Positions 1 through 58,527 of a DNA stretch of 58,527 nt are shown here, piece by piece. The notes under the pieces were generated by a model, which saw only the letters and a list, made by a program, of their open reading frames with translations, did no database searches and was not told the origin of the DNA. The DNA is from Spirochaetota bacterium. Its GTDB lineage: Bacteria > Spirochaetota > Spirochaetia > CADAEX01. The stretch's first letter is position 1. Every line of letters begins with the position of its first letter. The stretch is taken from positions 1 through 58,527 of the forward strand of contig WQTU01000135.1 of assembly GCA_009786125.1 (NCBI GenBank), given 5' to 3'. A program made the position numbers and the translations under genes.

Positions 1-54
<54 letters not shown>

Positions 55-354
55 CAAATTTTCGGGAAACTTGAGAGAAATATTTAAAATTTAGAAAATT
101 TTGCTGCTCTACGCGCGCGTGGTATGCACGCTCGTTAATTATGCCCATCCAGCATAATTTATTTTATTTTTTAAATACTGCAAGTGTTTTTTTTATAAAA
201 ATTGCTTAATTGGCAAGGTCACTGAACAATGCAAAAGTTCAAGCAATGAACGACAAAGCGCAATCAAATTTACAAAAAAATATAAATGATTTTTTGGTGA
301 TTTGATTAAAATTTATTGCCTGTCTTTTCAAGCAAAACTCTATATACTTAAATT

Positions 355-582
355 ATGGTTGTAAATGTTGAAGTTTTACATGATAGAGCATTAAATCTCC
401 TTTCAGAAATGGAACACCTTAACCTTATACGGCTAAATATTTCACCCAAAAGCACAATCGCAGCAGAACAAAAGCTTTCTGAACAATTTGCCGGGGCTTT
501 ACAACTTTCTGGTGCCAAGTATGAAGCGCTTCAAAATACCCTGCAAAAAGACCGTAAAGAATGGGCGCAGGATATTTACTAG
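355..582 (+). CDS. Small hypothetical protein (75 aa)
   Basis: ORF; acidic/helical composition; no family recognised. Confidence 0.5.
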   Translation: MVVNVEVLHDRALNLLSEMEHLNLIRLNISPKSTIAAEQKLSEQFAGALQLSGAKYEALQNTLQKDRKEWAQDIY

Positions 583-629
583 ATTCCACTTACGCAACAA
601 AATACAGGATTTTATGGTAATATCGTATC

Positions 630-1136
630 ATGCAAATAAATATAAAAACCGAAAGGCTTATAATAAGAAATCTTATCCCAAACGATGCAGAAGACTATTT
701 TCAAATATTTGGTAATCCCCTCATTGCTAAATATGATGATTTTTCTCCCATAACAAGAGAAGAGGCAGATGAAAACATAAGTGATATTATAAAAGCATAC
801 AGTAGCAACAGCCAGGAACAAGAAATAGGCGCAGAGCTCCTGGAAGAAAATAAAATTGTTGGCGTGCTTTATCTCAAAGAAGAAAATAGTTATGTTTTAA
901 CAGGATATCACTTTAACGAAAAGTATCACGGAAAAGGTCTGGCAGCAGAAGCTGTTAAAGCATTTATAGATTATCTTGAAAAAAATCAGACCAAAGAAAT
1001 AAGAGCTATCGTAGACCCGCTCAACGAAAATTCCATTAAGCTGTTAAAAAAACTTTCGTTTGTTTTTGTTGAAGAAAAGAAGACAAAAACAGAAAACAAC
1101 GTTACAAGGGAAGAATATATTTACAAAAAGATGTAG
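630..1136 (+). CDS. GNAT family N-acetyltransferase (RimJ/RimL-like)
   Basis: TERLIIRNLIPNDAEDYFQIF start and GYHFNEKYHGKGLAAEAVKAFIDYLE acetyl-CoA motif. Confidence 0.88.
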   Translation: MQINIKTERLIIRNLIPNDAEDYFQIFGNPLIAKYDDFSPITREEADENISDIIKAYSSNSQEQEIGAELLEENKIVGVLYLKEENSYVLTGYHFNEKYHGKGLAAEAVKAFIDYLEKNQTKEIRAIVDPLNENSIKLLKKLSFVFVEEKKTKTENNVTREEYIYKKM

Positions 1137-1192
1137 AAATTAAAAAAAACGAGTCTGCTCAATTCGTTATACGCTATTATAATGACGCATTT

Positions 1193-1825
1193 TTACAGAT
1201 ATTTATTTGACATTTTTTCAAACCGTTCTTGCGTTTTTGAAAACCCTTTTTCCTTTTTCGCAAATCTCTTGTCAAATTCTTCCAGCTCATCATTATTTAT
1301 TTCATATACCTTGCCTTCATCAAATACTCCCTCTATTCCATTCAAGGCATTTGAGTATAATTCCAGAACCAATAATGCAGCAGGATATTTTTTATCTTTG
1401 TTTGTTATTTTAAATTCTTTTGATTCCCTAAACCCAAATCTTTTATAATATTCAGGATCACCATATATAATTATTGCCTTATAACCCAAGTCCTTAGATA
1501 ATTTTATAGTATGATTTATTAATTTCCCGCCAATTCCTTTATTCTGATATTCAGGCAACACACTTAATGGGCCAAATGTCAAAACATCATGTTCTGCAGC
1601 ATTATTTTTTACTTTTGTTTTTACATATACAATATTCCCAACAATTTTATTGTTATATACTGCTACAAAATCCAAGTCTCTAACAAATTCTTTTGCTTGT
1701 CTTAAATTGTGAATAAGCAAATGCTCATCACAGCCGGGAAAGTGCTGATTCCAAAATGCTTCTCTGGTTAATTCCTCAACAATTTTATAATCTCTTTCTT
1801 CTTCCAGTCTTATTTTTATTTCCAT
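1193..1825 (-). CDS. GNAT family N-acetyltransferase (YhbS-like)
   Basis: FGPLSVLPEYQNKGIGGKLINHTIKLSKDLGYKAIIIYGDPEYYKRFGF. Confidence 0.88.
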   Translation of the reverse strand: MEIKIRLEEERDYKIVEELTREAFWNQHFPGCDEHLLIHNLRQAKEFVRDLDFVAVYNNKIVGNIVYVKTKVKNNAAEHDVLTFGPLSVLPEYQNKGIGGKLINHTIKLSKDLGYKAIIIYGDPEYYKRFGFRESKEFKITNKDKKYPAALLVLELYSNALNGIEGVFDEGKVYEINNDELEEFDKRFAKKEKGFSKTQERFEKMSNKYL

Positions 1826-1943
1826 AATTTTTATAGTCTACATAAATTTGTATAAAAGGAAAGGTTTTTTAATCAATTCTTTTTTTACTATACTGCCTCG
1901 ATTATCAATTGAAGACAGGTCGTTTTTATTATAATCTTGATAT

Positions 1944-4454
1944 GTGAAAAAGCCTGAGATACTTTCTCCTGCAGGAGATATTGAATGCATTAAAGCAGCA
2001 TTTGCAGCAGGAGCTGATGCAATATATTTTGGACTTCCTTTTTTTAATGCAAGGCAAAGAGCAACAAATATTGAGCCCAAACAGCTTCCTCTTATTGTCT
2101 CGGAAGCAAAACTCAGAGGAATAAAGCTTTATCTTACATTGAATACGCTTATCACAGAAGAAGAAATTCCATCTCTTCTTGATGTTATTGATACTGCAAT
2201 GATCTCCGGAGTAACAGATTTCATAATACAGGATATGGGGATTCTTTATATTCTAAAAAAAACTTACCCTATGGCAAAAATCCATATCTCAACCCAGGCA
2301 ACAACACATACAAAAGGGCAGATACTATTTCTTTCCAAATGCAATGTAGAAAGAGTAAATCTTGCAAGGGAACTCTCTCTTGCAGAAATAAAAGAACTTA
2401 CAGATATTGCGCATAAAAATAATATGGAAACAGAAGTTTTTGTTCATGGCTCACTCTGCATCTCCTTTTCCGGGCAGTGCTACTTATGTTCTTTTCTCGA
2501 AGGCTGCTCCGGCAACAGAGGGCTGTGTCAACAAAATTGCAGAAGACTTTATAAAAAAGCAAACAAAAAAAAATATTTCTTAAATCTGAAAGATAACAGT
2601 GCGCTGGAATATTCATCGCAGCTTATGGCTGCAGGAGTTGATTCTCTTAAAATCGAAGGCAGAATTAAAGGTCCGGCTTATGTCTATTCTGTAGTTAAAG
2701 GGTGGAAAACAATTCTGGAAAATAACAACCAGACCACGGCAGCAGGCGAGGCAGCTTTGCTTTTTGGCGGAGTCTTTAACAGGCTCTTTACAGCCGGATA
2801 CCTTGAAAGTGCTGTAAGTTATGATATGCTTTCAGAGATTCCCGCAGACCGCTCTCTCAAGAAGATTGCAGAAGTTATATCTTACAGCGCAGATAACTTC
2901 TTGCTTGAAAGCAGCCATATGTTTAAATCTGATCTTCTCTCCGAAATTATAATCAAAGACATTCATGATAATTTTATATGTGCAGCTATAGCAGAAAAAA
3001 CAGTTGGCAGTAACGATGGAAGAAGAGGCGAGCAAAAGAAACCAGAAAAGAGTTTTTTCTATAAAATAAAAATAACAGGCAAGCTGGAAGGAAAAATAAA
3101 AAAAGGGAATGCAATATTTGCCCAGAGACCTGCGCTTGAAGCAGGTGAATTGGAAAAAATGATTAACAGTGTCGTTTTCAGAAAAATCCCTCTAACTGCA
3201 GAAATATATGCAGAAGCAGACAAAGAGTTTAAGCTTAAACTCTTTGCGCAAAAAAATCTCTCCGCAGAAGAAAGCAGCGGAACTTATGAGTCCGAAAAAC
3301 CGATCTCTTTATCAATAAAAAATTCTACTTCAAAAGATGACATTTCAAAACAGCTTTCAAGATTTGGCAATACGCCATTTGAGCTTGAAAATATTGTTTT
3401 TAAAAATTGGGAAAACAATATTTTTATTCCTTCAAGTTTGATAAATATTGCCAGGAGAAAATGCACAGCAGAACTTTTGGGAACCATAGATTCGCCAAGA
3501 AAAGATATTTTCCTGGCGGCACATTGCCTTACCGGGCAAACGTTATGCGAAAACACTGTGTCAGCCAGCCAGCCCGGCGCAAAGCCGCGCAAGCTCTCTG
3601 TTTTTCTGGACAACATTACTATAGCAAAAGAACTAAAATCATTATATAAAGAAAAAATCGAAATAATATTAGAAATCAATGACCCAACCACAAATACCAA
3701 TATTGACAATAGCTTTACGCTCTTTTTCCCGGCAGTAATCGAATACAATGCAGAGGAAAAATACAAACAGCTTATAAAGAGTTGCAACAACAAAATTATT
3801 TTGAACAACACATCTTTTTTAGAAACTATATTAGATACTGGCAAAGAATGGATAGCCGGACCTTTTTTGAATATCACAAACAGTCTTGCAATAAAACTGT
3901 TCTCAGAAACAGCACGCTGCTCCGGCGCAATAGCTTCGCTTGAACTTTCGCTCGAACAAATAAAACTGTTAGCCGAAAAATCAGAATTGCCATTATCCTG
4001 CTTTATATATTCCGCAACAAAACTTATGACAACAAGGCAGTGCCTGCTTGAATACAAATGCGGGAAAAAAATATCAGATAGCACTTGTTATTATAATTGC
4101 TGCGGAGAAGATATTCTTGATGAAATTAACGGCAGAAGATTAAAAATATACAAAAGAAAATGGAATTTTACAGAACTATATGACAGCAGTTTTATTTTAA
4201 TTCCTGAGATTGTTCCTGCTCTAAAGAACAAAATATCAAACTTTATTATAGATTCAAGGGAATTTAGTTTTGCTGAACACGACCAGACAAAGGGCAGCGC
4301 AAGCCGGAAAACAATATCCGACTTGCGCTGGACTTTGCCCGAAATTACAGAACTTTTTATAATTTATCTGGAGAATCCAATCCCCGATAACAAAAATAAA
4401 ATTACAGAACTATTTAAAGCTACATCAAAGGGGAATATAAAAAAAGGAATTTAG
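1944..4454 (+). CDS. U32 family peptidase / tRNA or rRNA hydroxylation-type protein
   Basis: KPEILSPAGDIECIKAAFAAGADAIYFG, FVHGSLCISFSGQCYLCSFLEGCSGNRGLCQQNCRRLY; GTG start. Confidence 0.92.
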   Translation: MKKPEILSPAGDIECIKAAFAAGADAIYFGLPFFNARQRATNIEPKQLPLIVSEAKLRGIKLYLTLNTLITEEEIPSLLDVIDTAMISGVTDFIIQDMGILYILKKTYPMAKIHISTQATTHTKGQILFLSKCNVERVNLARELSLAEIKELTDIAHKNNMETEVFVHGSLCISFSGQCYLCSFLEGCSGNRGLCQQNCRRLYKKANKKKYFLNLKDNSALEYSSQLMAAGVDSLKIEGRIKGPAYVYSVVKGWKTILENNNQTTAAGEAALLFGGVFNRLFTAGYLESAVSYDMLSEIPADRSLKKIAEVISYSADNFLLESSHMFKSDLLSEIIIKDIHDNFICAAIAEKTVGSNDGRRGEQKKPEKSFFYKIKITGKLEGKIKKGNAIFAQRPALEAGELEKMINSVVFRKIPLTAEIYAEADKEFKLKLFAQKNLSAEESSGTYESEKPISLSIKNSTSKDDISKQLSRFGNTPFELENIVFKNWENNIFIPSSLINIARRKCTAELLGTIDSPRKDIFLAAHCLTGQTLCENTVSASQPGAKPRKLSVFLDNITIAKELKSLYKEKIEIILEINDPTTNTNIDNSFTLFFPAVIEYNAEEKYKQLIKSCNNKIILNNTSFLETILDTGKEWIAGPFLNITNSLAIKLFSETARCSGAIASLELSLEQIKLLAEKSELPLSCFIYSATKLMTTRQCLLEYKCGKKISDSTCYYNCCGEDILDEINGRRLKIYKRKWNFTELYDSSFILIPEIVPALKNKISNFIIDSREFSFAEHDQTKGSASRKTISDLRWTLPEITELFIIYLENPIPDNKNKITELFKATSKGNIKKGI
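4288..4337. repeat. Large imperfect palindrome inside the U32 peptidase CDS
   Basis: CAAAG-gg-CAGCGCAAG-c-CGG / 10-nt loop / CCG-a-CTTGCGCTG-ga-CTTTG. Confidence 0.85.
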
Positions 4455-4576
4455 GGAAGCACTGATTAAATTTGACTCTAATCAGTGCTTCCACATTTTT
4501 TCTCGTTTTCTTGCAGAAAACTGTGAAAAAAGGATAATAAGGTAAAGCTGATTTATTCTCGATTGAATAAATCAGC
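4455..4576 (+). repeat. Interspersed palindromic repeat family 1, copy 1
   Basis: Hairpin ggaagcactgatta-aatttgactc-taatcagtgcttcc, spacer ctcgttttcttgcagaaaactgtgaaaaa, then hairpin gctgatttattc-tcgatt-gaataaatcagc. Confidence 0.85.
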
Positions 4577-4614
4577 GGTTTCTTAGGCGACCGATTTTTT
4601 TCCCTATAAAACAC

Positions 4615-5850
4615 TTACCTTTCTCCGGACTCAGTTTCTGTGCGGCTCTTCCTTTCCCGGCGAACATAAACCATCACTACTATCACATATAAAATCAGTA
4701 TTAAAGATAAAACGCGGTAGATTGTATCAAGACCCATAAAGTTAAGAAGCTGAAAAGCAAACATCGGACCTATAGCGCTGGCAAGGTCTCCTACAGTAAG
4801 AACAAAACCAAGAGACCTGCCCTGATTCTCTTTGTCCGCCGTATAATCTGCAACAAGAGTTCTCACAAGAACCGTTATGCCCCCGCCCGGCACAGTACAC
4901 AAGAGCAGCCCCAGCAAAGTCATATACGGCGGAGCCAAAGTAATAAAGAAGAGACCAGCAACCCCAAGCAATAGAATTATTACAACAGCATGTAACCTGT
5001 TTTTAAATTTATCCGAAAAGTAACCCACAAAAGGCGTAATACACATTTCTACTATCATTCTTATCCCGCCAATTAAACCGGTAAGAGTTGCCAACCCTAT
5101 GCCAACAACAAATATCGAAATTTTTTCTCGTGTAATAACGCTAAGCAACGAAGCTACTATAAAGCCGGAAAATATAAGGCGCGAAATCCCGTAAATCGAA
5201 GCAAAAAACACCAACTTTGAATCAACCTTGTAAATAAGGCTTTTTTTAAAGTTGGCAAAAGACATTTTTTCTTTTTTATGAACTTCAACATTTGGAAGAA
5301 AAATAAGAGCAAAAAAAGCGCCGGCAAGGGAAATAAATCCATTCACAACCATAGCCTGCTGAAAACCTATCTTGTCCGAGAGAAATCCTCCCATCGCAAA
5401 GCCCAAAACAACTCCGAGCGAAAGCCAAAAATAGTGCATCCCTGTCCACTTGCCCCTGGTTTCAGGAGTAGTTTCATCAAGCAATATGCTTGTGCCGCCA
5501 ATAATTATTCCGGACCAGGCAATTCCCCACAAAATTCTTGCAATAAAAAGAGGAAGAAATCCCGAGCAAAACCCAAACATAAGATTGGAAAAAGCGCCAA
5601 GAAAGAGCGCTCCCACAAAAATCTTCTTTCTGCTGCCAAAGTCGAAGAAATAACCGCAAACACTATTGGAAATCAGCCTGACCATTCTGTTAATTCCCAT
5701 AAGCACACCGGCATTTGTCAGCGAGATTCCCAATACTCCAACATACAGAGGCAACACAGCATAAATAGTGCTGTCCCCAAGTATCGAGACTGCGGATCCA
5801 ATCCATACAGGAATCGCTATTTTAAAAAATCTTTTGTCTTTTTGATTCAT
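4615..5850 (-). CDS. MFS transporter
   Basis: 12-TM-like hydrophobic pattern; GVLMGINRMVRLISNSVCGYFFDFGSRKKIF; GYFSDKFKNR loop. Confidence 0.9.
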   Translation of the reverse strand: MNQKDKRFFKIAIPVWIGSAVSILGDSTIYAVLPLYVGVLGISLTNAGVLMGINRMVRLISNSVCGYFFDFGSRKKIFVGALFLGAFSNLMFGFCSGFLPLFIARILWGIAWSGIIIGGTSILLDETTPETRGKWTGMHYFWLSLGVVLGFAMGGFLSDKIGFQQAMVVNGFISLAGAFFALIFLPNVEVHKKEKMSFANFKKSLIYKVDSKLVFFASIYGISRLIFSGFIVASLLSVITREKISIFVVGIGLATLTGLIGGIRMIVEMCITPFVGYFSDKFKNRLHAVVIILLLGVAGLFFITLAPPYMTLLGLLLCTVPGGGITVLVRTLVADYTADKENQGRSLGFVLTVGDLASAIGPMFAFQLLNFMGLDTIYRVLSLILILYVIVVMVYVRRERKSRTETESGER

Positions 5851-6078
5851 TTTGAGTTGCTTGGGCTACTATATCACTAAAGAGATTTCTATTATATATG
5901 GGGATATACGAAAAATTATATAAAAAACGACAAGCCAAAACACAAGGAAAATTCAATCCTCGCCATTCGACTAGAATTGTTTCCCTCTATCTCTATGAAA
6001 TGCGGCTCCCATGCCTAAATTAGCTGTATTAATCAAGATAAAGCAAGATAGTGATATCTTGTTTATATTATCCTTTCT

Positions 6079-6104
6079 ATAATATTTTTTATAAAAAATA
6101 TTAT
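6079..6104. repeat. Perfect 26-bp AT-only palindrome
   Basis: ATAATATTTTTTA|TAAAAAATATTAT. Confidence 0.9.
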
Positions 6105-6133
6105 TCCCGAATAATTAAACATAAATAATTTTA

Positions 6134-6571
6134 TTATAAAAATCGTTGTATTTCAACACGAACTACAGACTCTCCATTGAGATATGTTCTTAATGTTATC
6201 CTGTAATTAAGATCTCTAGTAACCCAAACCAACTCAGTCCCCACTTGCCCAGGATTGCCGATTTCTCTCGTGAAACTATTAACCAATACTGTAGCAGCTT
6301 GCTCGGCTGCCCTTGCACTATTGTAATAAATATTGCGAACATATGCTACTGTGCGTCCAAATTGAACAAACCATTGCCTTTGCTTTTTTGGTGGTCCTTC
6401 AGCATCTAATTCGAAGATCCTAACCCCTTCTCTTGAAATCCAACCGCAACACAAAGCATTTTTTGGAACAGGTCTTTCCATGCCATTAATCATGTCTCTA
6501 GCTGTTGTTGTCTGTGCGGATAAAATAGAACCATAAATCATAAAAACTATCAGAAAAGTAAATTTCTTCAT
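6134..6571 (-). CDS. Secreted hypothetical protein (signal peptide)
   Basis: Internal Met MKKFTFLIVFMIYGSILSAQ looks like the true start of ORF 6134..6613. Confidence 0.65.
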   Translation of the reverse strand: MKKFTFLIVFMIYGSILSAQTTTARDMINGMERPVPKNALCCGWISREGVRIFELDAEGPPKKQRQWFVQFGRTVAYVRNIYYNSARAAEQAATVLVNSFTREIGNPGQVGTELVWVTRDLNYRITLRTYLNGESVVRVEIQRFL

Positions 6572-6730
6572 AAAACCCTCCAGAGCTTTAACGTGTATTT
6601 TGCCCACCGGCAATTATTAACAACCCACACGACCTACCAAACAATGATTATCAATGTGTGATTAAAATTGTGCTCTACTGTGAATAATTTTGTTTTATCT
6701 TTGTTATTCAAAAAACACAAGTTAATTAAT

Positions 6731-6898
6731 CTACATTTCAGAATCTGTTACACGCTTTGTAATTAAGTTAGGTGGTAATGATTGAGGTGATGACCGCTTA
6801 GATGACTCATCTCTTAATGGCTTATATGCTGGCTGCTGACGTTGCTCACACCTTGGTTCATTTGTTTTCTCATTTTTTATTTCTTGATTATCTGACAT
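6731..6898 (-). CDS. Small basic/polar protein, 55 aa, not in the supplied ORF track
   Basis: MSDNQEIKNEKTNEPRCEQRQQPAYKPLRDESSKRSSPQSLPPNLITKRVTDSEM; strong SD AAGGAGGG upstream on the minus strand. Confidence 0.6.
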   Translation of the reverse strand: MSDNQEIKNEKTNEPRCEQRQQPAYKPLRDESSKRSSPQSLPPNLITKRVTDSEM

Positions 6899-6913
6899 AA
6901 TAACCCTCCTTGT

Positions 6914-7453
6914 TTATAAGAAATAATCCAAAAACAATATCACAAAAATAGCTACAATTAAAAACATATTTGCAAGACAAAAATTATTAGCCATTTGCAG
7001 CTTTTTAGCAATGTTTTCATTGTTCCTTTCATATTCATCGATAACTTCTACTAATTTTTCCTTAATATAGGTAACAAAATCATCTTCATTAATACTTTTA
7101 AGCTTTTGATATGCATCAATAGGATCAAATTCAGGACGACTTTTCGGCTTATAACTATTATGGAGTGTAACAATTAGAAAAATAAATATAAGCAAATAGC
7201 ATAAACAAAGAATAAAGTTAATGATTGACAGTATTTCTTCTAATGAAAACTTTATTACCATACCTCGACTAAGCAAGGATAATTCTACGACAAGAAAAGC
7301 TGCAAGAGAAATACCTGTAACCATATAATATCCTATAGCTTTACTTTCCAGGCGATCTTTTCGAGAAATTTCCATTTTATATTTATCATATATTTTTTCT
7401 AATATATAAAATTCTTTTTTTATTTTTGTTTCAAAAACACCATTATTCTCCAC
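6914..7453 (-). CDS. Hypothetical membrane protein (several TM segments)
   Basis: Hydrophobic segments YYMVTGISLAAFLVVELSLL, IINFILCLCYLLIFIFLIVTL, ANMFLIVAIFVILFL. Confidence 0.65.
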   Translation of the reverse strand: MENNGVFETKIKKEFYILEKIYDKYKMEISRKDRLESKAIGYYMVTGISLAAFLVVELSLLSRGMVIKFSLEEILSIINFILCLCYLLIFIFLIVTLHNSYKPKSRPEFDPIDAYQKLKSINEDDFVTYIKEKLVEVIDEYERNNENIAKKLQMANNFCLANMFLIVAIFVILFLDYFL

Positions 7454-7461
7454 AGATTCTT

Positions 7462-8892
7462 TTATCTCCGTATTATTCTTACCCGTGAATCAAACGCCCT
7501 ATATCCAATATGAGTAACAGAATTGCCAATGGTTACACTTGTTAGTTGGTTTTCAAAAAACGCAAAATCTCCAATATGAGTAACAGAATTAGGAATTGTT
7601 ACGCTTGTAAGTTGGTTTCTCAAAAACGCACCCTCACCAATATGAGTAACAGAATTAGGAATTGTTACGCTTGTAAGTTGGTTCCAAGCAAACGCCCTAT
7701 TTCCAATATGAGTAACAGAATTAGGAATTGTTACTCGTGTAAGTTGGTTTTTCAAAAACGCAAAATCTCCAATATGAGTAACAGAATTAGGAATTGTTAC
7801 GCTTGTAAGTTGGTTCCAAGCAAACGCCTCCTCACCAATATGAGTAACAGAATTAGGAATTGTTACACTTGTTAGTTGGTTTCTATAAAACGCAAAATCT
7901 CCAATATGAGTAACAGAATTAGGAATTACTACACTTGTAAGTTCATTATCAGCAAACGCCCAAACTCCAATATGAGTAACAGAATTAGGAATTGTTACGC
8001 TTGTAAGTTGGTTTACAGCAAACGCCTCCTCACCAATATGAGTAACAGAATTAGGAATTGTTACGCTTGTAAGTTGGTTTCTCAAAAACGCAAAATCTCC
8101 AATATGAGTAACAGAATTGCCAATGGTTACACTTGTAAGCTGGTTTCTATAAAACGCACCCTCACCAATATGAGTAACAGAATTAGGAATTGTTACGCTT
8201 GTAAGTTGGTTTCTAAAAAACGCAAAATCTCCAATATGAGTAACAGAATTGCCAATGGTTACACTTGTAAGCTGGTTTCTATAAAACGCACTCTCACCAA
8301 TATGAGTAACAGAATTGCCAATGGTTACACTTGTAAGTTGGTTTCTATAAAACGCATCATCATCAATATGAGTAACAGAATTAGGAATTGTTACACTTGT
8401 TAGTTGGTTTTCATAAAACGCCCTATATCCAATATGAGTAACAGAATTGCCAATGGTTACGCTTGCAAGTTGGTTCCAAGCAAACGCCAAAGCTCCAATA
8501 TAAGTAACAGAATTAGGAATTGTTACGCTTGTAAGTTGGTTTCCAAGAAACGCAAAATCTCCAATATGAGTAACAGAATTAGGAATTGTTACTCGTGTAA
8601 GTTGGCTTCCAAAAAACGCAAAATCTCCAATATGAGTAACAGAATTAGGAATTGTTACGCTTGTAAGTTCATTATCAGCAAACGCACTACCCCCAATCGA
8701 GGTAACAAGTAGCCCCCGTATTCTGGGAGGAATACTGACTGCTCCTCCTTGTCCAGTATAACCAGTAATCCGTGCTGTGCCGTCTCCTAATAACTCAATT
8801 TGAAAATCAGTTTCATTGCTATATTGCTGCGCATACATCGATAAACTCACGAACAATACCAACACAAAACAACAAGTTATAATTCTGTTCAT
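7462..8892 (-). CDS. BspA-like leucine-rich repeat (LRR_5) surface/secreted protein
   Basis: Signal peptide MNRIITCCFVLVLFVSLSMYAQ; 18 repeats of NQLTSVTIPNSVTHIGxxAFxx. Confidence 0.93.
   Translation of the reverse strand: MNRIITCCFVLVLFVSLSMYAQQYSNETDFQIELLGDGTARITGYTGQGGAVSIPPRIRGLLVTSIGGSAFADNELTSVTIPNSVTHIGDFAFFGSQLTRVTIPNSVTHIGDFAFLGNQLTSVTIPNSVTYIGALAFAWNQLASVTIGNSVTHIGYRAFYENQLTSVTIPNSVTHIDDDAFYRNQLTSVTIGNSVTHIGESAFYRNQLTSVTIGNSVTHIGDFAFFRNQLTSVTIPNSVTHIGEGAFYRNQLTSVTIGNSVTHIGDFAFLRNQLTSVTIPNSVTHIGEEAFAVNQLTSVTIPNSVTHIGVWAFADNELTSVVIPNSVTHIGDFAFYRNQLTSVTIPNSVTHIGEEAFAWNQLTSVTIPNSVTHIGDFAFLKNQLTRVTIPNSVTHIGNRAFAWNQLTSVTIPNSVTHIGEGAFLRNQLTSVTIPNSVTHIGDFAFFENQLTSVTIGNSVTHIGYRAFDSRVRIIRR
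7490..8690 (-). repeat. About 18 tandem 66-bp repeats encoding LRR_5 units
   Basis: cgcaaaatct starts at 7561 and the next unit at 7627; 66-nt periodicity continues across the gene. Confidence 0.93.
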
Positions 8893-8963
8893 ATATACCC
8901 CTTTTACTTTGTAGAAAAAAAATAAATATTTTTTCTAAATCAATATTTATTTGCATTAAACAA

Positions 8964-9818
8964 CTATATCTTCCTGATTTTTAAATCTGAAAGTGATATA
9001 TCTATATCCTTATATCCATATCTATTTAGAAGAAAATTCCTTAAGCATTCAATTTCTTCTGAATTAGCTAATGGTCCAATTTTAATCGACTTAATAGTTA
9101 ATAACACATCAGGTATTTTTATGTCCAAATATGGAATTACTCCTGTTTTGGTTTTATTTAATAGATATTTTTGTTTTGATTTTGTTTCAATCAAAAAGCG
9201 GAATTCTTGCTCACATGCAAATCCCTTTTGTTTTATTATTGCAGAAAAATGTTTATAGATTGATCGCCATTTTCCGAATTCTTTAAATTGGCTGAATCGT
9301 GTATTTCTATTATTTATTAAACTTTTCTCTTTTTCAACTGGAATAATACTACAAAGTTTATCAACAACTGATTCATCATAAATAACATTTGAATAAGTAA
9401 ACAAATGAGCAATACCATCATGCGGACCAAAAGTCTTAATACAATTTGCTATATAATCAATCAGATTTACTGTGCTAAATGCAATGCAGTAATTTCCGTA
9501 GCAATTATAATGGAAAAAAGAATCATATGCTTTCGTTGTAGAAAAAACATATTGCTGGACAAAGGGAGAAAGCAAATTTGTTTGCTTAAAATCATCAGAA
9601 CATTTTTCCTTAAATCTTCCCTCAATATAAGAGCTGTCCATCACATCATTCATATATTTACGATCGAAAAGCCATAGTGAATTATTCTCTAAGATACTTA
9701 AAAGAGCAGCAGCAGATGTATAGTGATAGACAACAGAAGGTATATTGTAATCTATTTCATATATTTCATATATTTCATAAAATTCTTTTATTAAAATTTG
9801 TTCACTACCCGAGTTCAA
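8964..9818 (-). CDS. DUF2971-like protein
   Basis: VVYHYTSAAALLSILENNSLWLFDRKYMNDVMDSSY motif; GFACEQEFRFLIE. Confidence 0.78.
   Translation of the reverse strand: MNSGSEQILIKEFYEIYEIYEIDYNIPSVVYHYTSAAALLSILENNSLWLFDRKYMNDVMDSSYIEGRFKEKCSDDFKQTNLLSPFVQQYVFSTTKAYDSFFHYNCYGNYCIAFSTVNLIDYIANCIKTFGPHDGIAHLFTYSNVIYDESVVDKLCSIIPVEKEKSLINNRNTRFSQFKEFGKWRSIYKHFSAIIKQKGFACEQEFRFLIETKSKQKYLLNKTKTGVIPYLDIKIPDVLLTIKSIKIGPLANSEEIECLRNFLLNRYGYKDIDISLSDLKIRKI
9754..9780. repeat. 9-bp tandem repeat (atttcatat)x3 in CDS N-terminus (EIYEIYEI)
   Basis: Read directly from sequence. Confidence 0.85.
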
Positions 9819-10010
9819 AGAATCTCCTTAAAAATATTTTTTTCATTATCGTGCGCCACGCCTATTTTCATTATTACCGAATTTGTAATTCCCTCATCTA
9901 AAAACATAACTCAAAGTTATAATTTTATTCATATTAGAACGTAAAAGTCCTAGTGTCAATAACTTTCTGTTTAATAAACTGTAAGAAATATAGCATTGAG
10001 TTAGAGGTGT

Positions 10011-10331
10011 ATGATAAAACTAAGAACGATTCTCGCTGAAAATATCAAGTCCTATAGAACGGAAATGAAGTTATCTCAGATGAAATTGGCTGATCTAGTT
10101 GATACTGCTCCTAATTATATTGCTATGATTGAGGCTGGAAAACGTTTTCCATCAGATGTAATGCTCGAAAAGATAGCTTCCGCCCTTCATAGAGAGCCTT
10201 TCGAGTTATTTTCAGTATTACCAACACAGAAAAAGTGGCAGGTGGATTTATTGACCGAATTAGCGGATTTTATTGATGCAAAGTTACAAGAAGCCCAAAG
10301 AAAAAATTCTGCTAAACTAAAAAAATCTTAA
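10011..10331 (+). CDS. XRE-family HTH transcriptional regulator
   Basis: LRTILAENIKSYRTEMKLSQMKLADLVDTAPNYIAMIEAGKRFPSDVMLEKIASAL. Confidence 0.9.
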   Translation: MIKLRTILAENIKSYRTEMKLSQMKLADLVDTAPNYIAMIEAGKRFPSDVMLEKIASALHREPFELFSVLPTQKKWQVDLLTELADFIDAKLQEAQRKNSAKLKKS

Positions 10332-10370
10332 ACCAAATATATGAGACTAAAAAGCTAATTTAAAAAATTG

Positions 10371-10399
10371 TTGCTTTTTTATAAAAATTGAATTATTAT
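10371..10399 (+). promoter_or_regulatory. Candidate sigma70 promoter for abi-associated small RNA
   Basis: TTGCTT (10371-10376), 17-nt spacer, TATTAT (10394-10399). Confidence 0.5.
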
Positions 10400-10405
10400 T
10401 AATTA

Positions 10406-10458
10406 ACAGGACTCCCCGCACCTCTTAACAATGTGTCCCATGGGGAGACGTCTTTTTT
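10406..10458 (+). ncRNA. Candidate structured antitoxin-type small RNA upstream of the Abi_2/AbiF-like gene
   Basis: ACAGGACTCCCCGCACCTCTTAACAATGTGTCCCATGGGGAGACGTCTTTTTT; CTCCCC/GGGGAG stem, possible CAC/GTG and GGAC/GTCC pairings, U-tract ending at the abi ATG. Confidence 0.65.
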
Positions 10459-11406
10459 ATGACAGATCAATTAAAACCAACAACAACTTATGACGAGCAA
10501 ATAGAAAAATTATGCGCTAGAGGTTGTCTTGTTAAAGACAAGATTTTTTGCAAAGAAATCTTATCAAGAATAAATTACTATCGTTTTACTGCCTATTTTC
10601 TTCCTTTCCGGAATAAAAATGATGACAATTATTTACCCGGAACAAATTTTGAAACTATTTATCAGATATATGAATTTGACAGGAATATGCGCAGTATTAT
10701 ATTTAAGGCAATAGAAGAAGTAGAGATATATTTGCGAGCAAAATTTGCTTATTATCATGCTCATAAATTTGGTGCAATGGGATACATTGACGAAGTGAAT
10801 TATAATACGTTTCACAAACATGATCAGTTTATAAAACGCATTGAAGAAGAGAAAGATAAAAATAAAAAAGTATTATTTGTAAAGCATCATATTGAAAAAT
10901 ACAATAACCAGTTTCCGATATGGGTAATTACTGAATTATTTTCATTTGGAATGCTCTCTTATTTTTATCATGATTTACATGCTATTGATCAAAAAAAACT
11001 GGCGAAAGAATTATTTAATACTAACCTGAAAAACTTAAAAAGCTGGCTCCGATGTTGTACTGATCTGCGTAATATTTGTGCCCACTATGGAAGGCTCTAT
11101 TTTAGAATATTTACAGCAATTCCATCAGGAATTCCGGAAATAGACGAAAAGTCTAATAGACGTTTATATGGAGCTATCCTTGCATTGAAAAAAATATATC
11201 CTGATGCTAATAAATGGAATAAAGAAATTTTTAATTCAATTTCTGATCTGCTTATTCAATATTCAAATGTTATTAATTTAAGGCATATTGGGTTCCCGGA
11301 TAATTGGCAAGAATCTTTGGAGAAACGCTCAAACAAACCTTTTAAACCAAAAATATCTCTTTTAGTGTCAATTTTGTGCGTGACAATCAAATCATTTACA
11401 GCATAA
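10459..11406 (+). CDS. Abi_2 family (AbiD/AbiF-like) HEPN-type abortive infection protein
   Basis: QIEKLCARGCLV...RINYYRFTAYFLPF; FDRNMRSIIFKAIEEVEIYLRAKFAYYHA; RNICAH (RNxxxH) HEPN motif. Confidence 0.9.
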   Translation: MTDQLKPTTTYDEQIEKLCARGCLVKDKIFCKEILSRINYYRFTAYFLPFRNKNDDNYLPGTNFETIYQIYEFDRNMRSIIFKAIEEVEIYLRAKFAYYHAHKFGAMGYIDEVNYNTFHKHDQFIKRIEEEKDKNKKVLFVKHHIEKYNNQFPIWVITELFSFGMLSYFYHDLHAIDQKKLAKELFNTNLKNLKSWLRCCTDLRNICAHYGRLYFRIFTAIPSGIPEIDEKSNRRLYGAILALKKIYPDANKWNKEIFNSISDLLIQYSNVINLRHIGFPDNWQESLEKRSNKPFKPKISLLVSILCVTIKSFTA

Positions 11407-11450
11407 GGAATTAGTTCCCCGCCTTTCGACGGAGATTACTAAGAAAAATA

Positions 11451-11524
11451 TGGGCCCACTAGGACTTGAACCTAGGGCCACTTGATTATGAGTCAAGCGC
11501 TCTAACCAACTGAGCTATGAGCCC
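11451..11524 (-). tRNA. tRNA with CAU anticodon, most like tRNA-Ile2
   Basis: Cloverleaf GGGCTCATAGCTCAGTTGGTTAGAGCGCTTGACTCATAATCAAGTGGCCCTAGGTTCAAGTCCTAGTGGGCCCA; acceptor pairs; GACTCATAATC anticodon arm; no encoded CCA. Confidence 0.92.
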
Positions 11525-11672
11525 CTATCTAGTTTAATTTATATAAACAACGCCTGTTTTGTCAAGTAATTTCGCAAAGTAATTTTTGCCTCATTGAAAA
11601 CATTTGCTCATCTCCTCGCCGCAATGGGGATATTGAACCCGCCTGCGAAAAAATATAGAGTATTAACAATTT

Positions 11673-12305
11673 ATGGAAAAAAACGAATTTCCCGTGCAAA
11701 ATGTGCAAGAAGAAAAAGCAAAACTAAGAAAAAAGATAAAAAACCTCTATAAAATCCTCGCCAGACAGGAAATTGCAGAAAAGAGCAAAAAAATCCTAAA
11801 TAATCTTAAATTGCTTGAAATATGGAGCAGAGCCAGCACTATTCTTGCTTTTTTGCCCCTTAGCGACGAAGTTGACACCACCTTTATTATCGAAGATGCT
11901 CTAATGCACGGAAAAAAAGTCGCTGTTCCGAGAATTAAAAACAATGATATGGCTTTTCTTTATATTACTTCGCTTGCAGCAGATTCTCTGAAAAAACATG
12001 ATTTTGGAATGTACGAACCTTTACCAACAGCAGAACCTGTTAATATGGAGAATAAGGATTCAGCCGATTCACGCAGAATATTGATACTAACACCCGGAAT
12101 AGCTTTTGACAAGCAATGCAACAGATTAGGCAGAGGCAAAAGTTTTTACGACAGATTCCTTTCTAAATATGGAAAAAACTGCATTAAAGCAGGAATTGCT
12201 TTTAATTTTCAAATTGCAGAAAATCTCCCAATCGAAGAACACGATGTTCAGCTCGACTTTGTAATAACAGATGAAAATATTTTCTCATCAGGCTCCGGCG
12301 CATGA
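11673..12305 (+). CDS. 5-formyltetrahydrofolate cyclo-ligase family protein
   Basis: LTPGIAFDKQCNRLGRGKSFYDRFLSKY motif. Confidence 0.92.
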   Translation: MEKNEFPVQNVQEEKAKLRKKIKNLYKILARQEIAEKSKKILNNLKLLEIWSRASTILAFLPLSDEVDTTFIIEDALMHGKKVAVPRIKNNDMAFLYITSLAADSLKKHDFGMYEPLPTAEPVNMENKDSADSRRILILTPGIAFDKQCNRLGRGKSFYDRFLSKYGKNCIKAGIAFNFQIAENLPIEEHDVQLDFVITDENIFSSGSGA

Positions 12306-13150
12306 ATACACTGGTTTTTCTACTGGTTATTTTTGCTGCATTTACACACGCCTTGTGGAACTTCTTTTCAAAAAAAGTTTCCGGTAATTTTACGATTTTC
12401 TGGTATGGCAATGTTATAGCACACTTTTTTTTGGCTGGTTATACAATATATTACCTTGCTACAACAGGATTTGATTTTAGAGCTACGCACTATCTAATTA
12501 TATCAATAATCACACACGCGCTTTATTATGTTTTTCTTCTTTATTTGTATTCTCGCGGAGATATATCAACTGTATACCCTATTGCGCGCGGAACCGGCGT
12601 TGCAGGCACTGCAATTCTTGCATCTTTGCTGCTCAAAGAAATAATTACCACAGGCGCAGTCTTTGGAATAGCCGCAGTCTGCTTTGGTATCTTTCTGATA
12701 GGATTAAGTAAAAATAAAAATCAGACGAGGGATATTAAATCATATTTTTTTGCAATCCTGACAGGCATTTGGATAGTTTTGTATTCAATCTCTGACAAGC
12801 AGGGAGTGCAATATATAAATCCCATTGCATATATAAATATTATGGATTTTTTTGCATTTGGAGCTCTAACAGGATTGGCTAATAAAAATGGCTTTGCAAA
12901 TTCCATCAAAGTAGTTAAAAAACATTTTAAAGAAACTCTTATAATAGGCTTTGGTTCTGTAGGAACATATTTGATAATTTTATTTGCAATGACGCTCGAA
13001 CGGGCAAGTTATATTGTATCTGTAAGAGAATTCTCTGTTGTAATTGCATCAATATTGGGGTTTATTTTCCTCAAAGAAAAAGCAACCCCATTTAAAATAT
13101 TCGGGATTGTATGTGTAACCGCAGGGCTTATACTAATAAAAATGGGGTAG
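12302..13150 (+). CDS. EamA/DMT-type transporter
   Basis: Two EamA-like halves; STVYPIARGTGVAGTAILASLLLKE; 4-bp overlap with upstream gene. Confidence 0.88.
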   Translation: MNTLVFLLVIFAAFTHALWNFFSKKVSGNFTIFWYGNVIAHFFLAGYTIYYLATTGFDFRATHYLIISIITHALYYVFLLYLYSRGDISTVYPIARGTGVAGTAILASLLLKEIITTGAVFGIAAVCFGIFLIGLSKNKNQTRDIKSYFFAILTGIWIVLYSISDKQGVQYINPIAYINIMDFFAFGALTGLANKNGFANSIKVVKKHFKETLIIGFGSVGTYLIILFAMTLERASYIVSVREFSVVIASILGFIFLKEKATPFKIFGIVCVTAGLILIKMG

Positions 13151-13205
13151 ACAAAATATTGACCAAAGAAGATAATATTTATTATCGGGAGCAGCCAAAG
13201 GCGTA

Positions 13206-13255
13206 CCCCGAAGGTTTATAAATAAATTTATTTTTGTTTAACACAATATTCGGGG
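13206..13255 (+). repeat. 50-nt hairpin element (family 3), copy A
   Basis: ccccgaaggtttataaataaatttatttttgtttaacacaatattcgggg; 7-bp closing stem; right arm next to SD of ORF 13263. Confidence 0.8.
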
Positions 13256-13262
13256 AAGTAAA

Positions 13263-13853
13263 ATGGGAGAGATAAAATCTGCGCTTGAACTTGCGCTTGA
13301 GCGAACAAATAATGTACAGAGCGATAAAACACTTATTGAAAAGCACAAAGCAATTGAAGAAGGCAGAAAAGCAGCATTTGAATACATGGAAAAAAATGAT
13401 GCAAAAGAGACTTCTCTTGAAAAATTAATAAAAGAAAGCAGCAAAGAAAAACAACAATGGCTGCGGGAAGGAATATTCAAAGTTCTTATAAGCAATCTAA
13501 AACTTCCCGAAGACGAATCATCTTTTAAAAAAGTAAGTAAAATTCGCGATGGCTTTTCTGCAATTGCCAAAGAAAAAAAAGAAATTACCTTACTTTTTGC
13601 ACAAGTTGAACAGGTTTTGAAGCAATATTTACAAAATAAAAAAGCAGTAATAGAAAATTTAAACAATAACTTTGAGCAAAAACTCAGGGAAAAAGAAGAA
13701 ATCCTTTCCAAACAACTAGGAGCAAAAATAACTCTAAAACCAGAGAACGACCCTGAATATAAAGAGTATCTTCATAAAATAACGAATCAGTTTGATCAGC
13801 AATACCGCGAACTTCTTGCAAAAGTCAGAAACGAAATCGAAAGCAGAATTTAA
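13263..13853 (+). CDS. Hypothetical coiled-coil-rich protein (196 aa)
   Basis: SD ggggaag before ATG; Lys/Glu-rich helical sequence. Confidence 0.7.
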   Translation: MGEIKSALELALERTNNVQSDKTLIEKHKAIEEGRKAAFEYMEKNDAKETSLEKLIKESSKEKQQWLREGIFKVLISNLKLPEDESSFKKVSKIRDGFSAIAKEKKEITLLFAQVEQVLKQYLQNKKAVIENLNNNFEQKLREKEEILSKQLGAKITLKPENDPEYKEYLHKITNQFDQQYRELLAKVRNEIESRI

Positions 13854-13887
13854 CCCATTCCTCCTGCAGAAACAATAGAAACCCGGG

Positions 13888-14346
13888 TTATTCGTCCCTG
13901 AAAAGGTCTATTACTTCTTCCGGTGCCTTGGCATTTATAAGCAGGCGGCAAAAACTCTGCGATCTGGTAATTCGCGCAATTTCTGCAAGCGCCTCAATAT
14001 GAGGTCCGGATTGGCTTGGCTGTGCAAGGAGTAGGAAAAAAAGCTTCGAAGGTTCACCATCAAGAGAATCAAAATCTATTCCAACAGAAGATATACCTAT
14101 CGCAAGTGTAAGTTTTTTTACTTTTTCTGTTTTTGCGTGCGGAACAGCAATTCCTTTCTCAAGTCCTGTGCTTCCCATATTTTCTCTTGCAATAACAGCC
14201 TTAAAAACACTTTCGGCATCTTCAATTTTTCCAGCTTTGTCAAGAACTTCTATAAGCTCTCTTATTACTTCTGTCTTCGTATTTGATTTTAATGGTACTC
14301 TAATAACATTTGTTGCTATTAAATCTACTATCGCCATTTTTTCCAT
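13888..14346 (-). CDS. PTS EIIA domain protein (fructose/nitrogen type)
   Basis: VIARENMGSTGLEKGIAVPHAKTEKV phospho-His site. Confidence 0.92.
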   Translation of the reverse strand: MEKMAIVDLIATNVIRVPLKSNTKTEVIRELIEVLDKAGKIEDAESVFKAVIARENMGSTGLEKGIAVPHAKTEKVKKLTLAIGISSVGIDFDSLDGEPSKLFFLLLAQPSQSGPHIEALAEIARITRSQSFCRLLINAKAPEEVIDLFRDE

Positions 14347-14374
14347 CCTTAATAGTTATAGAAAGTATTATACA

Positions 14375-14863
14375 CTATATAAGCCGATTGTAAAGCTCTA
14401 AAACTCTTTCTTCATCTTTTACAATAAGAACAGAGCAATTTACACTCCTCATAGCTCTTTCTGTTTCATTATAAAGTTCATCTCGCCGACTCAGTGTTTT
14501 TGAAAGTTCGCCAATTATCAAAAGATCAACTTCGTGCTTTTTTGTGGCGTTTTTTATTTCTACACTAATACTTCCGCTTGCCCTAAGAAGATTTACATCT
14601 ACCCCAACTTTCGCAGCTAATTGGCTAACATGATTTAAGTACCTATCAGCATCTAAGTCAAGATCTTTTTTATACTCTTCTTCCTCTGCTTCTAAAAATA
14701 TTCTTGCACTTACAAGATCAGCCAATGCTCTTGTGTTTACAACATAAAGAACAAAGAATTCTGCCCCCATGCTTTTTGCAAAGCATATTCCATATTGGGC
14801 AGCAATAATTGATTCTTCACTTCCATCAACATAAACCATTATTTTTCTTACAGGTTTATTCAT
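14375..14863 (-). CDS. Universal stress protein family
   Basis: KIMVYVDGSEESIIAAQYGICFAKSMGAEFFVLYVV; VDLLIIGELSKT. Confidence 0.9.
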   Translation of the reverse strand: MNKPVRKIMVYVDGSEESIIAAQYGICFAKSMGAEFFVLYVVNTRALADLVSARIFLEAEEEEYKKDLDLDADRYLNHVSQLAAKVGVDVNLLRASGSISVEIKNATKKHEVDLLIIGELSKTLSRRDELYNETERAMRSVNCSVLIVKDEERVLELYNRLI

Positions 14864-14886
14864 GAAATTCTCCTGAATTTAAACAA

Positions 14887-14922
14887 ATACAGCTTAATGC
14901 ACAAAACATTAGCACTGTATTA
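14887..14922 (-). terminator. Candidate hairpin terminator of V-ATPase operon
   Basis: aatacag-c-ttaatg-cacaaaa-cattag-ca-ctgtatt hairpin; weak T tract. Confidence 0.4.
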
Positions 14923-14993
14923 TTTTATGACGAATTACCTGGTTTTTCAAATCTTTTTTTTGGATTTAAGCAGTAAATTTTCTTTTTATGCAG

Positions 14994-15632
14994 TTATGGC
15001 TGCTGATTATCAAGTTTTTTCTTTTCCAGCCGCAATTTTGTCATTTTTAGCAGTATTATTATATCTCGTTCATTTTCTTCGAGCTTATTTTCTATATGCT
15101 TTACTGTTTCTTGTAAATTCGGGATAGCAATTTTTTCAAGAGCATTAACTTTTCTTATTGCTTTTTTAACTTCTCCCGCTAATCTCATTATGGATATTTT
15201 AAGTTCTGCAAGCTTGCCCATTGCTTTAACAACTATTTTAAATTCTTTTAAGGAACTATCAAGCCAAAAACTTGTTCCCATAAGGCTGTAATAAGGCGGA
15301 TAATCTTCAAAAGAAGTATCAACTACTGGAAGCCCTACTCCCATTATTTTTCGCTGGGATATTTTTACATTACTGCCTATATTAATAGCGCTTGCAATTT
15401 GAAAAAGCTTAAGTTTACCTACATCAAGCACTGCATGCTCAAGAGCGCGGTATGCTTCCGACAATGCTTTTTCAACTTCTTCTTCATGGTCTACAGCCTG
15501 ATCAATCAGATTCAAAAGCTCCATAACCAGAATATTTTTTTTTTGGTCAAGAAGTTCGTGCCCAAGTTTTGCAAACTTTAGCTCATTTTTAAGAGTAAGC
15601 ATATTGGTTTTTGTAGGTGCTACGTTTCTCAT
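14994..15632 (-). CDS. V-type ATP synthase subunit D
   Basis: RNVAPTKTNMLTLKNELKFAKLGHELLDQKKNILVMELL. Confidence 0.95.
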   Translation of the reverse strand: MRNVAPTKTNMLTLKNELKFAKLGHELLDQKKNILVMELLNLIDQAVDHEEEVEKALSEAYRALEHAVLDVGKLKLFQIASAINIGSNVKISQRKIMGVGLPVVDTSFEDYPPYYSLMGTSFWLDSSLKEFKIVVKAMGKLAELKISIMRLAGEVKKAIRKVNALEKIAIPNLQETVKHIENKLEENERDIIILLKMTKLRLEKKKLDNQQP

Positions 15633-17044
15633 TATCTTCCGTAATATTTATCTATTTCTTCTTCCGTAACCCTATGGAGTTCTTCTCTCGGAAGCAGATT
15701 AAGGCACTGCCAGCCCTTATCCAAAGTTTCTTCAATTGTTCTGTCCTCGTTCATTTTTTGAGAAACAAAATTCCTTTCAAGGGCTTCTCCAAATTCCATA
15801 TATTGATGGTCAAGAGGAGTAAGCTCTTCTTCGCCAATAACCGAAGCCAGGTTTCTTACATCTTTTACATAGCTATATGCTGCAAAAAGCTGGCTCGCAA
15901 GATGCGGGTGGTCTTCTCTTGTCATGCCTTCGCCAATCCCGTCTTTCATAAGCCTGGAAAGAGACGGAAGACCTGCCACAGGAGGATAAATATTTCTACT
16001 GTACATTCCTCTCTCGAAAACTATCTGTCCTTCTGTTATATATCCTGTAAGATCGGGAATTGGGTGGGAAATATCATCATTAGGCATTGTAAGAATAGGG
16101 AGCTGAGTTATTGATCCGCTAAATCCTTTTATCATTCCCGATCTTTCGTAAAGTTCTGCAAGGTCAGAATACAAATATCCGGGATAACCTTTTCTTGAAG
16201 GAATTTCTCCTCTAATTGTTGAAATCTCTCTTAGAGATTCGCAATAGTTTGAAATATCTGTCATTATTACAAGTACGTGCATATTTTTGTTAAATGCCAG
16301 GTGCTCTGCAAGGGTAAGGGCAGTACGCGGTGTAATTATTCTTTCAATCGAAGGATCATCGGCAAGCGATAAAAACAGGGCTACATTATCAATAACCCCT
16401 GTTTCCTCAAAAGATCTTACGAAAAATTTTGCGACATCATTTTTTACACCCATTGCTGCAAAAACAACTGCAAAGTCTGTTGTGCCGCCTTTTATTTTTG
16501 CCTGTCTTGCAATCTGCGCAGCAAGCTCATTATGCGGAAGACCATTGCCGGAAAATATTGGAAGCTTTTGCCCCCTAATAAGGGTATTCATTCCATCTAT
16601 GGAAGAAATGCCTGTCTGTATAAAATCTTTTGGATATGAGCGCGCTGTTGGGTTTATTGCGACTCCGTTTACATCAAGCTCTGCTTCCGGCATAGGCAAT
16701 GGTCCGTTGTCGATAGGCTGCCCAAGCCCATTAAAAACTCTTCCAAGCATTCTTTCGCTTACTCCAAGTTTAAGAGGCTCTCCCATAAACCTGACATGAG
16801 TTTCCGGCATTGTAAGCCCGGAAGTTCCTTCAAAAACTTGAACACAAACTATATCTTTGGAAGTATCAAGCACGAGCCCAAGTCTTACATTTCCCTGGGG
16901 ATCAATGCACTGAACAAGCTCTCGATAACCAACCGGGTGTGTTTTTCGTATAAATACAAGCGGACCATCTATTCTATCAACGCCAATATACTCAAGATTT
17001 GTTTTTAATCTTTTTTGCTTTTTATCTATATCAATTTCAGACAT
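15632..17044 (-). CDS. atpB: V-type ATP synthase subunit B
   Basis: LARQAKIKGG.. FAAMGVKNDVAKFFVRSFEETG; GMYSRNIYPPVAGLPSLSRLMKDGIGEGMTREDH. Confidence 0.97.
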   Translation of the reverse strand: MSEIDIDKKQKRLKTNLEYIGVDRIDGPLVFIRKTHPVGYRELVQCIDPQGNVRLGLVLDTSKDIVCVQVFEGTSGLTMPETHVRFMGEPLKLGVSERMLGRVFNGLGQPIDNGPLPMPEAELDVNGVAINPTARSYPKDFIQTGISSIDGMNTLIRGQKLPIFSGNGLPHNELAAQIARQAKIKGGTTDFAVVFAAMGVKNDVAKFFVRSFEETGVIDNVALFLSLADDPSIERIITPRTALTLAEHLAFNKNMHVLVIMTDISNYCESLREISTIRGEIPSRKGYPGYLYSDLAELYERSGMIKGFSGSITQLPILTMPNDDISHPIPDLTGYITEGQIVFERGMYSRNIYPPVAGLPSLSRLMKDGIGEGMTREDHPHLASQLFAAYSYVKDVRNLASVIGEEELTPLDHQYMEFGEALERNFVSQKMNEDRTIEETLDKGWQCLNLLPREELHRVTEEEIDKYYGR

Positions 17045-17088
17045 TCATCGCCCCCAATTAGACCCATTCATCGCCCCCAATTAGATCC
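17043..17088. repeat. 23-bp tandem duplication spanning atpA 3' end / atpB SD
   Basis: attcatcgcccccaattagaccc attcatcgcccccaattagatcc (one mismatch). Confidence 0.93.
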
Positions 17089-18833
17089 ATAGAACGTTCG
17101 AGTTTTGCCATAAGCTTATCCAAGAGCTTAAGATCTTCGTTCGGAATATTAAATTTCATCTTTACAATATCCTGATAAATACTCAATTGCTTGAGCTTTA
17201 TAAGTGTAGCGCCTCTTTTTATTGCCTCCGCACCGCGTTTGTAATATTCAAGAATTAGCTGAAGCATTTTCATCTGCTTTTCTGCAGTGGAATATCTGTC
17301 AATTGTATCAAATGCATTCTGCTGCAAAAAAGCATTTTTAAACAAAGTACACACTTCTATAATAAACTTTTGGCTATCGGGAAGCGCATCCGGACCAACC
17401 AATTTTACAACTTGCTGGAGTCTTACTTCTTTTTGCAGAAGTTCCATAATATTGCCTCTATCATCTGACCATGTTGGCCCTGCATTCCGCTCCCACCACG
17501 GAATAAGATCGAAAAGATATTCAGTATAACTATCGAGCCATGATATAGCCGGATAATGCCGCGCATTTGCAAGCTGCCTGTCAAGACCCCAAAAACATCT
17601 TACAAATCGTTTTGTATGCTGTGTAACAGGCTCAGAAAAGTCACCGCCAGGAGGAGATACTGCGCCAATAAGCGTTACAGAACCATCTTTATCGCAAAGA
17701 GTTTTCATATAACCCGCTCTTTCATAGAACTCTGCAATTCTTGTAGGTAAATAAGCAGGAAATCCTTCCTCTGCCGGCATTTCTTCCATACGACCGGAAA
17801 GCTCTCTTAAAGCCTCTGCCCATCTTGATGTTGAATCAGCCATAACAGCAACATGATACCCCATGTCCCTGAAATATTCTGCAAGAGTTACTCCGGTATA
17901 TATACTTGCCTCTCTTGCAGATACAGGCATATTGGATGTGTTTGCTATAAGAACAGTTCTTTCCATAAGGCTTTTCCCGGATCTTGGGTCAATAAGATTC
18001 GGAAACTCATTAAGAACATCTGTCATCTCGTTACCGCGCTCTCCGCATCCTATGTAAACAATAATATCTGCATCGCACCATTTTGCAATAGCGTGCTGCG
18101 TCATTGTCTTGCCCGTGCCAAAGCCTCCGGGGAGAGCTACTGTTCCGCCTTTTGCAATGGGAAAAAGCGTATCTATTACTCTTTGCCCTGTTACAAGAGG
18201 AATATCAAGGGGCAATCTTTCCTTAACCGGCCTGGGTTTTCTTATATGCCAGTTCTGAATCATTGTGATTTTTTTATCGCCATCTTTAGTTTCAAGAACA
18301 GCAACAGTATCTGTTACTTTGTAATCTCCTTCTGCAGAAATGGATTTAACTATTCCCGATATTCCTGGAGGAATTAGTATTTTATGATTTATTCTGTCTG
18401 TTTCCTGAACAGAGCCGATTATACCTCCCCCTTCCATAAGGGAACCAATCTCAATATCTTCCGGCACAAAGTGCCATTTCTTTTCTTTATTTATTGAAGA
18501 AACCTGAATACCTTTTTCAATAAAATGACCAGAAATCTTATATATATCTTCAAGGGGTCTTTGAATACCATCATATATAGTTCCAATAAGACCAGGACCA
18601 AGTTCTGCAGAAAGAGGCATTCCGGAACCATAAATATTGTCGCCGGGGCATATTCCTGTTGTATCTTCATAAACCTGAATTACAGCGCTTTGATCTTCCA
18701 GCTTTATTATTTCACCAATCAACCTGGATTCAGCTACTTCAACCAACTCCAGCATCATGGCATTTGTAATACCCATTGCTTCAATTACCGGTCCATTTAC
18801 TCTTTTTACTTGTCCTACTATTTGCCCTTTCAT
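17058..18833 (-). CDS. atpA: V-type ATP synthase subunit A
   Basis: [48 protein letters not shown]. Confidence 0.97.
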
Positions 18834-18870
18834 TTAGAACCTCATATATTCTGGAATTCTTTGCAGAAAA

Positions 18871-19506
18871 TTATGAAAAGAATTCCTTGTAAATTATTTT
18901 CCTTACTTCTGACTGGTACCTCATCAAACGTGTGGGTACCTGATTGTTAAATGCTGTCTTATTATCCTTTGACGACAATACTATTCCTTGACTAAAAAGG
19001 GGATCTTTATCTGCTTTTTTAAGACTGATATTTCTGCCTGTAAGAATATTATATTTTTTTTCAGTTTCCTTGAGAAAATCATCTGTCATAATTTTAAGTT
19101 CTTTTTGAGAAGCATTTACAATAGCTTCTTCTTTCCCAAGTCCGATTGCTGCTTCCAATATCCAGCTTCTTATTATCTCAACATAAGAAGGGTCATTTGC
19201 TTTTTCATCTATTTTTTCTTTTATTCTATTTATAACATCATTTATTGTGTTTTCTTTAATCTTAAGCGCAATGCGCCTGCACTCCACAGAGATTGCAGAT
19301 GCATTATTTCTTTCTATAACAGCAACTTGCTGCGCTATTTTCTTATCCGTATCTTTTTTTATGGCTGCTACCCGCATATCTTTAGCCAGTTGTTTATCAG
19401 CAACTGTTTTCTCTGCGGCTGCTATTATATTAACTGCTTCATGCCTTGCAGATTCACCAATGCCGGAGACTAATTCAACCATATCATCGCTGGATGTTTT
19501 CATCAT
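18871..19506 (-). CDS. V-type ATP synthase subunit E
   Basis: Position in operon; DMVELVSGIGESARHEAVNIIAAAEKT and C-terminal FNNQVPTRLMRYQSEVRKIIYKEFF. Confidence 0.85.
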   Translation of the reverse strand: MMKTSSDDMVELVSGIGESARHEAVNIIAAAEKTVADKQLAKDMRVAAIKKDTDKKIAQQVAVIERNNASAISVECRRIALKIKENTINDVINRIKEKIDEKANDPSYVEIIRSWILEAAIGLGKEEAIVNASQKELKIMTDDFLKETEKKYNILTGRNISLKKADKDPLFSQGIVLSSKDNKTAFNNQVPTRLMRYQSEVRKIIYKEFFS

Positions 19507-19536
19507 ACAATCCTTAAAAGAAAGACAAAATCAAAC

Positions 19537-19842
19537 TTAAAGCTTGATACCTATTGCTTCGTTTACCATTGCCCGAAGACCAAGCCTGCCTGGATCTTTT
19601 CCAGCCCGCCCCGGCACTTCAACAATCAATGGAAATTGTTTTGTAAAAATATATTTATCGACTTGAGACCGTATCATGTCAGCAATTTTATGCTCTATTA
19701 TAATAATTCCGACACCTTTGTCTTCCAGCGCTGTGTTAAATGCTACTTGTGCCTCAGCAGGATTTTCAGCCTTGAGCCCCTGTATGCCAACAAGGCCAAA
19801 TCCCAAAACAGCATCTTCATCGCCGATAATAAAATATTTCAT
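19537..19842 (-). CDS. V-type ATP synthase subunit F
   Basis: MKYFIIGDEDAVLGFGLVGIQG...IIIIEHKIADMIRSQVDKY. Confidence 0.93.
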   Translation of the reverse strand: MKYFIIGDEDAVLGFGLVGIQGLKAENPAEAQVAFNTALEDKGVGIIIIEHKIADMIRSQVDKYIFTKQFPLIVEVPGRAGKDPGRLGLRAMVNEAIGIKL

Positions 19843-19845
19843 TAC

Positions 19846-20220
19846 CTATATTGCCCCAAGAATCATAAGAGCTGTAATAAAACCAAATACTACAAGACCT
19901 TCTGCAAGCGCAATAAAAATAAGAGCATGAGTTGCAATTTCCGGTTTTTCAGCAATAGCTCCCATTGCCGCAGACCCAACCTGCCCAATAGCAATTCCAG
20001 CAGCAATAGCGCCAAAGCCAAATGCAACAGCCGCTGCTATAAGCCCAAACATTTGAACCTGGGCTTGATGTTCTGTTATGACTCTCATTTCTGCAGCAGG
20101 TGTATTGTCCTGTGCAAACACATTCACAACACTGCCCATAGCAAACATTGCCATAATAGCAAAAGTAACTACTAAACTTAGCATTACTTTTCTCTTAAAT
20201 TCCTTTGTCGGATTCATCAC
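19846..20220 (-). CDS. V-type ATP synthase subunit K (proteolipid)
   Basis: AAAVAFGFGAIAAGIAIGQVGSAAMGAIAEKPEIATHALIFIALAEGLVVFGFITALMIL. Confidence 0.95.
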   Translation of the reverse strand: MMNPTKEFKRKVMLSLVVTFAIMAMFAMGSVVNVFAQDNTPAAEMRVITEHQAQVQMFGLIAAAVAFGFGAIAAGIAIGQVGSAAMGAIAEKPEIATHALIFIALAEGLVVFGFITALMILGAI

Positions 20221-20233
20221 TTATTCTCCTCCT

Positions 20234-22264
20234 TTAGTTATTCCTTTTTAGTGAAATTGGGGCATATGCTTCTCCCGTACCACTAAAATATTTCGAAAAA
20301 AATTCATAATAATTTAATCTTACAGACTGAATGCCTGCCACGAGCCCCTTAAGTCCAATTACCACAATATTCCCAAGCACCAAAATTAGAATCGACCAAG
20401 CATTAAAGCTGCCATCCGGAGTTGTCATTCTTGCCATTTGATCAAAAGCCACCATTATGCTTACATGAGCAATGCCAAGCCCTGCAACTCGCATAAAAGA
20501 AAGCGTATTGGCAAGATAGCCTGAAAAAATCTCCAGCATCTCAACAAACCAATCCATTCCAAACTTTATTAATGCTGCAAAAGAGAATTTTGCAGCATAA
20601 CCACTCTTGCTATGTAAATAAAATTCTATTGGCGGTTTAAGCATAAAGAGCACTGCCGGAATCCCAAGAAGTATAAAAAGCAAAGTAGTGTCCGGAAGTT
20701 GGCTATAGCCCGATCCAGCAAAGTAGAAAGCTGTATAAACTCCTCCTCCATACATCCATGCGCCCAAAAGACCGCCCTTATCCAGAAAAAGCCTAAACCA
20801 GCTTTTTGTTGCTATACAGTTAATCCAATTAATAACAAGCCCTAATCCTATAACAATTATACCAAAACAGATTGTAATAAAAAGAATATCATAAACACTT
20901 TGTACAAACCCTGTGCCGGGATACCCTACAACAATGCCGTGGTAGTAAAACCATAAAGGCGGGAACCATGAATATCCAAAGTATGAACCAAAAAGAACTC
21001 CTGATATCATTGCAGCACCGCCGCACCAGATCATAAGCTGGCAAATCTTGTTTACCCCTTTATTTTCAGACTTTGCTGTAAAAACCGTTCCTATAACTCC
21101 TATGAGAACAAGAACAAACCCATGCCCAACATCCCCAAACATAAGACCAAACATTGCAAGATATGTAAGCGCAACAATCGGAGTAGGATCAACAGTTCCA
21201 TATTTAGGTATCGCATAATTTTTAACAAGCATTTCAAAAGGAGATAACAGTTTAGGATTCTCCATTTTAACAGGAATTTCCAGGTTATTATTTTCTATAT
21301 TTTTTGGCTCGCTCCACTCAAGGTAACACTTACCTTTTGTAATGGATCTTATTTCAGCATCAACAGTTTTTCTTTTAGACGCAGGAAGCCATCCGGAAAA
21401 AATCATTGTTCGTGAAGTTCTGCAGTAAAAAGATTGCATCCTGTAAAAAAGCTCATTCATTCTAAGATTTGCCCACATATCGTCAAGCTGTTGCTTTTTC
21501 AAAAAAACAAGTTCTGCTACAGACTGACTAGCTTCATCCTGCTTTGCTTTTAACTTATCTATTCTTCTATCTATTTCCGATAAAGTATTTGCATCCAACT
21601 TGTTTATACTATCTGAATACTCTATTTTTTCCCAACTGAAGCTTTGTAGAATTTTATCAACAAGAACAGAATCTCTTTTCATTGTAATCAGCAAAAATGT
21701 TAAAAATTTGCCGCCTGCACCAAGCTTGATCTCAACAGAAGGGAGAGAGTAAAGTTCAGAAACAAACTCATACTCTTTTGCAGCAGGAATCCTCCCTGTT
21801 TGCACATCCAAAAACGTATATTTTTCCGCTAAATTAATATCTCCCTTAAGGCTTGAAAAAAGCATAAGCTGACGCTTTATCTCTTCAAGCTTGTGAATTT
21901 CCTGCTGCAAGTATTTTTGATTATCTCTTATTTTTTGAAGCTCAACAGTTATTTTATCAAGAACCCGATTGCTGGCATCAACATCTATAGAAGTAAGCGT
22001 TGAAACATCAAGCTCTCTTACATCAGCAGGAAAATAATTGATGACATTAAAGACTGTTTCTATTCGCTTTCTGGTTTCCGTAATTTTACCTTGAACACTT
22101 TCCGGACAAGCATTAGTAATATAACTTTCCGCCTCTTTAGAAACATCTGTAACTTTTACAAAGTGCAGAACACCTTCCCCCAAAAGCCCTTTGGTAACCG
22201 CGTCAACATCCTCTTCGAGAATTACTGTCGTAAGACGACACATTTTTGTTGTAAACAAAATCAT
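20234..22264 (-). CDS. V-type ATP synthase subunit I
   Basis: MFGLMFGDVGHGFVLVLIG; LSFMRVAGLGIAHVSIMVAFDQM; FFSKYFSGTGEAYAPIS. Confidence 0.96.
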   Translation of the reverse strand: MILFTTKMCRLTTVILEEDVDAVTKGLLGEGVLHFVKVTDVSKEAESYITNACPESVQGKITETRKRIETVFNVINYFPADVRELDVSTLTSIDVDASNRVLDKITVELQKIRDNQKYLQQEIHKLEEIKRQLMLFSSLKGDINLAEKYTFLDVQTGRIPAAKEYEFVSELYSLPSVEIKLGAGGKFLTFLLITMKRDSVLVDKILQSFSWEKIEYSDSINKLDANTLSEIDRRIDKLKAKQDEASQSVAELVFLKKQQLDDMWANLRMNELFYRMQSFYCRTSRTMIFSGWLPASKRKTVDAEIRSITKGKCYLEWSEPKNIENNNLEIPVKMENPKLLSPFEMLVKNYAIPKYGTVDPTPIVALTYLAMFGLMFGDVGHGFVLVLIGVIGTVFTAKSENKGVNKICQLMIWCGGAAMISGVLFGSYFGYSWFPPLWFYYHGIVVGYPGTGFVQSVYDILFITICFGIIVIGLGLVINWINCIATKSWFRLFLDKGGLLGAWMYGGGVYTAFYFAGSGYSQLPDTTLLFILLGIPAVLFMLKPPIEFYLHSKSGYAAKFSFAALIKFGMDWFVEMLEIFSGYLANTLSFMRVAGLGIAHVSIMVAFDQMARMTTPDGSFNAWSILILVLGNIVVIGLKGLVAGIQSVRLNYYEFFSKYFSGTGEAYAPISLKRNN

Positions 22265-23328
22265 ATTACACTCTTAATCCTGGTTTCATCTATATCATAG
22301 CATTTCGCATTTAAAATTGTCATAACTTTACTTATTTCATTTTTCTTTAAAACAAAATACGCCATTAGAATTCCAATTGTAAAAGGATTTCCTACTTTTA
22401 TCTTTCTCACCCCATGTATAATTATTTGATCAAAAAATCGCCCTAAAAGCAAAAGCTTTGATTGCTGAGTATTTAAATTTTGCGTAATTAGTAATGGAGG
22501 AAGAAATGGAAATTTTCTGCGTATAAAATCTTTTACCAATTCAACTGGAGTTTCAGAATCAGAAACCTGTTCAAGCATTTTTCTATCAATATAATATCCA
22601 TAAGGAATTATATTTGAGACACATTGGTCCAAAGTCATTTTATAAAAGTCACGCGATCTTATAAACCAGGAAATGTTTTCTACATCAACTTCAATACCAA
22701 TTATTCGCTTAACAATGGCAAAATCTGCCTTGCTTAGCTTTATTGCTTTTTCATAAAGCTGCTGGTAAAAATATTTATCCAGCGCTAGTTCAATAGAAAA
22801 AAGATTTTCTGCTGAAGAAGAATTCTCTTTTATTATTTTTGCATACGGAGTCTTTTCAAGTATAACAGCAATAGATTCTATGTTTTCAACATTTATAATC
22901 TGATCTACATGAAGATCATAGTGAATTTTTTCCCGGTAAAGATACGGTGTATATGCAGCAATATTTCTTTTTCTGATAGTCCTGTCAAACCACAGTCTTA
23001 ATGCTGCTTTTAAGTTCTCAACTTCATATTTACGGGTTAGCCCTCTTACAAATTCAAGAACATCTCCGGAAATGTGCTTTTCAATTTCATAGTAAAGAGA
23101 GATTTCTTTTTTATAGAGTTCAAGCTCAGCAAGCTTAAGATCCCCGGTTCTAACATAAACTTCTTCAATTTTTTGAAAATGGGTATTATGAAGCAGCCTG
23201 ATTGCTTCGGGAAGAGATTTTGCTTTTGCCATATTATCAAAAACATCATCTTTTAGTATTTTACTTTTTCGCGCTCTGAGTTTAGCATTAATAAAAGCAT
23301 ATTTTTTTACTTTACCCATACCCAGCAT
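22261..23328 (-). CDS. V-type ATP synthase subunit C
   Basis: YAFINAKLRARKSKILKDDVFDNM; VRKIKVGNPFTIGILMAYFVLKKNEISKVMTILNAKCY. Confidence 0.9.
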   Translation of the reverse strand: MLGMGKVKKYAFINAKLRARKSKILKDDVFDNMAKAKSLPEAIRLLHNTHFQKIEEVYVRTGDLKLAELELYKKEISLYYEIEKHISGDVLEFVRGLTRKYEVENLKAALRLWFDRTIRKRNIAAYTPYLYREKIHYDLHVDQIINVENIESIAVILEKTPYAKIIKENSSSAENLFSIELALDKYFYQQLYEKAIKLSKADFAIVKRIIGIEVDVENISWFIRSRDFYKMTLDQCVSNIIPYGYYIDRKMLEQVSDSETPVELVKDFIRRKFPFLPPLLITQNLNTQQSKLLLLGRFFDQIIIHGVRKIKVGNPFTIGILMAYFVLKKNEISKVMTILNAKCYDIDETRIKSVI

Positions 23329-23342
23329 ACAGATTTCCTTAC

Positions 23343-23711
23343 CTATTCCCGTTCATATTCAGGCATAAGCAAAAATTCAGTAATTTGATTGGCTACCTCT
23401 TCTGTTTGAGCACAATTGTCTTCAAAAAACCTTGTATTTTCATCTTCAGCATCTTTAATAGCCTTAGCCAGACTTTCTTCTGCTTTCTGTTTCGCAACAG
23501 CAACAGAATCCCGAATTTTTATATGCGCTTCTTCTTTGGCAGAATTTACAGCCTGATTATATTCAGACTCTGCTTTTGCAACAATTTCCAGTGCTTTTTC
23601 TTTGGCATGCTGAATAATCATTTCAGCTTCCTTTTCTGCCCTAATAATTTCATCAAAAACTGTTTTTTGCATTTTTTTTCTCTGTTGGTATTTCTTACAC
23701 TCTATTCCCAA
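23343..23711 (-). CDS. V-type ATPase peripheral stalk subunit (H/G-like)
   Basis: Coiled coil RAEKEAEMIIQHAKEKALEIVAKAES; first gene of operon; start may be the internal MQKTVFDE. Confidence 0.8.
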   Translation of the reverse strand: MGIECKKYQQRKKMQKTVFDEIIRAEKEAEMIIQHAKEKALEIVAKAESEYNQAVNSAKEEAHIKIRDSVAVAKQKAEESLAKAIKDAEDENTRFFEDNCAQTEEVANQITEFLLMPEYERE

Positions 23712-23714
23712 GAG

Positions 23715-23758
23715 TAATATTAGTCAATAAACATTTTTTTTTGTAAATACTAATATTA
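23715..23758. promoter_or_regulatory. Perfect 10-bp inverted repeat in divergent V-ATPase / pyrK intergenic region
   Basis: taatattagt ... actaatatta. Confidence 0.55.
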
Positions 23759-23796
23759 TTGAAAAAAAAGCATATTTTATTTACAGTCATTATCAG

Positions 23797-24657
23797 ATGA
23801 AAAAAATCGAAACAGGGAAATTATATATACTAGAAGATATTGCAACCGACCTTGCTTATCTTAAAATCAAAATCGGAAAAAACGCACAAAATTACGTCCC
23901 AGGCAATTTTGTAACAATTCTTCCCCCGGTCTCATCCGGAAGATACTTGCGAAGACCTTTTTCTTTAGCTGGAAACTCAGACGATTCCATAGAGCTTATT
24001 ATAAAAAACATCGGTCCTGTTACAAAAAGTCTTGTTTCTCTCGCACCGGAGACCGAAGTCGAAGTGCTTGGACCCCTTGGCAACAGCTATCAGATTCCAG
24101 AAAACATAAAAAAACTCTGGATGATCGGCGGCGGCACAGGGATTGCATCGATTCTGTTCTTAAATTCCATGCGGCAGGGCAATGCAGACAAAGTTTTGTG
24201 GGCAGGCAGGACAAAAGATCAGCTTCCTTCCGCGGATTTATTTTATACTGATGGGTTAGAAAGCCGATTTTCGCACATTTTTAAGAAAAATATTGTTCTG
24301 GCAACTGATGATGGCTCTATTGGCGAAAAAGGCACAGCGCCGGAAATTCTGGAGCGCTGGCTTGGGCAGGAGAGCCCGCCGGACGCAATTGTTTCCTGCG
24401 GGCCGCACGGCATGATGCAAGCAATAAAAAAAATAGCAGATGCACGCAACATTCCTGCATGGTTTTCACTTGAGGAATTTATGGCGTGCGGCACCGGCGC
24501 TTGTGCAGGATGCGCAGTACCTTCTTCTAGCGGCGGTTATCTTAAAGCCTGCGTAGACGGACCTGTTTTTGCGGGGTCGCTGATTAAATTTGACTCTAAT
24601 CAGCAACCCCATGTTTTTTCTCGTTTTCTTGCAGAAAACTGCGAAAAAAAACATTAA
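23797..24657 (+). CDS. pyrK: Dihydroorotate dehydrogenase electron transfer subunit (PyrK-like)
   Basis: GRYLRRPFSLAG, MIGGGTGIASILFL, FMACGTGACAGCAVP...YLKACVDGPVF. Confidence 0.93.
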   Translation: MKKIETGKLYILEDIATDLAYLKIKIGKNAQNYVPGNFVTILPPVSSGRYLRRPFSLAGNSDDSIELIIKNIGPVTKSLVSLAPETEVEVLGPLGNSYQIPENIKKLWMIGGGTGIASILFLNSMRQGNADKVLWAGRTKDQLPSADLFYTDGLESRFSHIFKKNIVLATDDGSIGEKGTAPEILERWLGQESPPDAIVSCGPHGMMQAIKKIADARNIPAWFSLEEFMACGTGACAGCAVPSSSGGYLKACVDGPVFAGSLIKFDSNQQPHVFSRFLAENCEKKH

Positions 24658-24714
24658 GGTAATACGGCTTGCCCCTTCGGGATGCTTTGCAATTCTCGAT
24701 TGAATAAAGCCGTG
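24573..24714 (+). repeat. Interspersed palindromic repeat family 1, copy 2 (overlaps pyrK 3' end)
   Basis: ggggtcgctgatta-aatttgactc-taatcagcaacccc; ctcgttttcttgcagaaaactgcgaaaaa; attctcgattgaat. Confidence 0.88.
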
Positions 24715-24741
24715 ATTTATTCAAAGCAGCGAGGTAATTCT

Positions 24742-25680
24742 TTGATAAACTTAAATACAAAAATTGGCAATTTAATACTCGATAATCCATTTATAGCTGC
24801 AAGCGGTACTTGCGGGTATGGCATAGAATATGCGGACCTGATGCCTCCGGAAAAGTGGGGCGCTTTGGTTCTAAAAACAGTTACACCCAAAGAGCGAGTT
24901 GGTAACAAACCGCCAAGATGCTGCGAAACAGACTCCGGTATGCTAAATTCAATCGGGCTTGCAAACTGCGGCATAGATCAGTTTATAGAAAAAAAACTGC
25001 CGGAATTCGCTGCAAAATCTCCAACTGCAAAAGCTGTTGTCAGCATCGCAGGCGAAACCATAGAAGAATTTGTCTTTTTAGCAGAAAAACTTGCAAAGAA
25101 GGACACCACCTCCCACGGGCGCGCTGGGGTGAGCGCAATAGAACTTAATTTTTCATGCCCAAATGTCGCAAAGGGCGGCATCCACTTTGGAGCAGATACT
25201 CTCTCTGCAAAAGAAGCTGTTAAGGAGTGCAGAAAAACCACACGGCTGCCGCTTTGGGTAAAAATAAGCCCCGCGACGCCCGATCCTGTCGCTATAGCTT
25301 CGATCTGCATGGAATCAGGAGCAGATGCAATTGTTGCAACCAACACTGTGCCGGGTATGGTTATAGATATATGGAAGGAAAAACCTCTTCTTGGGAATAT
25401 TTTCGGCGGGCTGTCGGGACCTGCGATTTTTCCAATATCACTTAGGGTGGCTTATTTGATTGCAAAAGCAATTCCGGGAATTCCGCTTATTGGCTGCGGA
25501 GGCGCGGATAACGCAGAAAAGGCAATACAGTTTATTCTTGCGGGGTGCAGCGCTGTTCAAGTTGGCACTGCTGTTTTCCGCTCGCCAGATCTTCTTTACA
25601 AACTTCTGGATGAAACCCGGCTCTATATGGAAAAAAAAGGCTGCACAAAAATCAGCAGCTTCGTCGGCAAAGCTTTATAA
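24742..25680 (+). CDS. pyrD: Dihydroorotate dehydrogenase (class 1B catalytic subunit)
   Basis: LDNPFIAASGTCGYGIEYADL; IELNFSCPNV; GGLSGPAIFPISLRVAY; TTG start after GAGGT SD. Confidence 0.93.
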   Translation: MINLNTKIGNLILDNPFIAASGTCGYGIEYADLMPPEKWGALVLKTVTPKERVGNKPPRCCETDSGMLNSIGLANCGIDQFIEKKLPEFAAKSPTAKAVVSIAGETIEEFVFLAEKLAKKDTTSHGRAGVSAIELNFSCPNVAKGGIHFGADTLSAKEAVKECRKTTRLPLWVKISPATPDPVAIASICMESGADAIVATNTVPGMVIDIWKEKPLLGNIFGGLSGPAIFPISLRVAYLIAKAIPGIPLIGCGGADNAEKAIQFILAGCSAVQVGTAVFRSPDLLYKLLDETRLYMEKKGCTKISSFVGKAL

Positions 25681-25723
25681 AATTGATTATTCCAAACACG
25701 AAGAAGCAGAACTAAGCGCCCAA

Positions 25724-25905
25724 ATGGGAAAAATAGCAGATAGGTTGCGGGAAGAACGAAAAAAAAGGGAATTTCCCAAATGGATTTGTCGTTTAAGGCA
25801 GGGTTATCTCAAAATCAGGTAAATTACACAGAGGCAGGGAAAAGAATGCCCGCCTCAAGGAGCGCCAGGAAGCGCGGGAAACGGTTATTCGGCTGGTATC
25901 GCGAT
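25724..25905 (+). pseudogene. Frameshifted XRE-family HTH regulator remnant
   Basis: MGKIADRLREERKKREF (frame 2) continues as SQMDLSFKAGLSQNQVNYTEAGKRMP (frame 1) across an A8/GGGAATTTCCC tract. Confidence 0.7.
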
Positions 25906-25937
25906 TTATGTAAAAAAATTAGCAATTTTCGCTATTG

Positions 25938-26003
25938 CTTAAAAAAATCGATTAATTCCTGCGTGGTGTTCGCAATATAATCTGCGCCTGCTTGTTTAAG
26001 CCC
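25938..26003 (-). repeat. Direct repeat/duplicated HAD C-terminal segment, copy 1 (orphan tail)
   Basis: 61/66 identical to 27068..27133; encodes IGLKQAGADYIANTTQELIDFFKQ-stop. Confidence 0.88.
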
Positions 26004-26008
26004 TATTA

Positions 26009-28027
26009 TCAGGCTTCCCATAATTTTATAGTTTTATCCCATGATCCGGAAGCGATATATTTATTGTTCGGGCTGAATGCAACTGAATGAACAATATTCG
26101 TATGACTTGCAAAGATGTGAATAAGTTGACCGCTTTCAGTGTCCCATAGTTTCAAAGTTTTATCAGATGCCCCGGAAACAATACGCTTGTTGTCGGGGCT
26201 AAATGCGACTGACTTCACTATATCAGTATGGCCTTCAAAGGTGTGAATAAGCTGACCGCTTTCAACATCCCACAGTTTCAAAGTTTTATCAGCAGAGCCG
26301 GAAACGATATATTTGTTGTCTGGGCTGAATGCAACTGAATGCACATCACCTGTATGACCTTCAAAAGTGCGAATAAGCTGGCCTTTTTCAGCTTTCCATA
26401 GTTTCAAAGTTTTATCTTTTGACCCAGAAGCAATACACTTGTTGTCTGAGCTGTATGCGACTGAAAGTACAGAATCCGTATGTTTTTTGGAACCGCTTCC
26501 CATGTTGCGAATAAGCCGGCCTTTTTCAATATCCCACAGTTTAAAAACTTTGTAATTTACGCCGGCAACAATACGCTTGCTGTCCGGGCTGATTGCGATT
26601 GAAAGCACATTACATTGATGACCTATTAAAAAATCCTTAATGCCTCCAAAGGATTTGATAAAACAGCCAGTTCCAGTATCCCATAGTTGCAAATTAGCAA
26701 CAGTTGTTCCGGTTGCCCCGGAAATGATATACTTGCCGTTCGGGCTGAATGCGGCTGAACGCACAGAATCACCCGCATGATTTTCAATGGTGTAGACAAG
26801 GTTACCGCTTTTAACCTCCCATAACATTAAAGTGTTATTTTCTGATTCGTCTGTCTTTAAATTGCTTGACCCGCCGGAAATAATATATTTGCTGTTCGGG
26901 CTGAATGCAACTGACAATACTATGGAAGAATGGCCTTCAAAGGTGCGGATAAGTCGCTCGCTTGTACCCTGAATTCCTGAACGCATTAGGTTTATTCCAT
27001 GCCCTTCGTTGCCAGACTCCGGAGAAGGCACAGAAATGCTCTCTTGGTTCACACTGACATAGGGCTTCTTAAAAAAATCGATTAATTCTTGCGGGGTGCT
27101 GGCAATATAATCTGCTCCTGCTTGTTTAAGCCCAATGGCTGAGCTGTCTTTATTCGTAGAAGAATATGTAACCCCTACTGCGCAAAAATTATACTTTGAT
27201 CTTTTTGCTGCAATCATGTCATCAGGTATATCTCCAATATAATATGGCTTTTCTTTAAGCTCACCTTTGTTTTTATAATGCTCTGCAATAACATCCAACA
27301 TAAATGGGTGCGGTTTACAAAAAGATATTTTTTCCAAGGTATTTTTTTCTGCTTCTTCTGCTGCTTTCACACAGTCATCGTGAGTTAATACTTTTTTAAA
27401 AAAATCTATATTATTTTTTTTAATGGCATAAAGAGCTTCTTTTTCGGGACGGCCTGTTGCAACTGCAAGTGTGTTTTTTGCAGACAGCGAAGAAAGCTGC
27501 GCCCTGTTTATTAAAAGCTTTTCTTTTAAAATAAGCCCTTTCTCAACACAATATTGCGGTGCAATCCCATAAATTTCCGAAAAAAGCCGTTTTCCAAGAT
27601 ATATTTCCTGAAAAATCTGCTTTATAATATTGCCGGAGCCAACATCACCTTTATAGAAAAAATCAACTTCTTTAAAATTCAGTGTTCCTGCTTCTTTAAA
27701 AAGAGTTTCAAGAGGTTTGTCTTCTGATTTAAGAAAAGAAGCAAGCTTCTTAACATCCCACTTTTCCCTGTTTGTATTTTCTTTTCTGTTACTGATTTTC
27801 GAAAACATTAACGTTACTACCTTATGAGTCATATCCCAGTCATTATTAAGCCCGCCTGTTCCTTTAAGAAAAGAGAGTTCCTGTAAATTAAAAAGCGGCT
27901 GAGGCAGCAGGTTTGAATTAATACACGGCAATAAAAATATAGATGCGGTTTTTCTTATAGCCTCCTTATAGGAAGAAGAAACATCTATCAGAACCCCATC
28001 CATATCAAAAATTATAAGCTTTTTCAT
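26009..28027 (-). CDS. Chimeric protein: N-terminal HAD phosphatase + C-terminal seven-repeat WD40 propeller
   Basis: MKKLIIFDMDGVLIDVSSSYKEA...YYIGDIPDDMIAAKRS; then seven SVAFSPDNKYIVSGSADKTLKLWD-type repeats. Confidence 0.93.
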   Translation of the reverse strand: MKKLIIFDMDGVLIDVSSSYKEAIRKTASIFLLPCINSNLLPQPLFNLQELSFLKGTGGLNNDWDMTHKVVTLMFSKISNRKENTNREKWDVKKLASFLKSEDKPLETLFKEAGTLNFKEVDFFYKGDVGSGNIIKQIFQEIYLGKRLFSEIYGIAPQYCVEKGLILKEKLLINRAQLSSLSAKNTLAVATGRPEKEALYAIKKNNIDFFKKVLTHDDCVKAAEEAEKNTLEKISFCKPHPFMLDVIAEHYKNKGELKEKPYYIGDIPDDMIAAKRSKYNFCAVGVTYSSTNKDSSAIGLKQAGADYIASTPQELIDFFKKPYVSVNQESISVPSPESGNEGHGINLMRSGIQGTSERLIRTFEGHSSIVLSVAFSPNSKYIISGGSSNLKTDESENNTLMLWEVKSGNLVYTIENHAGDSVRSAAFSPNGKYIISGATGTTVANLQLWDTGTGCFIKSFGGIKDFLIGHQCNVLSIAISPDSKRIVAGVNYKVFKLWDIEKGRLIRNMGSGSKKHTDSVLSVAYSSDNKCIASGSKDKTLKLWKAEKGQLIRTFEGHTGDVHSVAFSPDNKYIVSGSADKTLKLWDVESGQLIHTFEGHTDIVKSVAFSPDNKRIVSGASDKTLKLWDTESGQLIHIFASHTNIVHSVAFSPNNKYIASGSWDKTIKLWEA
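27068..27133 (-). repeat. Direct repeat of HAD C-terminal segment, copy 2 (inside the fusion gene)
   Basis: Encodes IGLKQAGADYIASTPQELIDFFKK. Confidence 0.88.
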
Positions 28028-28056
28028 TGTTTTAACCTTTTGGCTCCCAAGCTCAT

Positions 28057-28341
28057 CTATATTTTCTTTCTTTTGATAATTTTAAAAAATCCCATTTTTC
28101 TAAAAAATACAACATATCCGCAAGTATCAGGGAAAAAATCTCCAAACAACGCTTTAAAGATTGTCATTTTTTTACATTCCGGGCACATTTCAAATCTCTT
28201 TTCGTAAAAAAAACAGAGGTTAGATTCAATATCAAGATATTCGCATGGATTATTAAAATTAATTACCCAAACTCCGTCTACAAGCTTTTTCTTAAAACAG
28301 CAGTAACCGCATTTTTGACAGAGATTTTCCCACCACTTCAT
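28057..28341 (-). CDS. YkgJ-like cysteine cluster protein
   Basis: WWENLCQKCGYCCFKKKLVDG...CEYLDIESNLCFFYEKRFEMCPECKK. Confidence 0.8.
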   Translation of the reverse strand: MKWWENLCQKCGYCCFKKKLVDGVWVINFNNPCEYLDIESNLCFFYEKRFEMCPECKKMTIFKALFGDFFPDTCGYVVFFRKMGFFKIIKRKKI

Positions 28342-28359
28342 CTGCTTACAACTTGTTGC

Positions 28360-30438
28360 TTACCTGGCCTCTGAAAAATATCCGAGTTCATCTCTTCCGC
28401 TTCTTCTGTTAAAAACAGCCTCAACTCTAACAGGAATATACCTGCGTCCGAATTCATCAAAACTTCTTGATCTATATTCCAGCAAATAAGTACCGCTTCT
28501 GCTTTCTCTAATTTTTTGGGCAATACGACCAATTCCGGCTGTTTCATGAATAAAAAATCTTGCGCCGCCTGTTTCCCTGACAAGAAAATCAAGCTCTTCC
28601 CTGGATTGCCCGCGTTCAAGGGATATATAATAAAAACTTATATTATTGTTTCTTAAAAATTGCATAATATCTACAAGTCTGTATTGATTAAAATTAAAAG
28701 GAGCCGGGTTTCCGGAGTATATAAAGATTACTGCTTTCTTATCCATACTTGATACAATTTGCGAAGCAGCAAGCCTTATTCCTGTTCCAATGGAAAAGTC
28801 AGCAGAAGCGGAATTGGCCTGCATTACTGCTGCTATAGCATCTGCCCTCGAGACAGTTTCTTCTGCAACTAATGTCGCAGTTCTTCCTGCGGAAACCACT
28901 CTTATTCTGTCGTCCCGATCAAACGAATTATAAACCTCATTTAAAGCTCTGCGTAGTATATCTCTTCTTCCGGTCATATGAAGAGAGTCTTCAACAACTA
29001 TTGCAACATCTGCTCTTCTCGATTGATTGCTTTGAAACAGCAAGGTAAGATCATCTACTGCTCTGCCGCCTTCTGTAACTCTAAAGTTAGCTCTTTCGAG
29101 GCCAACAATAGGGTCGTGGTTGCGTTTTTCAACATTTACGCGAATTCTTACAGTTGGAAAATTTTCCGCATATATGCTGTCTATGCGCACAAAAAGCCCT
29201 TCGAAAATAGATTCCATTTCAGACAAAAACATAACGCTGTTGTTATTAAAATCAGAAATCATAAGATCGTTATTGGCATTATATCTTGCAAAAGCGATTC
29301 TTCCGGGCGTCTCGGAGGTAAATATAACTTCTGCAAATTCGTGTTCAATATTAAAAATAACAACCCTGTCTGTATCTGCTATTAAAATGGAGTTATTGCC
29401 GTAAGCAGAAAGCCCTTCCGGTCCGTGCAGCATTCCTCGCCCAATAGTTCTTATAAAATTACCGCTCTGGTCAAAGAGATCAATAGATCTTCTTAAAACA
29501 TCTGCAACAAAGACAATATTATTTAATACAAGAACCCCGGTAGGTCCTCTTAAGCCTTCGTAACGGCCTGTCCTGTTCCCAAAACTTAAAATAAAGTTGC
29601 CGTCATAATCAAATTTGCTTACTCGCCTGTTGCCCCAGTCAGAGACAAAAAAATGACCTGCTCCGTTACTTGCAATAAATTGAGGACCAAGAAACTGACC
29701 TGGACCGCTTCCCCTGCTCCCGAATTTTCTTACGATGGTACCGTTATGGCTTAATATAGCTACTTGATTTCCGCCGTATTCAGTTACTACAAAAAACCCG
29801 TCAGAAGATTTAATTACATCAAAAGGATTATTAATAGCCCCAAGACCGCCTCTAAACCTGTTAATTACCCTGCTGTTTGCATTAAAAACAAGAAGCTCGT
29901 TTGTGGTAAAGCTTGATACAATAAAACCGCCGTTGTCCAAAGGCAAAACAGCGCCGGGTCTTCTAAAAAGATTGCCGCCCCTTCGTGTGTCACCGCTTAT
30001 CTCATGTTCAACAACAAGATTTCTGTCACTTCTTCGTGTGTCAAACATTTTGCGCCGCGTAGATACAATTTCAATCATATTTTCTAAATTTGTGGATCTG
30101 TGGCCTGCATCAATGAGTGAATTCCATATTGAAAGCGCGCTGTCTTCAAGCCCGGACATATAGTAGGCTCTTCCAAGCCACTCTCTGGCGCGCATATCCG
30201 AAGGATTATACGAAATCGCTCTTTCAAAAGAAAATATTGCCCTGTTATAATTTCCGCCAAAAAAAGCCCTTACTCCTGCCCGGAACTCATCAAATCCCCG
30301 GGAGATATCCAGAAAACTTTGAGGAAATAGCGCGGTAGTGGAAAACAAGAAAATTATTAAAAAATATTTAAACAGAGCTATTTTTCGGATTTTATACACA
30401 GAAATATTATGCAATATGTACGCTTTTTTGTCTACCAA
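28360..30438 (-). CDS. Multidomain TPR + NHL beta-propeller + VWA-like protein
   Basis: TPR-like N-terminus, NHL repeats (FGSRGSGPGQFLGPQFIASNGAGHFFVSDWGNRRVSKFD), VWA-like ADVAIVVEDSLHM. Confidence 0.85.
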   Translation of the reverse strand: MVDKKAYILHNISVYKIRKIALFKYFLIIFLFSTTALFPQSFLDISRGFDEFRAGVRAFFGGNYNRAIFSFERAISYNPSDMRAREWLGRAYYMSGLEDSALSIWNSLIDAGHRSTNLENMIEIVSTRRKMFDTRRSDRNLVVEHEISGDTRRGGNLFRRPGAVLPLDNGGFIVSSFTTNELLVFNANSRVINRFRGGLGAINNPFDVIKSSDGFFVVTEYGGNQVAILSHNGTIVRKFGSRGSGPGQFLGPQFIASNGAGHFFVSDWGNRRVSKFDYDGNFILSFGNRTGRYEGLRGPTGVLVLNNIVFVADVLRRSIDLFDQSGNFIRTIGRGMLHGPEGLSAYGNNSILIADTDRVVIFNIEHEFAEVIFTSETPGRIAFARYNANNDLMISDFNNNSVMFLSEMESIFEGLFVRIDSIYAENFPTVRIRVNVEKRNHDPIVGLERANFRVTEGGRAVDDLTLLFQSNQSRRADVAIVVEDSLHMTGRRDILRRALNEVYNSFDRDDRIRVVSAGRTATLVAEETVSRADAIAAVMQANSASADFSIGTGIRLAASQIVSSMDKKAVIFIYSGNPAPFNFNQYRLVDIMQFLRNNNISFYYISLERGQSREELDFLVRETGGARFFIHETAGIGRIAQKIRESRSGTYLLEYRSRSFDEFGRRYIPVRVEAVFNRRSGRDELGYFSEAR

Positions 30439-30503
30439 GAACTACAGGAAAACAAGAGGTGTATCCATGTCAAAGTAACAATTTGCCGGATAACCGGAAC
30501 TCC

Positions 30504-30695
30504 CTATGCCAAAATATCTAATTTATTTTTATTACCGTCTATTTCGATATTAATATCGCCTCTTATTCCAAGAAAAAGTATCCCTTTTAAATCTCTATGA
30601 TTTATGCCAGGATCTATGGGCTGAGTTTTTTGAGTCTTAACAGGCGGTTGCACAGAATAATCAGCAAGTGCGGCATCTTTTATATTTTCAACCAT
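30504..30695 (-). CDS. Small hypothetical protein (63 aa)
   Basis: Strong SD GGGGGGAG before ATG on minus strand. Confidence 0.65.
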   Translation of the reverse strand: MVENIKDAALADYSVQPPVKTQKTQPIDPGINHRDLKGILFLGIRGDINIEIDGNKNKLDILA

Positions 30696-30734
30696 AATTC
30701 TCCCCCCTTACGTCTTAATTATCGGCTGAAAGTA

Positions 30735-31430
30735 CTATTTTCTTGAATCTATAGCCTCTTTTAGATGTTTTGCAACAATCTTATTGCCTTTTGATAACTC
30801 AAAGGCGCTTCTTAAATACTCAACTGCTTCATCTATTTTCCCGGCTTTAAATAGAGCCCACCCAAGAGAATCCAGAAAAGGAAAATAATCCGGCACTTTT
30901 TCAACAGCTTTGGTGCAATATTGTATAGCTTTATCTGGGTCAATGTCTTCGTCTGCAAGAATATAACCAACCGAATTAAGTGTTGTTGGGTGCTCAGAAT
31001 CAAGACTCAGCGCTTTTTCAAAAAATTCCATTGCTTTTTCAATTTTTCCCTGCTGATACTGGACATAACCATAAGAACAATATACCTGCACAGATTCGTA
31101 GCCATCTTCTATAAGCCTTTTTAACTCATATTCTGCCAGCTTAAACTGCTCTGTAACTGCATAAATGTAACAGAGAATCATTCTGCACTGATAGATATAA
31201 AGTACATTTGTGTGACCGACTATAGCCTGCTCAAGAAAAATTATTGCTTCGTCAAATTGTTTAAGTTTTGTGTAGCAAAGCCCCAAATAATAAGAAAGAT
31301 CTGCATTGTCGTTAAGATTAGTATCGGTTTTGAGCAGTTCTTTAAGAGCCAGCTCATACTTTTTTTCTGAGTAAAATTTTACTGCTTTTTCGAAACTACT
31401 GTCCATAAATTGCTTATTTGCCCCTAACAA
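30735..31430 (-). CDS. Tetratricopeptide repeat protein
   Basis: ADLSYYLGLCYTKLKQFDEAIIFLEQA; GKIEKAMEFFEKALSLDSEHPTTLNSVGYILAD. Confidence 0.9.
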   Translation of the reverse strand: MLGANKQFMDSSFEKAVKFYSEKKYELALKELLKTDTNLNDNADLSYYLGLCYTKLKQFDEAIIFLEQAIVGHTNVLYIYQCRMILCYIYAVTEQFKLAEYELKRLIEDGYESVQVYCSYGYVQYQQGKIEKAMEFFEKALSLDSEHPTTLNSVGYILADEDIDPDKAIQYCTKAVEKVPDYFPFLDSLGWALFKAGKIDEAVEYLRSAFELSKGNKIVAKHLKEAIDSRK

Positions 31431-32194
31431 TTTTTTTCTCCCGCACTTTCTTTTTTAAAAACTTCTTTATATATTAGTCTTGCTTTTTCATCAGAAAACG
31501 GCTGTACATAAACAGGCGAAACAGAAATCATGTTGTTTTCAACTGCATAGCTGTCTGTGTCGTTTCTGTTATCATGCAATACATTGATAATATTAAGCGA
31601 GACATCCAAACTCCCATCCGGCTCTGCATGATGGCTCAGTTTTTCATTATAAAGTCTTTTCGAAGGTTTTGTTACCATAACATTGAGTTTTTCGGCACAG
31701 ATACTTGGCACATTTATATTTATAAAATGATCGGGGCTCTGGTTTTCAAAAAAACTTGTTATATTATCTGCTACAAAAATTGCTGCATTCTCAAAGTAAA
31801 AAGGCTCGAAGAATGCTGTAGCAGAAACAGCAACGCCTGGAACTCCCATCATTACTGCCTGCCTTGCTGCTGCTGCGGTGCCTGAATAGATAATATCTGT
31901 TCCAAGATTCGGTCCCAAATTTATGCCGGATACAACAATATCAGGAACAAAACCATCAATTATGCGGTGTAAAGCTCTGTGAACACAATCTGCAGGGGTT
32001 CCGCTGCAAGTATAGTGGTTTTTATCAATTTTTCTGATTATTACATTTTTGCGAAAAGAAAGGGCGTGGGAAAACCCGCTTCGCTCTCCTTCCGGCGCCA
32101 CAACAACCACATCATGCTTCCTAGAAAGGCTTTCTTCTATGGCTTTAAGCCCTGGGCTGTCGATTCCATCATCATTTGTAAGAAGTATTTTCAT
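31424..32194 (-). CDS. surE: 5'/3'-nucleotidase SurE
   Basis: MKILLTNDDGIDSPGLKAI; APEGERSGFSHAL; VSGINLGPNLGTDIIYSGTAAAARQA. Confidence 0.96.
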   Translation of the reverse strand: MKILLTNDDGIDSPGLKAIEESLSRKHDVVVVAPEGERSGFSHALSFRKNVIIRKIDKNHYTCSGTPADCVHRALHRIIDGFVPDIVVSGINLGPNLGTDIIYSGTAAAARQAVMMGVPGVAVSATAFFEPFYFENAAIFVADNITSFFENQSPDHFININVPSICAEKLNVMVTKPSKRLYNEKLSHHAEPDGSLDVSLNIINVLHDNRNDTDSYAVENNMISVSPVYVQPFSDEKARLIYKEVFKKESAGEKNC

Positions 32195-32201
32195 AACAAG
32201 T

Positions 32202-33401
32202 TTACTCCGCAGAAAAAAGGACTTTTGCGCCGGACGCCATAGTGCAATTTATCATATCTGCTTTAAATCCAAAAATTCTTTCGTATTCATCAAGCCGCTC
32301 AAGATAACGGCTTATGGAAGAGTTTTTGAGCAAAGTTATTGTACACCCGCCAAACCCTGTTCCCGTAATTTTGGAACCATAAACACCGTCGATTTCCTGT
32401 GCGCGCTTGACAAGCCAGTCTATTTCCGGGCAGGAAACTTCGAAATTATCTCTAAGGCTTTCATGGGATCTGCTCATAAGCTTGCCAAGCGCTGCCATAT
32501 CGTTTTTTTTAATGGCGCTTTTTGCTTCTTCTGTTCTTGAAATTTCATCTATAACATGAATACATCTTCTTCTGGTTTGCTCAGGAAGCATTTCCACTAT
32601 GGTTACAATATCATTTTTATTATAATCGCGGAGTGATGTTCCGGGCTTTACAGAACCTCCCGCCGAGCGAGTTTTTGCGAGCGAAGGTTCCCCTCTGGTA
32701 TTTAATCTTTCTATACATTTTTGAATATCTTTGCGCCTCTCGGCAATTTCTTTTTCAATTTGTATTGCCGGAACATTGGACATGGTAATAACAAGAGATG
32801 TATCTTCAAAAAGAGCCGGGATATACTCCACAGCAGCAGAGCGAAGGTCTGTAAATAAAAAATTATCTTCTTTCCCGAAAAGCGATGAATAAACCCCGGA
32901 AGGAACTTTGTTTGAGTTTAGAAACTTTTCTTCTCCGGCATATATTATTTTTATGACTTCTTCTCTGGAAATGTTAAAATCATATAGTTTAGATAAGGCA
33001 AGAGTTATGGCTGTTTCCATTGCAGATGATGAAGCAAGCCCTATGCTCTGCGGAATATTGCCTGTAATGGTGATATCAAGCCCTTTAATTGGAAAACCTG
33101 CATTTTCCAGGGAAAACAGAACTCCTTTTATATAGTTAGCCCATCTGTCTTCTCTTTTATATTTGATACTGCCTACCGAAGTTTTTTTTCTTTCTTCAAA
33201 ATCTGCTGCATAAAAGCGCAGGGAACTATCTTTTCGTCTTGATACAGAGGCATAAATTTTCATATCAAGAGCTGCCTGAATCATAAGCCCGTCATCAGAA
33301 TCAACATGGTTTCCCATAATTGTTAAGGCTCCCGGAGCTTCAACAACAACTTCCGGCTCAGAAATATACTCATCTCTATGAAGAGATATGATTTTTTCCA
33401 T
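32202..33401 (-). CDS. GHMP kinase, galactokinase-like but with divergent sugar-binding motif
   Basis: PQSIGLASSSAMETAITLAL GHMP motif; KITGTGFGGCTITLL; N-terminal motif APGALTIMGNHVDSDDG. Confidence 0.82.
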   Translation of the reverse strand: MEKIISLHRDEYISEPEVVVEAPGALTIMGNHVDSDDGLMIQAALDMKIYASVSRRKDSSLRFYAADFEERKKTSVGSIKYKREDRWANYIKGVLFSLENAGFPIKGLDITITGNIPQSIGLASSSAMETAITLALSKLYDFNISREEVIKIIYAGEEKFLNSNKVPSGVYSSLFGKEDNFLFTDLRSAAVEYIPALFEDTSLVITMSNVPAIQIEKEIAERRKDIQKCIERLNTRGEPSLAKTRSAGGSVKPGTSLRDYNKNDIVTIVEMLPEQTRRRCIHVIDEISRTEEAKSAIKKNDMAALGKLMSRSHESLRDNFEVSCPEIDWLVKRAQEIDGVYGSKITGTGFGGCTITLLKNSSISRYLERLDEYERIFGFKADMINCTMASGAKVLFSAE

Positions 33402-33519
33402 TTCTCCAAGAATATATGAAAATTACTGAAAATGCAATCAAAAAGCAGTCTCTAAATTCAGTATTTTAAAAACACAGACATTGCGCTATATAGCTGCTGC
33501 GCTATATTTGCATATAGGA

Positions 33520-33553
33520 AACACGCCGCGCACTGACACTTGACCGGCGTGTT
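33520..33553 (-). terminator. GC-rich hairpin downstream of rho-rpmE
   Basis: aacacgccg ... cggcgtgtt, 9-bp perfect stem. Confidence 0.5.
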
Positions 33554-33568
33554 CATGGGCAGTTGGTA

Positions 33569-33781
33569 CTACTTCTGGTCTCTCGCAACACCGTACTTTC
33601 TATTAAACCTTTCGATTCTTCCGGCAGTATCAACCAGTTTTTCTTTTCCTGTAAAAAACGGATGGCAAGTTGAGCATATTTCAACACTAAGTTTTTTTAC
33701 TGTTGATTTTGTTTCAATAGCATTTCCGCAAGCGCAAGCTATTTTTGTTTCAACATATTCAGGGTGAATTTCTTTCTTCAT
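33569..33781 (-). CDS. rpmE: 50S ribosomal protein L31 (zinc-type)
   Basis: [46 protein letters not shown]. Confidence 0.96.
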
Positions 33782-33799
33782 TTTTATATATCCTCCGAC

Positions 33800-35428
33800 T
33801 CAGCCCGGAATATCGCCTGGGCCTGTAGTATTCATAGATTTAAGGAATGCTTCATTATTCTTTGTTTTACGCATTCTGTCAATCAGCAACTCAATAATTT
33901 CAATATCTTCCATTGGATTGATAACTTTTCGCAATACCCACATTTTGTTAAGTTCTTCTTCTGTAAGGAGAAGTTCTTCTTTTCTTGTCCCGGATCTCTT
34001 AATATTTATGGCAGGATACAGTCTTCTGTCTGCAATTTTTCTGTCAAGCTGCATTTCCATATTACCAGTGCCTTTGAATTCTTCGAAAATAACTTCGTCC
34101 ATTTTGCTGCCTGTTTCAATAAGGGCTGTGGCAACAATTGTAAGGCTTCCGCCATTCTCGATATTTCTTGCTGCACCAAAAAATCTTTTTGGCTTATGGA
34201 GGGCATTTGAGTCAACACCGCCGGAAAGTATTTTTCCGGAAGTAGGAACTGTCTGATTATATGCTCTTGCAAGCCTGGTTATGGAGTCCAGAAGTATTAC
34301 AACATCTTTTTTATGCTCCACAAGCCTTTTTGCTTTTTCAATAACCATTTCCGCAACCTGCACATGCCTTGTTGCCTGCTCATCAAAAGTCGAAGATATT
34401 ACCTCTCCTTTTACATTGCGTTTCATATCTGTAACTTCTTCGGGTCTTTCGTCAATCAAAAGAACAATAAGATGCACTTCCGGATGATTTTCTGTAATAG
34501 CATTTGCAATTCTCTGAAGAATTATTGTTTTTCCTGTTCTTGGCGGCGCAACAATTAAACCGCGCTGCCCTTTGCCGATTGGGCAAAAAAGATTTATCAT
34601 TCTTGTTGTAGGATCGCCGTTTGTGGTTTCCATATTTATCCGCTCATTAGGGTAAAGAGGAGTAAGGTTATCAAACGGAACTCTTGTTTGCGCAACCGAA
34701 GGGTCATCGTAGTTGACTTTTTCAACCCTAAGCATAGCAAAAAATCTTTCGCCTTCGCGCGGAGTTCTTATGTGCCCGGCAACTGTGTCGCCTGTTCTTA
34801 AATTAAAAAGCCTAATTTGCGAAGGAGAAATATAAATGTCATCTGCTCCGGGCAAATAGCTGTTTTGCGGGGATCTCAAGAAACCGTAGCCATCCGGCAA
34901 TATTTCAAGAGAGCCGTAAGCATGAATTATTCCGTTTTTTGCTGTGTGCGCTTTAAGAATATTAAATATAACTTCCTGTTTGCGCAGGCTTCCTATATTT
35001 TCATGCGTAGCGCCTGCCTGCATGGCAAATTCCCTAAGATCAGGGAGGTTCATTCTTGTAAGATCATTAATGCTTAATTTGTCTCTTTCGCCATCTATTT
35101 CGTTACTCGAATCTTCATTGGAAGATTTGTTTTTGCTTGTAAGCTTGGTAAATATCGCGCTTGATATGTCTTCATCGGATTGAACTTCCGGGAAGCCGGA
35201 CTCTTCCTGCAGCGGAAGCTGGTTTTCGATCTTTTCCTTTGCTATAACAATTTTTTTTGTTGGTCGTTTGCTTTTTTCTTCTTCCAAAGGGTTTTCTCCT
35301 TCTTTGATAAGTTCTGTTTTTTTCTTTTTCATACGTCTTATTGCGGTATTATTGGCAGAAACAGGAACAGAATCTCTTCTTTTCTGTGAAAAAAGACTAT
35401 CTCCGTTTTTTTCTTCAAAATCTGACAT
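33800..35428 (-). CDS. rho: Transcription termination factor Rho
   Basis: [41 protein letters not shown]; long charged N-terminal extension. Confidence 0.97.
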
Positions 35429-35581
35429 AGAAGGGCTACGTCTCCTCTACTTTTTTTCTATTTTTTTAAATGCATGGTTTGATACAAAATCCAAGCCTAA
35501 CCATTGTTTTAGTAATTTCTTGATTAGATATATTTAGAACTTTATTTAACAGTTTTTAGTTTTTTACGATCTTTAACAAGG

Positions 35582-36301
35582 TTAAATATAATGTTCAAAT
35601 ACAATACTGTCAAGCGCTTTGCAATATAACAATTCTTTGTAAACAATCAACAGAGCTGCTTGCGCAGTTTTATCCCTTATCTCTTTTCTTGTTCCCGAAA
35701 ACAGGAACAGGAAAGTTTTTACAATATCTCTTTTTACAGCAATCCAAACAGTTCCTACCGGCTTATCAACAGTACCTCCGCCTGGTCCTGCTATGCCTGA
35801 CACAGAGGCGCATATATCTGCCCCTGATTTTTCAAGCCCTTTTTCAGCCATGCTAATTGCGGTTTCTTTGGAAACTGAGCCATATTTTTCTATAATAAAA
35901 GCAGGAACATCAATGGTTTCCTTTGCTTTATTATCATAAGTTATAAATCCGCCCCAAAAATAATCAGAACTTCCCGGTTTATCTGTAACAATTTTTGAAA
36001 TTAATCCGCCGGTACACGACTCCACAACAGCAAGCTTTGCGCCGCTTCTTTTTAGCGCTTCCGCTGCCATATCTGATACAGAAAGATCGATAGAAGAAGA
36101 ATGAAAAAACATTAATTCTTCCGGCAGGGAAAATATAAATTTCTCTATATTTTCTTCTTTTTTTGAACAAAGTTCAAGAATCAAACCAAATTCATCAGCA
36201 ATTATTTTATATTCAAGATCAGGTATTTTTTTTTGCCCGCACATACTTTCGAGAAACGCTTGAGCAATAATAAAAAATCTTATTTTTTTACAAAAAAGCA
36301 T
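35582..36301 (-). CDS. CinA C-terminal (nicotinamide-nucleotide amidohydrolase) family protein
   Basis: AKLAVVESCTGGLISKIVTDKPGSSDYFWGGFITY; SVSGIAGPGGGTVDKPVGTVWIA. Confidence 0.92.
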   Translation of the reverse strand: MLFCKKIRFFIIAQAFLESMCGQKKIPDLEYKIIADEFGLILELCSKKEENIEKFIFSLPEELMFFHSSSIDLSVSDMAAEALKRSGAKLAVVESCTGGLISKIVTDKPGSSDYFWGGFITYDNKAKETIDVPAFIIEKYGSVSKETAISMAEKGLEKSGADICASVSGIAGPGGGTVDKPVGTVWIAVKRDIVKTFLFLFSGTRKEIRDKTAQAALLIVYKELLYCKALDSIVFEHYI

Positions 36302-36307
36302 TAAAAA

Positions 36308-36724
36308 TTAATAAGCTTTTACTTTTTCTTTTAAAGATTCAACAGTGCTGGAAAAAATATCTATATCTGCTACATCGCTTTTTATCATTTCGCATTTGCC
36401 TTCAAAAACAACGCCGTCTGCTATTCTAAGTTTTGACGTTCTTACGTTTCCAAAAATCTGACCTGTTGAAAGCATCTCAAGCTTTTCAGAAGCATCGATA
36501 TTGCCTCTTACAATCCCGCCTACAATAACAGCCCGCACTCTGATATCTGCTGTAACAACTGCTCCGTCTTCTATATACAGGAAACCAGGGGATTCAATAT
36601 CTCCTTCAAAGCTTCCATCTATTTTAAGCGAATTGAAAAATTTCATTTTTCCTTTAAAAACAGTCTCTTTGCCCAGTGTTGTACTTATTTTTTCTTTTCC
36701 CTTAATATCACTGCTTTTACCCAT
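36308..36724 (-). CDS. Bactofilin/polymer-forming cytoskeletal protein
   Basis: TVFKGKMKFFNSLKIDGSFEGDIESPGFLYIEDGAVVTADIRV beta-helix pattern. Confidence 0.9.
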   Translation of the reverse strand: MGKSSDIKGKEKISTTLGKETVFKGKMKFFNSLKIDGSFEGDIESPGFLYIEDGAVVTADIRVRAVIVGGIVRGNIDASEKLEMLSTGQIFGNVRTSKLRIADGVVFEGKCEMIKSDVADIDIFSSTVESLKEKVKAY

Positions 36725-36742
36725 TGCGTTACCTGCTTTAAA

Positions 36743-37021
36743 TTACTTGGTTTTCATTACATATACTCCGTCCCAGTCTTCGGGAGGCGGATTTTCAAGA
36801 TAATATTTACATCTTTCCAGATATACTTTTGACGGACCATCATCGGGACAAACATCAAGAGCTTTTTGAAAAAGACTCACAGCTTCCTGAAAATCCATCA
36901 TTTTGTATAATTTTCTGCCTTCTGTATAAAGTTCCACAGCTTTTTGTTTCTCTGCTGTAATCATTAACTTATCCTTTACCATTTTGATTATTACCATTTT
37001 TATTAAATCCGTCAATAGCAT
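36743..37021 (-). CDS. Short TPR protein
   Basis: AVELYTEGRKLYKMMDFQEAVSLFQKALDVCPDDGPSKVYLERCKYYLENPPPEDWDGVY. Confidence 0.8.
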   Translation of the reverse strand: MLLTDLIKMVIIKMVKDKLMITAEKQKAVELYTEGRKLYKMMDFQEAVSLFQKALDVCPDDGPSKVYLERCKYYLENPPPEDWDGVYVMKTK

Positions 37022-37030
37022 CGGGCAAAA

Positions 37031-38740
37031 TCAGCTCTTAAACCTCCGGGATATACATCTCGACCTAAGTGCCGGGGCAACTTTGCCTATAATTAGTTTA
37101 ACTAAAATAATAAATATTGAAAAAACAACAAATAATAACCCAAAAAAATCACCTATCCTCGTATACAGCGTAAAAGAGCCCTCATTGACAGGGACATCGC
37201 CTGTTAAAAAGCCCTCTATAAATGGATCGATTCTGCTTACTATTCGCCCATTGGGGTCAATAATGCATGTAATTCCGCTAGTTGTGCTTCTTACAACACT
37301 CCGTTGGTTCTCTGCTGCCCTAAAAACCGAATGCATCATGTGCTGAACTTCTGCCGCAACTGAGCCGGACCACGAATCATTTGTTATATTTACAATAACA
37401 TTTGCGCCTCTTCTTACAAATTCTCTCGATATATAGCCAAAAGTATCTTCAAAACAAATTGGCGTTGAAAATTTTACTCCATCAAGTTCAAATACAGTAA
37501 ATTCTCTGCCTTTTTCCCAAAAATTAGTATCTGCTTCCCTTAGAAACGTATATATACCCGGAAATCGCCTCTTATATGGAAAGTGTTCGGTAAAAGGAAC
37601 AAGGCGCATTTTCCTGTATGTTCCAATATGCCTGCCGTTGGGTCCAAAAAACAAAGCTGCGTTATAACCTACACTACGCTTCTCCCCGCGTTCATCAACA
37701 ATAAGCACCTCTTCTCCGTTTCCAACAATAAATGCAACGTCTTGTCGTTCAAGAAAATCTCTCAATTCTCTTACAAGTCTATGCGTCCTAAGGTCTGTTC
37801 TATATCTTGTATGCCAGTCAATAGAGGGTACAAATGCTGTTTCCGGCCAAATTATTATGTCCGGAGAATCCGCGGCAGCTTCTTCGCTTAGCCTTATAAG
37901 CCTGGCAAGAGATTCCCTGTTGGCTTGGTACCCGCTCTGCCACGGGTCTGTATTATGCTGAATCAAAGAGACTCTCCAGGTTTTCATTTTAGACACATCA
38001 ACAGTATTGAGTAACCCAAAAAGCAAGCCGGCGGAAAATATTACAGCATATATAATCAATACAATTTTTTCCTGAATCGCTGTTTTTTTAAGTTTAATAA
38101 GCCAGTCTTTAAACCCATCTCTATACACATAGCCTAAAAAGGCTGATGGGAAAATTACGAGCAGCGAAACACCCCATACCCCGGTTAAAGCAGAAATTCT
38201 TACAAGCGGAGGAAAAAGATACTGAGTATAGCCTATTATTCCATATGGGTATCCTAAAAATCCCAGCGTCTTTAAATACTCATAAGCAACCCATATTATC
38301 GCATTAACTATGTAGCTTCTGCGCAGAAATAAGCTGTTCGAGAGTTTAAAAACAGAAAAAAGTATTGAATAATATAATCCGCAGATAACAGGCACTACAA
38401 ATATTGCAAGAGGATGATAATTTGCAAGCCAGTAATTAAAAATAGCATAGGAGACCAGACCAAGAAAAAAACCAAAAAAGGGCGCCGCAAACCATTTCAT
38501 CCTGTATGTAACAACAAAAGCAGGAAAAAGGGCAAAATATGCCAGAAGCGGAAACCCTGTTGTATTTAAAAACGAAGGAAAAGAAAGAGAAAAGAGTATT
38601 GCCGAGAGTAATAAGAGACCTGTATTTGTCAAAATTCGCCGGATTGCGACGGCAGTGCGGCCGGGGATTTTCTTTTCTGACTGCTGCTTATTTTGCGAAA
38701 GCTGTCTTTTTTTTATCTTATTTCCTGATGTCCCGGACAC
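37031..38740 (-). CDS. lnt: Apolipoprotein N-acyltransferase
   Basis: IIWPETAFVP; RKMRLVPFTEHFPYK; FSTPICFEDTFGYISREFVRRGANVIVNITNDSW. Confidence 0.94.
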   Translation of the reverse strand: MSGTSGNKIKKRQLSQNKQQSEKKIPGRTAVAIRRILTNTGLLLLSAILFSLSFPSFLNTTGFPLLAYFALFPAFVVTYRMKWFAAPFFGFFLGLVSYAIFNYWLANYHPLAIFVVPVICGLYYSILFSVFKLSNSLFLRRSYIVNAIIWVAYEYLKTLGFLGYPYGIIGYTQYLFPPLVRISALTGVWGVSLLVIFPSAFLGYVYRDGFKDWLIKLKKTAIQEKIVLIIYAVIFSAGLLFGLLNTVDVSKMKTWRVSLIQHNTDPWQSGYQANRESLARLIRLSEEAAADSPDIIIWPETAFVPSIDWHTRYRTDLRTHRLVRELRDFLERQDVAFIVGNGEEVLIVDERGEKRSVGYNAALFFGPNGRHIGTYRKMRLVPFTEHFPYKRRFPGIYTFLREADTNFWEKGREFTVFELDGVKFSTPICFEDTFGYISREFVRRGANVIVNITNDSWSGSVAAEVQHMMHSVFRAAENQRSVVRSTTSGITCIIDPNGRIVSRIDPFIEGFLTGDVPVNEGSFTLYTRIGDFFGLLFVVFSIFIILVKLIIGKVAPALRSRCISRRFKS

Positions 38741-39020
38741 TGCTTTTTAGTTCCTTCCCAGGTCTGAATACAGCTACTCCATGAGGCGCAACTGCTATTT
38801 TTTCTCCTGTTTTTGGATTGCGCGCTTTTGCCTTTCCCTTGCGGGTTCTTAGTTCAAATGTGCCAAATCCTCTGAGCTCAACAACTTTATCCTGCAACAG
38901 CGCTGCTTTAATTTCTTCAAAAATACTATCCATAACTATATGGACATCTTTTTTGTTTACAGCAGTTTTTTCATAGATACTTTCAATAATTTCAGCTTTT
39001 GTTAGTTTGGGAATACTCAT
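38718..39020 (-). CDS. HU/IHF family DNA-binding protein
   Basis: LTKAEIIESIYEKTAVNKKDVHIVMDSIFEEIKAALLQDKVVELRGFGTFELRTRKGKAKARNPKTGE. Confidence 0.96.
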   Translation of the reverse strand: MSIPKLTKAEIIESIYEKTAVNKKDVHIVMDSIFEEIKAALLQDKVVELRGFGTFELRTRKGKAKARNPKTGEKIAVAPHGVAVFRPGKELKSSVRDIRK

Positions 39021-39086
39021 TTTTTTTGAGTTAGAAGGCGAACAAAAGGTTAATACAGCGTATTCTGCTGCATTAACCTTTTGTTA

Positions 39087-39350
39087 CTATGTAAGTCTGT
39101 TAAGCATTTTTGCAAGTCTTGATTTTTTTCTTGCAACTGTATTTCTATGGAAAATACCTTTACCGGCAGCAGTATCAATTTTTTTTACAACAAGCCGAAA
39201 AGCTTTTTCTGCTTCTTCTTTATTTTTTGCACCAACTGCGCCTATAAAATTTTTTACACTGGTTCTTACTTCGCTTACAGCCATTCTGTTTCTCATTCTT
39301 CTTCTGAGACTTTGTCTATGTCTTTTTGCTGTAGATCCTTTTTCAGCCAA
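39087..39350 (-). CDS. rpsT: 30S ribosomal protein S20
   Basis: STAKRHRQSLRRRMRNRMAVSEVRTSVKNFIGAV; RNTVARKKSRLAKMLNRL. Confidence 0.93.
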   Translation of the reverse strand: MAEKGSTAKRHRQSLRRRMRNRMAVSEVRTSVKNFIGAVGAKNKEEAEKAFRLVVKKIDTAAGKGIFHRNTVARKKSRLAKMLNRLT

Positions 39351-39435
39351 TGGATTACTCCTTAAAATTATATTAGATTATGAACATATCAAATAAAAAA
39401 CCTATAGTCAATAGGATTTGCTTTTATTACTGTTC

Positions 39436-39618
39436 TTATTTAAATTCGCTTGGTTTTCTTTCCTGTCTTTTGCACTTTTCGCACTGAGCATAGTTCTTTT
39501 TCTTGCCTGTGGAAAAGATAGTTTTCATTTTTACTTCTCCGCCGCAAGGACAGATAAATTTATGAGTATCAGATGCCGATCGGGCATTCTTACTTACTTG
39601 TCCCATTCTTTCCTCCAA
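39436..39618 (-). CDS. Small zinc-ribbon-like protein
   Basis: FICPCGGEVKMKTIFSTGKKKNYAQCEKCKRQ, two CxxC/CxC pairs. Confidence 0.65.
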   Translation of the reverse strand: MEERMGQVSKNARSASDTHKFICPCGGEVKMKTIFSTGKKKNYAQCEKCKRQERKPSEFK

Positions 39619-39717
39619 ATTAATGGTTAATACACAGTATTAACTTCTAATTATGAATATAATAAATCTCCAGCAATGGTGTCAATAGCCACAGTTGCCG
39701 GAAACGCGTCTATTATT

Positions 39718-40644
39718 TCACCCGTTATATTTCCAGGAATTTCTCGTTGAATCAAACTCGAACTTGTTTATGCTTGCGTTAATAATATTTGCATCCGGAC
39801 CTTCTATTCTTATGGTTTTTGTAAGAATATTTATCTCCATAACCTTGTATACAGCCTGCCCTGCAAAAACACGAGTTCCTTCTACAGGAAATTTTTTTCT
39901 TTCATCCTGATAAAAATCACACTCATAAGAGAGGCAGCATAAAAGCCTTCCGCATGGACCCGATATTTTCATGGAATTAAGCGAAAGATTTTGATCTTTT
40001 GCCATTTTTATTGACACAGGCGAAAGCTTGTCTGTAATTCCATGACAGCAGAAATCCCTGCCGCATACTCCCATTCCGCCTATAACGCGGGATTCGTCTC
40101 TAACCCCTATTTGCCGCAGCTCTATTCTTATCCTAAATACAGAAACCAGATCCTTTAAAAGCTCTCGAAAGTCAACTCTAGTGTCAGCTGTAAAAAAGAA
40201 AAGAACTTTTGGCTCTTCCAGAAGGTAATGCGCAGAAATAAGCTTCATATCAAGTTTGTGGTTATAAATCTTTTCTTTACAAATACGAAAAGATTCCTCT
40301 GCTTTTTCGCAATTTTGCTTGTATTTTTCCATATCCGCAGGCGTTGCTTTTCTTATTATTGTTTGAACAGATCTTATGCCTCTTAGCTTCTCTTTTTCTG
40401 TGCTTAAAAGATACCCGCCAAGCACTGTTGCAAGGTCTTTGCCATACTTGCCTGTTGCAACTACATAGTCCTTGTGTGCAACATTAAATTCTACAGGGAA
40501 TTCACAAAATTCTGTCTCATTTGAGTGAACAAATTTAACTTTTATAAGTTTTTCAGGAAGATCGGATGGCAGCTCATCTGTCGGCTCCATATCGTCAATA
40601 ATATCTTCTCTAAATATTTCATCATCTATAATGTAATTACTCAC
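39718..40644 (-). CDS. PSP1 domain protein (YaaT-like)
   Basis: FFFTADTRVDFRELLKDLVSVFRIRIELRQIGVRDESRVIGGMGVCGRDFCCHG; MKISGPCGRLLCCLSYE. Confidence 0.93.
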   Translation of the reverse strand: MSNYIIDDEIFREDIIDDMEPTDELPSDLPEKLIKVKFVHSNETEFCEFPVEFNVAHKDYVVATGKYGKDLATVLGGYLLSTEKEKLRGIRSVQTIIRKATPADMEKYKQNCEKAEESFRICKEKIYNHKLDMKLISAHYLLEEPKVLFFFTADTRVDFRELLKDLVSVFRIRIELRQIGVRDESRVIGGMGVCGRDFCCHGITDKLSPVSIKMAKDQNLSLNSMKISGPCGRLLCCLSYECDFYQDERKKFPVEGTRVFAGQAVYKVMEINILTKTIRIEGPDANIINASINKFEFDSTRNSWKYNG

Positions 40645-40679
40645 ATAAATCTCCGAGGTTAACGTTCAGTGTACCTAGC

Positions 40680-41192
40680 CTACCGCATTAAATCTACAAG
40701 AATACCTTCTATTTCTTCAATTTTTTTTAGAATAGTCAATTGTCCTTTTTGATTTTGCATTATATAAAGAGCCAGCTTTTCAAGTTTTTCATCAACAACT
40801 TTAATATTCATCCACTTTTTCTCATCTAAATACGGAAGACCATTTTTTACATACTTTTTTTTCTCTATTTCAGATTCTGCTGAATATGTATTTTTTACGA
40901 CATAAGCCAAAAAACGCCTTACAGCTTGTTTATATTCTTTGATATTTGCAATAAAAGGTTTTTCAACAAGTTTTTCTCCGACAGAATGAACATCATCAAG
41001 AAGAGTTTCCAAAGAAACATTTTCATCAACAGCCTGAGAGAGATAAAAAGAAAAATCTGTTTCTGTTATACTATCCGGCGCTTGTGCCGCGCTAAAAATA
41101 CCTGATAAAAAACTTCCCGCCTTTTTCCCGGCTTTTTTTCCTTTCTCGCTTCTTAAGTTGGAGCTGCCGGTTGCGGAATCTATTCTTTCCAT
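40680..41192 (-). CDS. YaaR (DUF327)-like protein
   Basis: Helical protein; IKEYKQAVRRFLAYVVKNTYSAE; next to PSP1 gene. Confidence 0.75.
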   Translation of the reverse strand: MERIDSATGSSNLRSEKGKKAGKKAGSFLSGIFSAAQAPDSITETDFSFYLSQAVDENVSLETLLDDVHSVGEKLVEKPFIANIKEYKQAVRRFLAYVVKNTYSAESEIEKKKYVKNGLPYLDEKKWMNIKVVDEKLEKLALYIMQNQKGQLTILKKIEEIEGILVDLMR

Positions 41193-41195
41193 TAT

Positions 41196-41792
41196 TTATT
41201 GCATAGAGGAATATGTATTTTCCGGCTTCTGCTCGTAGTTTTCTGCTTTTGGCTCATTATCTTCTATTTTTTGTTCATAGCTTTCTGGTTTTTGTTCCAA
41301 AAATACCGGCACCGGCGGCGAACCTTCGCTCGCAACAGCCTGCTCAGCAGGAAATTCCGGTTCTTCCTTGCTGGTTGAGACAGGTGTAATTTCGGGCTGC
41401 TTAAATGAGTCAATGCTATCGGCATAATTGCTTTTAATGGTACAATTACCATTAAGAACTACCCCTTCTTCAACAATTAGCCTTGGAGCAAAAATATTTC
41501 CAAGAAGTATTCCCGAAGAAAGTATTATAACTTTTTCCGTAGCATAGATATTTCCTGTTAAAGCGCCGCCTACAACAACCGTGCTTGCAGTTATTGTGCA
41601 TTTTGATCTGCCGTTTTTACCTATAAGCACTTTTCCGTTTGTTCTTATTGTTCCTGAAAAATCACCATCTATTCTTAAGAGCCCGTTTAAATCCAGCTCA
41701 CCGTTTAGTCTCGTCCCTTCGCCAACAATGGAATTAATAAATGTTCCATCTTCTATATAATTATTAGTCATTCTGGTCTTTCCCAACATCAC
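41196..41792 (-). CDS. Bactofilin with Glu/Pro/Lys-rich C-terminal tail
   Basis: LNGELDLNGLLRIDGDFSGTIRTNGKVLIGKNGRSKCTITASTVVVGGALTGNI. Confidence 0.92.
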   Translation of the reverse strand: MMLGKTRMTNNYIEDGTFINSIVGEGTRLNGELDLNGLLRIDGDFSGTIRTNGKVLIGKNGRSKCTITASTVVVGGALTGNIYATEKVIILSSGILLGNIFAPRLIVEEGVVLNGNCTIKSNYADSIDSFKQPEITPVSTSKEEPEFPAEQAVASEGSPPVPVFLEQKPESYEQKIEDNEPKAENYEQKPENTYSSMQ

Positions 41793-41810
41793 TCATTCCT
41801 GCTTTATTTA

Positions 41811-42839
41811 TCAAATAGAAAGTCTTCCGCCGGACCTGTTTCTCATATTAAGAAATCTTTCCGGGTCAACAACTTGCGAGCCAATTCTTACCTCATAGTG
41901 TAAATGCGGTGCAGTAGAAAGCCCGGTATTACCCATTGTTCCAATAGTCTGTCCTTGTCTTACAATTTCGCCTTCCCGAACATATACATTATCCAAATGA
42001 GCATATTTTGTAAAAAATCCATATTTGTGTCTTACAATAATAAAATTCCCAAACCCTGCGGGTTCAAACCCTCTTTCGATTACTTTACCATTTGCAGTAA
42101 CCAGAATAGGAACTCCCCGCCGGTATGCAATATCTATCCCCCGGTGCAAATACCATTGCTTTGTGAATGGATGTATTGCAGGTCCAAAAGGATTTGTAAT
42201 TCTACCCCTTACATTTACCGGCCATATACTCGGCAGGTCTACAAGCAAGTCGCCATACGCTGCAAGGAGATTCCTTATTTCCTCAAGTGATTCAACAGAA
42301 TCCTGAAGAAACAGATTTAAATTCTTTAAATCATCAAGCTCATGCAAAAGAACATCACCCCGCGAACGATTTTGTGCAAAAGGGAAGATAAAGTCACTGC
42401 CCCTGCGGCTTGCAGCATTGGAAGTTCTATTATTTGCGCCAAGCGTTTGAGCAAGAGATGCTTCAAAAACAGTTGATACCCTTCTAAGCTCTGCTATGTG
42501 GTCTCTAATTATTTCAAGATCTATTTCTCTCTTTTCAAGAGCCTCGGAATGCACTCTAATAAGCCCGTCCATGCCCTTAAACTGTGTCGTAAATATAACA
42601 AAAGAGGCAAGCATACAGCCAATAAGAAACACAATTACAACAAGAGAAAAAACCGATATTCTAAAGTTAAATATCTTTTTTTCTGAGTGAGGTATAAGCA
42701 TTACAGTAAAGCGCTGCTTTCCTGTTTCTACCATATTATCAAATACTGATGAAATTTTCATTGCTAATGCGCTTAGCAATTTAGTTATTTTGCCGACAAA
42801 ACTTGTTTCGGCTTTTTTATAGCTACTAAGTGGGGACAC
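41811..42839 (-). CDS. M23 family peptidase (murein endopeptidase type)
   Basis: GPAIHPFTKQWYLHRGIDIAYRRGVPILVTANGKVIERGFEPAGFGNFIIVRHKYGFFTKYAHLD; GLSTAPHLHYEVR. Confidence 0.95.
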   Translation of the reverse strand: MSPLSSYKKAETSFVGKITKLLSALAMKISSVFDNMVETGKQRFTVMLIPHSEKKIFNFRISVFSLVVIVFLIGCMLASFVIFTTQFKGMDGLIRVHSEALEKREIDLEIIRDHIAELRRVSTVFEASLAQTLGANNRTSNAASRRGSDFIFPFAQNRSRGDVLLHELDDLKNLNLFLQDSVESLEEIRNLLAAYGDLLVDLPSIWPVNVRGRITNPFGPAIHPFTKQWYLHRGIDIAYRRGVPILVTANGKVIERGFEPAGFGNFIIVRHKYGFFTKYAHLDNVYVREGEIVRQGQTIGTMGNTGLSTAPHLHYEVRIGSQVVDPERFLNMRNRSGGRLSI

Positions 42840-42996
42840 ATCCTTCTCCTAATTTAATAAGATGAGAATAACATATTAAATAAGATTTGTCAAATATATG
42901 TGAGAATATATATTGACCTCCAGCATAGTTTATGTTATTCTTATTACTGAAAAAGTCTATTTCATTATAAAAAAAATCAATAAAAAGTGGTGAATC

Positions 42997-43764
42997 ATGA
43001 AATTTTTTGATACTCATGCTCACATAGGGCTTATAAACGAAGACCCTATCGAACAACTCATTATTATACAGGAAGCAAAACACGAAAAAGTAGAACATAT
43101 TGTGAGTATATGCAACAGTCTTCACGACTTTTTCATTGTTTACGAAAATATTAAAACAGCCGCTAATATTTATCACAGTATAGGTGTTTCTCCTTCCGAA
43201 GTTGCCCATCCCGGCAAAGAATGGGAGCAAAAAATTGACCACGGCGTAAAATTCGACCGCATTATTGCCATTGGGGAAATAGGTCTAGATTATTATCGGA
43301 AGTTTGGCGACAAAAAATCACAAATAGAATTATTTATTAAACAACTTGAGATGGCTCAGCAGTATGATTTGCCTGTTATTATCCATAATAGAGAAGCAGG
43401 GACTGATGTGCTAGAAATTTTACGGCAAAAATTGCCGCCAAAAGGAGGCATTCTTCATTGTTTTTCGGAAGATTGGGAATATGCAAAAAAAGCGCTTGAG
43501 CTTAACCTCTTTATCTCTTTTGCCGGGAATGTTACATACAGAAATGCAAAAAATCTTCATGACACAGTAAGAAATATGCCTTTTGACAGAATGCTTATAG
43601 AAACAGAAAGCCCTTTTATGGTGCCGTCAGAATACAAAGGAAAAAGAAATAAGCCTGCTTATATACACTCAATCGCGCAATTTATCGCAGAATTAAGGGA
43701 AATTGAGACGGAAGAAGCCGCAGACACTCTTTTTAAAAACAGTCTTGATTTTTTTGGTATTTAA
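42997..43764 (+). CDS. tatD: TatD family hydrolase
   Basis: MKFFDTHAHIGLINED; IGEIGLDYYRKFG; VIIHNREAGTDVLEIL; MLIETESPFM. Confidence 0.95.
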   Translation: MKFFDTHAHIGLINEDPIEQLIIIQEAKHEKVEHIVSICNSLHDFFIVYENIKTAANIYHSIGVSPSEVAHPGKEWEQKIDHGVKFDRIIAIGEIGLDYYRKFGDKKSQIELFIKQLEMAQQYDLPVIIHNREAGTDVLEILRQKLPPKGGILHCFSEDWEYAKKALELNLFISFAGNVTYRNAKNLHDTVRNMPFDRMLIETESPFMVPSEYKGKRNKPAYIHSIAQFIAELREIETEEAADTLFKNSLDFFGI

Positions 43765-43775
43765 GCGAAGCTTAA

Positions 43776-43825
43776 CGCCGAGGGTTTATGCATAAATTTA
43801 TCTTTGTTTCCTGCAATATTCGGCG
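43776..43825 (+). repeat. 50-nt hairpin element (family 3), copy B
   Basis: cgccgagggtttatgcataaatttatctttgtttcctgcaatattcggcg; 40/50 identical to copy A with compensatory stem change. Confidence 0.8.
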
Positions 43826-43884
43826 CACTGTAACTTGCCCGCGACTCCTGTCGGAGAATAAGCGAAGTTTGAAATTTCAAAAAC

Positions 43885-44892
43885 ATGGAAAAACCCATGC
43901 TCCGTACCATTAAAATAAGCTCCCATTCCCGCAGCGAAGTAACAATCTCCGGAAACCTTTTTCTCGCGCCAATGGCTGGCTTCACAGATGCTGCCTTCCG
44001 GCATATCTGCACCGAATATGGAAGCGCCCTCTGCTACACAGAAATGGTTTCGAGCGAAGCGCTCGCCAGAAAAAACCTCAAAACAAAAAAAATCCTCTGC
44101 CGCGCAGAAAACGAAGCAAACTACGTTGTGCAGATTTTTTCCGCAACATGGGAAAGCGCGGTTGCATCCCTTGCAGAGATTATCCCATTCAAACCACTGA
44201 TTATTGACCTCAACTGCGGTTGCCCTGTGCCAAAAATTACAAAATCGGGCGCTGGCTCTGCTCTAATGAGAAATCCCGAAAAAATCGGCGAAATCGTCAA
44301 AGCGCTTACAGAGGCAACAGATATTCCGATTACCGTCAAAATGCGTTCGGGCTGGGATTTCGAAAGCATTAACTTTTTGCAGGCAGCGCAAATTGCAGTT
44401 AAAAACGGCGCCGCGATGGTTACACTCCATCCGCGGACAAAAACGCAAGGCTATTCCGGAAAATCAGACTGGAATAAAATAAAAGAGCTAAAAAAATCGA
44501 TTGATGTTCCTGTTATAGGTTCCGGAGATCTTTTTGAGCCGCAAGATTGCCTTAATATGCTTAGGGAAACAGGCTGCGATGGGCTGATGGTAGCACGCGG
44601 CGCAGTAGGCAGACCGCAAATATTTAAGGAAACCAGGCTGCTTGCGGAAACAGGCGCGCTCCCGGCAATAAGCCTTGAGGAAAAAGTTCGCGCTGCCATG
44701 CGGCATCTTGAGCTTGCGGCAAAGTACAGCGAAGATAAAAATGCGCTGGAGGTTGCAGTAAAAGAGATGAAAAAGCACCTCTGCTCTTATACAAAAGGAA
44801 TCCGCGGCAGCGCAGCAGTTAGAAATAAACTTGTGCAGTGCAATTCTATAGAAGAATACCGCGCAGTGTTAGGCGAGCTGCTTGTTTCTTAA
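43885..44892 (+). CDS. dus: tRNA-dihydrouridine synthase
   Basis: LAPMAGFTDAAFRHICTEYGSALCYTEMVSSEAL; DLNCGCPVPKITKSGAGSALM; GSGDLF; GLMVARGAVGRPQIF. Confidence 0.95.
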   Translation: MEKPMLRTIKISSHSRSEVTISGNLFLAPMAGFTDAAFRHICTEYGSALCYTEMVSSEALARKNLKTKKILCRAENEANYVVQIFSATWESAVASLAEIIPFKPLIIDLNCGCPVPKITKSGAGSALMRNPEKIGEIVKALTEATDIPITVKMRSGWDFESINFLQAAQIAVKNGAAMVTLHPRTKTQGYSGKSDWNKIKELKKSIDVPVIGSGDLFEPQDCLNMLRETGCDGLMVARGAVGRPQIFKETRLLAETGALPAISLEEKVRAAMRHLELAAKYSEDKNALEVAVKEMKKHLCSYTKGIRGSAAVRNKLVQCNSIEEYRAVLGELLVS

Positions 44893-44913
44893 ATTTCGTC
44901 AGGAACTTGGGAA

Positions 44914-44983
44914 CAGCTGATTTATTCAATCGAGAATAAATTGCGCAGCATCCCGAACTTGTTCGGGGCTGCATTACCTTATT
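44914..44983 (-). repeat. Interspersed palindromic repeat family 1, copy 3 (minus orientation, partial)
   Basis: Reverse complement aataaggtaatgcagccccgaacaagttcgggatgctgcgcaatttattctcgattgaataaatcagctg matches copy 2 modules. Confidence 0.85.
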
Positions 44984-45060
44984 TCCGAATGAAGCGGGCG
45001 TGCTTGCACGCACATTACCGAGCGAATAAGGAAACGCAGCTTTGCTGCGGTATCCTTTTT
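44977..45060 (-). repeat. Palindrome-rich repeat family 2, copy A (fused to family 1 copy 3)
   Basis: Reverse complement AAAAAGGATACCGCAGCAAAGCTGCGTTTCCTTATTCGCTCGGTAATGTGCGTGCAAGCACGCCCGCTTCATTCGGAAATAAGG. Confidence 0.75.
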
Positions 45061-45164
45061 AAGTGTTTTCAGACTAGGGTTTGCTGTCCCAGGATTTTCA
45101 AGTTTCTGATAAACTTAATATTTGATGCCCATTTTTTTAGCCACTTCAGCAACCCGTTGATTCC

Positions 45165-46385
45165 TCACTTAAATTTATCATCCCAATTAATTTTTCCAGT
45201 TGCCTGCATAAGGATGAATAAAGTAACTACAGCACATATTGTTACAATTACCCCTGTGGTTCCGGCAAAAAAGAACGAAAACGAAAATACAATAAGATAA
45301 ATAAACTGTATTATTGGAGCATAGACAAATGCTACTTTTTTAGGAGAAATAAACCTCATATAAGTAATCGTCAATATCAGCGATACAACAGCAGATATTG
45401 CAAAACTTAAATAAATATTCATCTGGTCTGAAAAATACGAAAACATTAAATGAAACGAGAAAAAAGTTGCAGCAAGAAAGAAAAAATGCATTGGATGAAG
45501 ATTTATATTTAAGACAACCGAAAACATCAAAAGCACAACAAAGAAAAATAAAAGCGAAACAGGAGCAAAAAAAGATACTCTTGTAATTATTTCTCCGGGA
45601 TTTAATTTATTCGGGATAATCAGCCCAATATTTCTTCCTGTAATTGTTCTATTAAAACTCCATATTAAATCATATCCTTTATCTGTTTTAATTTTGTAAG
45701 TGGGAGACATCATACCGGACGGAAAATCATATAAGTCAAAATCTGTTGATATAACAAGATTAAAATCATTTATCTGCGTTATTGCACCTCTTCCGGGTGT
45801 AATAAGATAACGTATTTCCTCCATGCCTGTAACTTCGTAAGAAATATGCAGCCTAATAGTATTATCATCAAGCGGAACAACAGGAATCTCCTGCCTTTTA
45901 ATCAAAGGAAGAATATTGTCAATATCTTTGCCATTAATATTTAAATGCAGATTATTATAAATAGAATTTGCAGAATCCAGTGTGGACAGCAAAAAAACAT
46001 TGTCGTTACTTGCTGCATCTACCAGGAAGGTGTATTTGCCCTCAAATCGAGCCCTAAAGGTAGGAAACCACAAATTACCTTTTTTCCGCCGATCAAGATA
46101 TACATTAATTCTTATATCTGATTTTATTAATTCATGATGCTGACGTTCATAATACTCAACTATTCTTCTCACATTGTTTACTGTTTCTTCCCTGTGCCTT
46201 TTTATTTTTGTATAACAGACAGGAGCTATAATAGTAAGTCTTTGTCCATACAAATTGGCAACTTGTGACTTAAGAGAACTAAAAGATGTGTCTGTTCTTG
46301 AATAATTTGTAGCGCCTAAAATCATCCAGGCAATTGAAGTAGTAACAAAAATTAAAGCTATTGCAATAATTTTTTTTACAGACAT
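45165..46385 (-). CDS. CreD-like inner membrane protein
   Basis: N-terminal TM, large exposed domain, then TM bundle with NINLHPMHFFFLAATFFSFHLMFSYFSDQM; resemblance to CreD. Confidence 0.6.
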   Translation of the reverse strand: MSVKKIIAIALIFVTTSIAWMILGATNYSRTDTSFSSLKSQVANLYGQRLTIIAPVCYTKIKRHREETVNNVRRIVEYYERQHHELIKSDIRINVYLDRRKKGNLWFPTFRARFEGKYTFLVDAASNDNVFLLSTLDSANSIYNNLHLNINGKDIDNILPLIKRQEIPVVPLDDNTIRLHISYEVTGMEEIRYLITPGRGAITQINDFNLVISTDFDLYDFPSGMMSPTYKIKTDKGYDLIWSFNRTITGRNIGLIIPNKLNPGEIITRVSFFAPVSLLFFFVVLLMFSVVLNINLHPMHFFFLAATFFSFHLMFSYFSDQMNIYLSFAISAVVSLILTITYMRFISPKKVAFVYAPIIQFIYLIVFSFSFFFAGTTGVIVTICAVVTLFILMQATGKINWDDKFK

Positions 46386-46393
46386 ATATTCTC

Positions 46394-46906
46394 CTATGGC
46401 ATTATCGGCACATGCATTAGTAGTTCTCTATACATATTGTAGTGTTTTTGCACCAGTGCAAGGTCCGCAGGATGAATACTATTGCGCATTTGAGAAATAG
46501 GGTCGTTTGTCCCATGCATCATTTGAATGAACATTGTTAATTCCGGGATATTGAGTATTTCTCTGGTAAGAGTTTCTATCACAAAGGCATAACTTATAAC
46601 CACTGCTTTTCTAAAAGGTTCCGGATCGCTTATACCATGTTTATTTAAAATTCTGTTTATTGTTTCGATATCTTTAATGTTATTTACAATATCATCAACT
46701 GACGTATTGTTTCCGAGAGATATAAAGTCTTCGACATCAAATCTGAAATTTATTCTGTTAAAATCTTCGACTATTTCGTCGAAATTTTTTGCAAAATTTA
46801 TAACATCCTGTTCTGTTAATACCCTTCGCGGTTGATTTTGAGCCCATACCTGACTCCCTATAAGCAAAAAGCAGAGTATGGCAGAAACAGCAATTTTTTT
46901 GATCAT
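46394..46906 (-). CDS. Secreted hypothetical protein
   Basis: Signal peptide MIKKIAVSAILCFLLIGSQVWAQ. Confidence 0.7.
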   Translation of the reverse strand: MIKKIAVSAILCFLLIGSQVWAQNQPRRVLTEQDVINFAKNFDEIVEDFNRINFRFDVEDFISLGNNTSVDDIVNNIKDIETINRILNKHGISDPEPFRKAVVISYAFVIETLTREILNIPELTMFIQMMHGTNDPISQMRNSIHPADLALVQKHYNMYRELLMHVPIMP

Positions 46907-46923
46907 ATCAATCTCCTTTTGAA

Positions 46924-46962
46924 GGAAGTGCTGATTAAATTTAACTCTAATCAGCTATTTCC
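46924..46962 (+). repeat. Interspersed palindromic repeat family 1, copy 4 (first hairpin only)
   Basis: ggaagtgctgatta-aatttaactc-taatcagctatttcc. Confidence 0.8.
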
Positions 46963-46982
46963 TAATACTAATATACTTTTAT

Positions 46983-47143
46983 AATAAAGGGTATTATACC
47001 GCAGGGCAAGCCCTGCACCCACCGCCTACGGCGGTTTGCCACGACAAGCCGCGGGGTACGCGTACGCGACCCTTTTTGTTCCTCATCGCTCGATCATGCG
47101 AAAGCTTAGCTTTCGCGCGATTCTCGCTTATTCGTCCAATAAC
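46983..47143 (+). repeat. Palindrome-rich repeat family 2, copy B
   Basis: AATAAAGGGTATTA...GCGGGGTACGCG...CGACCCTTTTTGTT...CGCTCG..ATGCGAAAGCTTAGCTTTCGC...CTCGCTT...AATAAC. Confidence 0.82.
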
Positions 47144-47167
47144 TTACACATCTTTACAAAGAATTTG

Positions 47168-48193
47168 TTACAAATTTCTTTTTGGTCTTAGATTTAATAT
47201 AAATATTGGTAATTTATTTATTACTTTTTCTTCCATATTTCTTCTGTTTTTCTGAAAAAATATCCCTGCCAGAATCAACAATACTCCTACTGCCGTAAGA
47301 GCAAACGGGAAAAAGACAGAGTCTCCAAAAAACTTCCACGACAATCTGCTCAAAAACTGCATTAACCCAATTGTTCCAAAAACAAGAAATACATTTCTGT
47401 TTATAAATATTGAGAACAATATCATCAAAATATTTGCCAAACCAAGTAAAACAAATCCGAATATATCAGAATTATAAAATACCGATAACCCGGACATAAG
47501 CGTTATTGAACCAAAAAGATATAGCCAGAACGAATAGTCTTTTTTAAATTTTATGTCTGCAAAATAGCCAGCAGCTATCATACACAAACCAAATATTCTC
47601 GAAACAAAAGCGCGCTCTGTCCATGTAATAAATTCTTTCCCGTATATTATTGGCACAATATCCATCGAAAAAAACCACAGTGTCACGGCTATAAGAAAAA
47701 CATGAAACGGGAATTTTGTTTTTAGAAGAATTGGAACAGCTACCAAGAGCACGCTCAGCTCAAGTATTACCCACTTCCCTCTTGCCCATACATAATAATC
47801 ATCATACGCCCATCCTTGCGGCCAAAATCCGAATATTTGCAGCACAGAAAAAACAAAAAGCGGTGTTACTGCTATTGGAACGGAAAACAACAGTCCGCCT
47901 GCAACTTCCAGTTTCTTTTTAAAAAACACATAATTACCAGCCGCAAGAAACGCAAAAATATACATTGCAGAAATAAAACTTATGCCAATTGGTCCAAAAA
48001 CATCCCAGCTTGTTCGCATAAGCCATGTCATTGCAGAAATGATTAACAAAGCGCCGCCGTAGTAAAGCACTTTTTCCAGCTTTGTGTTTTGATTGCTGCA
48101 AGCTCTTATATATTCCCTGAATTGCCTAACTTGTTCGCTTGTGAAAATATTATTTTCTACAGCATTATTTAGCTGCTCGTCTGTGTATTTCAT
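47168..48193 (-). CDS. DUF2157-like multi-pass membrane protein
   Basis: YTDEQLNNAVENNIFTSEQVRQFREYI N-terminus followed by about 9 TM segments. Confidence 0.7.
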   Translation of the reverse strand: MKYTDEQLNNAVENNIFTSEQVRQFREYIRACSNQNTKLEKVLYYGGALLIISAMTWLMRTSWDVFGPIGISFISAMYIFAFLAAGNYVFFKKKLEVAGGLLFSVPIAVTPLFVFSVLQIFGFWPQGWAYDDYYVWARGKWVILELSVLLVAVPILLKTKFPFHVFLIAVTLWFFSMDIVPIIYGKEFITWTERAFVSRIFGLCMIAAGYFADIKFKKDYSFWLYLFGSITLMSGLSVFYNSDIFGFVLLGLANILMILFSIFINRNVFLVFGTIGLMQFLSRLSWKFFGDSVFFPFALTAVGVLLILAGIFFQKNRRNMEEKVINKLPIFILNLRPKRNL

Positions 48194-48204
48194 CTATTTT
48201 TTGC

Positions 48205-48636
48205 CTAGCAACTTGGCGCAAACTCTTTGTCTTCGATGTTTTTAAAGTGCGGCACAAACTTTTTGTCGCTGTCTGCAATGTGGGTAAGAAGCCAGTCCTT
48301 GAGAAAAAGTGCAAAATCGAGAGGAACACATGTCCCTTCCTCAAATTTTTTTATCTGCCTTAACACTTCTGCTGTAAATTGATCATGCTCCGCATTATGA
48401 GCCGCATACTCAGGATAGTTTACCTTTTGCATAAATCTTTCTTCTGTAGCAAAGTGGATTTTTACATAGTTGACAGCATTCTGAACAGTGCGTAAAAAAG
48501 TAATTGCCGCATCAGACCCATCACAGCCCTTGAGCAAAGCATTGGTCATTGCCACCAGTTCCTTATGCTGATTATCTATCAATACCGATCCTACAGAATA
48601 CCCATCTTGCCATTCTATTTCATGATTTTTGGACAC
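48205..48636 (-). CDS. Bacteriohemerythrin
   Basis: IDNQHKELVAMTNALL; HFATEERFMQKVNYPEYAAHNAEHDQF; HIADSDKKF. Confidence 0.94.
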   Translation of the reverse strand: MSKNHEIEWQDGYSVGSVLIDNQHKELVAMTNALLKGCDGSDAAITFLRTVQNAVNYVKIHFATEERFMQKVNYPEYAAHNAEHDQFTAEVLRQIKKFEEGTCVPLDFALFLKDWLLTHIADSDKKFVPHFKNIEDKEFAPSC

Positions 48637-48811
48637 ATAATTCTCCTCTAAGAACAGATAATTTAATTATATACTGAAAGCACGAAAAAAGCAATATCTC
48701 GCGCCTCAACTACCTGCTAGTATGCTTGCTGGCTGTTACAAGTAACCATTTACGATCTATCACGAACAAGTGGAATTATCAGAAAAAAAATAATTTTTTA
48801 AAATATTTTTC

Positions 48812-48840
48812 TTGACAAATAGTTCTTTCTGCTGTATGTT
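48812..48840 (+). promoter_or_regulatory. Consensus-like sigma70 promoter for TrpB2-like gene
   Basis: TTGACA (48812-48817), 17-nt spacer, TATGTT (48835-48840). Confidence 0.75.
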
Positions 48841-48870
48841 TCTATATACAGAATCGTTTCTGCATATAGA
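48841..48870 (+). promoter_or_regulatory. 5'UTR hairpin upstream of TrpB2-like gene
   Basis: tctatatacaga-atcgtt-tctgcatataga, 11/12 paired. Confidence 0.6.
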
Positions 48871-48913
48871 AGCGTTGCGAAATACAAATTTTACAGCTTT
48901 TAAGGAGGCACAA

Positions 48914-50293
48914 ATGACACGATCAATCCCAACACGAATTTACTTAAACGAAGATGAGATGCCCAAATATTGGTATAATCTTAGAGCGGAGATGAAGGAA
49001 AAGCCGGACCCTATTTTACATCCGGGAACTTTAAAGCCGGTTGTCCACGCTGATATGGAACCGGTTTTCTGCAAAGAAGCAGTAAAACAGGAGCTTGACG
49101 ATAATACAAGACTTATTCCAATCCCCGAAGGGATTCAGGATTTTTACCGCGCATACCGGCCTTCGGCATTAATCCGCGCGTATTATCTGGAAAAAGAGCT
49201 GGGAACCCCGGCAGAAATTTACTACAAATTCGAAGGAACCAATACTTCCGGAAGCCATAAACTTAACTCTGCGGGACCGCAGGCTTTTTACGCAAAGCAG
49301 GAGGGAATCCAGAGTCTTACTACAGAAACCGGCGCAGGTCAATGGGGAACAGCTTTGTCTATGGCATGTGGTTTTTACGGGCTTGATTTAACTGTATATA
49401 TGGTAAGGGTTAGCTCGGAGCAAAAACCCTACCGCAAAGCAGTAATGGAAACATACGGCGCAAAAGTTATTCCTTCGCCATCGAACACTACAGAGGCCGG
49501 CCGCAAGATTCTGGCGAGCGACCCAAATACCGGCGGCTCTCTTGGCTGCGCAATATCTGAGGCTATTGAAACTGCTGTCAAGACCGACAAGTGTCGTTAT
49601 GTGCTTGGAAGCGTACTTAACCACGTAGCGCTGCATCAGTCTATAATAGGACTGGAAACCAAAACCGCTTTGGACAAATATGGAATAAAGCCGGACATTA
49701 TTATAGCTTGTGCCGGCGGCGGTTCCAATCTTGCCGGGCTCATTGCTCCATTTATGGGAGAAAAACTTACCGGCAAATCCAATGCGCGATTTATTGCTGT
49801 GGAACCTGCATCCTGCCCAACGCTTACCCGAGGGCGTTATGTTTATGACTTTGGGGACAGCGCGCAGACAACCCCGCTCTTGCGTATGTACACTTTGGGC
49901 GGCAGCTTTATGCCTTCCAAAAATCATGCAGGCGGGCTGCGTTACCACGGCATGAGTCCTATTGTGAGCAAGCTTTTTCACGACGGACATCTTGAAGCGC
50001 GTTCAGAGAATCAGACTGATATTTTTGATGCAGCCATACGCTTTATGAAAACCGAAGGAATTTTGCCGGCGCCTGAATCTGCTCATGCAATAAAAGTTGC
50101 CATAGACGAAGCCCTGGAATGTAAAAAATCAGGAGAAAAAAAAGTTATTGTCTTTGGACTTAGCGGCACAGGTTATTTTGATCTCTCTGCTTACATGGCC
50201 TATAACGCAAAAACTCTTACTGATATGGTTCCTTCAGACGAGGATCTGGAACGCGGCTTTGCTTCTATACCGAACATACCGCAGAATAAATAG
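48914..50293 (+). CDS. TrpB2-type tryptophan synthase beta-like PLP enzyme
   Basis: KFEGTNTSGSHKLNSAGPQAFYAKQEG; TETGAGQWGTALSMAC; true ATG at 48914 after AGGAGG, not the tracked 48812 start. Confidence 0.93.
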   Translation: MTRSIPTRIYLNEDEMPKYWYNLRAEMKEKPDPILHPGTLKPVVHADMEPVFCKEAVKQELDDNTRLIPIPEGIQDFYRAYRPSALIRAYYLEKELGTPAEIYYKFEGTNTSGSHKLNSAGPQAFYAKQEGIQSLTTETGAGQWGTALSMACGFYGLDLTVYMVRVSSEQKPYRKAVMETYGAKVIPSPSNTTEAGRKILASDPNTGGSLGCAISEAIETAVKTDKCRYVLGSVLNHVALHQSIIGLETKTALDKYGIKPDIIIACAGGGSNLAGLIAPFMGEKLTGKSNARFIAVEPASCPTLTRGRYVYDFGDSAQTTPLLRMYTLGGSFMPSKNHAGGLRYHGMSPIVSKLFHDGHLEARSENQTDIFDAAIRFMKTEGILPAPESAHAIKVAIDEALECKKSGEKKVIVFGLSGTGYFDLSAYMAYNAKTLTDMVPSDEDLERGFASIPNIPQNK

Positions 50294-50494
50294 AATAAAA
50301 GGTATTACGTGCAAAGCACGTATCGCGACATCCGTGTCGCTGCGCCGGGCGTGGTGTCCATGCAGCAGTGCACCCCGCACTGCTGGCGCGTGCTCCGCTG
50401 CAAGCAGCGGGGTACGCGACTCTTTTGTTAGCCACCTCGCTAGGTTATGTGCAAGCCAGGCTTGCCCGCAACCCTCGCTTCGATGGCTAATAAC
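50294..50494 (+). repeat. Palindrome-rich repeat family 2, copy C
   Basis: AATAAAAGGTATTA...GCGGGGTACGCG ACTCTTTTGTTAGCCACCTCGCTAGGTTATGTGCAAGCCAGGCTTGCCCGCAACCCTCGCTTCGATGGCTAATAAC. Confidence 0.82.
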
Positions 50495-50609
50495 GTAATC
50501 TGCCTGGAGCATAAGGCATAAACCGAGTATTCCATAACAATCATTCAAAATTCAATCATCATATTGTTTTTTGATGGCAATAGAAAAAAATGCTCGTTAG
50601 AAAAAACTA

Positions 50610-50633
50610 ATTATTATTATTATTATTATTATT
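50610..50633. repeat. (ATT)8 trinucleotide microsatellite just upstream of permease gene
   Basis: Read directly. Confidence 0.95.
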
Positions 50634-50657
50634 GAAAAAATTTTGGAGAAACTAGAG

Positions 50658-52073
50658 ATGCCGAAAAAAATAAAAATCTCTTTATTAGGATGTGCATTAT
50701 TGCTTTTTTTTGCTGTTATTATAATGGTGGCAAAGCCTTTTTCAGAAAACATGAGCGAGACAGCTCATTTCATGCTGGGCGGAATCATAGTTGCATTAGG
50801 CATATGGATTTTTAAACCTTTTAATCTGCCTTACGCAGTAGGCGGATTATTTTTGGCTATGTTTGCCTTGATTCTCGGTCTTGCGCCAGCAGTTGTGTTT
50901 TCCGGGTTTTCACAACCAGCAGTATGGACGTTAATTCCGGCACTTTTCTTTGGTTATACACTGCAAAAAACCGGACTGGGGAAAAGGATCGCCTTTGAAA
51001 TTATTAAATTGTTCAAACCTTCCTATGGAAGCCTTGTTTTGGCATTGGTCTTGATAGGTATTGTATTAAGCATATTAACCCCGTCTATCACTGTGCGTGT
51101 GGCTATTATCATTCCCATAGCTTTGCAATGCTGCGAGTTATGTAAACTTGAAAAAAGGTCTAAAGGCAATTCACTGATTCTTTTGACGGCATTTGCTATG
51201 GCTCTTATTCCCGGCTCAGGCTGGTTATCCGGGCTTCTCAGCGGACCAATTATGCAAAGTATGTTTGAAAATGCGGGTATGGAGAACATTCTCACATTCA
51301 GAAGTTGGTTCGACATATTGTTTCTGCCAATGATGCTTGTAACCGCAATTGTTGCGGTTGGCGGTCTGATTTTATTAAGACCGAGTATACCAATTTCAAA
51401 AAATATAATCGACGAAATTAAAGCGCGGCCAACTGAAAAAATCAGCCGGCATGAATGCATAACTGCACTTGTACTTAGTGGTGTATTTGTAATGTTTTTA
51501 ACAAGCAGTTTGCACGGCATCCCTGATGTGGCGGTGTGTTTGGCAGCAGTATTTATATTTTATATTTCCGGTGTGCTGGAATCCAAAGATTTTAATACAG
51601 GGGTCAATTGGGATTTAGTAATTTTTATCGGCATTGCAATAAGTTTGGGGCCAATATTTTTTGAAACAGGCATTTCACAATGGCTTGCAGGAATAATAGT
51701 ACCTGCAATAAGTCCTATTACAGGTAATCCGTGGGTATTCGTTTTTGTAATTACAACAATTATGTTCTTGTGGAGATTTGTAGATGTAGCGATTTTTATT
51801 CCTACCATGGCGATTGTAATCCCTATTCTCCCGGACATTCAAGCAGAACATCAAATTCATCCGCTAATTTGGGTGGCTGTTCTCGCCATGGCATCAAATG
51901 CATTTTTCATGACGTATCAGAACATATGGGCCATGATGAGCCGCTCCATGGCAGGAGACAGAGCGTGGGAAAATGAGCACCTGAGTAAATATGGCGTTAT
52001 ATATTTTGCAGCATGTATGATTGCGCTAACGGTTGCAATTCCCATGTGGATCAATGCCGGATTATTTGGATAA
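50658..52073 (+). CDS. SLC13/DASS-type permease (anion/carboxylate transporter family)
   Basis: SILTPSITVRVAIIIPIALQ; VNWDLVIFIGIAISLGPIF; SD GGAG then ATG at 50658. Confidence 0.85.
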   Translation: MPKKIKISLLGCALLLFFAVIIMVAKPFSENMSETAHFMLGGIIVALGIWIFKPFNLPYAVGGLFLAMFALILGLAPAVVFSGFSQPAVWTLIPALFFGYTLQKTGLGKRIAFEIIKLFKPSYGSLVLALVLIGIVLSILTPSITVRVAIIIPIALQCCELCKLEKRSKGNSLILLTAFAMALIPGSGWLSGLLSGPIMQSMFENAGMENILTFRSWFDILFLPMMLVTAIVAVGGLILLRPSIPISKNIIDEIKARPTEKISRHECITALVLSGVFVMFLTSSLHGIPDVAVCLAAVFIFYISGVLESKDFNTGVNWDLVIFIGIAISLGPIFFETGISQWLAGIIVPAISPITGNPWVFVFVITTIMFLWRFVDVAIFIPTMAIVIPILPDIQAEHQIHPLIWVAVLAMASNAFFMTYQNIWAMMSRSMAGDRAWENEHLSKYGVIYFAACMIALTVAIPMWINAGLFG

Positions 52074-52106
52074 AAAAACAAAACATAAAAATCGGGGGGT
52101 ACTAAA

Positions 52107-53129
52107 ATGATGATTAAAGAAGCAATTATTCAACTAGCGAATAAGCAAGATTTGACCTATGAAACTGCCGAAATGGTAATGAATGAGATTATGATAGGCG
52201 AAGCATCGCCGGTGCAGATGAGCGCGTACCTTACGGCTCTTAGCCTGAAAGGTGAAACTATTGATGAAATCACAGCATCGGCTTCAGGTATGCGTAAACA
52301 TTGCATACGGCTTCTGCACGACATTGATGCTTTGGAAATTGTAGGCACAGGCGGTGATGGTGCAAATACATTTAATATTTCCACGGCCGCGGCAATAATC
52401 ACAGCCGCAGCCGGAGTGCCGGTAGCGAAACACGGCAACCGCAGCGCGTCAAGCAAATGCGGAGCAGCCGATGTGTTAGAAACGCTTGGTGTAAATATCA
52501 ATCTCACGCCTGAAAAAAGTGCTAAGTTGTTAAAAGATATTGGTATTTGTTTTCTGTTTGCGCAAAACTATCACATTGCTATGAAGTATGTCTCGCCCAT
52601 TCGCCGAGAACTGGCAATACGAACAGTTTTTAACATATTGGGACCACTGACTAATCCGGCAGGCGCAAAGATGGAGTTGATGGGAGTATATGACAGCGAT
52701 TTGGTTGAACCGTTAGCGCAAGTGTTATGTAATTTGGGTGTTAAAAGCGCAATGGTGGTCCACGGCGAAGATGGCTTGGATGAAATATCATTGTGCGCAC
52801 CAACGAAGGTGTGTGAAGTTAAAAATGGCTGGACTCGCTCGTACATAATTACGCCGGAGCAATTTGGTTTTGAACGTTGCAGCAAGTTGGATTTACAGGG
52901 CGGTTCACCGTTCGAAAACGCAGAAATACTTAAAGCAATATTGCGCGGTGAAGATAGTCCGAATTATAACCATAAACGGAACGCTGTAGTCTTAAATGCT
53001 GCCGCCGCACTGTATATTTCAGGTAAGTATGAATCCATTGAAGCATCCGTTAAAGTTGCACACAATGTAATAAAAAGCGGTGCGTCAATCGCTAAGTTAA
53101 ACGAATTTATACGTTATTCAAACCAGTAA
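52107..53129 (+). CDS. trpD: Anthranilate phosphoribosyltransferase
   Basis: EIVGTGGDGANTFNISTAAAIITAAAGVPVAKHGNRSASSKCGAADVLE. Confidence 0.97.
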   Translation: MMIKEAIIQLANKQDLTYETAEMVMNEIMIGEASPVQMSAYLTALSLKGETIDEITASASGMRKHCIRLLHDIDALEIVGTGGDGANTFNISTAAAIITAAAGVPVAKHGNRSASSKCGAADVLETLGVNINLTPEKSAKLLKDIGICFLFAQNYHIAMKYVSPIRRELAIRTVFNILGPLTNPAGAKMELMGVYDSDLVEPLAQVLCNLGVKSAMVVHGEDGLDEISLCAPTKVCEVKNGWTRSYIITPEQFGFERCSKLDLQGGSPFENAEILKAILRGEDSPNYNHKRNAVVLNAAAALYISGKYESIEASVKVAHNVIKSGASIAKLNEFIRYSNQ

Positions 53130-53137
53130 AAAAGGAA

Positions 53138-53941
53138 GTGAGCCAATTGAACATATTGCATGAAATAGCGGAACGCACAAAAGAAAGGGTCGAAATGCAA
53201 AAAAAGATGCTGCCTTCGTCACAAATTATTGAATTAGCGCAAGCGATAGGCGGCAACAGCTTTCTTTTTGAAGATGCGCTAAAAACCGATGATATTGCCT
53301 TTATTTGCGAAATAAAAAAGGCATCACCCTCAAAGGGAGTGATTGCCGAGGACTTTCCCTATGTGCAAATTGCGCGGGAGTACGAAGCTGCGGGGGCGGC
53401 GGCGATTTCTGTATTAACCGAGCCTTTTTATTTTAAAGGTCACGATAAATATTTGCGTGAAATTGCCGACGAAGTATCAATTCCATTGCTGCGCAAGGAT
53501 TTTACCGTTGACAGCTATATGATTTATGAGGCGAAATTATTAGGTGCAAGCGCAGTTTTGCTGATTTGTACACTCCTTGATTTTGACACACTTGCGGAGT
53601 ATATAGCTATTGCCCACAGGATCGGACTTTCTGCACTTGTGGAAGCGCATAATGAAAACGAAGTTGATATGGCTGTAAAAGCAGGTGCAAGAATTATCGG
53701 CATTAATAACAGGGATTTAAAGACGTTTGAAATTGATATGACATTGAGCGAAAAACTAAAACTACTTGTGCCTTCAAACATAATTTTTGTTTCAGAAAGC
53801 GGCATTAAAACACCAGAAGATGTAACAAAGTTGCGTGAAATAAATGCAGATGCTGTTTTAATTGGCGAAACAATAATGCAAAGCAACGATAAATACGGTG
53901 CAATACTGCGTTTGCGGGGTGATAACATTGACAAAAGTTAA
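53138..53941 (+). CDS. trpC: Indole-3-glycerol phosphate synthase
   Basis: FICEIKKASPSKGVIAEDFPYVQIAREYEAAGAAAISVLTEPFYFKG. Confidence 0.96.
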   Translation: MSQLNILHEIAERTKERVEMQKKMLPSSQIIELAQAIGGNSFLFEDALKTDDIAFICEIKKASPSKGVIAEDFPYVQIAREYEAAGAAAISVLTEPFYFKGHDKYLREIADEVSIPLLRKDFTVDSYMIYEAKLLGASAVLLICTLLDFDTLAEYIAIAHRIGLSALVEAHNENEVDMAVKAGARIIGINNRDLKTFEIDMTLSEKLKLLVPSNIIFVSESGIKTPEDVTKLREINADAVLIGETIMQSNDKYGAILRLRGDNIDKS

Positions 53942-54527
53942 AATTTGCGGGCTAACACGATTATGCGATGTAGATGCTGTAAATATTGAAAAACCAGATT
54001 ATGCAGGATTCGTGTTTGCAAACAGCCGCCGCAGAGTTACATCCGCGCAGGCGATGGAGCTTAGAAGTAAACTGGCAAATGAAATAATCTCGGTGGGAGT
54101 GTTCGTTAACGAATCGATTGAGAATATTTTGCCTTTAGTGCAAAATGGCGTTATCGAAATGATTCAGCTTCATGGTAAAGAGAATGAAGAATATATAGAA
54201 AGGCTAAAAAAATTGACAGATAAACCTATTATCAAAGCTATCTCGGTTCTAAACGCCGGGGATGTGCAAAAATGGGCATTAACCTCTGCTGATTACCTCT
54301 TACTTGATAACAAAGACGGCGGCACAGGTCAGGCATTTGATTGGAGTTTAATTGGCGAAATAGGTAAGCCTTATTTTTTAGCTGGCGGACTGGATGTGAA
54401 TAACGTTGTAAATGCTATAAGCCAAACAACGCCTTTTGCTGCAGATACCAGCAGCGGCGTAGAAACAGATGGGTTAAAAGACCCGTGGAAAATAAAAGAA
54501 TTTATCAGGAGGGTTAAACATGGGTAA
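53928..54527 (+). CDS. trpF: Phosphoribosylanthranilate isomerase
   Basis: [43 protein letters not shown]; likely TTG (53928) or GTG (53919) start overlapping trpC. Confidence 0.95.
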
Positions 54528-55707
54528 GAAAAAAGGGCGATTTGGTGAATATGGCGGTCAGTATATTCCTGAAACCTTAATGAGTGCCGTGCAAGACTTG
54601 GAGAAGTCGTATCTGCTGTATAAAGATGATGCGATTTTTCAAAAGGAATTTATGGATTTGCTGAAGAACTACGCCGGCAGACCGTCTTTACTATATTATG
54701 CCGAAAAAATGACTGCCGATCTCGGTGGAGCAAAAATCTACTTGAAGCGCGAAGATTTGAATCATACAGGTTCACATAAAATCAACAACGTGCTGGGGCA
54801 AGCTTTACTTGCGAAAAAGATGGGTAAAACTCGCATAATCGCCGAAACAGGCGCAGGGCAGCATGGCGTAGCAACTGCAACAGCCGCAACGTTGATGGAT
54901 ATGGAATGTGAAATTTTCATGGGCAAGGAAGATACCGAAAGGCAAGCCCTTAACGTGTATAGAATGGAGCTTCTTGGCGCAAAAGTCAACACAGTAACAA
55001 GCGGTACAATGACGCTGAAGGATGCCGTTAATGAAACCATGCGAGAATGGGTTTCAAGAATAAACGATACACATTATATTCTTGGCTCAATAGTTGGTCC
55101 TCATCCGTTCCCAATGATGGTTCGTGATTTTCAGCGAGTAATCAGCAAGGAGTTAAAGGAACAAATACTACAGGCAGAGGGAAAGCTTCCCGATACTGTA
55201 ATTGCATGTGTAGGCGGCGGCAGCAACGCAATTGGCGCATTTTATGAATTTATAAACGATGATACTGTGCAACTGATAGGCTGCGAAGCCGCCGGGCTTG
55301 GTGTTAAAAACCCCAAAAATGCAGCTACCATTGCAAACGGTAAAGCCGGCATTTTTCATGGAATGAAAACATACTTCTGCCAAGATGACTATGGTCAAAT
55401 TGCGCCTGTATATTCCATTTCCGCAGGGCTTGATTATCCGGGCATAGGTCCCGAGCACGCATATCTTTCTGATACAAAACGTGCTGTTTACGTTCCGGTT
55501 ACGGATGCGGAAGCCGTGGATGCGTTCGAATATTTATCGCGGACAGAGGGCGTTATTCCTGCAATAGAAAGTGCGCACGCAGTAGCTTATGCGAAAAAAA
55601 TTGCACCTAAAATGAAAAAAGACCAAATTATTGTTGTAAATCTATCAGGCAGAGGCGATAAAGACGTTGCATCAATTGCAAGATATAAGGGGGTAAATAT
55701 TACATGA
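54520..55707 (+). CDS. trpB: Tryptophan synthase beta subunit
   Basis: [60 protein letters not shown]. Confidence 0.97.
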
Positions 55708-56489
55708 GTAATCGAATAGAAAATGTGTTTTCCGAATTAAAAAGAAATGGAAAAAAGGCACTCATTACGTTTATTACAGGCGGCGACCCGGATATTGAAG
55801 TAACGGGAAAACTTGTTTTGGCAATGGAAGCAGCAGGAGCCGACATAATTGAAATAGGCATCCCTTTTTCCGACCCGGTTGCCGAGGGCATTGTTATACA
55901 AGGAGCCAATGCTCGCGCTCTCGCAGGAGGATGTACTGTTGACAAGCTGTTTGATATGGTAAAAAGGCTTCGGGAAAAAACAAACATACCGTTATTGTTT
56001 ATGACCTACGCTAATCCAATATACGCGTACGGCAAAGAACGATTTATGGCAAAGTGTAAAGAAGTAGGTATTGACGGAATTATCGTCCCCGATGTGCCGT
56101 TTGAAGAAAAAGACGAATTTGAAAATGAGTGTACCCGTTACGGTGTATGTCTAATTTCATTGATTGCGCCTACATCCGGGGAACGAGCTGAAAAAATTGC
56201 ACTTGAAGCGCAAGGCTTTCTATACTGTGTTTCATCTCTTGGTGTTACCGGAACAAGAAACGATATAAACACAAATATTGCCGAATTGATAGAGCAAGTA
56301 AAAAAGGTATCGTCAATCCCGTGTGCGGTTGGGTTTGGAATATCTACACCTAAACAAGCATGTGATATGGCATCAATATCAGACGGCGTTATCGTAGGCA
56401 GTGCAATTGTTAAATTGATTGCTGAATTTGGCAGAGATAGTATAACCCTAGTAAAAGAATTCGTTGAAAAAATCAAGAGTAGCATGTAG
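55704..56489 (+). CDS. trpA: Tryptophan synthase alpha subunit
   Basis: [44 protein letters not shown]. Confidence 0.97.
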
Positions 56490-56589
56490 TAAATCATGAC
56501 ATGCTCACAAAGTATGTTAGGCGAAAAAAAGCGAGATAATTTTCAAAAAACGCATCCATGTACAATGAGCCAAAGAAAAGGTTAAAATT

Positions 56590-57483
56590 CTATTTTGATA
56601 TGTTCTCACTAAGCCACTTCAAAGCACCAGATACATTCTGCCAGACTTCGCCTGCCATGTATCTGTATGCATCAGCCTCGCTGGCACGACCTGGTGAATA
56701 TCCGCCAAACATTTTTTCTGCTTGCAATTCAGGCACATATTTCTTTTTTGGATTCAATAGAAATTCGGCCACATGAGGGTTTGCAATTATACCCTTTTTT
56801 AATGCATTTTTTGCTTTTACTTTATCATTTTTTTTAAAATGTAATAATGTTTTACTATACAACATAAAAGCAGAATTTTCTGGATAATCAGTAAGTATTT
56901 TCTCTGCTGGTTCGAGTTCATTTTCTGAAATCAACCAGTTAATAAGAATATAGCGAATACCTTGATTATCATTCGGGTTCAAAAGGAGCATCTCTTGATA
57001 CGTCTCTATAGCTTTTTTCCGATCTCCTAATGCCCAAAAAATATCTGCCAGTCCCGCCATAGCACGCATAAAAGGGCGGGTTTCTAATATTCCCCAAAAA
57101 TAACCTTTGTTTTCTTTAAAAAATTCCTTACCAAGAGCTTTTTTGCCTAATTCTATAGCTTGTGAATATAATTTTAAACATTCCTCCTTACTCTTACTTG
57201 ATTCTGCTATAATTACATAAGCATCAATACAATAAGGTGAAATACTCAAAGCTTTTTTTGCTAACGCGATCCTTTTTTTATCATTAAGCTCATCCCATGC
57301 ATCATAGACAAGTTCTTGAGCATTATGCAAATCATCCTTATTAAAAGGTGGCAGTCTATTAACTGTATCTTTTACAGTAGAATTATTAATATCTGATTGC
57401 AATTTTTTCTTTCCCATGTTTCCACTCCTGTATATCCTAAAATATTTTGATAAGCCCCTTAAAACAAATTTTATTATAATCAT
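56590..57483 (-). CDS. TPR-like protein (ST7-like)
   Basis: KKALSISPYCIDAYVIIAESSKSKEECLKLYSQAIELGKKALG; ETRPFMRAMAGLADIFWALGDRKKAIETYQEMLLLNPNDNQGIRYILI. Confidence 0.75.
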   Translation of the reverse strand: MIIIKFVLRGLSKYFRIYRSGNMGKKKLQSDINNSTVKDTVNRLPPFNKDDLHNAQELVYDAWDELNDKKRIALAKKALSISPYCIDAYVIIAESSKSKEECLKLYSQAIELGKKALGKEFFKENKGYFWGILETRPFMRAMAGLADIFWALGDRKKAIETYQEMLLLNPNDNQGIRYILINWLISENELEPAEKILTDYPENSAFMLYSKTLLHFKKNDKVKAKNALKKGIIANPHVAEFLLNPKKKYVPELQAEKMFGGYSPGRASEADAYRYMAGEVWQNVSGALKWLSENISK

Positions 57484-57670
57484 TCATTGAAGGATGGGCA
57501 ATGTATCTGATTTAAATAATTCTTAAACCTCAATTATTGCCATTGCACGGGTAAAAATTTGGACATTCCATAGGGTACATCCAAGAAACTGTAAAAACAT
57601 ATTAAAATTGCCTGAGTTTACATGAGGCTCTAGATTATATAAAAGTAATTAGGCATTAGTTTCACGCTTT

Positions 57671-58015
57671 TCATCGCCTAACAAACACAACTGTTGCACA
57701 ACTTGGATGATGAGGCATTTGCTTTTTTCGGTAACATTTTTCATGAGGCAACTCGTACCTTGCAAGCTCACCGCCAACAGCAGTCCCAAGTCCAACTACT
57801 CCGCCCCGGTTTTTCATCTGCTCATCAGTAAGTCTTTGACCGGCAGATACATTAAGAGTCTGCGTTACTCCTGCACCCAGCGCTCCGGCTATGATGTTCG
57901 TATTACTTGCTGTTTGGCTTGCATAACCACTGCTATCGCGAAACTGCTTAGCTGCGAAATGAATTATTAGCAGAAACAGACTACTCCACTTGTTTTCTCC
58001 AAGGGAAAGCTGTGC
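57671..58015 (-). pseudogene. Decayed gene remnant (fragment of a larger protein)
   Basis: Minus frame reads AAKQFRDSSGYASQTASNTNIIAGALGAGVTQTLNVSAGQRLTDEQMKNRGGVVGLGTAVGGELARYELPHE, no start or SD. Confidence 0.45.
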
Positions 58016-58071
58016 CTAAAAATAATGAAAAAGCTTGCTTTCCCGAAGTTTTTACAACCTGCAAGAAATAT

Positions 58072-58527
58072 TCATTCCGCTTTTACCAATTTTCCCTCTC
58101 CGAAATAGTCTCCTACACCAGTTTTGGGATTTTCTGACATTACGCATTCTTTTTTGCCGGAAAGCCATTTTGTGTCCGCCGTTTGCCAGTATTCACGTGT
58201 TTCTATCCCGCCTCGAGCTTTTTCTACACTCTTCGTATAAGCACACTTTGATAAAAGATGCACGTCAGAAAAATATTCTTCCACATCCTCATACATGTTT
58301 TTCAACGTTAAAACGTAATCTGCTCGCTTTTTTTGGATTATTTTGGCTATTTCCTGCTGCGTTCCCATTGCGTCTATCGTTATTATTTGACCTTTGACAT
58401 TCAGCATATTCAGCAATTCCGGTATAGCGGTGATTTCATTCGATTTTTCTGCTACCAGTTTTTCTCCTACACAAAAACCGTTCTCGTCTACAGCGCTTAC
58501 TATGTGGTTTGCTTTTTGGTTTTTGTT
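58072..58527 (-). mobile_element. ISAs1-family-like transposase, 5' end off window, C-terminus truncated
   Basis: NKNQKANHIVSAVDENGFCVGEKLVAEKSNEITAIPELLNMLNVKGQIITIDAMGTQQEIAKIIQKKRADYVLTLKNMYEDVEEYF. Confidence 0.88.

Follow-up and report, generated by a model that had tools for sequence, protein, structure and literature searches.

AbiF-type proteins, the proposed ancestors of Cas13, form modules with a small structured RNA, abiF RNA, a kind of system characterized in 2025. In the AbiFCd/RCd22 pair of the Clostridioides difficile prophage phi027, AbiF is toxic and the RNA binds it directly and neutralizes it both in cis and in trans; changes at R202/H207 of AbiFCd abolish toxicity, and RCd22 shares a promoter with the AbiFCd gene, most transcription stopping between the two (PMC12373285). 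The PbAbiF-AbiFr ncRNA complex of Zilberzwige-Tal et al. 2025 (PDB ID: 8vz6) is described as containing one RNA per protein monomer (as presented in PMC12373285 and PMC12737573), and an R210/H215 double mutant of PbAbiF as inactive (as presented in PMC12373285). The window analyzed here, a stretch of 58,527 nucleotides from a spirochaete genome, carries a pair that adds to these modules. We consider it very probable (roughly 0.87) that the locus is a single-copy, type III-like AbiF toxin-antitoxin module that operates by the whole of the mechanism proposed below.

The abi gene (10459-11406, + strand, ATG at 10459) encodes a protein of 315 amino acids that matches PF07751 (Abi_2) at 2e-51, with 175.3 bits against a curated cut-off of 25.6, and is assigned by PADLOC to AbiD (2.5e-96, 320.6 bits); it is the only Abi_2 gene in the source genome. 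A sequence comparison with the PDB gives 8vz6, the complex of PbAbiF with its ncRNA, as the sole relative (2.6e-26), and 8vz6 is also the only fold match at E ≤ 0.001 (E 5.3e-13, TM 0.77; identity of ∼24% in the structural alignment) for an AlphaFold2 model with a pLDDT of 87.3 and a high-confidence fold to about residue 290. The HEPN-type RNICAH motif named in the original prediction occupies residues 204-209 (11068-11085, + strand), where R204 and H209 align with the catalytic R210 and H215 of PbAbiF, and R204, N205, A208 and H209 are invariant across 14 aligned Abi proteins. Residues 293-315 (11335-11403, + strand) form a C-terminal tail with pLDDT below 50 and no counterpart in homologs, which end near residue 289; this tail could alter activity. 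Abi is best described as an AbiF/AbiD-type HEPN protein with an intact catalytic motif and, by analogy with its characterized relatives, it would be a toxic RNase. Assignment to Cas13 or a CRISPR system was ruled out, as there is one HEPN motif in 315 residues, a single hairpin and no adjoining repeat array.

The region directly upstream reads ACAGGACUCCCC..., and from the RF03085 alignment and our model R1 (see below) we place a candidate abiF-type antitoxin RNA of about 54 nt, running from AACAG to a U-tract, at 10405-10458 (+ strand). The promoter that the original prediction had put ahead of it is present at 10371-10399 (+ strand), with a -35-like TTGCTT (10371-10376), a 17-nt spacer and a -10 TATTAT (10394-10399); the hexamers are weak, agreeing with the consensus at 8/12 positions, and a consensus promoter scan of the window did not call them. 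A -35/-10 pair ends 5 to 7 nt ahead of the conserved AACAG in all eight close relatives examined, and the constant spacing from -10 to AACAG suggests the position of the RNA 5' end. Two of the three pairings proposed for the RNA, an outer stem CUCCCC (10412-10417)/GGGGAG (10442-10447) and an inner stem CAC (10419-10421)/GUG (10433-10435) that encloses the near-invariant loop CUCUUAACAAU (10422-10432), coincide exactly with the two RF03085 helices, whereas the third, GGAC/GUCC, has no place in the family structure. A two-helix hairpin with the conserved CCUCUYAACRAUG loop thus sits upstream of abi on the same strand. A U6 tract (10453-10458, + strand), a candidate intrinsic terminator or attenuator, lies 3' of the hairpin and abuts the abi ATG, as had been described; a short-loop terminator scan did not call the hairpin and U6 tract. 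The minimum free energy of the single sequence is -12.5 kcal/mol (z -0.23), no better than shuffles, and with so weak a promoter and so unexceptional a fold the case would be unproven from the window sequence alone.

At its gathering threshold Rfam returned only tRNA and no abiF RNA. When 201 bases were searched permissively, the whole of RF03085 (1-37) aligned at 10412-10448 with 20.5 bits, under the gathering score of 37 used for formal listing; the E value of 0.17 spans 4227 families and is therefore small for one family named beforehand. The window RNA shares with RF03085 both helices, the 11-nt loop, the 37-nt length and the place ahead of an abi gene, and differs in its lower score and in a CUCCCC stem and a CAC/GUG inner stem, which are characteristic of the branch to which it belongs. 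We attribute the low score to the reach of the model, since most abi-linked relatives also fall under 37: among those searched, only L013 (43.2 bits) clears the gathering score, with L007, L005, L012, L010 and L021 lower. An RF03085 search of the source genome gave no match at E ≤ 0.001, which we put down to the same limited reach; the RNA is present as a single copy, both in the window and in the genome as a whole.

Covariation was assessed in an alignment (A2) of 15 abi-linked RNAs, window excluded, set in the family register; N was inserted in linkers one nucleotide short, and the register, being taken from the family structure, favors pairing, but the compensatory changes are independent of both choices. 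A MAFFT alignment in which loops of different length were mixed (A1) placed the 3' arms wrongly and was dropped in favor of A2. Standard pairs fill 99.3% of 135 pair cells, against 79.2% with the 3' letters shuffled, and eight of nine base pairs show changes on both sides. The covariation score of 0.656 (0.222 for shuffles) was reached by no shuffle and is destroyed by sliding the partners. Compensatory changes affect all six pairs of the outer stem (98.9% paired) and two of the three pairs of the inner stem (100% paired), and the loop core is conserved in hosts and phages. Model R1, built from A2 and so without the window, was run over the 58.5 kb and matched 10408-10449 with 54.6 bits (E 1e-12; next-best E 3.6). 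The window itself had no part in this test, but its branch did, through L029, L030 and L093 among the 15. The presence in unrelated genomes of the same hairpin ahead of homologous Abi genes, the compensatory changes and the R1 match together place this structure beyond chance. Identity with the published AbiF ncRNA class, which the original prediction had raised as unverified, is borne out by the full-length RF03085 alignment, the R1 match and the same RNA-gene order in homologs.

Among the upstream regions of about thirty Abi homologs, most contain the arrangement AACA, stem, CCUCUYAACRAUG, stem and U-tract, or a variant with a longer loop. Promoter position, hairpin, CCUCUYAACRAUG loop and abi gene are shared across spirochaetes, Clostridia, phages and plasmids, a U-tract following the hairpin in most relatives, and the conservation of the upstream region in close homologs is in keeping with the original prediction. 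The nearest Abi homolog (72% identical) is encoded at locus L003 of the congener G002, followed by those of Treponema sp. Emb289P1bin65 (62%) and of Clostridia (54-48%); the Abi protein is absent from genomes G001 and G003. The isolate names of relatives suggest, as we understand them, termite-gut samples. In G002, a counterpart of the window's tRNA-Met and 5-FTHF cyclo-ligase site lacks abi and the G002 abi gene is located elsewhere, which indicates that the module is mobile; it may have entered the window beside tRNA-Met(cat) (11451-11524, - strand), which lies directly downstream of abi. A BspA-type leucine-rich repeat protein (7462-8892, - strand; LRR_5 8e-136) is also encoded near the module.

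Several related loci depart from this arrangement. In the abiF RNA of the congener (L003, 1434-1488) the loop is enlarged and contains part of the loop sequence a second time (GCACCTCTGAAGATGCCAAGCACCTTTATGTG). At L049, near 1827-1850 (- strand), an abiF RNA is followed by a broken abi copy with early in-frame stop codons. At L059 an abiF-type RNA (3278-3322, - strand) with a good promoter precedes not an Abi protein but a SocA/Panacea-domain protein (2590-3300, - strand), possibly another partner or a replaced toxin.

The 3' arm of the outer stem, GGGGAG (10442-10447, + strand), is by direct reading also the only Shine-Dalgarno (SD)-like sequence of abi, 11 nt from the ATG, as the original prediction had it, and its predicted unpaired probability is 0.012. 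Both in the window and at L003, the U-tract runs right up to the start codon and no SD-like sequence exists apart from the stem GGGGAG, and the arrangement at L028 is similar, whereas the clostridial relatives L029, L030 and L106 have a separate SD sequence 3' of the U-tract. The proposal that folding occludes the SD sequence therefore fits the window, L003 and L028 but does not hold family-wide. As GGGGAG is buried in the stem, folding of the RNA in the window's branch would also hinder translation of read-through mRNA. This compact version of the module unites antitoxin hairpin, U-tract and SD-like sequence in one element. The AbiFCd-RCd22 pair (phi027/phage phiC2) resembles the window in having an Abi_2 protein with an RNxCAH motif, 40% identical to the window Abi in the case of phiC2, and an abiF-motif RNA directly upstream. 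RCd22, however, contains the abiF motif twice, together with a distinct terminator hairpin and an SD sequence of its own (PMC12373285), whereas the window has one motif, with the stem followed immediately by U-tract and start codon and a stem arm that doubles as the SD-like sequence.

The window has each structural requirement seen in AbiFCd/RCd22. In the cycle that we infer, one promoter would produce the short abiF hairpin RNA and abi, with most transcripts ending or being trimmed at the U-tract, so that RNA is in excess, and a minority reading through into abi. The RNA would bind an AbiF dimer through the conserved hairpin and loop and block the HEPN RNase; in the window's branch the hairpin would also sequester the sole SD-like sequence, leaving folded read-through mRNA poorly translated. 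A drop in RNA, for example upon phage shutdown of host transcription, would free AbiF to cut RNA and arrest the cell, stopping the phage. Binding, toxicity, neutralization, attenuation and the anti-phage role are ascribed by analogy with characterized relatives. The antitoxin RNA gene lies directly upstream of the toxin gene, an order conserved in relatives along with the shared promoter position. Tandem repeats of the antitoxin unit, a classical type III trait, are absent, with one copy in the window and genome, and PbAbiF also binds single RNA units; we therefore term the module type III-like rather than classical type III.

We considered whether the hairpin could act solely as a cis-acting leader, that is, as an attenuator and SD-sequestering 5' UTR with no protein binding in trans. 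The hairpin and U-tract right at the ATG, the burial of GGGGAG in the predicted fold and a prematurely terminated transcript upstream of abiD1, mentioned as a citation in PMC12373285, are all compatible with such a leader; however, conservation is highest in the loop, for which an attenuator has no need, the hairpin occurs without abi in many phages, and RCd22 is active in trans and is purified together with AbiF (PMC12373285), so that we hold this explanation to be unlikely. It is very unlikely that the module is a three-part unit controlled by the XRE-type regulator encoded at 10011-10331 (HTH_3 4.5e-10), despite the position of this gene on the same strand, ending 127 bp ahead of the abi start codon: the flanks of other module copies differ, the RNA has a promoter position of its own, and no such gene precedes the 72% homolog at L003, for which reason it was rejected as a fixed third part. 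The C-terminal tail, missing in homologs and predicted with very low confidence, could also be taken to mean that the module is degenerating, the conserved RNA being kept beside a non-functional protein, but with a full-length open frame, intact catalytic and core residues and a high-confidence fold over the remainder of the protein we find this highly improbable.

While the window locus, read as an AbiF toxin-antitoxin module, belongs to a known kind, abiF-type hairpins without a toxin in phages would be the part that surprises specialists. A 14-mer from the window RNA has matches in 77 viral contigs, of which only 11 have the complementary arm, and the idea that all these matches are abiF RNAs was rejected, most being matches by chance. 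L047, L081, L095 and L105, among those with the arm, have no abi gene behind the hairpin and no Abi_2 gene elsewhere on the record. The hairpins of L047 (2949-2989, - strand) and L081 (2757-2797, - strand) are nearly identical to the window RNA, with the same CUCCCC stem and loop, and by sequence appear to match the AbiF branch of the window. Both are surrounded by phage genes, and that of L047 sits between terminase and portal genes. Genomes of the window's class encode relatives of the L047 terminase (59% in one), beside which no hairpin was found. An attempt to assign the L105 phage to a host within the window's family failed. A second abiF-type hairpin of the window's genus (L447 8288-8328, G002:C62) lies at the end of a phage-like contig encoding a tail fibre and a DNA invertase.

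We scanned viral contigs with three family patterns in which the outer stem was wholly or almost wholly unspecified. Among the matches listed, perfect 6-bp outer stems occurred at 18/39, 44/69 and 22/77 distinct sites, compared with means of 1.7, 4.7 and 1.8 when the arms were dealt anew; also among the matches listed, there were 11 to 16 different arm sequences per pattern, and 51 of 68 fully paired sites lay outside any frame of 100 codons. R1 matched 84 and 66 loci at E ≤ 0.001 in two sets of 100 pattern-found viral loci, but the search pattern itself contributes to these scores, hence the importance of the arm test. Two hairpin copies are present on some contigs (L145, L173, L141 and L168), and the genes next to hairpins include those for terminase, portal, scaffold, major head protein, integrase and SSB. 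A PF07751 search of the whole records of 100 hairpin-bearing viruses, with known positives as controls, found an Abi_2 gene in five (L093, L106, L240, L256 and L146) and none in the other 95, many of which are fragments. Complete genomes of phage isolates are among the Abi-negative records, ten of which are deposited phage genomes: Aeromonas PZL-Ah8 and PT2, Salicola CGphi29, Rhizobium RHEph21 and Pasto, Mycobacterium Thibault, Lactobacillus Nyseid, Pseudanabaena Pan2, bajarodcaudo virus 5 and Enterococcus KEN09.

The clearest case comes from four Aeromonas T7-like phages (L425, L428, L457 and L458), which share the order ACTATAGGGA, taken here to be the core of a T7-type promoter, then immediately the hairpin, then the scaffold gene, with the connector on the other side. 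Their stems, ACCCGCC/GGCGGGT in PZL-Ah8, GCCCGAC/GTCGGGC in T7-Ah and PZL-Ah152 and ACCCGAC/GTCGGGT in PT2, show compensatory changes at two pairs within stretches that otherwise closely resemble one another. The related phages Mak and JELG-KS1 have a different sequence at the hairpin site and no R1 match, and whole-record searches of PZL-Ah8 and PT2 found no Abi protein. Selection thus seems to act on the hairpin structure in phages, and an origin of the phage hairpins as remnants or by chance was rejected on the basis of the arm-shuffle test and the compensatory changes among close phages.

We speculate, at somewhat better than even odds, that the Abi-free abiF hairpins, widespread in phages and present in complete genomes, act as natural decoy antitoxins that hold host AbiF down; the phage hairpin would be made during infection and would bind the host toxin. 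Such antitoxin mimicry is the simplest reading of the orphan hairpins by analogy with pseudo-ToxI of phage PhiTE, which is toxin-free (PMC3475682), and the RNA anti-CRISPRs (Racrs), which are cas-free (PMC10651486), both phage mimics of host defense RNAs; the orphan hairpins are like these as apparent mimics, but the RNA and toxin families differ. The orphan hairpins might instead be an RNA-processing or stability element, or might act in phage-phage conflicts. An abiF RNA has been reported in the lytic cyanophage S-CREM1, without a decoy reading (PMC9964418), so that the occurrence of abiF RNA in phages is partly known already; we found no description of toxin-free copies as decoys in the literature covered, which took in less than the full texts of Weinberg 2017 and Zilberzwige-Tal 2025.

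The AbiF/abiF-RNA system now extends to termite-gut-type spirochaetes. If the decoy reading of the phage hairpins is true, phages would meet AbiF often enough to keep an RNA countermeasure, and the hairpins would constitute a further family of RNA mimics beside pseudo-ToxI and Racrs and would offer a direct test of AbiF recognition.
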